Positions 1-64,000 of a DNA stretch of 64,000 bases are shown here, piece by piece. The translations under genes were made by a program, and so were the position numbers. Each line of letters opens with the position of its first letter. Within the stretch, counting starts at the first letter, position 1. The stretch is from assembly GCF_020622265.1 (NCBI RefSeq), contig NZ_JACNMQ010000007.1, positions 1 to 64,000 on the forward strand. The letters run 5' to 3'. Under the pieces are notes generated by a model. The model ran no database searches. It saw only the letters and a program-made list of their open reading frames with translations, and was not told the DNA's origin. This DNA is from Halomonas sp. M20 (GTDB taxonomy: Bacteria > Pseudomonadota > Gammaproteobacteria > Pseudomonadales > Halomonadaceae).

Positions 1-168
1 GGGAGGCGGAACAATCCTGCTCAAGGGTCAAACGTCTCTTGACGAGTCGCTTGCCTCGATCTAGATGACTGGCATCCGATCGCTCACAAGCGCCCACATG
101 AATTACCTGATCAATTGTTAAAGAGCGGTGCTGGTGCCTCTCGGGTGACCCCTCGTCGGCAGCAGCGG
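1..168 (-). other. rRNA operon leader with boxA antitermination element (16S lies beyond the left edge)
   Basis: On the minus strand the segment contains CGCTCTTTAACA (116-127), which matches the boxA antiterminator of E. coli rrn leaders (TGCTCTTTAACA), followed by AATTGATCAGG and a boxC-like TGTGGGCGC, the same order as in E. coli. The leader follows a strong promoter and no protein-coding frame is evident. tyrS followed by an rRNA operon is also the arrangement in Pseudomonas. The 16S gene itself is not in the window; its presence to the left is inferred. Confidence 0.8.
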
Positions 169-174
169 ATGCGT

Positions 175-223
175 ACTTTACGGATCCAGATCGGGCCTGA
201 CAAGCCTTTTTGTAAAAAAATTA
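175..223 (-). promoter_or_regulatory. rrn-type promoter with AT-rich UP element
   Basis: Minus strand: -35 TTGTCA (198-203), 17-bp spacer, -10 TAAAGT (175-180). An A/T tract with T7 and A5 runs (about 207-223) sits immediately upstream of the -35, as an UP element would. It lies 25 bp downstream of the tyrS stop and directly upstream of the boxA leader, so it most likely drives the rRNA operon. The -35/-10 assignment is by eye. Confidence 0.65.
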
Positions 224-247
224 CGGCGAACCATCCTCATGCTAACG

Positions 248-1447
248 CTATGTAAGCACAACTCGTGCATAGCGCTTCTTGCCTGCCTGTATCACATAGC
301 TTTTACCCGTTTCGAGCATGTGGTCACGGGGAACGACCTCACCATCGACCTTGACCCTGCCATTGCTCAGCATGTCCTTGGCCTGAGCGCTGTTGTTGGC
401 GAGATTGGCCCGATTGAGCACAGTGGCGATGGGCGCCTGAGCATCTTCATCGAAACTGACGCTGATTTCTGGCAGATCCTCGGGCAGTTCGCCTTCGGCA
501 AGCTGATTGCCGGCGGAGCGATGTGCATTGGCGGCAGCCTGCTCACCGTGATAACGCGTAATCAGTTCGCGTGCCAGCTCCATCTTGATGTCCCGCGGGT
601 TGGCACCGGACTCGATATCACGCCGAATGCTTTCTATTTCGTCGTTGCTCTTGAGTGATAGCAGCTCGAAATAGCGCCACATCAGGCTGTCCGGCATGGA
701 TACCAGCTTGTTGAACATGACCCCCGGTGGCTCATCAAGACCCACATAGTTCCCCAGCGATTTGGACATTTTCTGCACGCCGTCGAGCCCTTCAAGCAAC
801 GGCATGGTGATGACCACTTGCGATTCTTGTCCAAAGTGCTTTTGTATCTCGCGGCCCATGAGTAGATTGAACTTTTGATCAGTGCCGCCCAACTCGACAT
901 CCGCTTTCAGGGCTACCGAGTCATACCCCTGCACCAGCGGATAGAGGAATTCGTGGATGGAAATGGATTGCCCCGAGCGATAGCGCTTTTCGAAATCATC
1001 GCGTTCGAGCATGCGCGCCACGGTGCTTTGGCCGGCAAGCTCGATCATGTCGGCGGCACTCAAGGAGGTAAACCATTCGGCGTTGAAGCGTACCTCCGTC
1101 TTGTCCCGATCGAGAATCTTGAAAACCTGCTCGCGATAGGTCTCGGCATTGGCCTTGACCTCCTCCTCGGTGAGCGGCTTGCGGGTGACATTCTTGCCGG
1201 AGGGATCACCAATACGTCCAGTAAAGTCACCGATCAGGAAGATGACCTCATGCCCTAAATCCTGAAACTGGCGCATCTTGGTCAATAACACGCTATGGCC
1301 GAGGTGGAGATCCGGCGCGGTAGGATCGAAACCGGCTTTGATACGTAACTTGCGCCCTGAAGCGAGCTTTTTTTCGAGCTCGTCTTCAAGCAATATTTCA
1401 TGAGCGCCTCGTTTGAGTAACGCCAGCGTATCGGCAACGTCGGTCAT
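248..1447 (-). CDS. tyrS: Tyrosyl-tRNA synthetase (TyrZ/TyrS class Ic)
   Basis: Charges tRNA-Tyr with tyrosine in the cytoplasm. The 399-residue product has the class I signature HLGH (residues 48-51), a QKMSKS motif in the second half, and a C-terminal S4-type RNA-binding domain ([16 protein letters not shown]... region). The start at 1447 is preceded by GGAGAGGAG at good spacing; an in-frame upstream ATG at 1501 lacks this and would add 18 unlikely residues. It is divergent from anmK and sits just upstream of the rRNA operon promoter. The sequence is the Pseudomonas TyrZ type rather than the E. coli TyrS length class; that subgroup call is from family knowledge. Confidence 0.95.
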
Positions 1448-1539
1448 CGACTCCTCTCCACTAAAACGATTGTCTGTGCGAATGGAGCATGATGTTAGCA
1501 TGTCTCGACTTGACGGTTGAGCACTCCTGGAGAAGAAGA

Positions 1540-2691
1540 ATGCCTCTGTTTATTGGCCTAATGTCTGGCACGAGCCTCGACGGTATCGACGCTGCCCTAG
1601 TGCGCTGTGGCGAGGGGCATCCCGAACTGCTGGCAGCGAAGGGAGTCGGCATGCCTGAGGAATTGCGTCAGCGGCTAATGTCGCTTTGTCAGGCACGTAG
1701 CGTCACCTTTCAGGAGCTGGCCGCTGCTGAGACAGCTTTTTGCAAGCTGCAAGCAGAAGCCGCCAAGCAGCTACTCGCTACGACTGGCACCTCGGCAAAT
1801 GAGATCAGCGCGATTGGCAGCCACGGGCAGACCATAGAGCACGCGCCATATGGCCATGAAACAGAGGGTGGCCATGAAGCAGGGAGCACGCCTTACACCC
1901 TTCAACTGGATAATCCCAGCCTGCTGGCCGAACTGACCGGCTGTCCCGTCGTTGCCGACTTCCGCCGCCGCGACTTGGCAGCCGGTGGCCAGGCGGCCCC
2001 TTTGGCGCCCGCCTTTCATGCCGCGGTATTCACCGCTGAGGACGAATGGCGTGTCGTCCTCAATCTGGGCGGTTTTGCCAACCTGACCCTGTTGCCACCT
2101 ACTACCTCTAAAGCCCCTGTCATTGGCTTCGACACCGGCCCCGCCAATGCCTTGCTCGACGAGTGGCACGCTCACCACCGCCAAGAGCGCTTCGACCGCG
2201 ATGGTCAATGGGCCGCCAGTGGTCAGGTCGATGATGCATTGCTCGAACGTCTACTAGATGACGATTTCTTTAGACGTCCACCGCCCAAGAGTACCGGGCG
2301 AGAGTATTTCAACAGTGACTGGCTCCAGGCACGGCTTTCTGGCCATGAGTCGCCTCAGGATGTACAGGCGACCCTGGCGGAACTGACTGCGGCCAGTATC
2401 GCATCGGGAATCGAGCAGGCCTGTCGGCAACAGGACGCTGAAAGCCCGCTGACACTCATTCCTTGCGGCGGGGGCGCCCACAATGGCGATCTTCTCAAAC
2501 GGCTCGAACGACGCCTGCCTCAAGTAGCCCTGACATCCTGCGAGCACTTCGGCTGGTCACCGGATTGGCTGGAAGCGGGTGCCTTTGCCTGGCTCGCCTG
2601 GCGGCGCCTGGAGAATTTGCCCGGCAATCTGCCTGCAGTAACGGGTGCTTACGGCCCTCGTGTACTGGGCGGACTCTACAGCGCTCAATAA
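1540..2691 (+). CDS. anmK: Anhydro-N-acetylmuramic acid kinase
   Basis: Phosphorylates 1,6-anhydro-MurNAc released from peptidoglycan turnover, giving MurNAc-6-phosphate for cell-wall recycling. The 383-residue protein opens with the family signature [10 protein letters not shown] and keeps the GFDTGPAN and PCGGGAHN motifs of the ASKHA-type kinase fold. The ATG at 1540 follows GGAGAAG; the ribosome-binding region reads AAGAAGAA directly against the start codon, which also fits the AANAANAA Hfq/Crc motif. It is divergent from tyrS (93 bp apart), and its 3' end overlaps convergent pilT by 7 bp. The M23 peptidase gene that separates anmK from tyrS in Pseudomonas is absent here. Confidence 0.95.
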
Positions 2692-3731
2692 GCACCCGCG
2701 TCGGGTAGCGCGCCCTTGGCCTTCGCCTGAGCCTCTTGCTGGCTCACGAGGTTTTCACTGACCAATCGTGCCAGGCAGGCATCCAGGGTCTGCATGCCTT
2801 GCCCGCCGCCGGTTTGAATGGCCGAGTAAAGCTGCGCCACCTTGTCTTCGCGTATCAGATTGCGTACCGCAGCGTTGGCCACAAGAATCTCATGGGCTGC
2901 TACACGCCCACCTCCCTGACGCTTGAGCAGCGTCTGAGCGATCACGCCTTGCAGGGATTCGGACAGCATGGAACGCACGATGGCCTTTTCGTCGCCGGGA
3001 AAGACATCGATGATCCGATCGATGGTCTTGGCCGCCGAGGTCGTATGTAGTGTTCCGAACACCAGATGGCCGGTCTCGGCAGCGGTCAATGCCAAGCGAA
3101 TCGTCTCCAGATCACGCATCTCACCCAGTAATATCACATCCGGGTCTTCCCGCAGCGCCGATCTCAACGCCTCACTGAAGCCACGGGTATCACGATGCAC
3201 CTCCCGCTGATTGATCAGACAGCGCTTGCTGACATGAACGAATTCCACCGGGTCCTCGATGGTAAGGATATGGTCGTAGCGGGTTTCGTTGATATAATCG
3301 ATCATTGCCGCAAGCGTCGTGGACTTGCCCGAGCCAGTGGGCCCGGCCACCAGCACCAGCCCCCTTGGCAACGAAGCAAGGCGCGTGAACACCTCGCCCA
3401 GCCCCAGCGCCTCCATGCTCAACACTTCCGAGGGAACGACCCGAAACACTGCACCCATGCCCCGGCCATGATTGAAGACATTGACACGAAAGCGCGATAC
3501 ACCGGGCACCTCGAAGGAAAAGTCAGTTTCCAGAGACTCCTCGAAATCCCGCTGCTGAATATCTCCCATGATGTCGTAGACCAGGGACCTTAGCTCGCGA
3601 TCCTCCAGCGCCGGCACATTGAGGCGGCAGATATCGCCATCGACACGTATCATGGGCGGCAGACCCGCCGAAAGATGCAGGTCGGAGGCGTTCTGTTTTG
3701 CCGAAAACGCTAGCAATTCGGTAATATCCAC
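2685..3731 (-). CDS. pilT: Type IV pilus retraction ATPase PilT
   Basis: Hexameric AAA-like ATPase that powers retraction of type IV pili (twitching motility, DNA uptake). The 348-residue product has the PilT N-terminal PAS-like domain (ASDLHLSAGLPP), Walker A GPTGSGKST, the Asp box (LREDPDVILLGEMRD), the His box (GHLVFGTLHTTSAAKT) and the PilT-specific AVRNLIRE motif needed for retraction. It is divergent from yggS, as in Pseudomonas, but no pilU follows: downstream is the convergent anmK, overlapped by 7 bp. Confidence 0.96.
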   Translation of the reverse strand: MDITELLAFSAKQNASDLHLSAGLPPMIRVDGDICRLNVPALEDRELRSLVYDIMGDIQQRDFEESLETDFSFEVPGVSRFRVNVFNHGRGMGAVFRVVPSEVLSMEALGLGEVFTRLASLPRGLVLVAGPTGSGKSTTLAAMIDYINETRYDHILTIEDPVEFVHVSKRCLINQREVHRDTRGFSEALRSALREDPDVILLGEMRDLETIRLALTAAETGHLVFGTLHTTSAAKTIDRIIDVFPGDEKAIVRSMLSESLQGVIAQTLLKRQGGGRVAAHEILVANAAVRNLIREDKVAQLYSAIQTGGGQGMQTLDACLARLVSENLVSQQEAQAKAKGALPDAGAY

Positions 3732-3770
3732 ACGAGTTTCCTATTCTTTTTTTGAAAGGTTAGTTCCGGC

Positions 3771-4478
3771 ATGACAGACGCTCCGGTCAGCGATTCACTA
3801 AAACGCGCGCAGCATCGGCTTATCGAGGCCCTTGAAAACGCGGGGCGTTCTTCGCAAGACGCGCACCTGCTCGCCGTGAGCAAGACCAAGCCTGCCGCCC
3901 TGATTCGCGAGGCCTATGTCAGCGGTCAGCGCGAATTCGGCGAGAACTACCTTCAGGAAGCCCTCGACAAGCAGACCGAGCTTGCGGATCTGCAGGACAT
4001 CGTTTGGCACTTCATCGGGCCATTGCAGTCGAACAAGACCCGGGCCGTGGCCGAGCACTTCTCCTGGGTGCACAGCGTCGACCGGATCAAGATCGCCCGC
4101 CGTCTCTCCGAACAGCGCCCGGCCTCCTTGGGCCCCCTGAATATCTGCCTGCAGGTCAATGTCAGCGATGAACCCAGCAAGGCCGGCATTGACCCGGATG
4201 AGCTCGATGCCCTGGCAGACGAGATCGCCACTCTTTCCAATCTGCGCCTGCGCGGGCTGATGACCATTCCCGCGCCTGCCTCCGACCTGGCGAGCCAGCG
4301 CCAGCCCCTGAGCCACTTGCGCCGTCTTCAAGAAGAACTGCGCCAGCGCCTGCCGGACGCACCGCTGGACACGCTTTCCATGGGCATGAGCGATGACCTG
4401 GAAGCCGCCATTCTCGAGGGGGCTACCCTGGTGCGCCTGGGCACCGCCATCTTCGGCGCTCGTGAAGCTCACCGCTGA
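3771..4478 (+). CDS. yggS: YggS/PLPBP family pyridoxal phosphate homeostasis protein
   Basis: Single-domain TIM-barrel PLP-binding protein that buffers pyridoxal 5'-phosphate and indirectly affects amino-acid pools; no catalytic reaction is established for the family. The 235 residues include the PLP-lysine signature AVSKTKP, the GENYLQEA motif and the C-terminal SMGMSDDLEAAI phosphate-binding loop. First gene of a plus-strand run yggS-proC-yggT-metX-metW, 46 bp ahead of proC, and divergent from pilT (39 bp apart). This order is classic for gammaproteobacteria. Confidence 0.95.
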   Translation: MTDAPVSDSLKRAQHRLIEALENAGRSSQDAHLLAVSKTKPAALIREAYVSGQREFGENYLQEALDKQTELADLQDIVWHFIGPLQSNKTRAVAEHFSWVHSVDRIKIARRLSEQRPASLGPLNICLQVNVSDEPSKAGIDPDELDALADEIATLSNLRLRGLMTIPAPASDLASQRQPLSHLRRLQEELRQRLPDAPLDTLSMGMSDDLEAAILEGATLVRLGTAIFGAREAHR

Positions 4479-4524
4479 TGCTGTATCGTTCACTCTTTCA
4501 ACTTGCCACCGCACAGGGTTTCTC

Positions 4525-5352
4525 ATGACACACAAGATTACCTTCATCGGTGCCGGCAACATGGCCAGCGCCATCTTCGGCGGCATGATCGAGGGCGGCT
4601 ATCCAGCCGACGCAATCACGGCCACTGCTCCCCGTGACGACACCCTGGCGCCATTGCGCGAGCGTTACGGCATCAACGTCAGCAGCGACAACAATGCCGC
4701 CGCCGCCGAGGCGGATGTGGTAGTGCTGGCGGTCAAGCCCAACCGCATGACTGACGTCTGCATCGAGCTGCGGGACAGCATCCAGGCACGTCAACCGCTT
4801 ATCGTCTCCGTGGCAGCCGGGCTCACTGCAGACACCCTGGACGAGTGGCTAGGTGGCGGGCTACCCATCATTCGCTGCATGCCCAACACGCCCTCGCTGG
4901 TAAGCGCCGGCGCATCGGGGCTGTACGCCAACGCTCGAGTCAGCGAAGATCAGCGCCAGCTGACTACGTCCCTGCTGGAAGCAGTCGGCCTGGTCGAATG
5001 GGTCGATGACGAAGCGTTGCTGGAAGCTGTCACCGCCATTTCCGGCAGCGGGCCGGCCTACTTCTTTTTAGTATTCGAAGCCCTGATCGAAGCCGGTGAA
5101 CGTCTTGGGCTATCGAAGGAAAGCGCTCGGCGCCTGGCACTACAGACCGGCTTGGGCGCTGCCAAAATGGCTCAGCAGAGCGAGTACGACCCTGCTCAGC
5201 TCAAGCGCAACGTCATGTCGCCGGGTGGCACCACAGAGCGTGCCATCGAAACCCTTGAAGATGGCGGCTTGCGTCAGCTGTTCGACGATGCCGCTCAGGC
5301 TTGCGCAGCACGCGCCAGGGCATTGTCTGAAGAGATCGGCAAGAAAGATTAA
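4525..5352 (+). CDS. proC: Pyrroline-5-carboxylate reductase
   Basis: Last step of proline synthesis: NAD(P)H-dependent reduction of pyrroline-5-carboxylate. The 275-residue protein has the N-terminal Rossmann motif (FIGAGNMASAI), RCMPNTPSLV, and the C-terminal P5CR signature around SPGGTTERAIETLE. The ATG at 4525 was chosen because the family begins a few residues before the GxGxM motif; an upstream in-frame ATG at 4393 lies inside yggS and would add 44 non-homologous residues. It lies between yggS and yggT, as in Pseudomonas. Confidence 0.95.
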   Translation: MTHKITFIGAGNMASAIFGGMIEGGYPADAITATAPRDDTLAPLRERYGINVSSDNNAAAAEADVVVLAVKPNRMTDVCIELRDSIQARQPLIVSVAAGLTADTLDEWLGGGLPIIRCMPNTPSLVSAGASGLYANARVSEDQRQLTTSLLEAVGLVEWVDDEALLEAVTAISGSGPAYFFLVFEALIEAGERLGLSKESARRLALQTGLGAAKMAQQSEYDPAQLKRNVMSPGGTTERAIETLEDGGLRQLFDDAAQACAARARALSEEIGKKD

Positions 5353-5378
5353 AAGTTTAATTCATACGGAGGAGCCCT

Positions 5379-5969
5379 ATGGGCAGCCAACTGGGAAGCG
5401 CCGGCCTGATGCTGGTCAACACCCTGATCAACATCTACCTGTTTTTACTGATGCTGCGTTTCCTGCTGCAGGTGTCGCGGGCCGACTATTACAACCCACT
5501 CAGCCAGGGAGTGGTCAAGGCGACGCAGCCGGTGGTCAAACCCTTGCAAGGGTTCTTGCGCCCGATCGGACGTTTCGATCTGGCCACCCTGGGCGCCGGC
5601 TTTATCATCAAGGCGATCAGCATCATCGCCATCATGCAGGTCGCAGGCTACGGCATGCCTCCGCTTGGCGGCGTGGCCATCGCCTCGGTCGCGGCACTGG
5701 CCAGTGCCATTCTCAAGATCTACTTCTTCGCCCTGATCGGCATGATCATCCTGAGCTGGGTCGCGCCCCAGGCGAGCCACCCCGGAGCCATTCTGATCTT
5801 TCAGCTGGTCGAGCCGATCATGGCACCGGTGCGCAAGGTCATTCCGCCGCTGGGGATGATCGATCTATCGCCGATCGTGGTGTTCATCGCCATCAATTTG
5901 ATCGACGCCGTCGTCGTTGGATCGCTGACCCGGGCGGCGGGCGTTTCCGGGGCCCTTGTCGGCCTTTGA
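5379..5969 (+). CDS. yggT: YggT family integral membrane protein
   Basis: Multi-pass inner-membrane protein with two tandem YGGT repeats: hydrophobic stretches near residues 8-28, 65-90, 100-128 and 160-185, and the repeat hallmark RPIGRFDLATLGAG / PPLGMIDLSPIVVF. The function is unsettled; roles in osmotic stress or membrane organisation have been proposed for relatives. The start is well supported by GGAGG 7 bp upstream. It follows proC by 26 bp and precedes metX by 27 bp, so co-transcription is likely. Confidence 0.9.
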   Translation: MGSQLGSAGLMLVNTLINIYLFLLMLRFLLQVSRADYYNPLSQGVVKATQPVVKPLQGFLRPIGRFDLATLGAGFIIKAISIIAIMQVAGYGMPPLGGVAIASVAALASAILKIYFFALIGMIILSWVAPQASHPGAILIFQLVEPIMAPVRKVIPPLGMIDLSPIVVFIAINLIDAVVVGSLTRAAGVSGALVGL

Positions 5970-5996
5970 AAGTTCGGTCTTTGAGAGCAAACCACG

Positions 5997-7154
5997 ATGC
6001 CCACTACGCTTCCCGCTGACTCCGTCGGACTGGTGACACCGCAGACGGCTCATTTCGATGAGCCGCTTGCGCTGGCCTGTGGCAAGACGCTCGAGGCCTA
6101 CGACCTGGTGTACGAAACCTACGGGGAACTCAACGCTGAGCGCAGCAATGCGGTGTTGATATGTCACGCCCTGTCCGGCAACCACCACGCGGCGGGCTAC
6201 CACGGCAAAGACGATGCCAAGCCCGGCTGGTGGGATGCGCATATCGGCCCTGGCAAGACCATCGACACTCGCCGTTTCTTCGTCATCGCGCCCAACAACC
6301 TGGGCGGCTGCCACGGCAGTACCGGCCCCTGCAGCACCAACCCCGAGACCGGACGGTCTTGGGGGCCGACGTTCCCGCTGATGACGGTGAGCGACTGGGT
6401 CACCAGTCAGGCGCGTTTGGCCGATCGACTGGGAATCCAGCGCTTCGCGGCGGTAATCGGCGGCAGTCTAGGTGGCATGCAGGTGCTGCAATGGACGCTG
6501 AATTATCCCGATCGTATCGCCAACGCCGTGGTCATCGCCGCCACGTCACGGCTTTCGGCGCAGAACATTGCCTTCAACGAGGTGGCACGCCAAGCCATTC
6601 GCTCGGATCCAGACTTTCATGACGGCTGGTACGGCGAACACGGCACCCTGCCCAAGAGGGGCCTGAAACTGGCGCGCATGGTGGGCCACATCACCTATCT
6701 GTCCGAGCACTCCATGGGCGCCAAATTTGGCCGCGACCTACGCAGCGACGCGCTCAATTTCGGTTACGACGTCGAGTTTCAAGTGGAGTCTTATCTACGC
6801 TATCAGGGCGATATGTTCTCCACTGTCTTCGATGCCAATACCTATCTATTGATGACCAAGGCGCTGGATTATTTCGATCCGGCGGCGGCCTGTAATGGCG
6901 ATCTAGCCGCGGCGCTGGCACCGGCGGACTGTCCTTTCCTGGTAGTGAGCTTCTCCACGGACTGGCGCTTTGCTCCGGCCCGCTCCCGGGAACTGGTGAA
7001 TGCTCTGATCCGTGCCGGCAAACCGGTCAGCTATATCGACATCGACTCACCTCACGGTCACGATGCCTTTTTGCTGCCTGACGTCCGTTACCGGGCCGTA
7101 TTCGGGGGCTTCATGAAGCGGATAACGCGAGAACTCGATCTGGAGAGCGACTGA
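5997..7154 (+). CDS. metX: Homoserine O-acyltransferase (MetX type)
   Basis: Acylates homoserine to enter methionine synthesis. An alpha/beta hydrolase-fold enzyme of 385 residues with the nucleophile elbow GGSLGG (Ser157) and the C-terminal catalytic His in DSPHGHDAF. Whether the acyl donor is acetyl-CoA or succinyl-CoA cannot be told from length alone; many gammaproteobacterial MetX proteins are succinyltransferases (MetXS). The stop overlaps the metW start by one base (TGATG), so the two are translationally coupled, as in Pseudomonas. Confidence 0.94.
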
Positions 7155-7774
7155 TGCGGGCAGATCTTACGCTGATTTATGGCTGGGTGCCCGAAGGCGC
7201 ACGGGTGCTCGATCTGGCTTGTGGCGATGGCACTCTGCTCGACGCTCTGGCACGAGACAGAAAAGTATCGGGCTATGGCCTGGAGATCGATCCTGACGGC
7301 ATCACCGCCTGTCTCGAGAAAGGGGTCAATGTCATCGAGCAGGATCTCAACCGGGGGCTCGCCAACTTCGACGACGATGCCTATGACATGATCATCATGA
7401 CCCAGGCCCTTCAGGCTCTGCGCCGGCCGGATCTCATGCTCGACGAAATGCTTCGGGTCGCCAGCGAATGCATCATCACCTTCCCCAACTTTGCCTATTG
7501 GCGTCATCGTGTGCATCTGGGCATTAGGGGCTACATGCCAGTATCCAAGTCACTGCCTCATGCCTGGTACGATACGCCCAACATCCACTTGTCCACCTTC
7601 AATGATTTTGAACACCTGTGTCGGCAGAAGGGTCTTATCATCAATGATCGCGCCGTCGGCAATGGCGATCATGAAGGGCATTGGAGTTCACGTTGGTGGC
7701 CCAACCTGTTTGGCGAGACTGCCATCTTTCGTATTAGCCGCGATCAGGGGCATTACCGATCACGTAAGGAATAG
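7154..7774 (+). CDS. metW: Methionine biosynthesis protein MetW
   Basis: Small SAM-methyltransferase-fold protein (206 residues) that partners with MetX in methionine synthesis; in some bacteria MetW forms a complex with MetX that stimulates it. The motif I region VLDLACGDGTLLDAL (about residues 18-32) and the MetW-conserved FPNFAYWRHR are visible. It overlaps metX by one base and lies 12 bp ahead of the DUF4426 gene. Confidence 0.94.
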   Translation: MRADLTLIYGWVPEGARVLDLACGDGTLLDALARDRKVSGYGLEIDPDGITACLEKGVNVIEQDLNRGLANFDDDAYDMIIMTQALQALRRPDLMLDEMLRVASECIITFPNFAYWRHRVHLGIRGYMPVSKSLPHAWYDTPNIHLSTFNDFEHLCRQKGLIINDRAVGNGDHEGHWSSRWWPNLFGETAIFRISRDQGHYRSRKE

Positions 7775-7786
7775 GGGGAAACCAGC

Positions 7787-8233
7787 ATGAGAAGGGTTCT
7801 GCAAACGATATCACTACTCTGGCTTGTCCTGTTGGTGAGTCTGCCCGTCAGCGCAGAACAGCTCGAACGTGTCGGTGATTACCGAATCCATTACAGCGCC
7901 GTGAATACCAGCTTTCTGACACCGGAAGTGGCCGCTGCCTACGATATTCAGCGCAGCAAGGTGATGGCGTTGCTCAGCGTCAGCGTTCTCGAGGAACAAC
8001 CGGATGGCGCCACCCGGCCGGTGCAGGCAAACGTGGAGGGCAAGGTCGGCAATCTCGCAGGGCAATCCCAACCCCTGGCCTTTCGCACCGTGCGCGAAGA
8101 CGGTGCCATCTATCAGCTGGCGGTGTTTCGCATTCAAGAAGACGAGCCCATGCGCTTCAACCTCGAAGTAGGGTTTGATCGCAACGAAGAGCCCGCCGAG
8201 ATCGCCTTCATGCAGCGCTTCTTCATCGAGTAG
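7787..8233 (+). CDS. DUF4426 family periplasmic protein
   Basis: Predicted secreted protein of 148 residues with a Sec signal peptide (hydrophobic residues 8-20, probable cleavage after VSAEQ or just before it). The mature part (HYSAVNTSFLTPEVAAAYDI) matches my recollection of the DUF4426 family found after metW in Pseudomonas. No catalytic motif is visible and no function is known. Last gene of the metXW run; rdgB, which follows it in Pseudomonas, is missing and a convergent ChaN-like gene lies 19 bp away. Confidence 0.85.
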   Translation: MRRVLQTISLLWLVLLVSLPVSAEQLERVGDYRIHYSAVNTSFLTPEVAAAYDIQRSKVMALLSVSVLEEQPDGATRPVQANVEGKVGNLAGQSQPLAFRTVREDGAIYQLAVFRIQEDEPMRFNLEVGFDRNEEPAEIAFMQRFFIE

Positions 8234-8252
8234 CGCTTTCTTGATTGGGCGT

Positions 8253-9158
8253 CTACTGCGCGAAGCGCTCTCTCAAGGTGACGCAGGGATCTTCGCGATT
8301 GGCGACCGGCATCGTGAACCAGGCCAGATCGAAAGGGGGCTCAGCGTCGACGCTTGTCGGCAATGCCGATCTCCAAGTCTGGCCTGGTGGCACTTCCACC
8401 AGGCCCAGGCACAGCGGCGTTTGTCTTGCGTGCAGTGCCACCCCCACGTCTCGGCGTGCATGGCCATTGCCGCACACCAGCACGGAAGTCGGTGGTAAGA
8501 CATTAAGTGCCGCCGCCATGGCCTGATCCCGGCCCACTTGGGCGGCCAACATGCCATCGAGCATATCCTCCGGCAGCATGCCACAGTGCCCTTCGATCAA
8601 TGCCCGCCGTTGGCTCCGAGCCACTACCAGCGGTAGCTCCGGCGCCAGATCAAGCGCAACGATCTCGCGAATCTCAGGGGTCGTGAGATTCGCCCCGCGT
8701 ACCGGCACGCCAAGACTCAGCGCCAGCTGCAGCGTCGGCCCGTAGGCAGACCAATCCCAGCCTCGCTGCCAATCCAGAGCATCCTGCCACTGGGCATCGG
8801 ACATTGTTTGCCGCGCGTTTTCAGGAAGCTTTTCAAGCAGTGCTTGCTGTTCGCTGTCGAGCATTTCCATGGCCACGCCGCCCAGCGCATCTCTGGCCGC
8901 CAGCTGTGCGATCAGCCAGCGCTCCAGACGGTGATGCTCGGGGTTGTCGTGCGTCTCGCCGACGATCACTGCCGGGTTTTCCATCAGACGCGCAAGTAGA
9001 TCGCTGCTGCTGAGCCATGTATTTCGGCGTAGATCACGAATGCGGTTGATGCCTGACGCCGCCGGGTTGCCCTGGGCAAGGCTCATTTGCGTAAGACCTG
9101 GCAACCCCGTGCTGGCGGCCAGGGCAAGCAACATCTTGAGACACGCTCGTCGCTGCAT
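8253..9158 (-). CDS. ChaN family (Tiki/haem-binding uptake superfamily) exported protein
   Basis: The 301-residue product carries VIVGETHDNPEHH and a C-terminal VCGNGHARRDVGV, the paired His motifs of the ChaN/PF04187 family, members of which bind haem or act as iron-regulated lipoproteins. The N-terminus MQRRACLKM followed by a hydrophobic run and SLAQG resembles a twin-arginine signal; no lipobox is evident. No iron-uptake genes are nearby and I see no Fur box. It is 62 bp downstream of sfsA on the same strand. The family call is firm; a haem role is inference. Confidence 0.82.
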   Translation of the reverse strand: MQRRACLKMLLALAASTGLPGLTQMSLAQGNPAASGINRIRDLRRNTWLSSSDLLARLMENPAVIVGETHDNPEHHRLERWLIAQLAARDALGGVAMEMLDSEQQALLEKLPENARQTMSDAQWQDALDWQRGWDWSAYGPTLQLALSLGVPVRGANLTTPEIREIVALDLAPELPLVVARSQRRALIEGHCGMLPEDMLDGMLAAQVGRDQAMAAALNVLPPTSVLVCGNGHARRDVGVALHARQTPLCLGLVEVPPGQTWRSALPTSVDAEPPFDLAWFTMPVANREDPCVTLRERFAQ

Positions 9159-9220
9159 GTATTTTTCCTATCCAGGTGTAGTCTATCCGTCTGCAAAACA
9201 CGCTTGCATCAAAGCCTGAT

Positions 9221-9979
9221 TCAACTCGTTGCTTGCTGTTGCATCAGGCGGCATTCAAGCGATAGCGGCAAGGGCCGGTCGAGATATATACCTTGCGGGA
9301 TTCCATCGACACGCTCGATTCGACAGCCATAGGCCAGCACCTCGACACCCTCGCCAACCACGTGGCGCAGTGTGCTGGCATAAACCGGATCGATATGCTC
9401 TGCCGGGGCCACGTCCTTGATTCCGGTGTTGGCGACGCAAAACAGCAGCACGGCGCGCTGGCCTGTCTTGGCAAGCCGCCCCAGAGATTCAAGGTGGCGC
9501 GCGCCACGCACCGTCACGGAGGCAGGGAAATAGCCGTGGCCATCGTCTTCCTTGAGCGTGACCTGCTTGACCTCGATGAAGGCGCACCCCCGGGTCGAAT
9601 CCTCAAGACAGAAGTCGAGTCTACCACTGTCTACCCGAACCTCGCGCCGCAAGGCTGCATAGCCATTCAGTTCGGGAATTCGCTGTGCTCTAAGCGCCTC
9701 CTCGACGATGGCATTGGCGCGCCCGGTATGTATCGAGGAGAGCGCCATGGAGCCATCCGGCTGGGGCAGTTCGATCAACTCCCATGTCCAGGGCAGCTTG
9801 CGCGCAGGATTGGTGCTGGCAGAAAGCCATACACGGCATCCGGGTACATTGGTCGAGCGCATCGAGCCTGTGTTGGGGCAGTGCGCCACCACGACTTCGC
9901 CGCTGGCCAGTTCGATATCTGCCAGGAATCGCTTGTAGCGACGCAACAAAATACCCGAAGTTAAAGAAGTGTACTGCAT
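9221..9979 (-). CDS. sfsA: DNA/RNA nuclease SfsA (sugar fermentation stimulation protein A)
   Basis: The 252-residue protein shows the SfsA hallmarks AHCPNTGSM near the N-terminus and a PD-(D/E)XK-like nuclease core, RLDFCLEDSTRGCAFIEVKQVTL, around residues 115-140. E. coli SfsA was first linked to maltose metabolism; structure and later work suggest a nuclease. It sits divergently beside dksA, preserving the E. coli sfsA-dksA-gluQ adjacency although its strand is reversed. Confidence 0.93.
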   Translation of the reverse strand: MQYTSLTSGILLRRYKRFLADIELASGEVVVAHCPNTGSMRSTNVPGCRVWLSASTNPARKLPWTWELIELPQPDGSMALSSIHTGRANAIVEEALRAQRIPELNGYAALRREVRVDSGRLDFCLEDSTRGCAFIEVKQVTLKEDDGHGYFPASVTVRGARHLESLGRLAKTGQRAVLLFCVANTGIKDVAPAEHIDPVYASTLRHVVGEGVEVLAYGCRIERVDGIPQGIYLDRPLPLSLECRLMQQQATS

Positions 9980-10115
9980 AGCCTACTGCTATTTCCCAAT
10001 GAAACACTTGAGCCCACAAAGTCTCCTTACTCGTCGATCAGCGCAACCACCGGCGTCAGACTGGCTATCTTAGCCGACTCAAATCAAGTTCGTCAGCGAC
10101 AAAACCATTGAGTAG

Positions 10116-10144
10116 TTGCAAAACACTGGCTTTTTCGCTAAATA
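10116..10144 (+). promoter_or_regulatory. Candidate sigma70 promoter of dksA
   Basis: TTGCAA (10116-10121), 17-bp spacer, TAAATA (10139-10144) in the 275-bp sfsA/dksA space. It would give a 5' leader of about 100 nt before dksA. Assigned by eye only; other weak boxes exist. Confidence 0.4.
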
Positions 10145-10254
10145 AGCAAGGCTTCGGGTGGGTACACTCCTCCCCCGCAGGTTGCGCGATGATAATCAGC
10201 ACAACTTGATCGGCCGGGCATCGGCCCAAGTCACTTGAGTAATGAGGCAGCCCC

Positions 10255-10692
10255 ATGCCAGTAGCGGAAAAGAAAACGGAAGCGCCAAAGAAATTCATCC
10301 CGTACGAGCCGGCGCCGGATGAAGAGTACATGAACGAAAAGCAGCTGGAGCACTTCCGGCAGATGCTACTTGACTGGAAGATGGACCTGATGGAAGAGGT
10401 CGATCGCACCGTGCGCCACCTCCAAGAAGACGCCAACAACTACGCCGACCCTGCGGATCGCGCCACCCAGGAAGAAGGCTTCAGCCTTGAACTGCGCACC
10501 CGCGATCGTGAGCGCAAGCTACTCAAGAAGATCAACGAAACGATCGATAATATCGATGATGACGATTACGGCTTCTGCGAAGCCTGCGGTGTCGAGATCG
10601 GTATTCGTCGCCTGGAAGCGCGGCCAACCGCCACGCTTTGCGTGGACTGCAAGACGCTGGCGGAGCTCAAGGAAAAGCAGCTCGGCGGCTGA
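10255..10692 (+). CDS. dksA: RNA polymerase-binding transcription factor DksA
   Basis: Binds the RNA polymerase secondary channel and, with ppGpp, mediates the stringent response at rRNA and amino-acid promoters. The 145 residues match E. coli DksA in length and layout: coiled-coil with the acidic tip DPADRA (Asp65 and Asp68), then a four-Cys zinc finger (Cys108, Cys111, Cys129, Cys132) around GVEIGIRRLEARPTA. It has all functional residues, unlike Cys-less DksA2 paralogues. It precedes gluQ by 60 bp with a hairpin between. Confidence 0.97.
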   Translation: MPVAEKKTEAPKKFIPYEPAPDEEYMNEKQLEHFRQMLLDWKMDLMEEVDRTVRHLQEDANNYADPADRATQEEGFSLELRTRDRERKLLKKINETIDNIDDDDYGFCEACGVEIGIRRLEARPTATLCVDCKTLAELKEKQLGG

Positions 10693-10708
10693 TATCATCC
10701 CGCTTGCA

Positions 10709-10736
10709 ATGGGCGCCCCATGGCGCCCATTCGTGT
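10709..10736 (+). terminator. Inverted repeat between dksA and gluQ (partial terminator)
   Basis: ATGGGCGCC (10709-10717), CCAT loop, GGCGCCCAT (10722-10730), followed by the weakly T-rich TCGTGTTTC. It could attenuate transcription from dksA into gluQ; without a real T-run it may also be only a processing hairpin. Confidence 0.45.
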
Positions 10737-10752
10737 TTCAAGAGGGTCGCAC

Positions 10753-11655
10753 ATGCCCGGCTATCGTGGCCGCTTCGCTCCCACCCCTTCCGGCCCATTG
10801 CATTTCGGCTCCCTGGTCACGGCGTTGGCGAGCTATCTCGATACGCGTCATGCCGGGGGCACCTGGCTCGTGCGTATTGAGGACATCGATCCACCCCGCT
10901 GTCCGCCTGGGACGGACACCACGATACTGCGCCAGCTCGAGGCATTCGGGTTGCACTGGGACGAAGAGGTTCGCTACCAAAGCACTCGGCACGAGGCTTA
11001 CCAGGCTGCCTTAGAGCAATTAGCCGAGAACGGCCTGGCCTATCCTTGCAGCTGCTCGCGTAAGGAGCGGCGGGAGTACGCCGTATATCCGGGCTGGTGT
11101 CGCAGCGGTGTGCGTCATCCCGGACGTTCACTCGCCTGGCGCCTGCGCAGCGATCTAGGTGAGCGCCCCATCGTCTGGCAGGACAGACTGTTTGCACGCC
11201 AATGTTTCGATCCGGCGGAGCTTGGCGACGTCGTGCTCAAACGCCGGGACGGTTTATGGGCTTATCAGCTGGCGGTCGTCGTCGATGACGGCGATCAGCG
11301 TATCAATCAGATCGTGCGCGGTACCGATCTGCTCGACAATACGCCTTGGCAAGGCCAGTTGCAGCGAGCGCTGAACCTGCCACGGCCACACTATCTTCAC
11401 TTGCCGCTCATTGCCGCCCACAATGGTCAAAAACTCTCCAAGCAGAATCTGGCACCAGCGCTGCCTACGGATGACCTATCAGTTCGACGCTTTTTACATG
11501 AAGCATTGATAGCGCTTGATCAGGCGCCAGCGCCCTTTCTCAACGATGCCCCTGTCAATGAACAGCTAAGTGCGGCTATTGCCGCCTGGGACAGCAATCG
11601 GCTGCAACCGCGCATGTACCGGACACTGCCTCATGCTATCAGGACGGAAAAATGA
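10753..11655 (+). CDS. gluQ: Glutamyl-Q tRNA(Asp) synthetase
   Basis: Attaches glutamate to the queuosine base at position 34 of tRNA-Asp; a truncated GluRS paralogue without the anticodon-binding domain. The 300 residues include the class I motif in GRFAPTPSGPLHFGSL, a zinc-binding Cys cluster (CSCSRKE...GWC, around residues 97-115) and KLSKQNL in place of KMSKS. The ATG at 10753 follows GAGGG and places the motif at the usual distance; upstream in-frame ATG 10720 lacks support. Gene order dksA-gluQ is conserved from E. coli to Pseudomonas. Confidence 0.95.
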   Translation: MPGYRGRFAPTPSGPLHFGSLVTALASYLDTRHAGGTWLVRIEDIDPPRCPPGTDTTILRQLEAFGLHWDEEVRYQSTRHEAYQAALEQLAENGLAYPCSCSRKERREYAVYPGWCRSGVRHPGRSLAWRLRSDLGERPIVWQDRLFARQCFDPAELGDVVLKRRDGLWAYQLAVVVDDGDQRINQIVRGTDLLDNTPWQGQLQRALNLPRPHYLHLPLIAAHNGQKLSKQNLAPALPTDDLSVRRFLHEALIALDQAPAPFLNDAPVNEQLSAAIAAWDSNRLQPRMYRTLPHAIRTEK

Positions 11656-11722
11656 CGCGGACGCAAGTTGCATGGCATCTTCGTGGCATCTGAATAAAGA
11701 AGGGGAACGGTAGACAGCATTC

Positions 11723-11899
11723 ATGTACATCTATCGCATCATGCTATTTCTGGTTTTCGGCGGCTATCTGCTCTCACCGGTATTGATGAGCGGCTGGGGC
11801 GAGCCCGATGCTGCCTGGTACCGCCCCTTTTTGATCTGGGGCGCCCTGATTGCACTCGGGGTATGGTTAGAGCAAAAGAGAAAGCTCGATGAGCGCTAA
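11723..11899 (+). CDS. cbrX: Small membrane protein CbrX-like, upstream of cbrA
   Basis: A 58-residue frame, MYIYRIMLFLVFGG to KRKLDER, with two hydrophobic segments (residues 5-22 and 35-50) and a basic C-terminus, so probably a two-pass inner-membrane peptide. It ends 11 bp inside cbrA, which implies translational coupling. Pseudomonas has a gene of matching size and position (cbrX) between gluQ and cbrA, and translation of CbrX has been reported there to influence CbrA. Identity is assigned by position, size and coupling rather than by a motif. Confidence 0.75.
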   Translation: MYIYRIMLFLVFGGYLLSPVLMSGWGEPDAAWYRPFLIWGALIALGVWLEQKRKLDER

Positions 11900-14831
11900 T
11901 CTCCTTGGCACGCTTGTTCTTGGCGCAGGTTACTTGTCACTCCTCTTTCTGAGCGCTCTAGCGGTCGAGAAAGGATGGGTTCCAAGACGTCTGGTACACC
12001 ATCCTGCGGTCTACTCGCTATCCTTAGGCGTCTATGCCAGCGCCTGGGCCATCTACGGCAGTGTCGAACTGGCCTCCCGGGTGGGCTATGGCTATCTGGC
12101 CTACTACCTGGGCGTTTCCGGCGCCTTTCTACTGGTCTCGGTCATGCTGGTACCCATTCAGCGCCTGGCACGTACCTATCAGTTGACCTCCCTTGCAGAC
12201 CTGTTCGCCTTTCGCTTTCGCAGCCGCTGGGTCGGCACGCTGATCACCCTGATCACCCTGATGGCGGTGATGCCGCTTTTGGGGCTGCAATTGAAGACAC
12301 TTGGCGATGCGCTTCATCGTTTGACCGGCAGCGAATCGCCCACATTGCTGGCTCTACTCTTTTGCCTCCCGATCACATTACTGGCCATCATGTTCGGTGC
12401 GCGGCACAGTCATCTGCCGGTACGCCACGATACCTTGCTGGCGGTCATTGCACTGGAATCCCTGGTCAAGCTGGCCGCCTTGCTGCTGTTGGGCGCAGTG
12501 GCGCTTTACGGGATCTTCGACGGCCCCGCTGATCTGCAGAATTGGCTCGAAGGCCCGGGTGTTGCGTTGCAAAGCGATATCACGCGACTAGACACCGGCC
12601 AGTGGCGCATTCTGTTGCTGCTGTTCTTCGCTGCAGCTTTTCTCATGCCGCACATGTTTCACATGACCTTTACCGAAACGCCCTCACGCAAGGCGTTGTT
12701 ACAGGCCGGCTGGAGCTTTCCCTTCTACCTGCTACTGATCGCGCTTCCGATCCCCTTGATTGTATGGGCAGCACAACGCCTGGGTATCGACACATCGATG
12801 CCAGGAGCCGCCTATCTCGCCTTCGAACTGTCCACCAACCCCTGGATCGATAGCCTGGCATTCATTGCGGGGCTGGCCGCCGCCAGTGGTACCTTGATCA
12901 TCGTGGCAGTGGCGCTTGCAGGAATGACCTTGAATCACCTGGTGCTGGTCGCACGCCCTCCGGACAAAAGAGAAAACCTCTACCGCCGACTACTCTGGTT
13001 GCGCCGCATCTTGATCGTCGCTGTCATCCTCGGTGCCTGGTTGTTCTATCAAGGCGTGGGTCAGCATCAGGATCTTGCGGAACTGGGACTGACCGCCTTC
13101 GTTGGCATGGCGCAATGTCTCCCGGGCCTGCTTGCGATTCTCTACTGGCCCGGTGCCAATCGCAAAGGCATGCTCTGTGGCCTAGCCACCGGCTGCACGA
13201 TCTGGCTACTGGGAATGTGGTTGCCCTTTCTCAGTGGCTTTTCGCCCATGGCGCTGCTGCCTTCCAGCCTGGATTGGCTCCTAGACGAGCCGACCTGGTA
13301 TGTCGTCACCCTCATTGCGCTCAATGCCAATATTCTGATCTTCATTCTGGTATCACTGGTCACGCGGACCTCGCCCGGGGAGCGCGCTGCCGCCGAAGCC
13401 TGCTCCGTCGAGGCTGTCATTCGCCCACAACGATTACCATTGACGGCGCGTAACGCGGAGGAGTTCAAGCATCTGCTAGCCGACGCGCTGGGGCCGGAAA
13501 CCGCCAAGCGAGAGGTGGAGAACGCAACCCGTGCACTAAAGCTATCCGCTCAGGACAATCGCCCCTATGCCCTGCGTCGTCTGCGAGACCGCATTCAGGC
13601 CAACTTGTCGGGGCTGATGGGGCCCTCGGTAGCGCAGGATATCGTCGATCGCTTTCTGCCGTATCGATTGGGCGAAGGTAGAGGCACCGATGACATTCAC
13701 TTCGTCGAGCGCCGCCTGGAAGCGTATCGCACTCGCTTTACCGGTTTGGCACGGGAGCTCGACGGGTTGCGCCGCCATCATCGTCGAACGCTGGAGCGTT
13801 TGCCCGTTGGCTTGTGCGTCTTCGACGAGGAAGGCGAACTGCTGATGTGGAACGATGCACTGGCACAGCTTTCGGGCATCGATGGCAATCATGTGGTCGG
13901 CGCGCATCGAGACGGGCTCCCCCCACCCTGGAGCGATCTTCTTACACGCATTCAGGACGAACCGCATGACTATCTCTACAAGCAAGCCGTGACACTGGCA
14001 TCCCAGACACGCCATCTGACGCTGCATCGGGCGCTGTTGCCGCCGGAAGAAGGCGACCATGGCGCCATGGTGATTCTCATTGAAGATCACAGCGAGCTGA
14101 AATGGCTCGAGGACGAACTGGTGCACAGCGAGCGCCTGGCTTCCATCGGCCGCCTGGCGGCGGGCGTCGCCCACGAGATCGGCAATCCCATCACGGGAAT
14201 TTCATCCCTGGCCCAAAACCTACGCTACGACAGTGATGACCCTGACACTGCACGAACCGCCGAGCAGATCCAGCAATTGACCCAGCGGGTATCCTCCATA
14301 GTTACCTCCCTGGTCGGCTTTGCCCACGGTGGCCGCCACATTCAGAATACTCAGTTGACGCTGCTGGAACTGCGCCCGCTTGTCGATGAGGCCCTGCACT
14401 TGATCCATTTGGCGCGCTCGGGAGAGGATGTAAGCTATGACAACCGTTGCCCGTCTGGGATACAGGTTACAGGCGATGCCCAGCGTCTAGTGCAGGTGCT
14501 GGTCAACCTGATCGGCAATGCGCGTGACGCCAGTCAGCCGGGAGGTCTTGTGGTTCTAGCGGCCGATATCCAGGACAACTGGGTACGCTTGAGCATCACC
14601 GACGATGGCCATGGCATCGACGGCTCGATTCGCGATCATCTCTTCGAGCCCTTTGTTACCACCAAGGCCCCCGGCAAGGGAACAGGGCTCGGATTGCCGC
14701 TGGTGTACAGCATCGTCCGCGAGCATCATGGTGATATTCGCATTGATTCGCCTGCCCCGGGTCACCTGCGGGGTACCCGCATTACACTCCGCTTCCCTCG
14801 CCCGCAAGAGGGGGGAGCCGCAACAGGATGA
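11889..14831 (+). CDS. cbrA: Two-component sensor kinase CbrA with sodium/solute symporter domain
   Basis: Histidine kinase of 980 residues. The N-terminal half has about 13 hydrophobic helices of the sodium:solute symporter (SLC5/STAC) type; a PAS-like segment follows around residues 640-740 ([18 protein letters not shown]), then the H-box [12 protein letters not shown] (His762), N-box LIGNARDAS and G-boxes DDGHGID and [10 protein letters not shown]. Known role in Pseudomonas: senses carbon/nitrogen balance and phosphorylates CbrB to set carbon catabolite repression and histidine/amino-acid use. It overlaps cbrX by 11 bp and cbrB by 4 bp (ATGA), so cbrXAB is one translationally coupled unit. 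Confidence 0.95.
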
Positions 14832-16216
14832 TTCATACGCCGATGAGTAGAATTCTGATCGTTGAAGACGAAGCCATCATTCGCAGTGCTCTGCGCCGCC
14901 TACTGGAACGCCACGACTATCAGATCAGCGAGGCCGGTTCAGTGGAGGAGGCGTTGTCTCTCGATCCCAAGCGCTTCGACCTGATCATCAGCGATCTGCG
15001 CCTACCCGGCCCTCCGGGCACCGATCTCATCGATGCCGCTGATCCTGTGCCGGTGCTGATCATGACCAGCTATGCCAGCATGCGATCCGCCGTGGAAGCG
15101 CTCAAACAGGGCGCCGTTGATTATATCGCCAAACCTTTCGATCACGACGAACTCATCAAGACCGTTGCAACCACATTGCGTTGTCATGCACCCACTTCGC
15201 AGGAGGCGTGCGCTCCAAACTCGGCGGCACCCCAGGAAATGATCGGCGACTGTCCTGCCATGCAGATCGTTTACGATCGCATACGCAAGACGGCACCCGC
15301 CGATGTCACGGTACTGGTTCACGGTGAGTCCGGAACCGGCAAGGAGCTGGTGGCACGCGCCTTGCACCGGCAGAGTCGACGTGCCAACTCGCCATTGATC
15401 TGTGTCAATTGCGCAGCAATTCCTGAAACCCTGATCGAATCCGAACTGTTCGGTCACGAAAAAGGTGCATTCACCGGCGCAAGCGCGGCACGCACGGGCC
15501 TGGTCGAGGCTGCGGATGGCGGCACGCTGTTTCTGGATGAAATTGGCGAGCTGCCATTGGACGCTCAGGCCCGGCTGCTGCGGGTTCTGCAAGAAGGCGA
15601 AATACGCAAGGTCGGCTCCGTGGAGACTCGCCATGTGAATGTACGCCTGATCGCCGCGACCCATCGCGATTTGCATGCGCTATCGCGCAGTGGTGAGTTC
15701 CGCCTCGATTTATATTATCGCCTCAATGTAATGCAGATCGATCTTCCACCGCTGCGCGAGCGTGAAGACGACATCTTGAAAATTGCTGATATTCTTCTGG
15801 ATAGCGCATGTCGGCGCCATGCTCGTGAAGGTCTGAAGCTTTCACGCGCGGCGCGGCGCGAGATCCGCGACTATCCCTGGCCGGGCAATGTCCGCGAGCT
15901 GGAAAACGCCCTGGAGCGCGGCGTGATACTGGCTGAAAGTCATCTCATCCATCCTGAAGATCTTGGGCTAGCGACACCAAAACCCTCACTCAATGCGAGC
16001 AAGCCCGCAGCAACTGCCTTGCACAGTGTTCCCAAGGACGCGGAAGAAGATCTCTCACTAGAGGATTACTTTCAGCACTTCGTGCTCGAACACCAGGAGC
16101 AAATGAGCGAAACCGAGCTGGCGCAAAAACTTGGTGTCAGCCGCAAATGCCTTTGGGAGCGGCGACAGCGCCTGGGCATTCCACGCAGAAAAACCTCGCG
16201 CACCCGCACCAACTAA
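14828..16216 (+). CDS. cbrB: NtrC-family response regulator CbrB (sigma54 activator)
   Basis: The 462-residue protein has a receiver domain (phosphoacceptor Asp56 in IISDLRLPG), a central AAA+ domain with Walker A GESGTGKE and the sigma54-contacting GAFTGA, and a C-terminal Fis-type helix-turn-helix ([20 protein letters not shown]). It activates sigma54 promoters, in Pseudomonas notably that of crcZ. The start at 14828 overlaps the cbrA stop (ATGA) with GGGGGGAG 10 bp upstream; the in-frame ATG at 14843 would match the Pseudomonas N-terminus better and remains possible. The next element downstream is the CrcZ-like RNA. Confidence 0.95.
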
Positions 16217-16310
16217 AATCTTGGCCGAAAAGATCGACTAATGTCTAACAAGGCTAAATTGATCATAAATAAACATATTTTCGTCGAGGCATCCCTGAAA
16301 ATACCTCTTT

Positions 16311-16361
16311 TGTTACCTTCTTACCCACTTCGTGCCACATTCGGCACCAACTTCGGTAACA
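16311..16361 (+). promoter_or_regulatory. Candidate CbrB upstream activating region (TGTTACC-N37-GGTAACA)
   Basis: TGTTACC (16311-16317) and its reverse complement GGTAACA (16355-16361) bracket an inner inverted repeat GTGCC-N6-GGCAC (16332-16347). The far arm ends 73 bp before the -24 element, a normal enhancer distance for an NtrC-type activator. As I recall, Pseudomonas CbrB sites use TGTTAC/GTAACA half-sites with a much shorter spacer (about 14-15), so the half-sites match but the spacing does not. Binding by CbrB is inference. Confidence 0.55.
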
Positions 16362-16374
16362 CGCGAATGTCGCC

Positions 16375-16387
16375 AATCAGCCAGTGA
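16375..16387 (+). promoter_or_regulatory. Possible IHF site between the enhancer and the sigma54 promoter
   Basis: AATCAGCCAGTGA fits the IHF consensus WATCARNNNNTTR except for one base, and lies midway between the TGTTACC/GGTAACA pair and the -24/-12 promoter, where DNA bending is usual. The consensus is short, so chance is possible. Confidence 0.3.
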
Positions 16388-16434
16388 TTTCGAACCAACT
16401 TCAAGCATCTGTTTTAAAAGAAAAAAAACGACAC

Positions 16435-16450
16435 TGGCATACGACATGCT
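16435..16450 (+). promoter_or_regulatory. sigma54 (-24/-12) promoter of the CrcZ-like RNA
   Basis: TGGCAT-N5-ATGCT: the GG (16436-16437) and GC (16448-16449) are exactly 12 bp apart, as the -24/-12 consensus TGGCAC-N5-TTGCW requires. Transcription would start near 16461. It lies 220 bp behind cbrB, the sigma54 activator gene, which is how crcZ is controlled in Pseudomonas. Confidence 0.75.
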
Positions 16451-16460
16451 GCTCTAATGG

Positions 16461-16962
16461 CAAGAAAAACAAAAACAGTACTGATCACTACAAGCAAACG
16501 CTGTAACAACAACAAGTAATACAGATGGCGTGACTGACGACGTTTCAACAACAATAATTATCGATCAGAAATGCGCTTGTTTTGGTTCTATAACAACAAT
16601 CATCAGGCAACGCTTGCCAATCCGATAAGCATAAAACGATTGGCTATCCGATATTTTAATTGGAACGCGACGTACCCAGAGCAGGCTCAATAAAAACAGC
16701 CGCCTGCCAGAGGCACGCCTTCGGAAACAATCACAAGAGCCGAAGGAAGGTAGACTCCCTACCGTCGTGGTTGGATTATTGTTTTGAATACGAGGCGGTC
16801 GCCATCAGGCTATCCAACAACAAGAACACTGCTTACCTGATAGATTTCATTAGTGACCGTGGTGCGTATTCAAGGCGATGCGCCATCACGAAGAAGAACC
16901 AATAGCATGGATGCTGAGCAACTTGCTTCCAGGGGAGACCATGACAGGTCTCCCCCTTCTAC
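16461..16962 (+). ncRNA. crcZ: CrcZ-like Hfq/Crc-sequestering small RNA
   Basis: Located between cbrB and pcnB, the exact site of crcZ in Pseudomonas. The predicted RNA (about 500 nt, from the sigma54 promoter to the hairpin at 16932-16955) holds seven CA-rich AANAANAA motifs: 16462-16475, 16505-16516, 16547-16557, 16592-16599, 16689-16696, 16816-16827 and 16891-16898. In Pseudomonas such motifs bind the Hfq distal face with Crc and titrate it from target mRNAs, relieving catabolite repression. The primary sequence outside the motifs is not recognisable to me as Pseudomonas CrcZ. Short frames here have no ribosome-binding site and no family resemblance. Confidence 0.8.
16932..16962 (+). terminator. 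Terminator hairpin of the CrcZ-like RNA
   Basis: GGGGAGACC (16932-16940), loop ATGACA, GGTCTCCCC (16947-16955), then CCTTCTACTTC. The nine-bp stem is perfect; the T content after it is moderate, so termination may be incomplete or Rho-assisted. Confidence 0.65.
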
Positions 16963-16999
16963 TTCTCTGCATTTGAAATACAAGCCCCCGCGCAATGCT

Positions 17000-17027
17000 T
17001 TGCAAGCCTCCCGGGCTCGGCTACACT
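17000..17027 (+). promoter_or_regulatory. Candidate sigma70 promoter of pcnB
   Basis: TTGCAA (17000-17005), 16-bp spacer, TACACT (17022-17027), 34 bp before the pcnB ATG. A separate promoter here supports the view that the preceding RNA is an independent transcript. Confidence 0.5.
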
Positions 17028-17061
17028 GGCCGTTTAATTTACCGCGAGCCAATATCGCTGC

Positions 17062-18477
17062 ATGCTTAAAGGATTTACTCGCCTTCTCCAACGCCCCGGT
17101 GAACGTTTGAAGACCCTGTTCGGCAATCAAGATGGCGTGGGTCATGTGACTCGGCCCCACATCATCCCTCGCGAAGAGCATCCTATTTCACGCCAACTGT
17201 TCAGTGATAGCGCTTTGAAAGTGCTCTATCGGCTGCACAATGCCGGCTTTGACGCCTACTTGGTCGGTGGTTGCCTGCGTGATGCCCTGCTAGGCAAGTC
17301 ACCCAAGGATTTCGACGTCGCGACCAACGCCACCCCGGAGGAGCTACGCGATCTGTTTCGCAATTCGCGCATCATTGGGCGCCGTTTTCGTATCGTTCAT
17401 GTGCGCTTCGGTCGCGAAATCATCGAGGTCACCACCTTCCGTGGTCGTCCCAATGACGATCACGGCGAACATCTGGCCCAGCAATCCGAGCATGGGTTGC
17501 TGTTAAGGGACAATGTCTGGGGCAATATCGAAGAAGATGCGCTGCGCCGGGATTTCACCATCAATGCGCTGTATTACAACATCGCGGATTTTTCACTGCA
17601 CGACTGGGCCGGCGGCGTCGACGACATCGATGCGCGTGTTCTACGCCTGATTGGCAACCCTGAAAGGCGCTACCGCGAGGATCCGGTGCGCATGCTCCGT
17701 GCCATGCGCTTCGCCGCCAAACTGGACTTCGCTCTTGCCCCGGATACCGAGGCACCCATTGGCGACATGGCTCATCTGCTGTTACAGATTCCTCCCGCCA
17801 GACTGTTCGAGGAAGTTCTCAAGCTGTTTCTATCCGGTCAGGCCGTCAGTACCTTTCATCTGCTGCGCCAATACGGTCTGTTCGCCATGCTCTTTCCCGA
17901 AGCGGAAGAATCCATGGAAGAGCTTGACTGGGCAGAGCCACTCATCATTCAAGCACTAGCCAATACCGATATCCGCATTCAGCAAGAACGACCGGTAACC
18001 CCGGCCTTTCTTTTCGCCGCCCTGCTCTGGCCAGGTGTACAGCAACGCCAAAAGCAATTGCAGGCCGAAGGGCTAGCGCCGATTCCCGCGCAGCAGACCG
18101 CCGCCCAACAGGCGGTATCGCGCCAGCTTCAGCACACCTCCATTCCCAAGCGCTTTAGCTTCCCGATGCGTGACATCTGGGACCTGCAGCAACGACTCCC
18201 CAAACGTCGTGGCAAGCGGACGTTTCAAACACTCGAGCATCCTCGCTTTCGCGCCGCCTACGACTTTCTCTTGCTGCGCGAGGCCGCTGGCGAGATCCCG
18301 TCTGGACTAGGCGCCTGGTGGGAGGCGTTCCAAAGCGGCGACGAACATGAACAGCAGCGCTTGCTGAACAAGATCGACGCCGATCCTGCTGGCGCTAGCG
18401 ATGGCCGCAAGCGTCGACCGCGCAAACGAAAGCGCAGCAACAAGTCCCAAGGGTCGTCGCCGTCAGGCCATGAGTGA
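17062..18477 (+). CDS. pcnB: Poly(A) polymerase I
   Basis: Adds 3' poly(A) tails that speed RNA decay. The 471-residue protein carries the nucleotidyltransferase signature LVGGCLRDALLGKSPKDFDVATNA with the catalytic DxD, the IGRRFRIVHV motif typical of poly(A) polymerases rather than CCA-adding enzymes, the RREDPVRMLRAMRFAAK region and a very basic C-terminus (KRRPRKRKRSNKS) for RNA binding. It overlaps folK by 8 bp. The order cbrAB-crcZ-pcnB-folK-panB-panC is as in Pseudomonas. Confidence 0.95.
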   Translation: MLKGFTRLLQRPGERLKTLFGNQDGVGHVTRPHIIPREEHPISRQLFSDSALKVLYRLHNAGFDAYLVGGCLRDALLGKSPKDFDVATNATPEELRDLFRNSRIIGRRFRIVHVRFGREIIEVTTFRGRPNDDHGEHLAQQSEHGLLLRDNVWGNIEEDALRRDFTINALYYNIADFSLHDWAGGVDDIDARVLRLIGNPERRYREDPVRMLRAMRFAAKLDFALAPDTEAPIGDMAHLLLQIPPARLFEEVLKLFLSGQAVSTFHLLRQYGLFAMLFPEAEESMEELDWAEPLIIQALANTDIRIQQERPVTPAFLFAALLWPGVQQRQKQLQAEGLAPIPAQQTAAQQAVSRQLQHTSIPKRFSFPMRDIWDLQQRLPKRRGKRTFQTLEHPRFRAAYDFLLLREAAGEIPSGLGAWWEAFQSGDEHEQQRLLNKIDADPAGASDGRKRRPRKRKRSNKSQGSSPSGHE

Positions 18478-18967
18478 ATTCGCACACCAGGCCTATATCG
18501 GCCTAGGGAGTAACCTGGATGGACCTCGCGAGCATATCGAACAGGCATTGATAGCGCTGAAGCGGCTTCCCGTGACACGGTTGCTCGCGGCTTCCCCCTG
18601 CTACGCAAGCAAGCCGGTAGGCCCTCAGGATCAGCCTGATTTCATCAATGCAGTGGCCCGGGTATCGACTCGCCTGTCACCCCTTGCGCTACTCGATCAA
18701 CTCCAGGCCCTGGAGCAACAGCATCAACGTCGGCGCTTGCGCCATTGGGGGCCCCGCACTCTGGATCTTGATCTGCTTCTGTTCGATGATCTGACGCTTG
18801 ATCTACCACGCCTGAAACTGCCTCACCCAGCCATGAAAGAGCGCGCTTTCGTACTGTTTCCTCTGGCCGATATCTCGCCTGGACTGGCGATTGGCGCCAC
18901 ACGAATTGAAGATCTTCTGCTACACATGAAAGACCACGATCTACAGCGCCTCCAATCCGATAGTTAG
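18470..18967 (+). CDS. folK: 6-hydroxymethyl-7,8-dihydropterin pyrophosphokinase
   Basis: Transfers pyrophosphate from ATP to hydroxymethyl-dihydropterin in folate synthesis, the step before FolP (also in this window). The 165-residue enzyme starts with AYIGLGSNL and has the HPPK signature GPRTLDLDLLLFDD (about residues 88-101) and LPHPAMKERAFVLFPL. The ATG at 18470 was chosen because it overlaps the pcnB stop and sits 10 residues before the conserved GLGSN motif; upstream in-frame ATGs lie deep in pcnB. Confidence 0.95.
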   Translation: MSEFAHQAYIGLGSNLDGPREHIEQALIALKRLPVTRLLAASPCYASKPVGPQDQPDFINAVARVSTRLSPLALLDQLQALEQQHQRRRLRHWGPRTLDLDLLLFDDLTLDLPRLKLPHPAMKERAFVLFPLADISPGLAIGATRIEDLLLHMKDHDLQRLQSDS

Positions 18968-18979
18968 GGTTGCAAGATT

Positions 18980-19034
18980 TTTGTTACCCTTTCACACTAC
19001 CACCGAGCATAAAGTAACAAAAACGGGTAACAAA
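18980..19034. promoter_or_regulatory. TTTGTTACCC-N35-GGGTAACAAA inverted repeat upstream of panB
   Basis: A perfect 10-bp inverted repeat (18980-18989 and 19025-19034) with a third half-site GTAACA at 19014-19019. The distance between TGTTAC and the far GTAACA is 39 bp, identical to the pair upstream of the CrcZ-like RNA. It lies 95 bp before the panB start. I find no -24/-12 promoter here on either strand, so if CbrB or another regulator binds, the promoter type is unknown. Confidence 0.55.
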
Positions 19035-19128
19035 TGACCGTGCCCGGCATAAAGGCTTCTTTTCAACTGCACTGTTCTCGCATGCTGTCAGCTTTCCTTG
19101 CATGCCACTTGAGACGAGATTGCACGCC

Positions 19129-19917
19129 ATGAAGACCGTTACCACGCGCGCACTCCAGGCGCTCAAGCAAGCCGGTGAAACATTCAGCTGTTTGACCGCT
19201 TATGATGCTTCCTTTGCACGTATCGCAAGCCAGGCAGGTATCGAGGTGCTACTGGTCGGCGATTCTCTGGGCATGGTGCTACAAGGCCATTCCACCACCC
19301 TCCCGGTCACCCTGGACGATATCGACTACCACACGCGCTGTGTCGCTCGCGGCAAGGAGAAAAGCCTGCTGATGGCGGATCTGCCGTTCATGAGCAACAC
19401 AAGCACGGAGCGCCTGCTTCAGGACGCCGGCGTCCTGATACGCGCCGGTGCCGAGATGGTCAAGATCGAGGGGGAGGCGTGGCTGGCTGAGGGCATTCGC
19501 GAGTTGACCCGGCGAGGCGTCCCGGTCTGCGCTCACATGGGGCTGACGCCTCAATCAGTGCATCAGTTCGGCGGTTACAGGGTGCAGGGCCGAGATAGCG
19601 TTCACGCCGAACAGATGGTGGCTGACGCACAGGCATTGGTCGATGCCGGTGCCTCGGTCATTTTGCTCGAATGCGTACCCGCACAACTGGGGCGCCTCAT
19701 GCGCGACACTCTGGAAGTCCCTGTAATCGGCATCGGTGCAGGAGCCGACGTGGACGGGCAGATTCTGGTAATGCACGACATGCTAGGCGTCAGTGCTCGC
19801 CTTCCTCGCTTCGCCAAGAACTTCCTGGCTGAAACCGACTCGATCGAGGCTGCTTTCGGTGCTTATCATGAAGCAGTCAAGACCCGCCGCTTCCCCAGCG
19901 AAGAGCACAGCTTCTAA
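19129..19917 (+). CDS. panB: 3-methyl-2-oxobutanoate hydroxymethyltransferase
   Basis: First committed step of pantothenate synthesis: converts alpha-ketoisovalerate to ketopantoate with methylene-THF. The 262 residues (E. coli 264) include [26 protein letters not shown] (metal-binding Asp) and the C-terminal [19 protein letters not shown]. The start at 19129 fits the family N-terminus (MKTVTTRAL); the ATG 27 bp upstream is less likely. It overlaps panC by one base (TAATG). Confidence 0.95.
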
Positions 19918-20771
19918 TGCAGACCCTGAATACCATCAAGGCGCTACGCCAGACGCTTGCCACGCATCGTCGCCAAGGTGACAAGATTGCCCTGGTGCCC
20001 ACCATGGGCAACCTGCACGCAGGCCATACGGCCTTGGTGGAGATGGCGCAGCGACATGCCGATATCGTGGTGGCGACGATCTTCGTCAACCCTCTTCAAT
20101 TCGGCGCGGGGGAAGATCTCGATGCTTATCCGCGCACCCTCGCCGAAGACCAGAGCAAGCTGGAGGCGGCGGGGTGCAATCTTCTCTTCACGCCAAACAA
20201 CGCCATGCTCTATCCAAATGGTCTCGAGGCCCATACCCGCGTGTTGGTGCCCGAAGTTTCACAAGGGCTTTGCGGCGCCAGTCGGCCAGGACACTTCGAG
20301 GGCGTCGCCACCGTGGTCACCCTGCTCTTCAATCTGGTGCAACCGGACATTGCTTGCTTTGGAGAGAAGGATTACCAGCAGCTGGCGGTGATTCGTAAAC
20401 TGACCGCGGATTTGCATCTTCCTATCGACATCATCGCTACCCCCACCGTACGCAACGACGATGGGCTGGCGCTGTCGTCTCGCAACGGCTATCTCGATGA
20501 CGCTCAGCGCGCCAAGGCTCCTGCGCTATATCGCACCCTGTGCCAGGCCCGGGATGCGCTCGAAAAGGGCATGCCGAGTAATGACGTGCTGCACGAGGCA
20601 CTGCAAAATCTCATCGCAGCAGGTTTCAAACCGGACTACCTCGAGCTGCGCCGCGCCAATGATCTTGGTCCGGTAAGCGATACCACGCAGGACGCCATAT
20701 TGCTTGCGGCAGCCCACCTCGGAACGACGCGTCTGATCGACAATATGCCCATCCTGCTACCGAAAGATTGA
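19917..20771 (+). CDS. panC: Pantothenate synthetase (pantoate-beta-alanine ligase)
   Basis: ATP-dependent joining of pantoate and beta-alanine. The 284-residue class I-like nucleotidyltransferase has [14 protein letters not shown] (HIGH-like motif), [22 protein letters not shown] and the [12 protein letters not shown] pantoate-binding/KMSKS-like loop. Coupled to panB by a one-base overlap. panD, which makes beta-alanine and follows panC in E. coli, is not here; beta-alanine must come from a gene elsewhere. Confidence 0.96.
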
Positions 20772-20901
20772 CCAAACGCCGCACCAGAAAATACTAGATT
20801 ACTCTGGTTCTCGGCCATGAGGCGTATTAGCGATTGCGGCGATGGCCAAGGGTCTCCTATGCTGGTAAAGAGACTATACGCACGAAGATAAGGAGTATCG
20901 T

Positions 20902-22080
20902 ATGCAAGATGTGGTCATTGTCGCCGCTCGACGCACCGCCATTGGCACTTTTGGCGGCGCGTTATCCACGATTCCCGCCAAGGAGCTAGGGGCTCGTGTC
21001 ATCAAGGATATTCTTGCCAATACCGGCGTTTCTCCCGATCAGGTCGATGAAGTGCTGCTTGGCCAGGTATTGACCGCTGCTTGTGGGCAGAATCCCGCCC
21101 GCCAGACCGCCATTCTTGCCGGCCTGCCGGACGCGGTTCCCGCCATGACCATCAACAAGGTCTGCGGTTCCGGCCTCAAGGCGCTGCATCTGGCTACTCA
21201 GGCCATTCGCTGTGGCGATACGGAACTGATTCTGGCGGGAGGTCAGGAAAACATGTCGCTGTCGCCCCATGCCCTACCCCACTCCCGTACCGGACAGCGC
21301 ATGGGTGACTGGAAAGCGCTCGACACCATGGTGTATGACGGCCTGTGGGATGCCTTCAACGATTATCACATGGGTATTACTGCAGAGAATTTGGGCGAAA
21401 AGTACGGCATCACTCGCGAGCAGATGGACGAATTCGCTGCTACCTCCCAGCAGAATGCAGCTGCCGCCATCGAATCGGGGCGCTTCGACAGCCAGATCGT
21501 GCCGATCGAGATACCTCAGCGCAAGGGCGACCCGATCGTCTTCGACAAGGATGAAGGGCCTCGCGCCGGCATTACAGCCGAGAAGCTCGGCGGCATGAAG
21601 CCTGCCTTCAAGAAAGATGGCGCCGTAACTGCCGGCAACGCCTCGGGAATCAACGATGGTGCGGCTGTTGCCATGCTGTGTTCCGAGTCCAAGGCCCGGG
21701 AATTGGGACTTGAGCCTCTGGCGCGCATCAAGGCCTACGCCAATGCCGGGGTCGATCCGTCAATCATGGGCATTGGTCCGGCGCCTGCCACACGCCGCTG
21801 CCTCGAGAAAGCCGGCTGGAGCATGGACGAACTCGATCTGGTTGAAGCCAACGAAGCGTTCGCCGCCCAGGCAATTGCGGTGAACAAGGAGTTGGGATGG
21901 GATACCAGCAAGATCAACGTTAACGGCGGCGCCATTGCGCTAGGGCACCCCATCGGCGCTTCCGGCTGCCGAGTACTGGTGTCGTTGCTGCATGAGATGA
22001 TTGCCCGGGATGCCAAGAAAGGCTTGGCGACCTTGTGTATTGGCGGCGGTCAGGGTGTGGCGCTAGCCATTGAAAGATAA
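20902..22080 (+). CDS. phaA: Acetyl-CoA C-acetyltransferase (biosynthetic-type thiolase)
   Basis: Condenses two acetyl-CoA into acetoacetyl-CoA. The 392-residue thiolase II shows the acyl-enzyme Cys88 in KVCGSGLKA, the NEAFAAQA motif, GHPIGASG (catalytic His) and the terminal CIGGGQG. In halophiles of this type such an enzyme often serves polyhydroxybutyrate synthesis, but no phaB or phaC is adjacent, so the pathway assignment (and the symbol phaA rather than atoB) is inference. AAGGAG precedes the ATG. Monocistronic: a strong terminator follows. Confidence 0.88.
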
Positions 22081-22102
22081 TGGTTTGAAAGCAACACAAT
22101 AA

Positions 22103-22145
22103 AAACGTCCCAGCCGGTTCAACCCGGCTGGGACGTTTCTTTTAC
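22103..22145. terminator. Bidirectional terminator between the thiolase and pnp
   Basis: A perfect 15-bp stem, AAACGTCCCAGCCGG (22103-22117) and CCGGCTGGGACGTTT (22124-22138), six-base loop, followed by TCTTTTACTCTTT on the plus strand and preceded by an A-run that serves the minus strand. It separates the convergent thiolase and pnp. Confidence 0.88.
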
Positions 22146-22176
22146 TCTTTAAAAAAACCGCCTACAACGTCACGCG

Positions 22177-24300
22177 TTACTCGGCCAGTTCGGCCTCGAA
22201 GGCCGCCTTTTCCTCGGCGCCGATCTCCTTGATCGACAGCTTCACGCGATTGCGATTGTCGATATCAAGCACCTTGACCGTCACCTCGTCACCCTCATTG
22301 AGGAAATCGCGCACGTCGTTGACGCGTTCCGGCACGATCTGCGAAATATGCACCAATCCATCGGTACCAGGCATGAAGTTGACGAAAGCACCGAAGTCGG
22401 CAATACGCACCACCTTGCCGCGATAAAGCTTGCCGATCTCGGCTTCGGCAGTGATACCGAGCACGATATCCGTCGCCTGTTTGGCAGCCGCCTTGTCATC
22501 GGCGTAGATACGCACGGTACCGTCGTCGTCGAGGTCGATAGACGCGCCGGTGTCATCGCAAATCTTGCGGATGGTGGCGCCGCCTTTACCGATGACGTCA
22601 CGGATCTTGTCCGAATCGATCTTGATGGTGATCATGGACGGTGCGTTTTCGGACACTTCCGTACGGCTTTGATCGATCACCTCGTTCATCTGAGCGAGGA
22701 TGCTCTGGCGCGCTTCATGGGCCTGCTGCAGCGCAGTCTCCATGATTTCTTCATTGATGCCTTCGATCTTGATGTCCATCTGCAGCGCAGTGACACCCTT
22801 GGCGGACCCGGCAACCTTGAAGTCCATATCACCGAGATGGTCCTCGTCCCCCAGGATGTCCGTCAACACGGCAAACTTGTCGTCGTCTTTGACCAAACCC
22901 ATGGCAATACCGGCCACCGGCGCCTTGAGCGGAACACCGGCGTCCATCAGGGCAAGCGAGGTGCCGCATACCGAGGCCATGGAGCTCGAGCCGTTGGACT
23001 CGGTGATCTCGGACACCACGCGAATGGTGTAGGGGAAGTCCTCGTCGCTGGGCAACATGGCCTGAACGCCACGCCGGGCCAGGCGACCGTGGCCGATCTC
23101 GCGCCGCTTGGGTCCGCCCATGAAACCGGCCTCGCCCACACAGTATGGGGGGAAGTTGTAGTGCAGCAAGAAGCGATCCTTGCGCTCTCCTTCCAGAGAT
23201 TCGATCAGCTGTGAGTCGCGGAGCGTCCCCAGAGTCGCGATGACGATCGCCTGGGTCTCACCCCGGGTAAACAGGGCAGAGCCATGGGTACGCGGCAGCA
23301 CACCGACCTGAATGTCCAGCGGCCGCACGGTCTTGTGATCACGCCCATCGATTCGCGGCTCGCCATCGATCACGCGGCTACGCACAACGCGCTTCTCGAG
23401 GCCGGCAAAGGCACTACTCACTTCATCAGTGCTGAATTGGGCATCATCACCGCTGGCCAACTGCTCGACGGCCTCGGCCTTGAGGCCCGACAGGGCGTCC
23501 TGACGCGCCATCTTGTCCGTTACCCGGTAGGCGTCGCCGATTCTGGACTCGAAGCCGCTCGCCAGGGCGTCCTTGAGTGAAGTATTTTCCTGCGCCGGCT
23601 GCCATTCCCATTTGGGCTTGCCTGCTTCACCGACAAACTCATTAATCGCCGTGATTGCCACCTGCATTTCCTGATGGGCAAAGAGCACCGCGCCCAGCAT
23701 CTCGTCTTCGAGCAGCTCCTTGGCCTCGGACTCCACCATCAGCACGGCTTTCTCGGTGCCGGCAACGACCATGTTGAGCTCGGAGGTCGTCAACTCCGAG
23801 ACGCTGGGATTGAGGAAGTAGCCCTTCTCTTCGCTGAAGGCCACACGAGCGGCGCCGATCGGGCCATTGAAGGGCACACCGGAAATGGCAAGTGCCGCTG
23901 ACGTACCGATCATCGCAGCAATATCCGGATCCTGGTTGCGATCGGCGGACAGCACATTACAAACGACCTGAACCTCATTCATGAAGCCCTTGGGAAACAG
24001 CGGGCGAATCGGCCGATCGATCAGCCGTGATGTCAACGTTTCCTTTTCGGTGGGACGCCCTTCGCGCTTGAAGAAACCACCGGGGATCTTGCCAACCGCA
24101 TAGGTCTTTTCCTGGTAATGCACAGAAAGCGGGAAAAAGTCCTGGCCTGGCTTGGTATCTTTTCTGGCCACTACGGTACACAGCACCACGGTACCCTCCA
24201 TGGTGACTTGTACAGCGCCAGTGGCTTGACGAGCGATACGCCCTGTTTCGAGGGTCACGGTGCTCTGACCGTACTGAAATGTTTTCTTGACCGGATTCAC
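22177..24300 (-). CDS. pnp: Polyribonucleotide nucleotidyltransferase (PNPase)
   Basis: Phosphorolytic 3'-to-5' exoribonuclease of the RNA degradosome. The 707 residues hold two RNase PH cores separated by the helical domain, then KH ([15 protein letters not shown], about residues 563-577) and S1 ([18 protein letters not shown], about 625-642) RNA-binding domains. E. coli PNPase is 711 residues. It is the last gene of the rimP-nusA-infB operon, 172 bp behind rpsO with a terminator hairpin between, as in E. coli. Confidence 0.97.
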
Positions 24301-24394
24301 GGGGACATCCTTACCTTGTCGATTTCATTGGGGTCGTTTTGACTCGGCGACCATTCTACCAGTCTGGTGGGATTACGGGTTAGCGCCATCAGGC

Positions 24395-24436
24395 ATCCAA
24401 AAACGCGAAACGGGCAACCCCTCGGGCTGCCCGTTC
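24395..24436 (-). terminator. rpsO-pnp intergenic terminator
   Basis: Minus strand: AACGGGCA (24428-24435) pairs with TGCCCGTT (24409-24416), then TCGCGTTTTTGG. This matches the position of the rpsO terminator in E. coli, where read-through supplies part of pnp expression. Confidence 0.7.
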
Positions 24437-24472
24437 TTGTCTTGCATGCGCGCAGTAGCGACTTGCTGCTCC

Positions 24473-24742
24473 TCAGCGACGCAAGCCGAGACGCTGAATC
24501 AAAGACTGGTAACGCTCCAGATCCTTGCGCTTGAGATAGTCGAGCAGCTTGCGGCGCTGATTGACCATCCGGATCAGGCCCCGGCGGGAGTGGTGATCCT
24601 GCTTGTTGGACTTGAAGTGAGACTGCAGCCCATCAATGTTGGCACTCAAAAGTGCGACCTGAACTTCTGGGGAGCCGGTATCGTTTTCACCACGGCCGTA
24701 TTCGTTGACGATTTCAGCCTTCTTTTCAGTGGTCAATGCCAT
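24473..24742 (-). CDS. rpsO: 30S ribosomal protein S15
   Basis: Primary 16S-binding protein of the small-subunit platform. The 89 residues show [11 protein letters not shown], the [14 protein letters not shown] motif and [19 protein letters not shown], full length for the family. ATG at 24742 follows GGAGG at ideal spacing; the upstream alternative at 24763 adds seven unrelated residues. It lies 112 bp behind truB, room for its own promoter as in E. coli. Confidence 0.97.
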
Positions 24743-24854
24743 CTGTGTACCTCCAGTAAGCAATATGCTTGAGATGATAAATGTCGGAGACCACGCATAT
24801 TTGCAGTCTCCAGGGTATGTCGCTATTAGGCAGCGACAAGGCTACTTTCGCTCG

Positions 24855-25766
24855 TCAAGCGGTAGCCACCAGTCGGCGGGGGGTTACCTCTCCCGCCACG
24901 AGGATCGTGACCAATCCCAAAAAGACATTGTCACGATACAAGCGCGCCGTGCTGCCTATCGATAGCCCAGCGGTGTCTGTTTGTACGCACTGCCCTAGCA
25001 ACAAACGCTTTGCAACGTCACCATCGACGCTCAGTCGTGGCAAGTGCTTTACCAGGACGTCCATTTCCAGCAGCTGCAGCTCGCGCTCTGCTTGATCGCT
25101 CATCGAGGCCAGCGCCTCCAATGAGACCATGCCGCTATCGTCGAAGGCACCGGTGCGCAATCGTCGTAGCGCCGTGATATGCGCACCGCACCCCAATGCC
25201 TGACCAATATCCTCGGCCAGCGTTCGTATATAAGTGCCCTTGCTGCAGGCCACTTCAAGCTCAAAGCCCATGGCATCGCGCGCGAGAAGCCGCATATCAT
25301 AAACCCTCACGCGACGCGGTGCACGCTCGATTGTCTTGCCTTGGCGTGCCAGCTCGTACAATGGCTTGCCTTGATGCTTCAGGGCCGAATACATGGGCGG
25401 CACCTGATCGATCTCACCGCAAAACGACGCCAGCACCTTTTCAATATCCGCATCGGTAAAGCCCGCGACCGAACGACGCTCGACTATCTCACCTTCTGCA
25501 TCGCCGGTATCGGTGATTTCGCCAAGACGAACGTAGGTCCGATAGCGCTTGTCAGCGTCCAACAGATAGGATGAGAACTTGGTCGCCTCTCCGAAGCATA
25601 CCGGTAACAACCCGGTCGCCATGGGATCCAGCGTTCCCGTATGTCCTGCTTTTTGTGCTTGAAACAAGCGACGAACCCGTTGGAGTGCGTGGTTGCTCGA
25701 CATACCCGCTGGCTTATCGAGCAACAGCACACCGTTCACTGGCAAACCCCGACGACGTCGCGCCAT
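24855..25766 (-). CDS. truB: tRNA pseudouridine(55) synthase TruB
   Basis: Makes the T-loop pseudouridine 55 in tRNAs. The 303-residue protein has the catalytic Asp47 in GHTGTLDPMATG, KRYRTYVRLG and a C-terminal PUA-like region. Its start overlaps the rbfA stop by one base (TGATG), so translation is coupled within the nusA-infB operon. Confidence 0.96.
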   Translation of the reverse strand: MARRRRGLPVNGVLLLDKPAGMSSNHALQRVRRLFQAQKAGHTGTLDPMATGLLPVCFGEATKFSSYLLDADKRYRTYVRLGEITDTGDAEGEIVERRSVAGFTDADIEKVLASFCGEIDQVPPMYSALKHQGKPLYELARQGKTIERAPRRVRVYDMRLLARDAMGFELEVACSKGTYIRTLAEDIGQALGCGAHITALRRLRTGAFDDSGMVSLEALASMSDQAERELQLLEMDVLVKHLPRLSVDGDVAKRLLLGQCVQTDTAGLSIGSTARLYRDNVFLGLVTILVAGEVTPRRLVATA

Positions 25767-26182
25767 CAGCGCTCCCCTTCTCCTGAGGAGGATTCGCGAT
25801 TCTCGAGATCGTCACTGTGATGAACCCGGTCAGCCTCAACGGCCTGATCGATCAACGAGGAGAGCTCCTGACCCCGTACAACGCTTTCATCGTAATGAAA
25901 ACGAAGCTCGGGAACGTGACGCAGCTTGATGCGCCGAGCAATCTGGCTGCGCAGAAACCCGGCGGCATGCTTGAGCACCGCAAGGTTTTCCTGAACTCGC
26001 TCCGGATCATTGTCTCCCAACAGGGTGATATAGACCTCGGCATAGCCCAAGTCGCGGCTGACGTCGACACCGCTGACGGTGACCATGCCCAACCGCGGAT
26101 CCTTGACCTCTCGCTGGATGAGCACTGCTAGCTCCTGCTGCAGTTGATCCGCCACCCGATCGGTACGCTTGAACTCACGCAT
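25766..26182 (-). CDS. rbfA: 30S ribosome-binding factor A
   Basis: Cold-adaptive maturation factor for the 16S 5' end. The 138 residues show the KH-like fold signature (RTDRVADQLQQELAVLIQ, then VSRDLGYAEVYITLLG and PELRFHYDES). The C-terminus has a short acidic tail. It sits 19 bp behind infB and overlaps truB by one base. Confidence 0.95.
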   Translation of the reverse strand: MREFKRTDRVADQLQQELAVLIQREVKDPRLGMVTVSGVDVSRDLGYAEVYITLLGDNDPERVQENLAVLKHAAGFLRSQIARRIKLRHVPELRFHYDESVVRGQELSSLIDQAVEADRVHHSDDLENRESSSGEGER

Positions 26183-26201
26183 CCTACTCTCCTTTCTTGC
26201 C

Positions 26202-28754
26202 TTAGAGGGTGCGCTCGACCTTCACTTGATCAAAGACCTCGATCTTGTCGCCGACCTGAACATCGTTGTAGTTCTTGACGCCGATGCCGCACTCCATGCC
26301 GTTGCGCACCTCATTGACGTCATCCTTGAAACGCCGCAGAGATTCAAGCTCACCCTCGTAGATGACCACGTTTTCGCGGAGCACGCGGATCTTCTTGTGT
26401 CGATGCACGGTGCCTTCGACAACCATACAACCCGCCACGGCACCGATCTTGGGCGCCCGGAAGACGTCACGCACCTCGGCGATACCCACGATGTCCTCGC
26501 GCCATTCCGGAGCCAGCATGCCACTCATGGCTTGCTTCACTTCGTCGATGAGCTGATAGATCACGCTGTAATAGCGCAGATCCAGCCCTTCGCGCTCGAT
26601 GATTTCCCGGGCAGCCGCATCGGCACGCACGTTGAAACCAACGACGATGGCATCACTCGCCAGGGCCAGGTTGGCATCGGTACCGGTAATACCGCCAACA
26701 CCTGAGGAGACAACGGCCACCTGGACTTCGTCGGTGGAAAGTTCTTCAAGGGCACCACGAATGGCTTCTAGAGAACCCTGCACGTCCGCCTTGAGAACGA
26801 TGTTGACCTTGGCCACCTCGTCCTGACCCATCTGGCTGAACATGTTCTCCAGTTTGGCCTTCTGCTGACGCGCCAGTCGTACTTCACGGTATTTGCCCTG
26901 ACGGAAGTTGGCGATTTCGCGTGCTTTCTTGTCGTCGGCCAGCACCATGAAGTCTTCACCGGCTTCCGGCGTACCATCCAGCCCCTGGATTTCCACCGGC
27001 ATGGACGGCCCGACCGATTCGACCTGCTGACCAAGCTCATTGGTCAGTGCCCGCACGCGGCCATAATGCAGACCGGCCAGCACAATATCGCCACGCCGCA
27101 GCGTTCCATTCTGAACCAGCACGGTGGCAACCGGGCCGCGACCTTTATCGAGGCGCGACTCCACGACGACACCCTTGCCCGGCGCTTCCGGTACGGCCTT
27201 GAGTTCAAGCACCTCGGACACCAGCTGTACGGCCTCGAGCAGAGCGTCTATATTTTCCCCGGTCTTGGCGGAGACATGCACGAACTGGGTATCACCGCCC
27301 CACTCTTCGGAAATGACGCCACGCTGAGACAGCTCGTTCTTGACCCGATCCGGGTCGGCGCCCGGCTTGTCGATCTTGTTGACCGCGACAACCAAGGGCA
27401 CCTCGGCCGCCTTGGCGTGCTCGATCGCCTCGACGGTCTGGGGCATCACGCCATCGTCCGCTGCCACGACCAGAATGACCACATCCGTCGCCTGGGCACC
27501 GCGTGCACGCATGGCGGTAAAAGCTGCGTGGCCCGGTGTATCCAGGAAAGTAACGCCTTCCTGCTGATTGCCGACATGGTACGCACCGATGTGCTGGGTA
27601 ATACCGCCGGCCTCACCAGTCGCCACCTTGGTGCGCCGAATGAAATCGAGTAGCGACGTCTTACCATGGTCGACATGCCCCATGACCGTGACCACGGGCG
27701 AGCGTGTAATCTCTTCACCCTCGTAGGAGATACCTTCGAGCACCTCGGTTTCCAGCGCATCGTCCTTGACCAGCTTGGGCGTGTGGCCCATTTCCTCGAC
27801 GACGATCGCCGCGGTGTCCTGATCGATGGTCTGGTTGATGGTGACCGCTGCCCCCATGGTGAACATGGCCTTGATGACTTCGTTGGCCTTGATCGCCATC
27901 TTGTCCGCAAGTTCGGCGACGCTGATCGATTCCGGAATGGCCACCTCGCGCACGATCGGTTGAGTCGGCTTCTGGAAGGAGTGCTTACCGCCGCTTTCAC
28001 GACCACCGCGGCGGCTGCCGCGGCGCTCGGCACGTTTGACTTTCTTGCCGGTACCACGACGGCGCTCGCTGCGTTCTTCGCGATCTTCGTCACGGCTGGT
28101 GTCGCGGCCCTTCTTGGCCGGCGCTTTCTTCTGTGCACGACGATTGTCGTTACGAGGCTCCTTGGGAGGTGCCTCGACAACCGGCTCGTCACTTTGAGGA
28201 ATCTCTGGCTTGCTAGGCTTCTTGGCCTCTTGCGTCGGTGCCGCTTCCTCTTGCGGAGAGGGGGTTGCAGCAACCTCTGGCTGAGAAGCAGGTGCTTGCT
28301 CCTGAGCCGCAGCTTGAGACTTTTCTGCCTGCTCAGCCTCGGCTTGAGCACGCTCGGCCTGCTCCGCCTCGACGCGAGCCTGAGTAGCATTCGCCATGTC
28401 GCCGACCAATTGACGTGGCCCTTGCTCCGGCTGAGCAGGCTGCTCGGCAACCTCTTCCTCGGCACGCTTGACGTAGGTGCGCTTCTTACGCACCTGCACT
28501 TCTATGGTCTTGCCACGACCTTCGCCGGATCTGATGCGGCTCTTGGTCTGACGGGTTAGCGTGATACGGTTCTTGGCACCGCGACCACCGCCATGACTTT
28601 TGGTCAAGTGATCCAGCAGGCGTTGCTTGTCCTCTTCGGACACGGCATCACTCTCGCCCTGATGGGGAAGACCGGCTTCTTTCATTTGCTCCAGCAGGCG
28701 GGACGTATCACGACCTACCTTGACTGCGAAATCCTTCACTGTCATTTCTGACAT
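26202..28754 (-). CDS. infB: Translation initiation factor IF-2
   Basis: GTPase that places initiator tRNA on the 30S subunit. The 850-residue protein has the N-terminal IF2N domain, a long low-complexity stretch rich in Ala, Glu, Gln and Arg (about residues 90-260), then the G domain with GHVDHGKTS (G1), DTPGHAAF (G3) and NKIDKPGAD (G4), followed by domains II-IV. Operon position between nusA and rbfA is canonical; the tRNA-fMet it binds is encoded just upstream. Confidence 0.97.
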
Positions 28755-28777
28755 TACGACCCTCCTGAGCCCATGAC

Positions 28778-30274
28778 CTAGTTACTTTCGCTTGCGAACC
28801 AGGGCGCACGGGCGGTCATTATCAGTGACGCGGCGCGCTCTTCGTCGATACTCTCGATATCCTTGAGGTCGTCGATGGCCTGCTCGGCGAGATCTTCCAT
28901 CGTGACAATACCGCGGCTGGCTAGAATGAAAGCCAGGTGGCGATCCATTCCTTCCATTTCCAGCAGATCGTCGGCGGGTTGAGCGCCATCGAGAACCTCT
29001 TCGGAAGCAATCGCCAGAGTCAGCAGCTCATCCTTGGCCCGCGCGCGAAGTTCTTCCACCAGGTCTTCGTCGAACTCTTCGATTTCCAGCATTTCTTCAA
29101 GAGGCACATAGGCCAACTCTTCGAGGGAGGTAAAACCCTCCTCGACCAATATGCGCGCCAGCTCTTCATCGATTTCGAGATGGTTGATGAAATATTCAAC
29201 CTGACTATCGACTTCCTGCTCGCGTTTTCCCTCGGCCTCATCTTCAGTCATCACGTTGAGCGCCCAACCGGTCAGCTCACTGGCCAGACGCACGTTCTGT
29301 CCACTACGCCCGATGGCTTGGGCCAGATTATCCTCACCCACGGCGACATCCATGGAGTGCGCGTCTTCATCGACGAGAATGGAAGCCACTTCTGCCGGCG
29401 CCATCGCGTTGATGACCAACTGCGCGGGATTGTCGTCCCACAAGATGATGTCGACACGCTCATTCTGCAGTTCGTTGGAAACTGCCTGAACCCTGGAGCC
29501 TCGCATACCGACACAGGCACCAACAGGATCGATTCGGCGATCGTTGGTCTTCACCGCGATCTTGGCGCGAGAACCTGGATCGCGGGCCGCGCCTTTTATT
29601 TCGATGAGTTGCTCGGCGATTTCCGGCACTTCGATCTTGAACAGTTCGATAATCAGATCGGGGCGCGTCCGGGTGAGAATCAACTGCGCGCCTCGTGCTT
29701 CCGGCTCGACCTTCCATAGCAAAGCGCGTACGCGTTCGTTCATGCGATAGCGTTCACCCGGAATCATTTCACTACGAGGCAAGAATGCTTCCGCATTGTC
29801 CCCTAGATCGATGATCAGCCCGTCACGGGTCGTCTTTTTGACGATGCCCGCCACCAGCTCGCCCTCACGCTCGGCATACTGGCGCACGACTTGAGCACGC
29901 TCTGCTTCACGCACCTTCTGCACGATGACCTGTTTGGCGGTCTGGGCGGCAATACGGCCAAAGGCGGCATTCTCGATGCGCTCTTCGACCACGTCTCCCA
30001 AGGTCAACGGCGGATCGCGACGCTCCGCATAGGACTGTTTGATCTCGGCATCCGGGGTCTCGAACTCGTCATCCTCGACGACGACCCAGCGGCGAAATGT
30101 TTCGTAGTCCCCGGTCATACGATCGATCTTGACGCGAACGTTTGCTTCTTCGCCCTCGAAACGCTTACGTGATGCGCTTGCCAGTGCCGCTTCGACTGCC
30201 TCGAAGATGACGTCGCGGGGCACACCCTTCTCGTTCGAGATCGCGTCAACGACCAGCAGAATCTCTTTACTCAT
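28778..30274 (-). CDS. nusA: Transcription termination/antitermination protein NusA
   Basis: RNA polymerase-associated pausing and antitermination factor. The 498 residues match E. coli NusA (495): N-terminal polymerase-binding domain, S1 ([20 protein letters not shown]), KH1/KH2 with [14 protein letters not shown], and two acidic C-terminal repeats (around residues 370-420 and 440-490) that E. coli NusA uses for autoinhibition and contact with the alpha subunit. 27 bp behind rimP, 23 bp before infB. It would act at the boxA leader seen at the left edge. Confidence 0.97.
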
Positions 30275-30301
30275 GCTAAAGCCTCGCCAAAAAACCAGTC
30301 C

Positions 30302-30763
30302 TCAGGTATCGAACTGCGGAACAACCCGCGCCTGCTCGATCCCATCGATGGGAAAGCAGTACTCTTCGCCTTCAAGGTGCAACAGCACCTCGTCATCCTC
30401 GATACCCGCCAGCAATCCCTTGAATTTGCGACGGCCGTCATAAGGAACGCGTAAGCGTAACGCGACATTGTTGCCTTTGTAACGCTCGAACTGCTCGAGG
30501 GTGAAAAGTGGGCGATCCATGCCTGGAGAAGACACCTCCAGTCGATACTGGCCAGAGATCGGATCCTCGACATCCAGAATCGCACTCACTTGACGGCTAA
30601 CTTCTGCGCAATGGTCAACTGTGACGCCGTCATGGCTATCGATGTATACCACCAGGCGTGAGTGTCTGCCTTGAGCGGTACGCTCAACTCCCCAGAGCTC
30701 GAAGCCCATGGCCGTTATCGCCGGCTCGATGAGCGCTTTAAGTGCGACGTCATTGATTGCCAC
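30302..30763 (-). CDS. rimP: Ribosome maturation factor RimP
   Basis: Assists 30S assembly. The 153-residue protein has the RimP signature YIDSHDGVTVDHCAEVSRQV and LEVSSPGMDRPLF. The start was set at GTG (30763): AGGAG lies 8 bp upstream and the length then matches E. coli (150); the longer upstream frame has no homology and runs through the tRNA-fMet terminator. First protein gene of the nusA-infB operon, preceded by tRNA-fMet as in the E. coli metY-rimP arrangement. Confidence 0.93.
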   Translation of the reverse strand: MAINDVALKALIEPAITAMGFELWGVERTAQGRHSRLVVYIDSHDGVTVDHCAEVSRQVSAILDVEDPISGQYRLEVSSPGMDRPLFTLEQFERYKGNNVALRLRVPYDGRRKFKGLLAGIEDDEVLLHLEGEEYCFPIDGIEQARVVPQFDT

Positions 30764-30860
30764 AAACAAAACTCCTACAACAGTTGCATCAGGCACCTGA
30801 CCAGGAGTGAGAGGAAAGCTAGGTGGCTGACTGATGTTAGCTGCAAAAAGTGAACCGCTA

Positions 30861-30889
30861 ACAAAAAGCCCCTTCAATGGAAGGGGCCT
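30861..30889 (-). terminator. Terminator downstream of tRNA-fMet
   Basis: Minus strand: GCCCCTTC (30879-30886), CATT loop, GAAGGGGC (30867-30874), then TTTTTG. A classic intrinsic terminator between the tRNA and rimP, so rimP is reached by read-through or by its own promoter. Confidence 0.8.
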
Positions 30890-30902
30890 TGCATAAGAAA
30901 CT

Positions 30903-30979
<77 letters not shown>

Positions 30980-31086
30980 TCATAAGCTGACAAGTATAAG
31001 AACTTGCTTGCTGCTGGGTCAAGGAAGCGCATTACGCATGATGATACGAGACAATCACGCTTTTTCCTTGATACAAGCAACATCAT

Positions 31087-31173
31087 TGGTGCCGAAGGGG
31101 GGACTTGAACCCCCACGACCATAAGGTCACTACCCCCTCAAGATAGCGTGTCTACCAATTCCACCACTTCGGC
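31087..31173 (-). tRNA. tRNA-Leu (GAG)
   Basis: An 87-nt class II tRNA with a long variable arm and encoded CCA. The anticodon loop reads TTGAGGG, giving GAG. The acceptor stem GCCGAAG pairs with CTTCGGC. Its position between secG and the initiator tRNA matches leuU of E. coli. Confidence 0.95.
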
Positions 31174-31233
31174 AACAGGGGATGAACAAACCAGGCGAAA
31201 CTTCGTTCGCCTAACGCCAGACATATCAACCGG

Positions 31234-31599
31234 TTACTGCTGCTCCCCACCGACCTCTAGCGCTGGCGCAGTATTATCCGTGCTTTGCGGCTCTTCGTCA
31301 AGGGTAGGTGGCGCGTTCCGCTGCTCGATCAATTCAGCATCCGGAATGCCCTGCTCCGGAGCATCTCCCGCTTGAGAAGCAAAATAGGCAAGTGTCAACG
31401 AGGTGGCAAAGAAGGCGGCAGCCAACACTCCCGTCAATTTAGCCAGAAAACTACCACTCCCCCGGGAACCGAAAACGGTCTGAGAAGCTCCGCCACCGAA
31501 CGATGCGCCCGCTTCGGCCCCCTTGCCTTGTTGCAAAAGAATGAGCGCGACCAGCGCAATGGCAATCACCACATGAATGATGAGAATGACAACTTGCAT
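31234..31599 (-). CDS. secG: Preprotein translocase subunit SecG
   Basis: Accessory subunit of the SecYEG channel. The 121 residues begin with a transmembrane helix (residues 3-22), the conserved [25 protein letters not shown] loop split here as [11 protein letters not shown] and [13 protein letters not shown], and a second helix (about 53-72), ending in a long acidic tail. Three bases separate it from tpiA, so the two are co-translated; tRNA-Leu follows 60 bp downstream. Confidence 0.95.
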
Positions 31600-31602
31600 G
31601 TA

Positions 31603-32352
31603 TTAACCTACTGACTGGCAAATGGCTAAAAAATCGTCGACCTTGAGTGAGGCTCCGCCTATCAGGCCGCCATCGATATCTGGCTGAGCAAGCAGCTCAG
31701 CCGCATTCTCACGTTTCATACTACCGCCATAAAGCAAACGCAGCGTAGAAGCCATCTGCTTATCATACTCAACGAGATAGGCGCGAATGGCCGCATGAAC
31801 AGTCTGCGCCTGCTCCGGGGTAGCGGTTCTTCCGGTGCCAATGGCCCACACAGGCTCATAGGCAATGACCACATGTTGACGCTGCTGGGCATTGAGCATA
31901 TCGAATACGGTCTTCACTTGACTCAACACGGTCGCTTCAGTGCGTCCTTCATCCCGTTCGGCTAGCGTTTCGCCGACACAGAGAATCGGCGTAAGACCCT
32001 CATTCAAAACGGCCTGAACTCGTACCAGGACCGCCTTGTCGTCTTCGTGATAAAGCGAACGACGCTCCGAATGCCCTGCCAGCACATAATGCACGCCGAA
32101 TTCCGAAAGCATGCTGGCACTTACCTCGCCGGTGTAAGCACCAGATGGCTCAGGGTTCACCGTTTGCGCACCCAACCGGAGCGGGGTCTTTTCAAACGCC
32201 GTCTGTGCCGCGGCCAAATAGGGCGATGGAGGTAGTATGGCAATCTCCATCGATGAGGATAGATTGGCTTCGCCAAAGGCTTGACCAAACTGCTCAACCA
32301 GCGCCAGGGAACCGTTCATCTTCCAGTTGCCGGCGATCAATGGCACACGCAT
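31603..32352 (-). CDS. tpiA: Triose-phosphate isomerase
   Basis: Interconverts dihydroxyacetone phosphate and glyceraldehyde-3-phosphate. The 249-residue barrel has Asn-Lys in AGNWKMNG, catalytic His in LAGHSERR, the catalytic Glu in AYEPVWAIGTG and the phosphate loop GGSMKRENA. tpiA between glmM and secG is the Pseudomonas arrangement, not that of E. coli. Confidence 0.97.
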   Translation of the reverse strand: MRVPLIAGNWKMNGSLALVEQFGQAFGEANLSSSMEIAILPPSPYLAAAQTAFEKTPLRLGAQTVNPEPSGAYTGEVSASMLSEFGVHYVLAGHSERRSLYHEDDKAVLVRVQAVLNEGLTPILCVGETLAERDEGRTEATVLSQVKTVFDMLNAQQRQHVVIAYEPVWAIGTGRTATPEQAQTVHAAIRAYLVEYDKQMASTLRLLYGGSMKRENAAELLAQPDIDGGLIGGASLKVDDFLAICQSVG

Positions 32353-32444
32353 GAAGCCCCCCTTTCTCGAAGTGGTGCAAAATGGTATAGGAGTCGCCGA
32401 GCCAAGACAACCAGCATGCCTGTAACTACGACGCTACCAGCCTC

Positions 32445-33791
32445 CTAGGCCATCAATATTTCAACTTCCGCCGCAATACGCCGCGCTAAAGCATCGACAT
32501 CAAGATGAGGCCGCCCTTCGACCATCACTCGAATCAGCGGCTCCGTACCCGAAGGGCGTAACAGCACTCGGCCTTCGTCACCAAGTTCTACCTCGACGCT
32601 GGAAACCGTTTCACGCAAACGGTCGTTTTCAAGCAATGCCTGCTTATCGGTTCCAGGCGTCAGACGTACGTTGATCAAGGCTTGAGGCGTCTTTTCGAAG
32701 CCTTTGAGCTCTGCAAGCGAGCAGTTCTGACTGACCATGATCGCCAGCACTTGCAAGGCCGACACGACACCATCCCCGGTGGTCTGAACATGACCACAGA
32801 CGATGTGTCCCGAGGACTCCCCTCCGAGGTGCCAGCCCTTGGCTGCAAGACGCTCCATCACATAGCGATCACCGACCTTGGCGCGCTCGAAAGGAATATC
32901 CAGTGCTTCCAGAGCAGCCGCCAGTCCGAAGTTGCTCATCAGCGTACCCACGACGCCCCCATCCAGTTCGCCACGGTCATGGCGATCCTTGGCGATCATG
33001 TAGATGATGTCGTCGCCATCGACTTCCTGACCGTCCGCATCGACCAGTACCACGCGATCACCATCGCCATCGAAAGCGATACCCAGATCGGCACCGCGCT
33101 CGATGACAGCCGCACGCAGCGAGGCGGGATAGGTAGAGCCTACTCGCTGATTGATATTCAAACCGTCGGGCTCTGCGCCCAGCAAACTTATCTTGGCTCC
33201 CAGCTCGCGAAAAACGCTGGGGGCGATGTGATAAGTTGCGCCATGAGCACAATCCAGCACGATATTCAGGCCACGAAGGGTCATACGATGGGGTACGGTA
33301 GACTTGCAGAACTCGATGTAGCGGCCATCGGCATCGCCAATGCGAGAAGCCTTGCCCAGACGATCGGCGGGTACCGTTTCGAGAGGCTTATCTATCTCCT
33401 CTTCAATGCGAGTCTCGATTTCATCGGGTAGCTTAGTGCCATCCGCAGAGAAGAACTTGATGCCATTGTCCTGAAAAGCATTGTGCGATGCTGAAATCAC
33501 GATACCGGCATCGGCTCGCAGTGTGCGCGTCAGATAGGCGATCCCTGGCGTCGGCATCGGCCCCAGCAAGGAGACATCGACACCTGCTGCGGACAAACCT
33601 GCCTCCAAAGCCGACTCGAACATGTAACCCGAGATGCGCGTGTCCTTGCCGATCAACACTTTGGCTCGACCATCTTGCTTGTTTAAAACACGCCCCATGG
33701 CCCAGCCCAGCTTGAGCATGAAATCTGCGGTAATGGGATATTCGCCAACGGTTCCACGGATACCGTCGGTACCAAAATAACGTCTCGTCAT
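32445..33791 (-). CDS. glmM: Phosphoglucosamine mutase
   Basis: Converts glucosamine-6-phosphate to glucosamine-1-phosphate for UDP-GlcNAc, hence for peptidoglycan and LPS. The 448-residue enzyme has the active-site Ser102 in [13 protein letters not shown], the metal loop DGDGDR and the C-terminal phosphate-binding [12 protein letters not shown]. Starts within the folP stop by a four-base overlap (ATGA), matching the E. coli folP-glmM pair. Confidence 0.97.
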
Positions 33792-34648
33792 AGCTCAGTG
33801 CCTTCCTGTAACACGCTCCAGGTCATATTGATTGCATCTACGTGAGGGGCAACATCGTGCACGCGTATCAACCGCGCACCACGATCCACTGCCAAGGATG
33901 ACAAAGCCAGCCCCCCATGTAAGCGCTCTTCAACGGCTCGCCCAAGAACCTTGCCTATCATGCTCTTGCGCGACATGCCGACCATCAATGGCAACTCGAG
34001 CTTGGCCAATGCCGATAGGCGCTTGAGTAGGCGAAGGTTATGCTCGGTCGTTTTAGCAAAGCCGAACCCCGGGTCAAGCAGTAGTTGTTCACGGCGGACA
34101 CCGCCTGCTTCACAGGCAATCACGCGAGCTTCAAGAAAGCGCAGTACCGCCTGCTCTACCGGTTCATCGTAGTGAGGAGCCTGCTGCATGTCTTCCGGCT
34201 CGCCAAGCATGTGCATCAAGCAAACCGGCAAGCCATAGCGTGCGGCAGTCTCGATGGCACCGGGTCGGCGTAACGCACGTACATCATTGATCATCCCTGC
34301 CCCGCTTTCGGCGGCCTCGCGCATTACTTCAGGCGAGCTGGTATCTACCGATACCAATGCATCCAACTCCCGCACCAGAAATTCGACAACCGGAATCACT
34401 CGGTCGAGCTCCTGCTGGACTGTCGTCGGTGTAGCGCCCGGACGGGTGGATTCACCACCTACATCGATGATCGCCGCCCCTTCCGCCAGCATTGTTTCCG
34501 CATGGCGCAAGGCCTCATCACGCATGACATAACGACCACCATCGGAGAACGAGTCGGGGGTGACATTGAGAATGCCCATTACCCTAGGATAGGAAAGATC
34601 GAGGCGATGGCGTCCGCAGTGCAATAGAGTAGCGGCGGTTGGTGTCAT
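33788..34648 (-). CDS. folP: Dihydropteroate synthase
   Basis: Condenses p-aminobenzoate with the pterin pyrophosphate made by FolK; the sulfonamide target. The 286-residue barrel shows [26 protein letters not shown] and [11 protein letters not shown], and VGMSRKS near the C-terminus. It overlaps glmM by four bases and is separated from ftsH by a terminator hairpin. Confidence 0.96.
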
Positions 34649-34674
34649 CTAACGTTCCCGGAACAAGATATATC

Positions 34675-34710
34675 AAAGAGACGGAAGGCGCCTTTGCGGG
34701 CGCCTTCCGT
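34675..34710 (-). terminator. Terminator downstream of ftsH
   Basis: A perfect 12-bp inverted repeat, ACGGAAGGCGCC (34681-34692) and GGCGCCTTCCGT (34699-34710), followed on the minus strand by CTCTTTGATAT. It falls in the 82-bp ftsH-folP gap, so folP-glmM probably has its own promoter or depends on read-through. Confidence 0.65.
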
Positions 34711-34730
34711 ATTCACTGGCAAACGGATTG

Positions 34731-36713
34731 CTAATGGCCAGCAGGGCCACCAAGCGGATCGGAAGGGCGTCGCCGAGGCCCCTTGTCTTCGTCCTCGTCG
34801 CCATCCGAGCCAATCTCGTCTCCACCAGGACGCTGCGAAGGATCGCCTGTAACCGCAGTGCCACCGCCGGAACCATCGCCTCCCCAATCCTTGGGCGGAC
34901 GCGGCTTGCGGCCCTCGATGATATCCTTGAGCTGTTCCGCATCGATGGTCTCATACTGCATCAATGCTTCAGCCATCGTGTCCAGCTTGTCACGATTGTC
35001 CTCGAGCAGCTGCTTGGCCTGGGCATAGCACTCATCAATGATGCGCCGCACTTCCTTATCGAGTTTGGAGGTGGTCTCCGGCGAATTAAACTTGCCGCCG
35101 GTACCGCCCGGCCCACCCATGAACTGATGCGACTCGTCCTCGTCATACATCAGCGGGCCCATCTCCGAGGAGAGCCCCCACTTGGCCACCATGCTATGAG
35201 CCAGCTCAGTTGCGCGCTTGATATCATTGGACGCGCCGGTAGTTACACCATTCGGCCCCAAGGTCATCTCCTCGGCGATACGTCCACCGAACAGCGAGCA
35301 AATCTGACTAAGGATCTGCTGGCGCGAAAAGCTGTAGCGATCTTCTTCCGGCAAGAACATGGTCACACCCAGAGCACGACCTCGGGGAATGATAGTCACC
35401 TTGTAAACCGGGTCATGCTCTGGCATTAACAGGCCGATAATTGCGTGCCCGGACTCATGATAGGCTGTGTTGAGCTTTTCCTTCTCGGTCATGACCATGG
35501 ACTTGCGCTCGGCGCCCATCATGATCTTGTCTTTGGCAAGCTCGAGTTCTTCCATGTTCACCAGACGGCGGTTGCGCCGTGCTGCAAACAGGGCAGCCTC
35601 ATTGACCAGGTTGGCTAGATCCGCACCGGAGAAGCCCGGCGTACCGCGTGCGATCACGCTCGGCTTGACGTCTTCACCCAGAGGCACCTTGCGCAAATGC
35701 ACCCCTAGAATGTGCTCGCGGCCCCGGATATCCGGCAGGCCTACGGTAACTTGGCGATCGAAACGTCCAGGGCGAAGCAGTGCTGGATCGAGTACGTCAG
35801 GACGGTTGGTCGCCGCGATGACGATGATGCCGTCATTAGCCTCGAAGCCGTCCATTTCGACCAGCAGCTGGTTCAAGGTCTGTTCGCGCTCGTCGTGACC
35901 GCCACCCATACCGGAGCCACGATGACGTCCTACGGCATCGATCTCGTCAATGAATATGATACAGGGGGCCTGCTTCTTGGCCTGTTCAAACATGTCGCGT
36001 ACCCGCGAGGCACCGACACCCACGAACATTTCGACAAAGTCCGAACCCGAAATGGTAAAGAACGGCACCTTGGCTTCACCGGAAATGGCTTTAGCTAACA
36101 AGGTCTTACCGGTACCCGGAGGCCCTACCATCAAAACGCCTCGGGGTATCTGACCGCCCAGCCGCTGGAACTTGCTAGGGTCCTTCAAAAAGTCGACCAG
36201 CTCTTCGACTTCTTCTTTCGCTTCATCACAACCCGCGACATCCGCAAAGGTCGTCTTGATCTGATCCTGGGTCAGCAGCTTGGCCTTGGACTTGCCAAAA
36301 CTCATCGGGCCGCCCTTGCCGGCGCCGCCGCCCTGCATCTGGCGCATGAAAAACAGAAAAATAGCCAGAATGATCAAAATCGGGAAGCTGGCAATCAGAA
36401 GCCTTGTCCACAGGCTTTGCTCTTCCGGCTTCTTGCCGATCACATTGACATCATTGGCCAACAGATCGTCCATCAGCTTGGGATCCTGGGCGGCTGGCCG
36501 GATAGTTTGAAATTGCGAGCCGTCCTCGCGCTCACCCATGACTGTATAGCCATCGATGGTGACCGAACGGACCTGCCCATTTTGCACCTGCTGCACGAAC
36601 TGAGAATAGTTCATCGTTTGCGGTGCGGTGTCGACACTGAAGTTGTTGAACACCGTCAGCAGAACTGCTGCGATAACCAACCACAGAATCAGGTTCTTCG
36701 CCATGTCATTCAA
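34731..36713 (-). CDS. ftsH: ATP-dependent zinc metalloprotease FtsH
   Basis: Membrane-anchored AAA+ protease that degrades sigma32, LpxC and unassembled membrane proteins. The 660 residues have two transmembrane helices (about 6-24 and 105-124) flanking a periplasmic domain, Walker A GPPGTGKT, the SRH region, the zinc site HESGH, and a Gly/Pro-rich, acidic C-terminal tail. FtsH degradation of sigma32 ties it to the heat-shock operon of this window. It follows rlmE by 93 bp. Confidence 0.97.
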
Positions 36714-36806
36714 GGCAATACCCTCGTTGCATCAATTCGTCTGCCAAACGGCGTGTACAATACTGACACCATAACAGATGGGGCCGTTCCATCGCGATTC
36801 CAAGCG

Positions 36807-37433
36807 TCAACCTTTATATCTTTTCGCCAGAAGATAGACTTCTCTAGATCGAGCTCGTGAGGAATCCGGTTTGCGGGTAACGACCTTCACAAACGCCTGC
36901 CGTAGTGTTTTCAAATAGTCGTCGAAGCCTTCACCCTGAAACACCTTGATCAATAGGCTCCCATCAGGAGAAAGCACCTGCCGAACCAGATCCAGCGCCA
37001 GTTCCGCAAGATACATTGCTTGCGGCTGGTCGATTGCGGCCATGCCGCTCATATTGGGCGCCATGTCAGAAATGACCAGATCCACCGGCCGCCCGTCAAG
37101 CGACTCCAGAATGGCTGCCAGCACATGATCTTCAGTGAAATCGCCCTGAACGAAATCGACGCCTGCCAGTGCGTCCATCTCGAGAATATCGGAAGCGATC
37201 ACTCGCCCTTCGGCGCCTACCTTGTCTACGGCGATCTGACTCCACCCCCCAGGGGCCGCACCTAGATCAATCACCGTCATGCCGGGCTTAAAAAGCTGAT
37301 CCTTGGCATCGATCTCCAGCAGTTTATAACTCGCTCGGGAGCGATAGCCATCCTGCCAGGCGCGCTGGACATAGGCATCGTCAAAATGCTCCTTGAGCCA
37401 ACCAGCGCTACTCTTGGAGTCGGATCGAGCCAC
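36807..37433 (-). CDS. rlmE: 23S rRNA (uridine-2'-O-)-methyltransferase RlmE
   Basis: Methylates U2552 in the 23S A-loop. The 208-residue Rossmann-fold protein (E. coli 209) has [13 protein letters not shown], the SAM motif [13 protein letters not shown], and [11 protein letters not shown]. Upstream of ftsH as in E. coli (where it is heat-shock induced) and divergent from yhbY. Confidence 0.96.
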
Positions 37434-37616
37434 TCAGCCACCTGAATCGTCAAAAAAGTGAAAATGGGGTTATCGATCAAGGGGGAACTCATCGAAAACA
37501 CGCAGCATCTTTCAAAAGCCTGGCTACTTTGCACGTCCTGGCTTTCACCGTACCATGACGCACCTTGTCTTCTTATCCCTTGTCGTCATACACCCACGAA
37601 TCAAAGGCACGTTATC

Positions 37617-37943
37617 ATGAGCTTGTCACAGGCACAAAAGAAAGCAATGCGCAGCATCGGGCATCATCTGCACCCTGTGGTAACGGTTGCTGAGAATGGT
37701 CTCACCGAGAACGTGATGGCGGAGATCGAACGTGCCCTGGCCGACCATGAGCTGATCAAGATCAAACTGGCCCAGGGTGAACGCGAGATGCGCCAGCAAC
37801 TCATCGACACCATAACCCGGCAAACTCAAGCAGAAATCGTGCAGACCATCGGCAAGATGGCCTTGTTTTATCGCACCAACCCCAACGCCAATCCCAAACT
37901 TTCCAATGTCGTTCGGGCTAGTGAACATCACGGTCGCCGCTGA
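37617..37943 (+). CDS. yhbY: YhbY family CRM-domain RNA-binding protein
   Basis: A 108-residue single CRM (KH-like) domain protein that associates with pre-50S particles. Seen: QKKAMRSIGHHLHPVV, the GxxG-type loop in VAENGLTENV, and the conserved LIKIKLA. ATG at 37617 matches the family start; an upstream frame is non-homologous. Divergent from rlmE, convergent with greA. Confidence 0.93.
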   Translation: MSLSQAQKKAMRSIGHHLHPVVTVAENGLTENVMAEIERALADHELIKIKLAQGEREMRQQLIDTITRQTQAEIVQTIGKMALFYRTNPNANPKLSNVVRASEHHGRR

Positions 37944-37953
37944 ACAGCGAATT

Positions 37954-37997
37954 CAGTGGCCAACTCAGTTCGAAGAGAACCTCACGGCCACTGTTTT
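37954..37997 (+). terminator. Terminator downstream of yhbY
   Basis: CAGTGGCC (37954-37961) pairs with GGCCACTG (37986-37993); an inner GTTC/GAAC hairpin fills the loop, and TTTTCTCC follows on the plus strand. Confidence 0.55.
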
Positions 37998-38025
37998 CTC
38001 CAATCTACCGATTGCGCTACATCGA

Positions 38026-38498
38026 TCAAATGTACTGAACGTCGCTGATCTCGTACTCCACTTCACCGCCAGGCGTGCGCACCAGCACTACGTCGCCTTC
38101 CTCTTTTCCGATCAATGCCCGCGCGATGGGCGACGTTACCGATATCTTGCCGGATTTTATATCGGCTTCATCCTCGCCAACGACCTGATAACGGACCTCT
38201 TCATCGCTATCCAGATTGAGCAATCCCACGGTGACGCCGAAGATGACCTTCCCCGACTTGGGCATCTTGGTGACATCGATCACCTGGGCCGCGGAGAGCT
38301 TGGATTCGATTTCCTTGATGCGCCCTTCAATGAAGCCCTGCTCTTCCCGGGCCGCATGATATTCCGCGTTCTCCTTGAGATCGCCATGCTCCCGCGCTTC
38401 GGCAATGGCGTTAATGACCCGGGGCCGCGCTTCACTCTTGAGCTGGCCGAGTTCTTCCCGCAGACGCTGTTCACCCAGCACGGTCATCGGGACCTTGT

Positions 38499-38502
<4 letters not shown>
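38026..38502 (-). CDS. greA: Transcription elongation factor GreA
   Basis: Stimulates transcript cleavage by backtracked RNA polymerase through the secondary channel (the site DksA also uses). The 158 residues show the N-terminal coiled coil with the acidic tip ([11 protein letters not shown]) and the C-terminal FKBP-like domain (GSPIAR-type motif: [14 protein letters not shown]). It overlaps the carB stop by four bases (ATGA), so it is coupled to carAB. Confidence 0.96.
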
Positions 38503-41729
<3,227 letters not shown>

Positions 41730-41782
41730 GACGGTTCCCGCTGAATAAGGTGACGTGCGATGGTTCAAGCAGATTCGATGGG

Positions 41783-42928
41783 TTATCGGCCCGCGCTCAG
41801 CATGGCAACGAAGTGATCGAACAAGGGCGCCATATCCTGCGGCCCGGGGCTCGCCTCCGGGTGGCCCTGGAAGCTGAAGGCCGGGCAGTCGGTGCGCTCG
41901 ATCCCTTGCAGGGTGCCGTCGAACAACGAGCGATGGGTGGTGCGCAACGTGGCCGGAAGGCTGGTTTCGTCGACGGCGAAGCCATGATTCTGACTGGTGA
42001 TCATCACCTGGCCGCTATCGAGATCCTGCACCGGATGGTTGGCGCCGTGGTGGCCGTGATTCATCTTCACCGTGCGCCCCCCGGAGGCCAGCGCCAGCAG
42101 CTGATGCCCCAGACAAATGCCGAACAGCGGAATGCCGCTTTCGAGCAGTTCGCGAATCGCCTCGATGGCGTAGTCGCAGGGCTCCGGATCGCCGGGGCCA
42201 TTGGAGAGAAAGATGCCGTCGGGCTTCAGCGCCAACACCTCGGCGGCGGGGGTCTGGGCCGGCACCACCGTCAAACGGCAGCCCCGGGAGGCCAGCAGAC
42301 GCAGGATGTTGTGCTTGGTGCCGTAATCGAAGGCGACGACGTGATAACGCGCGTCGCCTGAGGCAGTTCCCGCATACCCCCTGCCCAACGTCCAATCGCC
42401 CTGGCTCCACTCGTAGGGCGTCTCGCAAGAGACGACCTTGGCCAGGTCCATGCCGGCCAGGCCAGGGAATGCACGGGCGGCTGCAAGAGCCCTCTCGACG
42501 ACATCATCACCTTCGGCGTCGGAACCGGCCAGGATGGCACCGTTTTGAGCGCCCTTGTCGCGGAGGATACGGGTCAGTCGGCGGGTGTCGATATCGGCGA
42601 TCCCCAGCACGCCATGTTCGCGCAGATAGTCATCCAGGCGCTGCTGGCTGCGAAAACTGCTGGCCATCAAGGGCAGATCACGGATCACCAGACCCGCGGC
42701 GCAGATGCGGCGGGACTCGACGTCTTCGTCATTGACGCCGGTATTGCCGATATGAGGATAGGTCAGAGTGACGATCTGGCGAGTGTAGGAAGGGTCGGTC
42801 AAGATTTCCTGATAGCCGGTCATAGCGGTATTGAACACCACTTCGCCAGTAGTTTGCCCATCGGCGCCGATGGCGCTGCCATGAAATACGCTGCCATCTG
42901 CCAGGGCCAGTATCGCGGGTCTGTTCAA
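41783..42928 (-). CDS. carA: Carbamoyl-phosphate synthase small (glutaminase) subunit
   Basis: Hydrolyses glutamine and channels ammonia to CarB. The 381-residue class I amidotransferase has [17 protein letters not shown] in the N-terminal domain, the nucleophile in [10 protein letters not shown] and the His/Glu pair in [11 protein letters not shown]. The start is best placed at TTG (42928): GGAGG ends 8 bp upstream and the product [13 protein letters not shown] matches Pseudomonas CarA. The in-frame GTG at 42943 is itself part of that ribosome-binding sequence. A rare TTG start suggests low initiation efficiency. Confidence 0.95.
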
Positions 42929-42991
42929 CGCAACGTCCTCCACTTTGTTTAATCCCCTTCAGGCCAGAGTTCGTCAAGGCATTCAGGTCGT

Positions 42992-43036
42992 AAAAAAGCG
43001 GGACGAAACCCAATGCAGACTGGTTTCATCCCGCTT
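42992..43036 (-). terminator. Intrinsic terminator or attenuator ahead of carA
   Basis: Minus strand: AAGCGGGATGAAACC (43022-43036) pairs with GGTTTCGTCCCGCTT (42996-43010) with one G-U pair, then TTTT. It ends 63 bp before carA. It either terminates dapB or attenuates the carA leader: a 10-codon frame (MMASEYNQAG, 43026-43058) ends inside the first arm. Downstream, TTGACG-N17-GATTAA (42949-42977) is a weak alternative promoter that would leave this as a plain dapB terminator. Confidence 0.8.
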
Positions 43037-43168
43037 GATTGTATTCGCTCGCCATCATGGCTTTATTGACCCCTTGGAAACTGACTCCCGATGCCCGGCC
43101 AAATTGACGAAATACTACAGGATTCAGCGAATGGGTACTACCCTACTCTTTCGAGCAGCCTTTTTTGA

Positions 43169-44080
<912 letters not shown>

Positions 44081-44112
44081 TTAAAAGAGACCAGCACCGC
44101 CAAGGAGGGCCC

Positions 44113-45072
44113 ATGTTTCGTCTGCTGATTGCCGCAAGCCTGTTCATGCTTCTCATGTTGACCGGTGGCTGTGCCAGGGAAGCACGCCAGACCCAGTTGA
44201 TGACGGAGAACACTACCAACGTACCTGAGAACGTCTCCTGGTGTGGTACGTTGAGGCTCCCCGGAAAATGGCAAGACGATACCCCGGTAGGGGGGCTTTC
44301 CGATCTGGCCTGGGACGAAGACGAATCCCTGCTCTACATGATCTCGGATCGTGGCTGGCTGCATCGGGTACGACTGCGTTTTTCAGGCGGCGAGCTGATC
44401 GGCCTTGATCCTCTCAAGACCTATGTGCTGCGTGACCGCCAAGGGCGGGCGCTGAACGAAGATGCGGCGGATGCAGAATCCATGATCGCGCAGCGGGGCA
44501 ACAATGGGGTACGCGGCGATACTAGGCTGCTGATCGGTTTCGAACGCGACCATCGCATTCAGCACTTTTATCCCAATGGAAAATCCGTGGGCAAGCCCCT
44601 CAAACCCCAGGGGCTGCGCGGGGCCTCTCCCGAGAAAGGTGTCGAAGCCATGGGCCGCCACAAACGCGAAGGCATCATCGCCGGACTGGAAAACGCCCCC
44701 ACCGGCATCGATAAAAGCAGCACCCGCCTGTTTTCTCTCGGTAACGAGGCGGAGTGGACCTACCCCCTGCTCGATGAATCCGGCAACGCCCTGACTGCCC
44801 TGGAAACCTACGGCAACGATCTGTTGGCTCTGGAGCGCGCCTTTGCGCCGCCGGCCCCACTGGTCATCAGTCTGCGTCGCGTACAACTGGGCAGCAATGC
44901 CCAGATCGAGGTAAAAACCCTGGCCCAGCTTTCCAGCGGTGACGGCTGGCGGCTGGACAACTTCGAAGGGTTGACCCACCTGGGCGGCAATCGCTATCTC
45001 ATGGTCAGCGACGACAACTTCCGCTTGGTGCAGGAAACGCTACTGACCTGTTTCGAGCTGCCTTCACCGTGA
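44113..45072 (+). CDS. Putative lipoprotein, esterase-like activity of phytase family
   Basis: A 319-residue predicted lipoprotein: hydrophobic N-terminus, lipobox LTGGC with Cys20. The rest resembles the phytase-like beta-propeller domain (PF13449): GGLSDLAWDEDESLLYMISDRGW, a central EGVEAM-like KGVEAMGRH and the terminal LDNFEGLTHLGGNRYLMVSDDNF. Substrate unknown; phytate cleavage is not implied. AAGGAGG precedes the ATG at 44113. Divergent from dapB and convergent with the DadA-like gene. Confidence 0.8.
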   Translation: MFRLLIAASLFMLLMLTGGCAREARQTQLMTENTTNVPENVSWCGTLRLPGKWQDDTPVGGLSDLAWDEDESLLYMISDRGWLHRVRLRFSGGELIGLDPLKTYVLRDRQGRALNEDAADAESMIAQRGNNGVRGDTRLLIGFERDHRIQHFYPNGKSVGKPLKPQGLRGASPEKGVEAMGRHKREGIIAGLENAPTGIDKSSTRLFSLGNEAEWTYPLLDESGNALTALETYGNDLLALERAFAPPAPLVISLRRVQLGSNAQIEVKTLAQLSSGDGWRLDNFEGLTHLGGNRYLMVSDDNFRLVQETLLTCFELPSP

Positions 45073-45098
45073 GACGATTGCCCGGGACGCACATGTCA

Positions 45099-46340
45099 TT
45101 AAAAGCGAGCGGCACGAAACGGCTGCATATCAACGAAGGGTTCTTCACCGTCCATCATTTCTCCCAATAGTCGACCAGTGGTCGGCCCCAGGGTGAACCC
45201 CTGATGGCCGTGGCCGAAGGCGAGCCATAGGCCCGAATGATTCGGTGCCGGGCCGATGACTGGTTTCATGTCCGGCATGCAAGGTCGCGCCCCTTTCCAA
45301 GGGGCCTCGTCGAGCCGCTCACCCAAGGGAAATATCTTGCGGGCCTCGACTTCCGCATCCTCGAGTTGACCCGCATGTGGCGGCGCTTCGAGGATGTCCA
45401 TTTCCGCACCGGTAGTCAGGCGGATACCGGCGCGCATGGGTGTCAGCAGATAGCCCGTTTCATAATCCATCAGCCAGTGATTGAGCTTGGCCTCGCCTTG
45501 GGTGGCATAGTGCATGTGATAGCCCCGCATGGGAAACAGCGGCAGTCGGTAACCCAGCTGCTGCAGCCATGTGGCCGACCAGGGCCCCATGGCCACCACC
45601 AGCTCTTCCGCCTCCAGGTTGCCCTTGCTTGTGGCCAGATTCCAGCTGGACCCGGTCTGGGAAAAGCTCTTCGCCTCGGCCTGCTCGATGCGCCCGCCCA
45701 GTGCCTCGAATGCCTCGGCATAAGCCTGCACGAGCGCGCCAGGATCGATCACCGACCAGGAGTTGGTCCAATGGATGGCGCCAACCATCGCATTGGAAAC
45801 GAAGGGTTCCTTGTCCTGGAGCGCGGCCTGATCGAGCACCTCAAATTCCACACCGAAACGCTCTCTCATTTCGCTCGCGACGGCCTGCTGCTCATCCAGC
45901 ACCTGGTGCGTGCGAAATCCCTCGAACCAGCCGTCCTTCTTGATCAATGCTTCGGCGCCCGCCGCGTCGATCATCTTGGCGTGCTCGTCGGTGCAGTGCA
46001 TGATCAGGGAGGCATATTCTGGCACGATGCGGGCATAGTTACTGGGCGCAGAGTGCCGCCAAAACTGCAGCAGTGGCGCGGCGGCGGCCAGCATGCCGCG
46101 CAACCGGTAGCGAATATCGATGCTGCGATTGGGCAGCACGCGCCACAGGCTCGGCAGATCTCGCGGGAAGGGATGGGGCTGTACCGCTTCGCGCTGGATC
46201 AAGCCGGCATTGCCGAAGGAGGTTTCCTGGCCCGGCGCCTTGCGATCCACCAGCACCACCGAGCGTCCCCGCTTGGCCAGATGATAGGCAATACAGACAC
46301 CGACCATGCCGGCACCTAGAACGATGGTCTCGCGTGACAT
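45099..46340 (-). CDS. FAD-dependent D-amino acid dehydrogenase-like oxidoreductase
   Basis: The 413-residue DAO-fold flavoprotein has the N-terminal GAGMVGVCIAYHLAKRG dinucleotide motif, SFGNAGLIQ (DadA-like), a middle substrate domain, and the C-terminal GHGHQGFTLGPTTGRL. It is most like DadA-type dehydrogenases that pass electrons to the respiratory chain; without dadX or a cytochrome next to it the substrate is open. Start at 46340 was chosen because AGAGGGG lies 6 bp upstream and the motif then begins at residue 7. It follows the dnaJ terminator. Confidence 0.85.
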   Translation of the reverse strand: MSRETIVLGAGMVGVCIAYHLAKRGRSVVLVDRKAPGQETSFGNAGLIQREAVQPHPFPRDLPSLWRVLPNRSIDIRYRLRGMLAAAAPLLQFWRHSAPSNYARIVPEYASLIMHCTDEHAKMIDAAGAEALIKKDGWFEGFRTHQVLDEQQAVASEMRERFGVEFEVLDQAALQDKEPFVSNAMVGAIHWTNSWSVIDPGALVQAYAEAFEALGGRIEQAEAKSFSQTGSSWNLATSKGNLEAEELVVAMGPWSATWLQQLGYRLPLFPMRGYHMHYATQGEAKLNHWLMDYETGYLLTPMRAGIRLTTGAEMDILEAPPHAGQLEDAEVEARKIFPLGERLDEAPWKGARPCMPDMKPVIGPAPNHSGLWLAFGHGHQGFTLGPTTGRLLGEMMDGEEPFVDMQPFRAARF

Positions 46341-46499
46341 TCCCATCCCCTCTTGAGTAGCGATATTGCAATCCATTCGACTCGCTTCGGACAGCGATGA
46401 ACACGTCACAGTCTACGGCATGTCACCCGACACTCGCCAAGCTCAGGACAACTTGTTCATTACATCCACTACTACCATCACGAGCGCATCAAGCTGAAA

Positions 46500-46536
46500 C
46501 TAAAAGACCTGAGCCCCTTGCAATACAGGACTCAGG
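46500..46536 (-). terminator. Terminator downstream of dnaJ
   Basis: Minus strand: CCTGAG (46531-46536) and CTCAGG (46508-46513) form the base of a stem extended by a C/G-rich interior, then TCTTTTAG. Between this and dnaJ is an isolated run of nine G residues (46572-46580). Confidence 0.6.
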
Positions 46537-46628
46537 CCTTGAGCGCCGACTAGATGAACCGTCCAATTATTGGGGGGGGGCAGTTCACTTTTCAGTGGCG
46601 AGGCTTTTGCTCTAGCAGCCAACCGGTT

Positions 46629-47774
46629 CTACGACTTCATATCCTCGAAGAAGCGTTTCACACCATCGAACCAGCCATCCTTCTTCGGCGAATGGTGGTT
46701 GCTGTTGCCCAGGCTGTCCTGAAACTGGCGCAGCAGATCCCGCTGATGCTCGTTCAGATGCACCGGGGTTTCCACCACGACCTTGCACAGCAGATCGCCA
46801 GCAGGGCCGCCGCGCACCGGCTTGACGCCTTTACCGCGCAACCGGAACAGCTTGCCGGTCTGGGTTTCGGCAGGAATCTTGAGCTTGACCCGGCCTTCCA
46901 GGGTCGGCACTTCCAGTTCGCCGCCGAGTGCCGCATCAATGAAGTTGATCGGCATCTCGCAATGCAGATGACGGCCATCCCGCTCGAAAATCGGGTGCGC
47001 CTTGATGGCAACCTGGACGTAAAGATCCCCTGGCGGGCCATTGTTGAGCCCACTTTCGCCTTCATTGTTGAGACGAATGCGATCACCGGTATCCACGCCG
47101 GAAGGAATCTTCACCGAGAGCGTACGAGTCTCGCGTACGCGGCCTTCACCGCGACATTCGCGACACGGCACCTTGATGGATTCGCCGCTGCCATGGCAGG
47201 TTGGACAGGTCTGTTGCACCGCAAAGAAGCCTTGCTGCATGCGCACCTGACCCATGCCGTGACAGGTCGGGCAGGTTTCCTTGCTGGAGCCCGGCTCGGC
47301 ACCGCCGCCGTCACAATGGCCACAGGGAATATGGCGCGGCACACGAATGTCCACGGTGGTGCCGGATACCGCGTCCTCGAGGTCGAGCTCCAGGTTGTAG
47401 CGTAGATCGGAGCCACGCTGGGGGGCATTGGGATTTCGCCGCCCACCGCCACCACCGAAGATATCCCCGAATACATCGCCGAATATGTCACTGAAGCCGC
47501 CTGCTCCCGCACCGCCGAAGCCACCGCCACCAAAGCCGCCGGCCTGACCATCGACCCCGGCATGACCGAACTGATCGTAGGCGGCACGCTTTTCGCTGTC
47601 GGCGAGGATTTCATAGGCCTCGGATACTTCGCGGAACTTTTCTGCCGCGGAATCGTCATCCGGATTGCGGTCCGGATGGTACTTCTGGGCCAAGCGCCGA
47701 TACGCCTTCTTGATCTCTTTCTGATCGGCTTCGCGCTCGACGCCCAGTACTTCATAGTAGTCACGCTTGGACAT
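46629..47774 (-). CDS. dnaJ: Chaperone DnaJ (Hsp40)
   Basis: Co-chaperone that loads substrates on DnaK. The 381 residues show the J domain with HPD (KYHPDRNPD), a G/F-rich linker (about 75-120), and four CxxCxGxG zinc repeats (about 140-210). It is 86 bp behind dnaK; a GC-rich hairpin (47814-47836) lies between and may trim downstream expression. Confidence 0.97.
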
Positions 47775-47813
47775 GGATCCGTCCGCCTCCGTATCGAATA
47801 GACAGAAACAACA

Positions 47814-47836
47814 GCGCGGGAGTCATGCTCCCGCGC
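47814..47836 (-). terminator. Hairpin between dnaK and dnaJ (partial terminator)
   Basis: Minus strand: GCGCGGGAG (47828-47836) pairs with CTCCCGCGC (47814-47822), five-base loop, then TGTTGTTTCTG. It could attenuate or stabilise the dnaK 3' end, giving more DnaK than DnaJ. Confidence 0.55.
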
Positions 47837-47860
47837 CGCCGTTCGTGTCAGACGTCGTGG

Positions 47861-49786
47861 TTATTGCTTTTTCTGGTCGTCGTTGACTTCTTCATACTCG
47901 GCATCGACCACATCGTCTTCGGGCTTCTGGGTGCCTTCTTCCTGACCATCACCCTGGGGCGTCTCGGCCTGCTCGGCGTACATCTTCTGCGCCAGGCTGC
48001 CAGAGGCTTCGGTCAGTGCATCCAGCTTGGTCTGGATGGCTTGCTGGTCGTCACCCTTGAGCGCTTCTTCAAGCTCAGTGATGGCACTTTCGATGTTTTG
48101 CTTGTCCTCATCGGAGGCCTTGTCGCCAGCGTCGGTCAAGGTCTTGCGCGCCGCGTGGATCATGCCATCCGCTTGGTTGCGCAGCTGCACCATCTCTTCG
48201 AACTTCTTGTCCTCGTCGGCATGGGCCTCGGCATCCTGGACCATCTGTTCGACTTCTTCGTCGCTTAGACCGCTGGAGGCCTTGATGACGATGGACTGCT
48301 CCTTGCCGGTTGCCTTGTCCTTGGCGGACACGTTGAGGATACCGTTGGCATCGAGATCGAAGGCAACTTCGATCTGCGGCACGCCCCGGGGCGCCGGCGG
48401 AATGTCCGCCAGATCGAAACGACCCAGGGACTTGTTCTGACCGGACTGCTTGCGCTCACCCTGCAGTGCGTGGATGGTCACGGCGGTCTGGTTGTCATCC
48501 GCGGTCGAGAAGGTCTGGGTCTTCTTGGTCGGGATGGTGGTGTTCTTCTCGATCAGCGGCGTCATCACGCCACCCAGAGTTTCGATACCGAGCGTCAGCG
48601 GCGTCACGTCGAGCAGCAGCACGTCCTTGACGTCGCCACCCAGCACGCCGCCCTGGATTGCGGCACCCACGGCCACGGCTTCATCCGGGTTAACGTCCTT
48701 GCGTGCTTCCTTACCGAAGAACTCGGCAGCCTTGGCCTGGACCATCGGCATGCGCGTCTGACCACCGACGAGAATGACGTCATCGATCTCGGAGTTGGAA
48801 AGCCCCGCGTCCGCCAGGGCGGTCTTGCATGGGCCCAATGAGCGCTTGACCAAGTCCTCGACCAGAGACTCGAGCTTGGCGCGAGTGATCTTAACGTTCA
48901 AGTGCTTGGGACCGGTGTTGTCTGCCGTGATGTAAGGCAGATTGACGTCGGTCTGCTGAGCGCTGGACAGCTCGATCTTGGCCTTCTCGGCAGCTTCCTT
49001 GAGGCGCTGCATGGCCAGATTGTCGCCGGACAGATCGATACCGCTGTCGGACTTGAACTGATCCACCAGATAGTTGATCAGCTTGAGGTCGAAGTCCTCG
49101 CCCCCCAGGAAAGTATCGCCGTTGGTGGCCAACACCTCGAACTGGGTTTCACCATCAACGTCGGCCACTTCGATGATCGAGATGTCGAAGGTACCGCCGC
49201 CCAGGTCATAGACCGCGATGGTCTTGTCACCGCGCGCCTTGTCCATGCCGTAGGCCAGCGCTGCCGCAGTCGGCTCGTTGATGATGCGCTTGACTTCGAG
49301 GCCGGCAATGCGACCGGCATCCTTGGTGGCCTGGCGCTGGGAGTCGTTGAAGTAGGCCGGCACGGTAATGACTGCCTCGGTGACGCTTTCACCCAGATAG
49401 TCTTCGGCGGTCTTCTTCATCTTCTTCAGCACTTCTGCGCTGACCTGGGGCGGTGCCATTTTCTTGCCCTTGACCTCGATCCAGGCATCGCCATTGTCAG
49501 CGCTGGCAATGGTGTAGGGCACCATCTTGATGTCCTTTTGCACCACCTCGTCCTGGAAACGACGTCCGATCAGACGCTTGATGGCATACAGCGTGTTGGT
49601 CGGGTTGGTGACCGCCTGACGCTTGGCCGCCTGGCCCACCAGCGTTTCGCCATCATCGGTATAAGCAATGATGGAAGGCGTGGTGCGAGTGCCTTCGGCA
49701 TTTTCAATGACCTTTGGCTTGTCGCCGTCAAGTACGGCAACACAAGAGTTTGTGGTTCCTAAATCGATACCAATTATGCGACCCAT
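47861..49786 (-). CDS. dnaK: Chaperone DnaK (Hsp70)
   Basis: Central Hsp70. The 641 residues (E. coli 638) have [10 protein letters not shown], the signature [22 protein letters not shown], the interdomain linker region [16 protein letters not shown] and the acidic C-terminal [10 protein letters not shown]-like tail. Part of grpE-dnaK-dnaJ, 118 bp behind grpE, under the sigma32 promoter. Confidence 0.98.
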
Positions 49787-49904
49787 ATAAATACCTCAAA
49801 ATCGTTACTTGACTGTTTTAACGGCTTGCGCTGTGTCTTTGACGTCTATTTGGGGGCTCGAATGCGCCTTTCAAGGGGCCTGATCATTTTGGCCACCAAT
49901 TCAT

Positions 49905-50543
49905 TCATTGCGCGGATTTGCTGACCACCACCATGGCCGGACGAATCAAGCGCCCATTGAGCACGTAACCTTTCTGAATCACGTCCATCACGGTGTTGGG
50001 TTCCACATCCCCACTGGGCACCATGGTCATGGCCTCGTGGTACTGCGGATCGAAAGGCTCGCCTTGGGGATCGATCGCCTCGACGCCGAACTTGGCTAGC
50101 ACATCGAGCTGCAGTTTCAGCGTCATGGAAACACCTTCCCGGTGCACTTCACTGGCGCCATCATTCATGGCTTCAAGCGCCTTCTCCAGACTATCGACCA
50201 CCGGTAGAAGCTCCTTGACGAACTTCTCGAGAGCGAACTTGCGAGCCTTGTCGACATCCTGCTCGGCACGCCGGCGCACATTCTGGCTCTCGGCCGCTGC
50301 GCGCAATGCCTGGTCCTTGGCCTCACCCAGCGCTTGCTCGAGCTCTTCGACCCTGGCTGCCAGCACATCGGCCTCAGGATCCTCGACGGCCTCGGCGTTG
50401 AACAATGCTTCGTCTTCCGCCAGGGCCTCTTCGCCGGCTTCGGCATCATCAAGCTGACCTTCGATAGGCTCTGCCTGTGGCTCGGCATCGCGCTCGGTGC
50501 GCTGTAATTCTTCATCAATTGGTGCTTGTGGATCTCTAGCCAT
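49905..50543 (-). CDS. grpE: Nucleotide exchange factor GrpE
   Basis: Releases ADP from DnaK. The 212 residues begin with a long acidic, probably disordered segment (Glu/Asp/Ala-rich, about 1-50), then the coiled coil ([21 protein letters not shown]) and the beta domain with [19 protein letters not shown] and [12 protein letters not shown]. First gene of the heat-shock operon. Confidence 0.96.
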
Positions 50544-50611
50544 GTCGCTCTCCTGACATCACTGAACTGAAATGAGCGGCCCATAGCCGCGAAGGTTATT
50601 GATTTGCTCCC

Positions 50612-50640
50612 TATATGGGGTTGTCACAAGCGATCTCAAG
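50612..50640 (-). promoter_or_regulatory. sigma32 heat-shock promoter of grpE-dnaK-dnaJ
   Basis: Minus strand: CTTGAG (50635-50640), 14-bp spacer, CCCCATATA (50612-50620). This fits the sigma32 consensus CTTGAA-N13-17-CCCCATNT almost exactly, and lies 69 bp before the grpE start. Confidence 0.85.
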
Positions 50641-50679
50641 GCATGTTTTTAGTTGTGGCATTGCGTTGACAAAGAAGGA

Positions 50680-50716
50680 TTGAAGAAAGAACGACAGATA
50701 CTGTATAAACGAACAG
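50680..50716 (+). promoter_or_regulatory. LexA (SOS) box over the recN promoter
   Basis: CTGTATAAACGAACAG (50701-50716) has the full CTGT-N8-ACAG core of a LexA site. It overlaps a plausible -10 (TATAAA, 50704-50709) paired with -35 TTGAAG (50680-50685). recN is a classic SOS gene, so LexA repression is expected. Confidence 0.8.
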
Positions 50717-50759
50717 ATAACATTCGATGGTTTCTTTATTCACCACACCGGAGGTAATC

Positions 50760-52433
50760 ATGCTCGTCCAGCTTGCGATTCGTGACTTTGCCATCGTCGA
50801 GCGCCTCGATCTCGATCTACATGACGGCATGACCGCTATCACCGGTGAGACCGGCGCCGGTAAATCGGTTCTACTGGGTGCCTTGGGACTGTGTCTCGGT
50901 GAGCGAGCCGACGCTGCCAGCGTGCGCCACGGAGCCAAACGTGCGGATCTCAGCGCTCGTTTCGATATCGAGCGACTACCTGTCGCAAGGGCATGGCTCG
51001 AAGCCCGGGAACTACCAACAGAAGATTGCCTGCTGCGCAGGGTCGTAGCTGCCAACGGGCGCTCCAAGGCCTGGATCAACGGCCATCCCTGCACGGTGAG
51101 CGATCTTAAGGCGTTAGGCGAGCACCTGATCGAGATTCATGGGCAGCATGCCCACCAGGCCCTGTTGCAAGAAGATACCCACCTACGCTTGCTCGACGAT
51201 TTCGCTGACCAGAGCGATGCCGTCGACGAACTCGGCGCCACCTTTCGGCAATGGCAGGAAGCACGACGCCGCTTGAAGCATCTGTCCGACAGCGGCGATG
51301 AAATTCAGGCGCGTCGTCAGCTGTTGCGTTATCAGGTAGACGAACTGGATCAGCTGGCCCTCGCTGACAACGAACTCGAAGTGCTGGAGCAGGAACAAGC
51401 CGTACTGGCCCATGCGGAAGAGACGCTACGGGAAACGCAGCTTGCGGTGGATTGTTGCGATCATGATAACGGCGGCGCCTTGACGTTGCTTCATCAGGCG
51501 CTAACGCGTATTGGCAGTTTGCCCGGCGCCGAACAGGGCTCTCTTGCCGAAGCGCGCAGCATGCTCAACGATGCCCAGATACAGATCGAAGAAGCCGCCC
51601 GCGAGTTGCACTACTTCATCGATCATACGGAGCTCGACCCGGCACGTCTGGCCGACGTGGAGGAGCGCCTTGCGGAGGTTCATCGCGTCGCACGCAAGCA
51701 TCATGTAATGCCGGAAGAACTGACCGAGCTGCAGCAGCGCCTGCGCAGCGAACTAGAGTCGCTGGAAGGGGGCGAACACGACCTGGAAGCGTTGACCGCC
51801 GAGGTCGAGGCTACGCGAGATGCCTATCGCACGACTGCTCGCCGAATCAGCAAGAAGCGCCAGAAGGCGGCGGTCGCTTTTGGCAAGGAAGTACAGGACC
51901 AGCTGGGATTCCTCGCCATGGGCAAGGCACGCTTCGAGGTCGAGGTTGCCTCCCGAGATACGCCACAGCCAAACGGCCTGGATTCGGTGCGATTCTTGAT
52001 CAGCGCCAACCCCGGTCAGCCGGCCCGCCCGTTGGCCAAGGTTGCCTCCGGTGGCGAGCTGTCACGCATCAGCCTAGCCATACAGGTGGTTGCCGCAAGT
52101 CACAGCACCATCGCGACACTGGTTTTTGACGAAGTGGACGTAGGGGTATCCGGCGCCACCGCTGAGATCGTGGGACAACTCTTGCGCCGCCTCGGTCAAT
52201 CCGGCCAGGTGATGACCGTGACCCACCTGCCCCAGGTGGCCGCTCAGGCACATCAACATCTGCATATCGAGAAACAAGCAGCAGAGGACGTGACATTGAC
52301 GCAAATGGCTTTGCTCGACGAGGCTGGCCGCGTAAATGAGTTGGCGCGAATGCTTGGCGGCATCCATCTTTCGGATCGAACCCTGGCCCACGCCCGGGAA
52401 ATGCTGGACGCCAGTCAGCACGCCCATCACTGA
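50760..52433 (+). CDS. recN: DNA repair protein RecN
   Basis: SMC-like ATPase acting early in double-strand break repair. The 557 residues have Walker A GETGAGKSV (about 31-39), a long helical coiled-coil middle, the ABC signature KVASGGELSRISLA and Walker B VFDEVDVGVSG. ATG at 50760 has GGAGG at good spacing; the ATG at 50727 upstream does not. SOS-type control is visible in the LexA box 44 bp before the start. Confidence 0.96.
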   Translation: MLVQLAIRDFAIVERLDLDLHDGMTAITGETGAGKSVLLGALGLCLGERADAASVRHGAKRADLSARFDIERLPVARAWLEARELPTEDCLLRRVVAANGRSKAWINGHPCTVSDLKALGEHLIEIHGQHAHQALLQEDTHLRLLDDFADQSDAVDELGATFRQWQEARRRLKHLSDSGDEIQARRQLLRYQVDELDQLALADNELEVLEQEQAVLAHAEETLRETQLAVDCCDHDNGGALTLLHQALTRIGSLPGAEQGSLAEARSMLNDAQIQIEEAARELHYFIDHTELDPARLADVEERLAEVHRVARKHHVMPEELTELQQRLRSELESLEGGEHDLEALTAEVEATRDAYRTTARRISKKRQKAAVAFGKEVQDQLGFLAMGKARFEVEVASRDTPQPNGLDSVRFLISANPGQPARPLAKVASGGELSRISLAIQVVAASHSTIATLVFDEVDVGVSGATAEIVGQLLRRLGQSGQVMTVTHLPQVAAQAHQHLHIEKQAAEDVTLTQMALLDEAGRVNELARMLGGIHLSDRTLAHAREMLDASQHAHH

Positions 52434-52448
52434 CTGACTCCTAAACTG

Positions 52449-52475
52449 AAACGCCAGCCTTGAAGGCTGGCGTTT
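52449..52475. terminator. Bidirectional terminator between recN and fur
   Basis: A perfect 11-bp stem, AAACGCCAGCC (52449-52459) and GGCTGGCGTTT (52465-52475), loop TTGAA. Convergent genes on both sides. Confidence 0.8.
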
Positions 52476-52496
52476 AAAGCACACGTCCATGCGAAC

Positions 52497-52940
52497 TCAG
52501 GACTTCTTGACGCCTTCCTGGCGAGTCGCTCGCGATCCCTTGGGCCGCACATACAATACCAAGGCATGATCTACGAGCTCGTAACCATGTTCCTCGACGA
52601 TTTCTTGCTGACGACGCTCGATCTGTTCGTCGAAGAACTCGATGATCTGGCCACTTTCCAGGCACACCATATGATCATGATGTTCCTCATGGGACATTTC
52701 GAAGACCGCATGTCCGCCATCGAAATTGTGGCGGACGACCAGGCCTGCGGACTCAAACTGCGTCAATACACGATAGACGGTTGCTAATCCTACGTCCTCA
52801 CCGGCATCCAGCAGCGCCTTGTAGACATCTTCGGCGCTGAGATGATCACCCGTGGAACTTTCAAGGATTTGCAGGATCTTGACACGAGGCAATGTAACCT
52901 TGAGTCCCGCCCTGCGTAGTTCGTGGTTTTGATCGGCCAT
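52497..52940 (-). CDS. fur: Ferric uptake regulator Fur
   Basis: Iron-responsive repressor. The 147 residues have the winged helix (LPRVKILQILES ... GLATVYRVLTQFE) and the metal-binding HHDHMVC. Only one Cys of the usual CxxC remains (CLES) and the C-terminal CxxC pair of E. coli Fur is absent, as in Pseudomonas Fur, so a structural Cys4 zinc site is not expected. ATG at 52940 matches the family start (MADQNHELRRAGL). Divergent from bamE with 72 bp between, as in Pseudomonas. Confidence 0.96.
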   Translation of the reverse strand: MADQNHELRRAGLKVTLPRVKILQILESSTGDHLSAEDVYKALLDAGEDVGLATVYRVLTQFESAGLVVRHNFDGGHAVFEMSHEEHHDHMVCLESGQIIEFFDEQIERRQQEIVEEHGYELVDHALVLYVRPKGSRATRQEGVKKS

Positions 52941-53012
52941 GATAGCTCTTCGCAGTATTGTGATGGGTCGGGTATGATCGGCCCAAGAAACGATAGTGAA
53001 GAATGGGGCCAA

Positions 53013-53468
53013 ATGCAAAATCTTATCAAAATAGCCACCTTTTCCATTGCTCTCTCCCTGATGGGTGGCTGCAGTTATTTTAGCGTCTACAAACGCGATT
53101 TGCCCCAGGGCAATCTGTTCACTCAAGACATGGTTGCGCAGTTAAAGCCTGGTATGAGCCGTGAACAAGTCGTCTATGTCATGGGCATGCCGCTTTTGAG
53201 AACACCCTTCGATGAAAATCAGTGGGAATACGTGTCTCGACTGGACGAAGCCTATGCCGGAGTAAAACAGCGTCGCGTAACGTTGACCTTCGCCAACAAC
53301 CAACTGGTGGATATCAAGACATCAGGTGACATGGATGCCGACATGGAGCTGTCGCCAGACTCCGACCTGGGCCCTGCCCTCGATCCGGGTGGCGTCGAAC
53401 CATTACCTGGCAGTTCGCCCGTGCCTTCTCCCGGTGAAGAGCCCGATAGCCGCGGTGAGCAGATCTAG
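53013..53468 (+). CDS. bamE: Outer membrane assembly lipoprotein BamE (OmlA/SmpA)
   Basis: Small lipoprotein of the BAM complex that inserts beta-barrel proteins. The 151 residues have a lipobox LMGGC with Cys20, then VYKRDLPQGN, the family signature GMSREQVVYVMGMPLL and the C-terminal VTLTFANNQL. The C-terminal tail (residues 105-151) is Pro/Asp/Gly-rich and longer than in E. coli. Divergent from fur. Confidence 0.93.
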   Translation: MQNLIKIATFSIALSLMGGCSYFSVYKRDLPQGNLFTQDMVAQLKPGMSREQVVYVMGMPLLRTPFDENQWEYVSRLDEAYAGVKQRRVTLTFANNQLVDIKTSGDMDADMELSPDSDLGPALDPGGVEPLPGSSPVPSPGEEPDSRGEQI

Positions 53469-53484
53469 TACAGGCTCGTCATCA

Positions 53485-53826
53485 TCAACCTCGGGCGTTG
53501 CGTGTTGCGCGTTTCGCCCGTGCCTGTTTGGGGTCGATGTGTAATGGCCGATAGATTTCGACACGATCGCCGGCTCGCAGCACATGCTGGTCGGGGTCGC
53601 GTAGCAGCTTGCCAAAAATTCCTAGCGCCGTCTGACTGAATGTTTCTGGGGGCAGTGTGGGGAAATAGCGTGGCATCTTCGCCATCGCGACCGCTTGTCG
53701 AGCAGTAGTGCCCGGCGAAACGGTCAGAACGACGATTTTTTGGGAATCGGGAAGAGCAAAAGCAACCTCCACGATCAAGCCCGCAGCGCCTCTGGGCATG
53801 GCGAGAGCAACGCCGTCACTTGCCAT
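53485..53826 (-). CDS. rnfH: RnfH family ubiquitin-like protein
   Basis: A 113-residue beta-grasp protein of the RnfH/UPF0125 family (VEVAFALPDSQKIVVLTV ... LGIFGKLL ... LRAGDRVEIYRPLHIDPKQARAKRA). It pairs with ratA as in E. coli (ratB/pasI); function uncertain, and despite the name no rnf genes are nearby. It overlaps the ratA stop by 11 bp. The ATG at 53799 is a possible shorter start. Confidence 0.9.
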   Translation of the reverse strand: MASDGVALAMPRGAAGLIVEVAFALPDSQKIVVLTVSPGTTARQAVAMAKMPRYFPTLPPETFSQTALGIFGKLLRDPDQHVLRAGDRVEIYRPLHIDPKQARAKRATRNARG

Positions 53827-54250
53827 AGACGACGTCGGCGCGCCGGGTAAAAGCCTCGACCTGCTGCTTGGCCATTTGATTGAATAGCTTGCCGAACGCC
53901 ATCCCCAACAAGCGATTGGAAAATTCGAAATTCATCTCGAGGCTGACTTTACAGGCCTCTTGCCCCATGGGCATGAACAGCCAGCGCCCGCGCATATGCT
54001 TGAAGGGCCCATTGACCAATGAAAGCTCGATACGCTCCGGCTCATAAAGATCGTTGCGCGTGGTAAAACTCTGTTCGACACCGGCTTTGCCCAACGTCAG
54101 CTCGCCGATAAGATGATTTTCATCGCGCTCGATCAAGCGTGTACGACGACAGCCAGGCAGAAACTCAGGATAGCGTTCGAAATCGTTGACCAGGTCGAAC
54201 ATGGCTTTTGGGGAATGCCGTACCAAGGCAGATCGATTGACCGTAGGCAT
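53816..54250 (-). CDS. ratA: RatA family START-like protein
   Basis: A 144-residue SRPBCC/COQ10-type lipid-binding fold protein ([25 protein letters not shown], then the terminal helix [21 protein letters not shown]). E. coli RatA was described as a toxin that blocks 70S association, while relatives act in ubiquinone handling; the toxin label should be treated with care. ATG at 54250 follows GGAGAGG. Order smpB/ratA-rnfH/bamE is conserved across gammaproteobacteria. Confidence 0.92.
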
Positions 54251-54452
54251 ATACCTCTCCGCTGAAGTCACTATGCTAGCGCATTTTATTCGTATGCCTG
54301 ATTCATGTGCCTACGCAATACACATATTTATGCACTATTGCGAACGCACGCCAAGGCGTACCATGGATAATCACGCCAAAACCTTGAATGGTATCACGCT
54401 TTGCCCCATATCGAAGGGCTGGCGGACAGGGCATATCAAGACAAGAGGACAC

Positions 54453-54932
54453 ATGGCCACGAAAAAAGCCAAGAAGGCAGGCAGCAATGTCATCGCACTG
54501 AACAAGAAGGCTCGCTTCGAATACCATATCGAAGAGACCTTCGAAGCGGGATTGGCGCTGGCTGGCTGGGAAGTCAAGAGCATGCGTGCCGGCAAGGCGC
54601 AACTCACCGACACCTATATTCTGATCAAAGATGCGGAAGCATGGCTGCTGGGTAGCCATATCATGCCACTGAATACCGCCAGTACTCATGTGCTTGCCGA
54701 CCCCACCCGTACACGCAAGCTGCTGCTGCATCGTAAGGAAATTGCCCGGATTTTCTCGCGCACTCAGGATAAGGGGCATACTTGCGTACCGCTCAAGCTG
54801 TACTGGAAGAAGAACCTGATCAAGTGTGAGCTGGCGCTGGTAACCGGTAAAAAGCTGCACGACAAGCGTGCCACCGAGAAGGCGCGGGACTGGGACCGCC
54901 AGAAAGCCCGTATCATGCGTGAAAATAAGTAG
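54453..54932 (+). CDS. smpB: SsrA-binding protein SmpB
   Basis: Partner of tmRNA in trans-translation. The 159 residues show [32 protein letters not shown] and the basic C-terminal tail [11 protein letters not shown] that enters the mRNA channel. ATG at 54453 follows AAGAGGA. The tmRNA gene starts 58 bp downstream on the same strand. Confidence 0.97.
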
Positions 54933-54990
54933 GCACACGGGCTTGAACTAGCCCTGTCCTGCCTCCATCTGTTAAGATGAAGACGTTCCC

Positions 54991-55370
54991 GGGGGCGACA
55001 TGGCTTCGACGCCGATGACAACCTCCTAGGTGCATGCCGAGAGCGTGATGTATCTCGTAAATCCAACATCACGACTAAATAGTCGCAAATGACGAAAACT
55101 ATGCTCAAGGTGCACTGGCAGCGTAAAAACTGCTAGTTGTTAGCCTGGCCCCAAGGCGATGTGCCTGTTCATTGCTGAGGGGATACGAGCTAAAGCTGAC
55201 AGGATCGCGGTTGGCGGCGTCTTCACGTCAATCGCTAAACTAAAGAAGAATCGCGGTGTGAAATCCTGCTCGTCGGAGTTCACAGCGTTAAATCAAAAGA
55301 CGGACCTAAGCATGTAGAGCCGAAGAGCGAGTATCGGCGGACGGGGGTTCAATTCCCCCCGCCTCCACCA
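54991..55370 (+). ncRNA. ssrA: Transfer-messenger RNA (tmRNA, SsrA)
   Basis: About 380 nt. The 5' end GGGGGCG pairs with the 3' CGCCTCC before ACCA; the tRNA-like half has GGGGGTTCAATTCCCCC. The tag frame starts at GCA 55085 and ends at TAA 55124-55126, encoding ANDENYAQGALAA, close to E. coli ANDENYALAA and ending in the ClpXP-recognised LAA-type terminus. It rescues stalled ribosomes with SmpB. Confidence 0.96.
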
Positions 55371-55417
55371 AACAAGGGTTTCAGGACACACCAAGAAGCA
55401 CCGGAAACCGCATGAAC

Positions 55418-55440
55418 AGGGGCCTCAGGGCCCCTTTCTT
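55418..55440 (+). terminator. Terminator of ssrA
   Basis: AGGGGCC (55418-55424), TCAG loop, GGCCCCT (55429-55435), then TTCTTG, 47 bp behind the tmRNA CCA. Confidence 0.75.
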
Positions 55441-55651
55441 GTGTCTGGACATTTCATGACATTCTTTAAATGTCTCCGCTTAAAATTCTGCAACGCTAAA
55501 CGCGCGTAATCTGCCCACTCTGCTGGCTAACCCTGCCTGTTCAAATTTCTATATGCCACCAGCGGACAACTCTCCCCCTGCCCTTCACTACCCCTCAATG
55601 TGTATGATGGCCGGCAACCACTATCTACCAGCAAGCACACGGAAAACCCTC

Positions 55652-55941
55652 GTGAAAACGGAGAACCATTCCCAGACAGCGGCCTTCATCTGGCCCACGG
55701 CGGACCTGCTGCGCGGCGATTTCAAGCTGTCTCAGTATGGCCGAATCATCCTACCGTTCACACTATTACGCCGCTTGGAGTGCGTGCTGGCATCGACCAA
55801 GAAACAGGTGCTGGCCGCCGCGCAGGATCATGCCAACAAGCCCGGCGAGTGCCAAGACAAGGTACTGCGGGCTTCGAAATCCCGCTTAACCAGCACCTCT
55901 TCGCATCCGTCAATTTTACGAGGCTTATCCCGATGACGTAA
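55652..55941 (+). pseudogene. Remnant of a type I restriction-modification methyltransferase (hsdM)
   Basis: From GTG 55652 the frame reads [37 protein letters not shown] and TKKQVL, the N-terminal helical domain of HsdM. After about 75 residues, near 55870, the reading frame that follows becomes the next one, where [11 protein letters not shown] resembles the C-terminal G(Y/F)EIP(F/L)NRHF motif of HsdM. The catalytic centre (SAM-binding and NPPY motifs) is gone, so an internal deletion has joined the two ends. No hsdS or hsdR is nearby. It sits 280 bp behind ssrA, a common island insertion site. Confidence 0.75.
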
Positions 55942-55971
55942 TTGTGTCAGCGTTGCTGACACAATTACGTC
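55935..55971. repeat. Perfect 17-bp inverted repeat with 3-bp centre
   Basis: GACGTAATTGTGTCAGC (55935-55951), GTT, GCTGACACAATTACGTC (55955-55971). It begins within the last codons of the hsdM remnant. No T-run follows, so it is a poor terminator; abutting mobile-element ends or a recombination scar are alternatives. Confidence 0.8.
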
Positions 55972-56165
55972 TCGAATAAGCGGACGGCGATTATGATCTA
56001 AATCCGGCCAGTAAGATTGGCTCAGGCAAGCCCCATAGCCTAGAGAAGCATCACAGCTGTAGTGACAAGTAGATTCCAGATTTTATGAATGACCGCCGAC
56101 GAAAAATGGCGTGCTTCCCGAGCCTAACGGATATCTAGAAAATTTGGCGCGGTTCGGCTTGATCC
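55972..56165. other. Non-coding stretch after the palindrome
   Basis: No supported frame, RNA or promoter. Together with the hsdM remnant it makes the 795 bp between ssrA and the next intact gene, with scattered stop codons on both strands. Confidence 0.5.
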
Positions 56166-57092
56166 CTAGCAACTATCATCCTGCCATGCAGCGTGCAGTT
56201 TGACTGCCCTGTCATGGATATGATCATAGGCATGCAACTGCCGACACCATAAGGCTGGAATGGCGGTTACTCCATAGAAAGCGCCAGCCAACTGCCCTGT
56301 AACGGCTGCGGTGGTATCGGCATCGTCTCCCAGATTAGCGGCCTTGAGCACCGCATCTGCAAAGCTGTCGCTGTGCCACAGGCACCACATTGCCGCCTCC
56401 AGGCTCTCCAGGACGTAACCGCTACCTCGGATTTCCTCCTCAGTCTTGTCGCGGTACTCACCGGAAAGCAGTGGCATGAACATACTGGGATAATCGTCAC
56501 TTCCCAGCTCAGCAGTACTCAACCATCTCGAGTTGGTGGTCTCACCCAGCAACGCTCGTTCAAGCAGCCGTGCCATCAGACGGCAAGCAGAAAGACACAG
56601 CGGTGAGGCATGAGTCGTGCGCGAACTGGCTGCGGCATGTACGGTCAGCGAAGAGACACCGGCATAGCGCATTGCCACCGGCGCAAGGCGCATGATCGAG
56701 CCGTTTCCAGAAGCGGATAAGGCATCACTGCCGCACAAAGGCTCACCGGAACGCTGGTAACGTGCCAAGGCCTTAGCGACGGTCTTGCCAATGCCGAATG
56801 CACGCTGGCGTGTCGAGTTCTCACCATGATTGGCCCAGCGCCAGTAACGCTCCATCTGGTCGGCGGCATCAAAACCATCGCAAACAAGCAGGCTATCAGC
56901 AAGACACAATGCCATCGCAGTGTCGTCTGTCCACTCACCGCGACGCATGCGGAACTTGCCGCCCTCGATCATCCCGGTGATTGGGGTGATTCGTTCGCGA
57001 CGATGGAACTCCAACGGTGCTCCCAAGGCATCCCCGACCGCTAAACCCAACAGACAACCTTCCCAACGGGATAGTGACTCGGCTTCGGTCAT
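56166..57092 (-). CDS. ADP-ribosylglycohydrolase (DraG/ARH family)
   Basis: The 308-residue all-helical hydrolase has the three signatures of the family: GLAVGDALGAPLE near the N-terminus, GEWTDDTAMALCLADSLL (metal-binding Asp-Asp, about residues 52-56) and C-terminal NLGDDADTTAAVTGQLAGA. Such enzymes remove ADP-ribose from proteins, nucleic acids or free O-acetyl-ADP-ribose with two Mg ions. No ADP-ribosyltransferase (DraT, DarT or similar) is next to it, so the substrate is unknown. It is flanked by two isolated palindromes in a region otherwise full of gene scars. Confidence 0.88.
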   Translation of the reverse strand: MTEAESLSRWEGCLLGLAVGDALGAPLEFHRRERITPITGMIEGGKFRMRRGEWTDDTAMALCLADSLLVCDGFDAADQMERYWRWANHGENSTRQRAFGIGKTVAKALARYQRSGEPLCGSDALSASGNGSIMRLAPVAMRYAGVSSLTVHAAASSRTTHASPLCLSACRLMARLLERALLGETTNSRWLSTAELGSDDYPSMFMPLLSGEYRDKTEEEIRGSGYVLESLEAAMWCLWHSDSFADAVLKAANLGDDADTTAAVTGQLAGAFYGVTAIPALWCRQLHAYDHIHDRAVKLHAAWQDDSC

Positions 57093-57242
57093 GGGGCAGT
57101 TCTCTTCACGGCTTGTGTCCTAACGCAATGCCGATTAACGAGGCAGCGGATTGCTGTCATGCTAGGGCAATCCTGACCTTGAACTCGGGTGTAAAACGGC
57201 GACGTTTGCAAAGGGTTCGCAACACGCTTGACTCACTCATGA

Positions 57243-57274
57243 TAGGTGTCCACTAAGCAATAGGTGGACACCTA
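57243..57274. repeat. Perfect 11-bp inverted repeat, TAGGTGTCCAC/GTGGACACCTA
   Basis: TAGGTGTCCAC (57243-57253), 10-bp centre, GTGGACACCTA (57264-57274), in the 279-bp gap between the ADP-ribosylglycohydrolase and the amidohydrolase. GTGGACA-type ends occur in several IS3-like elements, but no transposase remnant is visible. Confidence 0.6.
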
Positions 57275-57325
57275 CCGTCATCGAAATCACGACTCAACGA
57301 AAGGTGGGTTTAGCGGAGGCTTACA

Positions 57326-57341
57326 GCCCGCCGAAGCGGGC
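57326..57341 (-). repeat. GC-rich hairpin downstream of the amidohydrolase
   Basis: GCCCGC (57326-57331), CGAA loop, GCGGGC (57336-57341), 31 bp after the stop on the minus strand; extended by TTACAG/CTGTAA flanks (57321-57326 and 57348-57353). Without a T-run it is at best a weak terminator or a REP-like stem. Confidence 0.4.
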
Positions 57342-57371
57342 CGTCCCTGTAAACGATGTAAACAGGAAAAA

Positions 57372-59117
57372 TTAGTCGGGAAACTGCCGTGCGACGATAC
57401 TCTCAGTTTCGCCTTCGAACACCGTCTCGCCGCCGACAATCGTCTCGAGCACCTTGATGTCCTTGATTTTCATCGGATCGAGATGGCCAATCGACAGCGG
57501 GTTGTCGGACAGAACCACGAAATCTGCCAGCTTGCCGGGTTCGATGCTACCCTTGATGTCATCCTGAAAGTACTGCCAGGCGGCGTTGGTGGTAATCGCC
57601 TTGAGCGCCTCTAGGGGCGCGACCCGCTGGTCCTCTCCGATGATGTCGCCCCCGGTCGACATGCGGTTCACCGAGGACCAGATCATCTGGATCCCGTCGA
57701 TCGGCACGACCGGCGTGTCGGTGTGTGTGGTGGGAATGAGGCCGTGCTCGTAGGCGCCCTTCAGCGGGCTCATGTGGTTTGCACGCGATTCGCCGAAGAA
57801 GACGTTTTTGTGGCGATCGCCCCAGTAGAACGTATGCCCGATGAAGAAGTCGGGATGCACGTCGAGCGCTGCCATCTGGTTGAGTTGGTCCGGCCGGGTG
57901 AACTGGGCATGCTGGATGGTGTGACGCGCATCCTCGCGTGGAGCGGCCAGCTGGGCGGCGGCAAAGGCGTCAAGCGTGTCCTGGATGCCCTGGTCGCCGT
58001 TGGAATGGATCGTGACCTGCCAGCCTTCACGGTGCAGTTGTTCGACGAAGTCGAAGAACTGATCACGGTCGTCCCAATAGGAAAAGCCCTTATAGGACCC
58101 GTCATCCTGCGGGCGCTGGGTCATGTAGGGCTGGCTGAAATGCGCGGTATAGCCCTGTGGCGACCCGTCGACGGTGATCTTCATCGGCCCATGGGTGATC
58201 ATGTTGCCGCCGGCGGTGATGTCGGTTCCGGATTTCACGGCCGGATATTCCCGCGCAGCCTCGATATTCCTCTCCCTCGGCCAGTAGATGAGCCGCAGGG
58301 ACAGATCGCCGGTATCGAGCGCCTCCTTGTAGACGTCGATCGTGCTCGGCTCGTTCGGCTGGTCGTTGGCGGTGGTGAAGCCGTGGGCGGTCCACATCTC
58401 GGAGGCCTTGCGAATGGCGGCGAGTTCGTCCTCCTTCGTAGTCTCCGGCGCGATTTCACGGACCAGCGCTCCTGCATTCCCCTCCAGCACGCCGGTCGGC
58501 TCGCCGGTCTCGGCATCCTTCTCGATGCGTCCGCCATCGGGATCGGATGTGTCGGCCGTGATCCCTGCCATCTCGAGGGCCTTGGAATTGGCGACCGTGA
58601 CGTGGCCGGAAATGTGCCTGATGATCACCGGACGCGTCGTGCTGGCCTTGTCGAGATCCTCTTTCGTTGGGTGGCGGTTCTCTTCGAGCAGCGTGTCATC
58701 ATAGCTGGTTCCGAGGATGACCGGAGCCTCGCTGTCGGTGTCCGCCATCTCTTTCAACTTGGCGATCAGCTGATCCATATTCGTCGTCGTCCCGATCGGC
58801 GGCGGGTTGAGATCGGCCTGCAAACCCCAAGTGCCGGCAGCGACGAAGTGGCCGTGCGGGTCGATGAAGCCGGGCAGCATCGTCTTGCCGTCAAGATCGA
58901 CGCGCTCGGTGTCATCATCGGCCAGTTTCTCAATCTCGGTCATCCGTCCGACATGGGTGATGCGATCACCCTCGATGGCAACTGCTTCGACGAAGAGGTT
59001 GTCCTCGTTCATGGTGACGATGTTGCCACCGAAATAGATCTTGTCTGCGTCCGCATAAGCAGTCGTGGACGCCAGCGCAAGAAGCGTCATGGAAACAGGT
59101 GTTAGAAATCTGGACAT
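57372..59117 (-). CDS. Exported YtcJ-type amidohydrolase
   Basis: The 581-residue protein has a Sec signal peptide (MSRFLTPVSMTLLALAS..TAYA) and the amidohydrolase core: GGNIVTMNEDNLFVEAVAI, the metal ligands HGH in PGFIDPHGHF, IHSNGDQGIQDTLDAF, IQHAQF and a C-terminal GSIEPGKLADFVVLSDNP. It belongs with the YtcJ/NfdA group that cleaves N-substituted formamides or similar amides; the substrate is unknown. Placement in the periplasm is inferred from the signal. Start at 59117 follows AGAGG; the upstream GTG at 59141 would hide the signal. Monocistronic, with an AT-rich upstream region. Confidence 0.87.
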   Translation of the reverse strand: MSRFLTPVSMTLLALASTTAYADADKIYFGGNIVTMNEDNLFVEAVAIEGDRITHVGRMTEIEKLADDDTERVDLDGKTMLPGFIDPHGHFVAAGTWGLQADLNPPPIGTTTNMDQLIAKLKEMADTDSEAPVILGTSYDDTLLEENRHPTKEDLDKASTTRPVIIRHISGHVTVANSKALEMAGITADTSDPDGGRIEKDAETGEPTGVLEGNAGALVREIAPETTKEDELAAIRKASEMWTAHGFTTANDQPNEPSTIDVYKEALDTGDLSLRLIYWPRERNIEAAREYPAVKSGTDITAGGNMITHGPMKITVDGSPQGYTAHFSQPYMTQRPQDDGSYKGFSYWDDRDQFFDFVEQLHREGWQVTIHSNGDQGIQDTLDAFAAAQLAAPREDARHTIQHAQFTRPDQLNQMAALDVHPDFFIGHTFYWGDRHKNVFFGESRANHMSPLKGAYEHGLIPTTHTDTPVVPIDGIQMIWSSVNRMSTGGDIIGEDQRVAPLEALKAITTNAAWQYFQDDIKGSIEPGKLADFVVLSDNPLSIGHLDPMKIKDIKVLETIVGGETVFEGETESIVARQFPD

Positions 59118-59381
59118 CTCTAAGCCTCTTTTACCCGCCACAAGCGAGTTTTGTTTTAAGCAGATGAAATTACGGATAAAGAGTATTTACCGGCACTTCA
59201 TGAAGTATGCTTTTCGGACTTTGAAGACTTCTAGATCAACTAGTTATATTAGCTATTACTACCAAGCTAGCTGCCCTTTCTAAGCCTGTCAAAGTAGGAC
59301 TCCATCAATTTTGAACACTAAACTCAGCGGCGCAGTCCTTAAAACGAGCTGGGCTTGGTCCTAATACAGGATGTCTAGAAC
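59118..59381. other. AT-rich divergent intergenic region
   Basis: 264 bp between the divergent amidohydrolase and antiporter genes, clearly richer in A and T than the flanks (for example 59201-59275). It must carry both promoters but I cannot assign boxes with confidence. Confidence 0.4.
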
Positions 59382-60626
59382 ATGCAGCACGAAGCGTTTT
59401 TCACCCTGAGTTCCTATCACGTCGCTCTGGCGGTCGTCGGCGCGATTGTGATTGTGGCGCGTTGGCTGCCGCGTCTGATTTCCAAGCGTGAACCTGTGGC
59501 GGCCCCGCTGATGATCCTTTTTGGTGCGGGTGCTACGTTATTGCTGCCGGGTTTGCCGGTACTGCCCGATCCACGCCAAACACCGCTGCCGTGGGAGCTG
59601 ATGAGCGAGCTGACTATCATCATTGCGCTATTTGCCGCCGGTATGCGTATCGATAGCTTACGCCCATGGAAAAAATGGACGCCGACGTTGCGGATGCTTG
59701 CCATCGCAATGCCACTGACCATTTTCACCGTGACGCTGCTGGGGGTCGGGTTGGCGGGGCTGACCGTGGCCGGTGCGATTCTCTTAGGCGCTGTGCTGGC
59801 GCCCACCGATCCAGTTCTGGCGTCGGACGTGCAAGTGGGTCCGCCGCACGAGGGCTCGGAACACCCCGTTCGCTTTACCCTGACGACAGAAGCAGGCCTG
59901 AACGACGGGCTGGCATTTCCGTTTGTCTATCTGGGTTTGATTGTCGCCGCGGAAGGTTTGAATCCCGCTGCCTGGGGCCTGGACTGGGTTTTATTAGATG
60001 TCTTTTACCGAATTATTTTGGGTGTTGTCATGGGCTGGGGCAGTGGCAAGACGCTTGGCTACGTCCTTTTTAGCGTGCCCAAAGGCGCTCTTTTAGCCGA
60101 CACCAGTTCAGGCGTGATCGCATTTGCGGCGGTGCTGATGTGCTATGGCCTGACCGAAATAGTCGAAGGGTACGGCTTCATCGCCGTTGCGATACTCGGG
60201 TTGACCCTGCGGCGGATAGAAGAGGAACACCATTTCCATCGCCGCCTGCACGATTTCTGCGAATCCATCGAGGACGCGCTTACCGCGCTGCTGCTGGTTG
60301 CCTTGGGTAGTGTCCTTCCGCTTTTGTTGGCGGATCTGAGCTGGACGCATTTCGTGGTCGCTATTGTGCTGCTTGCAGTTATTCGTCCTGTCTCGGGGTG
60401 GATTGCGCTGCTGAGAACCGATCTCGACTTTCGCGATAGGGCCGTGGTGTCGGTGTACGGGGTGCGGGGCATCGGCTCAATTTATTATCTGTGCTACGCG
60501 GGGAATCATATTGAGTTCATCAACGAGATTCAGCTTTGGTCACTCGTTGGCCTGGTTATTCTTCTATCGACGATCCTGCATGGTTTCAGCGTCGGCTGGG
60601 CGCTGGACCGGTTGGCCAAGGAATGA
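59382..60626 (+). CDS. Cation:proton antiporter (CPA1/NhaP-like)
   Basis: The 414-residue protein has about 12 hydrophobic helices and the CPA1 motif GAVLAPTDPVLASDVQVG (ion-binding TDP, about residues 136-153), then a second conserved segment TEAGLNDGLAFPFVYLG with the Asn-Asp pair, and GVRGIGSIYYL near the C-terminus. Such proteins expel Na+ or K+ in exchange for H+ at the inner membrane, useful for a halophile. It lacks the long cytoplasmic C-terminal domain of some NhaP proteins. Its 3' end faces the LysR gene 13 bp away. Confidence 0.9.
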   Translation: MQHEAFFTLSSYHVALAVVGAIVIVARWLPRLISKREPVAAPLMILFGAGATLLLPGLPVLPDPRQTPLPWELMSELTIIIALFAAGMRIDSLRPWKKWTPTLRMLAIAMPLTIFTVTLLGVGLAGLTVAGAILLGAVLAPTDPVLASDVQVGPPHEGSEHPVRFTLTTEAGLNDGLAFPFVYLGLIVAAEGLNPAAWGLDWVLLDVFYRIILGVVMGWGSGKTLGYVLFSVPKGALLADTSSGVIAFAAVLMCYGLTEIVEGYGFIAVAILGLTLRRIEEEHHFHRRLHDFCESIEDALTALLLVALGSVLPLLLADLSWTHFVVAIVLLAVIRPVSGWIALLRTDLDFRDRAVVSVYGVRGIGSIYYLCYAGNHIEFINEIQLWSLVGLVILLSTILHGFSVGWALDRLAKE

Positions 60627-60639
60627 TCTTAAGACTGCC

Positions 60640-61551
60640 TTACCGCACCCAATCCCAGTAGGGCTGAGCGCCGAAGCGCAAGGATAGCAAGTCAATCAAC
60701 ATGCTTACCTTGGCAGATAGATGCCGATGCCGGGGGTAAAGCGCACTCACCGTGATATCGGATGGCGGGTAGTCACCAAGAAGCGTGCGCAGTTGTCCGC
60801 TTCTCAATGCCTCGCCGGCAATAAAGGTCGGCAGCATGGCGATACCTTGATGATTTATCGCGGCATCCCGCAAGGGCTCGGCGTTGTTTGCCCACATGAC
60901 GCAGTTGATCGCATAGCTTTGCTCGCCCCCTGCCCCCCGTAGACGCCACTTGCTTCCGGAACCTAGGTAGCCATAGTGCAAACAGCGGTGCATGTTGAGT
61001 TCGGTGGGCTTCGATGGCTCTCCCCAGCGGTGCAGATAGCCCGGCGATGCGCACAGCACACGCCGGGCTACCACCAGTTCCCGGGTCACGAGACTGGTCG
61101 TGGCCTGCGGAGTTCCAATTCTTATTGTCACATCGAAACCTTCTTCGATCGGATCGATAACGCGATCGTTGAGTACCAGCTCCACATAAACTTCAGGATA
61201 CAGCGCCATGTATTCGGCCATTACCCGGGATAGATGGTGGGTGCCGAATGACATGGGCGCGTTGACGCGCAGATTGCCGGCCGGCTTGCCCTGGAGCGAT
61301 GTGACGGATGAAACCGCGTCGTCCAGGTCGTTCAAAATTTGTCGGCAGCGATCGTAGAACGCCATCCCGGTATCCGTCGGCGTTACTTGCCGCGTGCTGC
61401 GCCGCAGTAGCTGGATGCCGAGTTCCTGCTCGAGATTGATGACCGCCTTGTTGACCACTGATCGCGACAGATTCATCTCGCGGGCGGCGGCAGCAAAACC
61501 GCCGGCTTCCACAACCCGTGTGAATGCGCGAATACTTGCGAAGCGATCCAC
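60640..61551 (-). CDS. LysR family transcriptional regulator
   Basis: The 303-residue regulator has the N-terminal winged HTH ([38 protein letters not shown]) split from a C-terminal periplasmic-binding-like effector domain. GTG at 61551 is the best start: GGAGGGG lies 6 bp upstream and the product then begins [10 protein letters not shown] at the usual family distance. An ATG at 61590 would add 13 residues. It is divergent from the YcaC-type hydrolase, so it probably regulates that gene and itself. Confidence 0.9.
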
Positions 61552-61602
61552 CTCTAACCCCTCCAATTGTCGCGATAATAACGACAGCATGTAATGTATA
61601 AT

Positions 61603-61615
61603 GGATATTGTATCC
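61603..61615. promoter_or_regulatory. GGATA-TTG-TATCC palindrome, candidate LysR operator
   Basis: A perfect 5-bp dyad with 3-bp centre, 52 bp from the LysR start and 122 bp from the ycaC start, in the shared intergenic region. LysR proteins usually bind such dyads. Assignment is by position only. Confidence 0.4.
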
Positions 61616-61736
61616 GTTTCAGAACAGATGCACGATATCGTCATTAGTAAACGAGGAATGGAAGGCGCACGTTTTTCTTCGGTGCACTATCTTCCACAAT
61701 GGTGCAACACCAAACCAGCAACCCAGGAGATGCTTG

Positions 61737-62360
61737 ATGTCCTTTACCTATAACCGTCTCGACAAAGACAACGTGGCCGTGTTGTTGGTCGACCACCAGG
61801 CCGGTCTGCTATCGCTGGTTCGCGACTACAACATGGATGAATTCAAGAACAACGTCCTGGCGGTTGCCGATATCGCCAAGTTCTTCAACCTTCCCACCAT
61901 CCTGACCACCAGTTTCGCAGACGGTCCCAACGGGCCGATCGTTCCCGAGCTCAAGGAGACCTTTCCCGACGCGCCCTTGATCGCGCGGCCCGGTCAGATC
62001 AACGCCTGGGACAACGAAGAGTTCGTCCAGGCGGTCAAGGATACGGGCAAGAAGCAGTTGCTCATCGCCGGCGTCGTCACCGACGTATGTGTCGCCTTCC
62101 CGGCGCTGTCAGCTCTGGAAGAAGGCTATGAGGTGTTCGCGATCACCGACGCCTCCGGCACATTCAATCCCGCCGTGCGGGACGCCGCATGGAACCGGAT
62201 GTCCCAGGCCGGCGTGCAACTGATGAACTGGTTTGCGGTCGGCTGCGAACTGCACCGTGACTGGCGCAACGACATCGAAGGCTTCGGCGCCATTCTGGCC
62301 AATCATCTGCCGGCCTACGCCAACCTGATCCAGAGCCGGACCGCCGCCGAGAACGGCTAA
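61737..62360 (+). CDS. ycaC: YcaC-type isochorismatase-family hydrolase
   Basis: The 207-residue cysteine hydrolase closely follows E. coli YcaC (208): RLDKDNVAVLLVDHQAGLLSLVRDYN, NLPTILTTSFADGPNGP, ARPGQINAWDNE, GVVTDVCVAFPALSALEEGY and ELHRDWRNDIEG. The catalytic residues expected for the superfamily are Asp19 and Cys118; the lysine position is Arg84 as in YcaC itself. The YcaC substrate is unknown. ATG at 61737 follows AGGAGA. Divergent from the LysR gene. Confidence 0.92.
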   Translation: MSFTYNRLDKDNVAVLLVDHQAGLLSLVRDYNMDEFKNNVLAVADIAKFFNLPTILTTSFADGPNGPIVPELKETFPDAPLIARPGQINAWDNEEFVQAVKDTGKKQLLIAGVVTDVCVAFPALSALEEGYEVFAITDASGTFNPAVRDAAWNRMSQAGVQLMNWFAVGCELHRDWRNDIEGFGAILANHLPAYANLIQSRTAAENG

Positions 62361-62403
62361 TGGCGTAGTTGCATCATCTTTGTCCGGTATGCCCTGAGTC
62401 GCG

Positions 62404-62432
62404 TGCACCGTAAGCACGCGGCTTACGGTGCA
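62404..62432 (+). terminator. 12-bp inverted repeat downstream of ycaC
   Basis: TGCACCGTAAGC (62404-62415), loop ACGCG, GCTTACGGTGCA (62421-62432). A shorter competing hairpin, GCGTGC (62401-62406) with GCACGC (62414-62419), uses the same left arm. No T-run follows; likely a stem that protects the ycaC 3' end. Confidence 0.5.
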
Positions 62433-62689
62433 TGGCCACAACACTGGGATTGCGTGTGACGGTAATATTGGCATCGACGAGCTACTACCCCTAGGGGTCA
62501 CCGCAATCCTGGACAAGACCGGTTTTGTGAGTTGCCAGTCGATACCCAGGCAGGTCGAGCGCATCCAGTTGTTTCGGATTCCCGGTATGATTCTGCACGA
62601 GCCAGATACACCGAAGGAAAGCGTGTGAGCGAAAAAGAGACGCCGGAACAAACTTCAACGGCCTTCCCCTGGGCATCACAGACAGGACG
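62433..62689 (+). other. Gap before the lipoprotein gene
   Basis: Part of the 329-bp space between ycaC and the next gene. It contains a 66-codon frame (62428-62628, MHGHNTG... to ...TPKESV) and a 23-codon frame from GTG 62624 ending at 62694 within the lipoprotein gene. Neither has a recognisable relative or strong ribosome-binding site; I leave both uncalled. Confidence 0.35.
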
Positions 62690-63874
62690 GTGCTGATCGT
62701 GTTGCCGCGTTTTGCCATCGTTCTTTGTCTGGCGCTGCTGGTCGGGGGCTGTGCCCTTGGCCCGCAACAGCTCACCAGTAGCCGCATGGCTTATAACGAT
62801 GCGGTTCAAGTTACCGAGCAACGCGAACTGCTGCTCAACATCGTTCGGCTGCGCTATCTCGAAACCCCGGAATTTCTGGCGATAAACGGCATTTCTTCCC
62901 AGTTCGAGCTGGATTCCAGCGTCATGCTCGGCGGTGAATTTGATGGTGACGGTGATCTTGCGCTGGTTCAGCCCCAGGCCCAGCTCAGTTTCGCAGAGCG
63001 CCCGACCATTACATTCACCCCACAGCAAGGGCCGGAGTTCACGCGTCAGCTCATCGCGCCCATCGGACCGGAAACGCTCTATCATCTGATCGAGTACGGC
63101 TGGGGGATCGAACGTATATTCAATCTCGCCGTGCGTCAGATCAACGCAGTCGGCGCGCCTATCGGCGTGGCGCGTGAGTCGACCGGGGGTGCAGGGTCAT
63201 CCGAACTGCGCCATATCATCGGAACCTTGGCGCAATGGCAGCGCCAGGGCCATATAGCCCTGAGACTAACCCAGGGGTACGAGCCTGTTTCACCGCGCTT
63301 GTCGGCCAATCAAATTGCCGGCACAGACGTGGTGGATGCCGCCAAGGAGGGCTATCGGCTGCAGGCAAACGATGACGGCTACGTTCTGGCGCGCAAGATG
63401 TATCGCATGACGCTGAACCTGGGCGACGCCTTTGGGCGCACGCCGGCGTGGCAAGAGCTGGCCCATCGGCTGGGCCTGGCGCCGGACCGGCGAAGCTACG
63501 CAATCGACATGGCCAGCGAGCAAATACAGGACGATGTACAAAAGGCAGATACGCTTTATCTTGCCACGCGCTCGCCGTTGGGGATCATGGCGCACCTCGC
63601 CCAGGGGGTCGCTGTGCCCGCCATCGACCTCGAACGCCACGAAGTCGCGGACGCAGAAGCCTCTTCGAGGCCGCCGTTCACCATCATCAGCAGTCCCGAA
63701 AAACCGTCGAATGCCTATCTGGGCGTGCAGCACCGCGGGCACTGGTTTTATCTTGCCGGCGATGACCTGGAATCCCGGCGTAGCCTCGGTGCGCTCATAT
63801 CCTTGCTGCGCCTGGAGCTTAGCGCCGGCGGCAGTCAGAATCTGCCGGTACTGACGCTGCCGGTCGGCCAGTAA
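62690..63874 (+). CDS. Putative lipoprotein of unknown function
   Basis: A 394-residue protein I do not recognise. Visible: a hydrophobic N-terminus with lipobox LVGGC (Cys21), a helical segment with RELLLNIVRLRYLETPEFL (a motif I have seen in uncharacterised gammaproteobacterial lipoproteins), an aromatic-poor core with QPQAQLSFAERPTITFTPQQGPEFTRQL, and a C-terminal segment ending in GGSQNLPVLTLPVGQ. Start is GTG with a weak site (GACAGGACG); GTG 62699 is possible. A gene for another exported protein begins 82 bp downstream, so the two may be one operon. Confidence 0.7.
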   Translation: MLIVLPRFAIVLCLALLVGGCALGPQQLTSSRMAYNDAVQVTEQRELLLNIVRLRYLETPEFLAINGISSQFELDSSVMLGGEFDGDGDLALVQPQAQLSFAERPTITFTPQQGPEFTRQLIAPIGPETLYHLIEYGWGIERIFNLAVRQINAVGAPIGVARESTGGAGSSELRHIIGTLAQWQRQGHIALRLTQGYEPVSPRLSANQIAGTDVVDAAKEGYRLQANDDGYVLARKMYRMTLNLGDAFGRTPAWQELAHRLGLAPDRRSYAIDMASEQIQDDVQKADTLYLATRSPLGIMAHLAQGVAVPAIDLERHEVADAEASSRPPFTIISSPEKPSNAYLGVQHRGHWFYLAGDDLESRRSLGALISLLRLELSAGGSQNLPVLTLPVGQ

Positions 63875-63955
63875 ACTTTCAGACTCTGCGTTGCCTAAGC
63901 GTTGTCCATTGACGTAAAAGAGAGCTAGATCACATTACTCATTATCGGAGAACGC

Positions 63956-64000
63956 ATGAGACTCACCATCCCCCTCACCCTCGCTTCCACATTGCTCCTT
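63956..64000 (+). CDS. Start of a signal-peptide protein, cut by the window edge
   Basis: ATG at 63956 with CGGAG just upstream begins MRLTIPLTLASTLLL, a typical Sec or lipoprotein signal start. Only 15 codons are inside the window, so nothing more can be said. Confidence 0.55.
   Translation, partial: MRLTIPLTLASTLLL

Follow-up and report, generated by a model that had tools for sequence, protein, structure and literature searches.

A predicted CrcZ-type Hfq/Crc sponge RNA between cbrB and pcnB in Halomonas and its relatives

The cbrB-pcnB locus

The window, that is, the whole analysed stretch of 64,000 nt from Halomonas sp. M20, carries genes for a two-component system and a poly(A) polymerase in the order cbrA-cbrB-gap-pcnB (Table 1), and the Pfam and NCBIfam domain searches bear out these genes. 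The initial annotation had placed a CrcZ-like RNA in the gap between cbrB and pcnB. This is the position, downstream of cbrAB and between cbrB and pcnB, that is occupied by crcZ in Pseudomonas. Further downstream of pcnB lie reading frames resembling folK, panB and panC (names assigned by eye). The window CbrA is 50% identical over its full length to a 984-aa protein at the cbrA position of Pseudomonas fildesensis (L004), and Pfam finds no transporter domain in it at E<=0.001. A search for CbrB relatives returned 80 loci, seven of which (L003-L009) were used and the other 73, at 38-48% identity, were taken as paralogues. The nearest named CbrB (77%) comes from a Halomonas maura record (L007, Halomonadaceae) that shares the 3' hairpin described below, and on these grounds the family compared here was taken for Halomonadaceae.

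Within the family, 80 regions were fetched out of 114 CbrB-positive genomes, and pcnB was reached downstream of cbrB in 79 of the 80. The resulting set of 81 family gaps consists of the fetched regions downstream of cbrB, the window and L007, after removal of one region without pcnB (L162) and of duplicates (L083-L087); in L091, L133, L135 and L140, where BLAST did not find the end of cbrB, the gap start was set at base 65.

Table 1. Genes and predicted features of the cbrB-pcnB locus (window positions).
Feature	Position	Strand	Description and basis
cbrA	11889-14831	+	CbrA-type sensor kinase, 980 aa; kinase domains by Pfam/NCBIfam
cbrB	14828-16216	+	Response regulator and sigma-54 activator; Pfam/NCBIfam domains
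cbrB-pcnB gap	16217-17061		Intergenic
CbrB-type forward subsite TGTTACC	16311-16317	+	Sequence, conservation; consensus from PMC6296734 (accessible part)
GCACCA element	16344-16349	+	90 nt upstream of the -24/-12 box; possible second activator site
CbrB-type reverse subsite GGTAACA	16355-16361	+	Sequence, conservation; consensus from PMC6296734 (accessible part)
Sigma-54 -24/-12 promoter CTGGCATACGACATGCT	16434-16450	+	Predicted; start near 16461
Predicted CrcZ-type RNA, about 500 nt, noncoding	16461-16960	+	Motifs, promoter, comparison of reading frames
A-rich motif 1, predicted 5' end	16462-16475	+	Motif scan
A-rich motif 2	16505-16515	+	Motif scan
A-rich motif 3	16547-16557	+	Motif scan
A-rich motif 4	16592-16599	+	Motif scan
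A-rich motif 5, predicted hairpin loop	16689-16696	+	Motif scan, fold
Near-invariant, family-specific 3' hairpin	16766-16890	+	35 pairs in model R1; alignment, consensus fold, covariance model
A-rich motif 6, apical loop of the conserved 3' hairpin	16816-16826	+	Motif scan, fold
A-rich motif 7 (AAGAAGAA), directly 3' of the conserved hairpin	16891-16898	+	Motif scan
9-bp terminator hairpin	16932-16955	+	Scan; two-sided pair changes in some sequences
Sigma-70-like pcnB promoter	TTGCAA 17000-17005, TACACT 17022-17027	+	Read from sequence
pcnB	17062-18477	+	Poly(A) polymerase; PcnB by Pfam/NCBIfam

Promoter elements upstream of the predicted RNA

The pair TGTTACC/GGTAACA, pointed out in the initial annotation, holds up well in comparison: its core, TGTTAC followed by GTAACA, is found in all 81 family gaps with cbrB and in none of 405 shuffled gaps. 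The two subsites are separated by 39 nt in 71 of the 81 gaps (by 29, 38, 40 or 49 nt in the others) and GTAACA lies 88-90 nt from the GC of the -12 element in 80 of them. A single R subsite was scored here, whereas P. putida crcZ has F1, R1 and R2.

The -24/-12 box with its GG-N10-GC spacing is also upheld, although through its conservation. Taken alone, the box in the window is not rare and not significant, as 45 of 500 shuffled sequences score equally high, and the argument for a sigma-54 promoter is therefore based on the family, in which a box scoring at least 10 of 13 is present in 79 of 81 gaps compared to 46 of 405 shuffles. The proposed IHF site stood only in part: in the window it scores 8 of 10, close to the shuffle mean of 7.9 over the family, whereas a score of at least 9 is reached in 70% of the family gaps and in 18% of shuffles. 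A GCACCA element, which we take to be NtrC-like, lies in most relatives at 131-145 nt upstream of the box, that is, farther away than in the window.

A side observation concerns the Rfam family P36 (RF01679, 'Pseudomonas sRNA P36'), which was matched just upstream of crcZ, at about the position of the CbrB subsites, in four loci (L222:115-175, L180:2958-3020, L220:87-147 and L004:4977-5037). P36 may be conserved regulatory DNA or the 3' end of cbrB, and not an sRNA.

A-rich motifs and their predicted display in hairpin loops

Eight non-overlapping AANAANAA motifs occur on the sense strand of the window gap, compared to 1.16 expected, and one on the antisense strand. One of the eight precedes the promoter and the other seven, the number given in the initial annotation, fall within the predicted transcript. 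Such multiplicity on the sense strand, as in CrcZ, is a property of the whole family: the mean is 8.26 motifs per gap, against 1.04 on the antisense strand and 0.74 after dinucleotide shuffling (81 gaps). Absence of the motifs from the same gap in relatives had been named beforehand as grounds for abandoning the sponge reading, and the 81 gaps show them to be conserved.

The motifs are predicted to be exposed. Hairpin loops hold 346 of 504 A-rich motifs (69%), compared to 24% when the flanks are shuffled and the motifs kept fixed (L121, L277 and L278 were left out of this test), and such display is predicted both in gaps with CbrB and in gaps without it. With a fixed-length protocol the proportions were 67% in the family (41 of the 81 gaps; 21% shuffled), 28% in Pseudomonadaceae (12 gaps; 18% shuffled) and 31% in other loci of the order (41 loci; 16% shuffled). 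In the 5' part of the RNA, 19 of 29 consensus pairs change on both sides across 28 aligned family RNAs, a count made without a shuffle control. The idea that a conserved TTATTGTT masks the A-rich motifs was rejected, as the consensus fold pairs TTATTGTT with the opposite arm of the 3' hairpin.

The conserved 3' hairpin and alternative readings of the gap

Conservation within the gap is highest in a long hairpin towards the 3' end of the predicted RNA, which the initial annotation had missed and whose apical loop, in the window, contains an A-rich motif. Across 36 sequences, 99.0% of the cells pair, compared to 29-49% when the partner strand is slid. In the inner helices four pairs change on both sides, a number reached in 5 of 500 shuffles. 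A covariance model finds the hairpin once per genome in 148 of the 151 genomes of the family. Among 342 genomes of the order it matches 17, all of which belong to the same family, so that the count outside it is 0 of 325; searches over more than 40 whole genomes were run with stricter filters, under which weak matches are lost. Among 63 loci outside the family (13 Pseudomonadaceae and 50 others) no match was obtained at E<=1, and Rfam gives no match over the hairpin at the gathering score or at E<=10. The three family genomes without a match are L162 (G024), G017 and G018. The first of these retains cbrAB, and the 1651 nt after its cbrB contain a single A-rich motif and neither a good -24/-12 box nor pcnB.

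Such a hairpin could itself be the active part of the molecule. The RNA would then be a base-pairing or protein-binding sRNA whose A-rich motifs do no more than recruit Hfq as a chaperone, a reading that is favoured by the exceptional conservation and near-universal single copy of the hairpin and by its retention after loss of CbrAB (see below). We consider it improbable. Every one of the 81 CbrB gaps and of 27 CbrB-less gaps contains at least five A-rich motifs, with predicted loop display in both sets, which would seem to be more than a single chaperone site needs, and 17 of the 23 pairs in the outer helix never vary, which would leave little unpaired seed. In the sponge reading the 3' hairpin is an extra domain, most likely for protection of the 3' end or for docking of a protein.

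Since pcnB stands at the end of nearly every gap, the sequence might alternatively be nothing but a long 5' leader of pcnB in which the A-rich stretch controls pcnB translation. This is very improbable, as the conserved 9-bp terminator hairpin recognized in the initial annotation, in which pairs have changed on both sides, separates the RNA from pcnB and is itself followed by a conserved sigma-70-like element. The T tract of the terminator is weak (CTTCTACTTC). The separate sigma-70-like promoter proposed for pcnB was not flagged by the promoter scan, although its sequence, CGGCTACACT, is largely conserved in an alignment of 73 gaps.

The motifs might also have arisen incidentally, from an A-rich composition of the intergenic DNA or from a small reading frame. 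This is hardly credible, because, although the GC content of the gap in the window is low (46%), the motif excess is strand-specific, amounts to about elevenfold over dinucleotide shuffles and also holds in gaps of 55-63% GC, and because the longest sense reading frame averages 75 aa in the family gaps compared to 68 aa in shuffles. A candidate small reading frame within the 3' hairpin (ATG CGC CAT CAC ...) was rejected, since its ATG is absent from L148, L252 and L253.

Relation to Rfam CrcZ and known sponge RNAs

The expectation that the RNA would escape existing models was confirmed: the Rfam CrcZ model (RF01675) scores 8.7 bits on the window RNA against a cut-off of 95 and has no match in the genome. 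The same model recognized 6 of 6 Pseudomonadaceae control loci (272-351 bits) and none of 12 loci from other families, so that the miss in the window is no failure of the search. The six controls comprise two named records (one of them Serpens gallinarum, which belongs to the Pseudomonadaceae) and four loci of a group, f19, that was itself taken for Pseudomonadaceae on the basis of its CrcZ match. Rfam matches obtained at a lax threshold were read as chance. With RF01675 unmatched, the RNA is classed as CrcZ-type by locus and architecture and not as a member of the Rfam CrcZ family.

The accessible text of PMC4063720 describes CrcZ as a 407-nt RNA with six A-rich stretches that binds the distal face of Hfq. 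The window RNA resembles CrcZ in its position between cbrB and pcnB, its CbrB subsites, its -24/-12 promoter, its sense-strand A-rich motifs, of which there are 5-8 in the f19 gaps (ten gaps), and the fact that its genome encodes Hfq and a Crc-like protein. Besides the missing Rfam match, it differs in the higher proportion of motifs placed in hairpin loops (67-69% compared to 28% in the 12 Pseudomonadaceae gaps) and the extra 3' hairpin, for which the search of Pseudomonadaceae loci gave no match.

Other sponges invite comparison. RsmZ/CsrB-type RNAs titrate a translational repressor through multiple protein-binding motifs in hairpin loops, a logic that the window RNA would share; their motif is GGA and their target CsrA, whereas the window RNA carries the A-rich AANAANAA and presumably targets Hfq/Crc. 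Some pseudomonads and Azotobacter have additional sponge RNAs, CrcY and CrcX, which are of the same kind, have the same type of promoter and differ from the present case in that each positive family genome has a single copy of the 3' hairpin. CrcY is described in PMC6296734, as far as its accessible part goes. Gaps with repeated TGTTAC/GTAACA sets came to notice only in other parts of the order (L236, L241, L242, L193, L195 and L204); L236 has 15 A-rich motifs in a gap of 1544 nt. This suggests that sponge genes are arranged in tandem in some of its other families.

Putative protein partners and candidate targets

The partners of a sponge of this type are encoded in the genome, with one match each for Hfq and RpoN and a Crc-like protein of 255 aa whose gene lies between pyrE and rph. 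The latter matches P. aeruginosa Crc (4jg3) with 255 bits (6e-75), about as well as the top PDB hit 2myi (2.5e-75), which was deposited as exodeoxyribonuclease III; other exonucleases match at 6e-61 and weaker. NCBIfam likewise names it exodeoxyribonuclease III (205 bits for TIGR00633, whose cut-off is 99, and 188 bits for TIGR00195, whose cut-off is 183). The protein has none of the motifs QE[TS]K, GDxN and SDH, all three of which are kept by a 271-aa relative in the same genome, and the aligned 4jg3 Crc is likewise without GDxN and SDH. Because of the match to 4jg3, the loss of the active-site motifs and the neighbouring pyrE and rph, we read the 255-aa protein as Crc. It is present in 151 of 151 family genomes (E<=1e-40).

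A strict search of the genome for A-rich ribosome sites (AAYAAYAA-N-purine-GAG) returned two places only, L282 and L283, one before a gene for a membrane-transporter-like protein and the other before a gene for a small repeat protein rich in Cys (both judged by eye). Both genes are candidate Hfq/Crc targets, although two places are too few to argue from.

Distribution in the order

The initial annotation had placed the RNA 'outside Pseudomonas', which understates the spread of its signature. CbrB-like proteins are matched in 286 of 342 order genomes (E<=1e-110; the weakest may be paralogues). A sponge signature, defined as four or more A-rich motifs together with a -24/-12 box and a CbrB subsite, was present in 47 of 57 order loci outside the family, from 17 family groups, and in 1 of 1140 shuffles; as the 57 loci comprise the 17 best returned automatically and 40 picked by hand among the strong CbrB hits listed, this proportion is not an unbiased frequency. 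In group f19 the signature was found in 10 of 10 loci, and all four of these that were scanned with Rfam scored as CrcZ. The ten loci without the signature include three from group f7 (L210, L211 and L212), which have a CbrB match, no pcnB in the fetched stretch and no signature downstream; the RNA of this group may lie elsewhere or be absent. The breadth of both CbrB-like proteins and signature points to Hfq/Crc sponge control as a probably ancient trait of the order.

This distribution extends the published picture. In its accessible text, a 2022 review (PMC8871633) considers CbrAB unique to Pseudomonadaceae and the cbrA-cbrB-crcZ arrangement as described only in Pseudomonas and Azotobacter, and CbrAB is called exclusive to Pseudomonadaceae in the accessible part of PMC6296734 as well. 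At the level of titles and the openings of abstracts, with subscription papers largely outside reach, no report of a CrcZ-type RNA in Halomonas, Marinobacter or Oceanospirillales was found.

Retention of the predicted RNA after loss of CbrA and CbrB

CbrB is matched in 114 of 151 family genomes (E<=1e-110) and CbrA in 91 (E<=1e-150), all of the latter among the 114. The 3' hairpin accompanies both genes in 90 of the 91 genomes, occurs in 23 of 23 genomes with cbrB and no cbrA match, and is still found in 35 of the 37 genomes with neither match. On this sequence record, the RNA outlives its own regulators in the family. In four spot-checked loci without CbrA (L172, L177, L178 and L179) cbrB directly follows a gluQ-like frame, and CbrB in the 23 CbrA-less genomes may receive its signal from another kinase. 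All 11 CbrB-less loci examined have the order dksA-gluQ-RNA-pcnB, with cbrAB absent from the locus, and keep 8-10 A-rich motifs and the 3' hairpin.

The promoter of these lineages is altered in a particular way. From the 37 CbrB-less genomes 31 regions were fetched, and 27 gaps remained after L261, L265, L266 and L271, slices without pcnB, were dropped. The CbrB pair is present in none of the 27, GTAACA upstream of the box in none and TGTTAC alone in two, while all 27 have a -24/-12 box scoring at least 10. All 27 also carry GCACCA 90-160 nt upstream of the box, as do 54 of 81 CbrB gaps and 3% of shuffles; its occurrences fall at 131-145 nt in 25 of 35 cases in the CbrB-less gaps and in 51 of 73 in the CbrB gaps. 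Palindromes scoring at least 10 of 12 against what we take to be the NtrC consensus were found in 12 of 27 CbrB-less gaps, 13 of 81 CbrB gaps and 0.7% of shuffles. With the CbrB pair gone and the box, GCACCA and these palindromes in place, the RNA is probably driven by an activator other than CbrB in these lineages, plausibly NtrC. A clean 'NtrC switch' is not proven, as GCACCA is also frequent in the gaps with CbrB, which makes the element look ancestral rather than new.

A probable sponge variant in the Halomonadaceae

Conserved motifs, CbrB sites and -24/-12 box, a Crc-like protein, Hfq and RpoN, together with the Rfam non-match, support the CrcZ-like sponge proposed at the outset, and we put the probability that the gap encodes a CrcZ-type Hfq/Crc sponge RNA at roughly 85%. 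By locus, promoter, motifs and partners it would be a sponge of the CrcZ type outside the Pseudomonadaceae; loop display and the 3' hairpin make it a variant. Its function would follow by analogy with Pseudomonas. When preferred carbon runs short, phosphorylated CbrB would bind the TGTTAC/GTAACA subsites and, aided by DNA bending, activate sigma-54 RNA polymerase at 16434-16450. An RNA of about 500 nt would be made, starting at about 16461 and ending at the terminator (16932-16955), and its A-rich motifs, mostly in hairpin loops, would engage Hfq at its distal face, together with Crc. The titration of Hfq/Crc would finally lift the translational repression of catabolic mRNAs.

A more tentative extension, which we hold to be possible rather than probable, is that the Halomonadaceae sponge has two parts, the A-rich loop array and the near-invariant 3' hairpin with a partner or target of its own, and that it forms the stable core of the circuit. 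CbrB would have been exchanged in some lineages for another sigma-54 activator acting at GCACCA, possibly NtrC, so that nitrogen and not carbon status would set the release of Hfq/Crc. The lineages that have lost CbrAB and kept the RNA are natural experiments on the purpose of the sponge and on the signal that drives it.

Reference titles in PMC9049629 point to the use of Halomonas in bioplastic production, which lends its carbon hierarchy practical importance. If the sponge reading is true, the circuit for carbon-source control that PMC8871633, in its accessible text, places only in Pseudomonas and Azotobacter extends to the Halomonas family.
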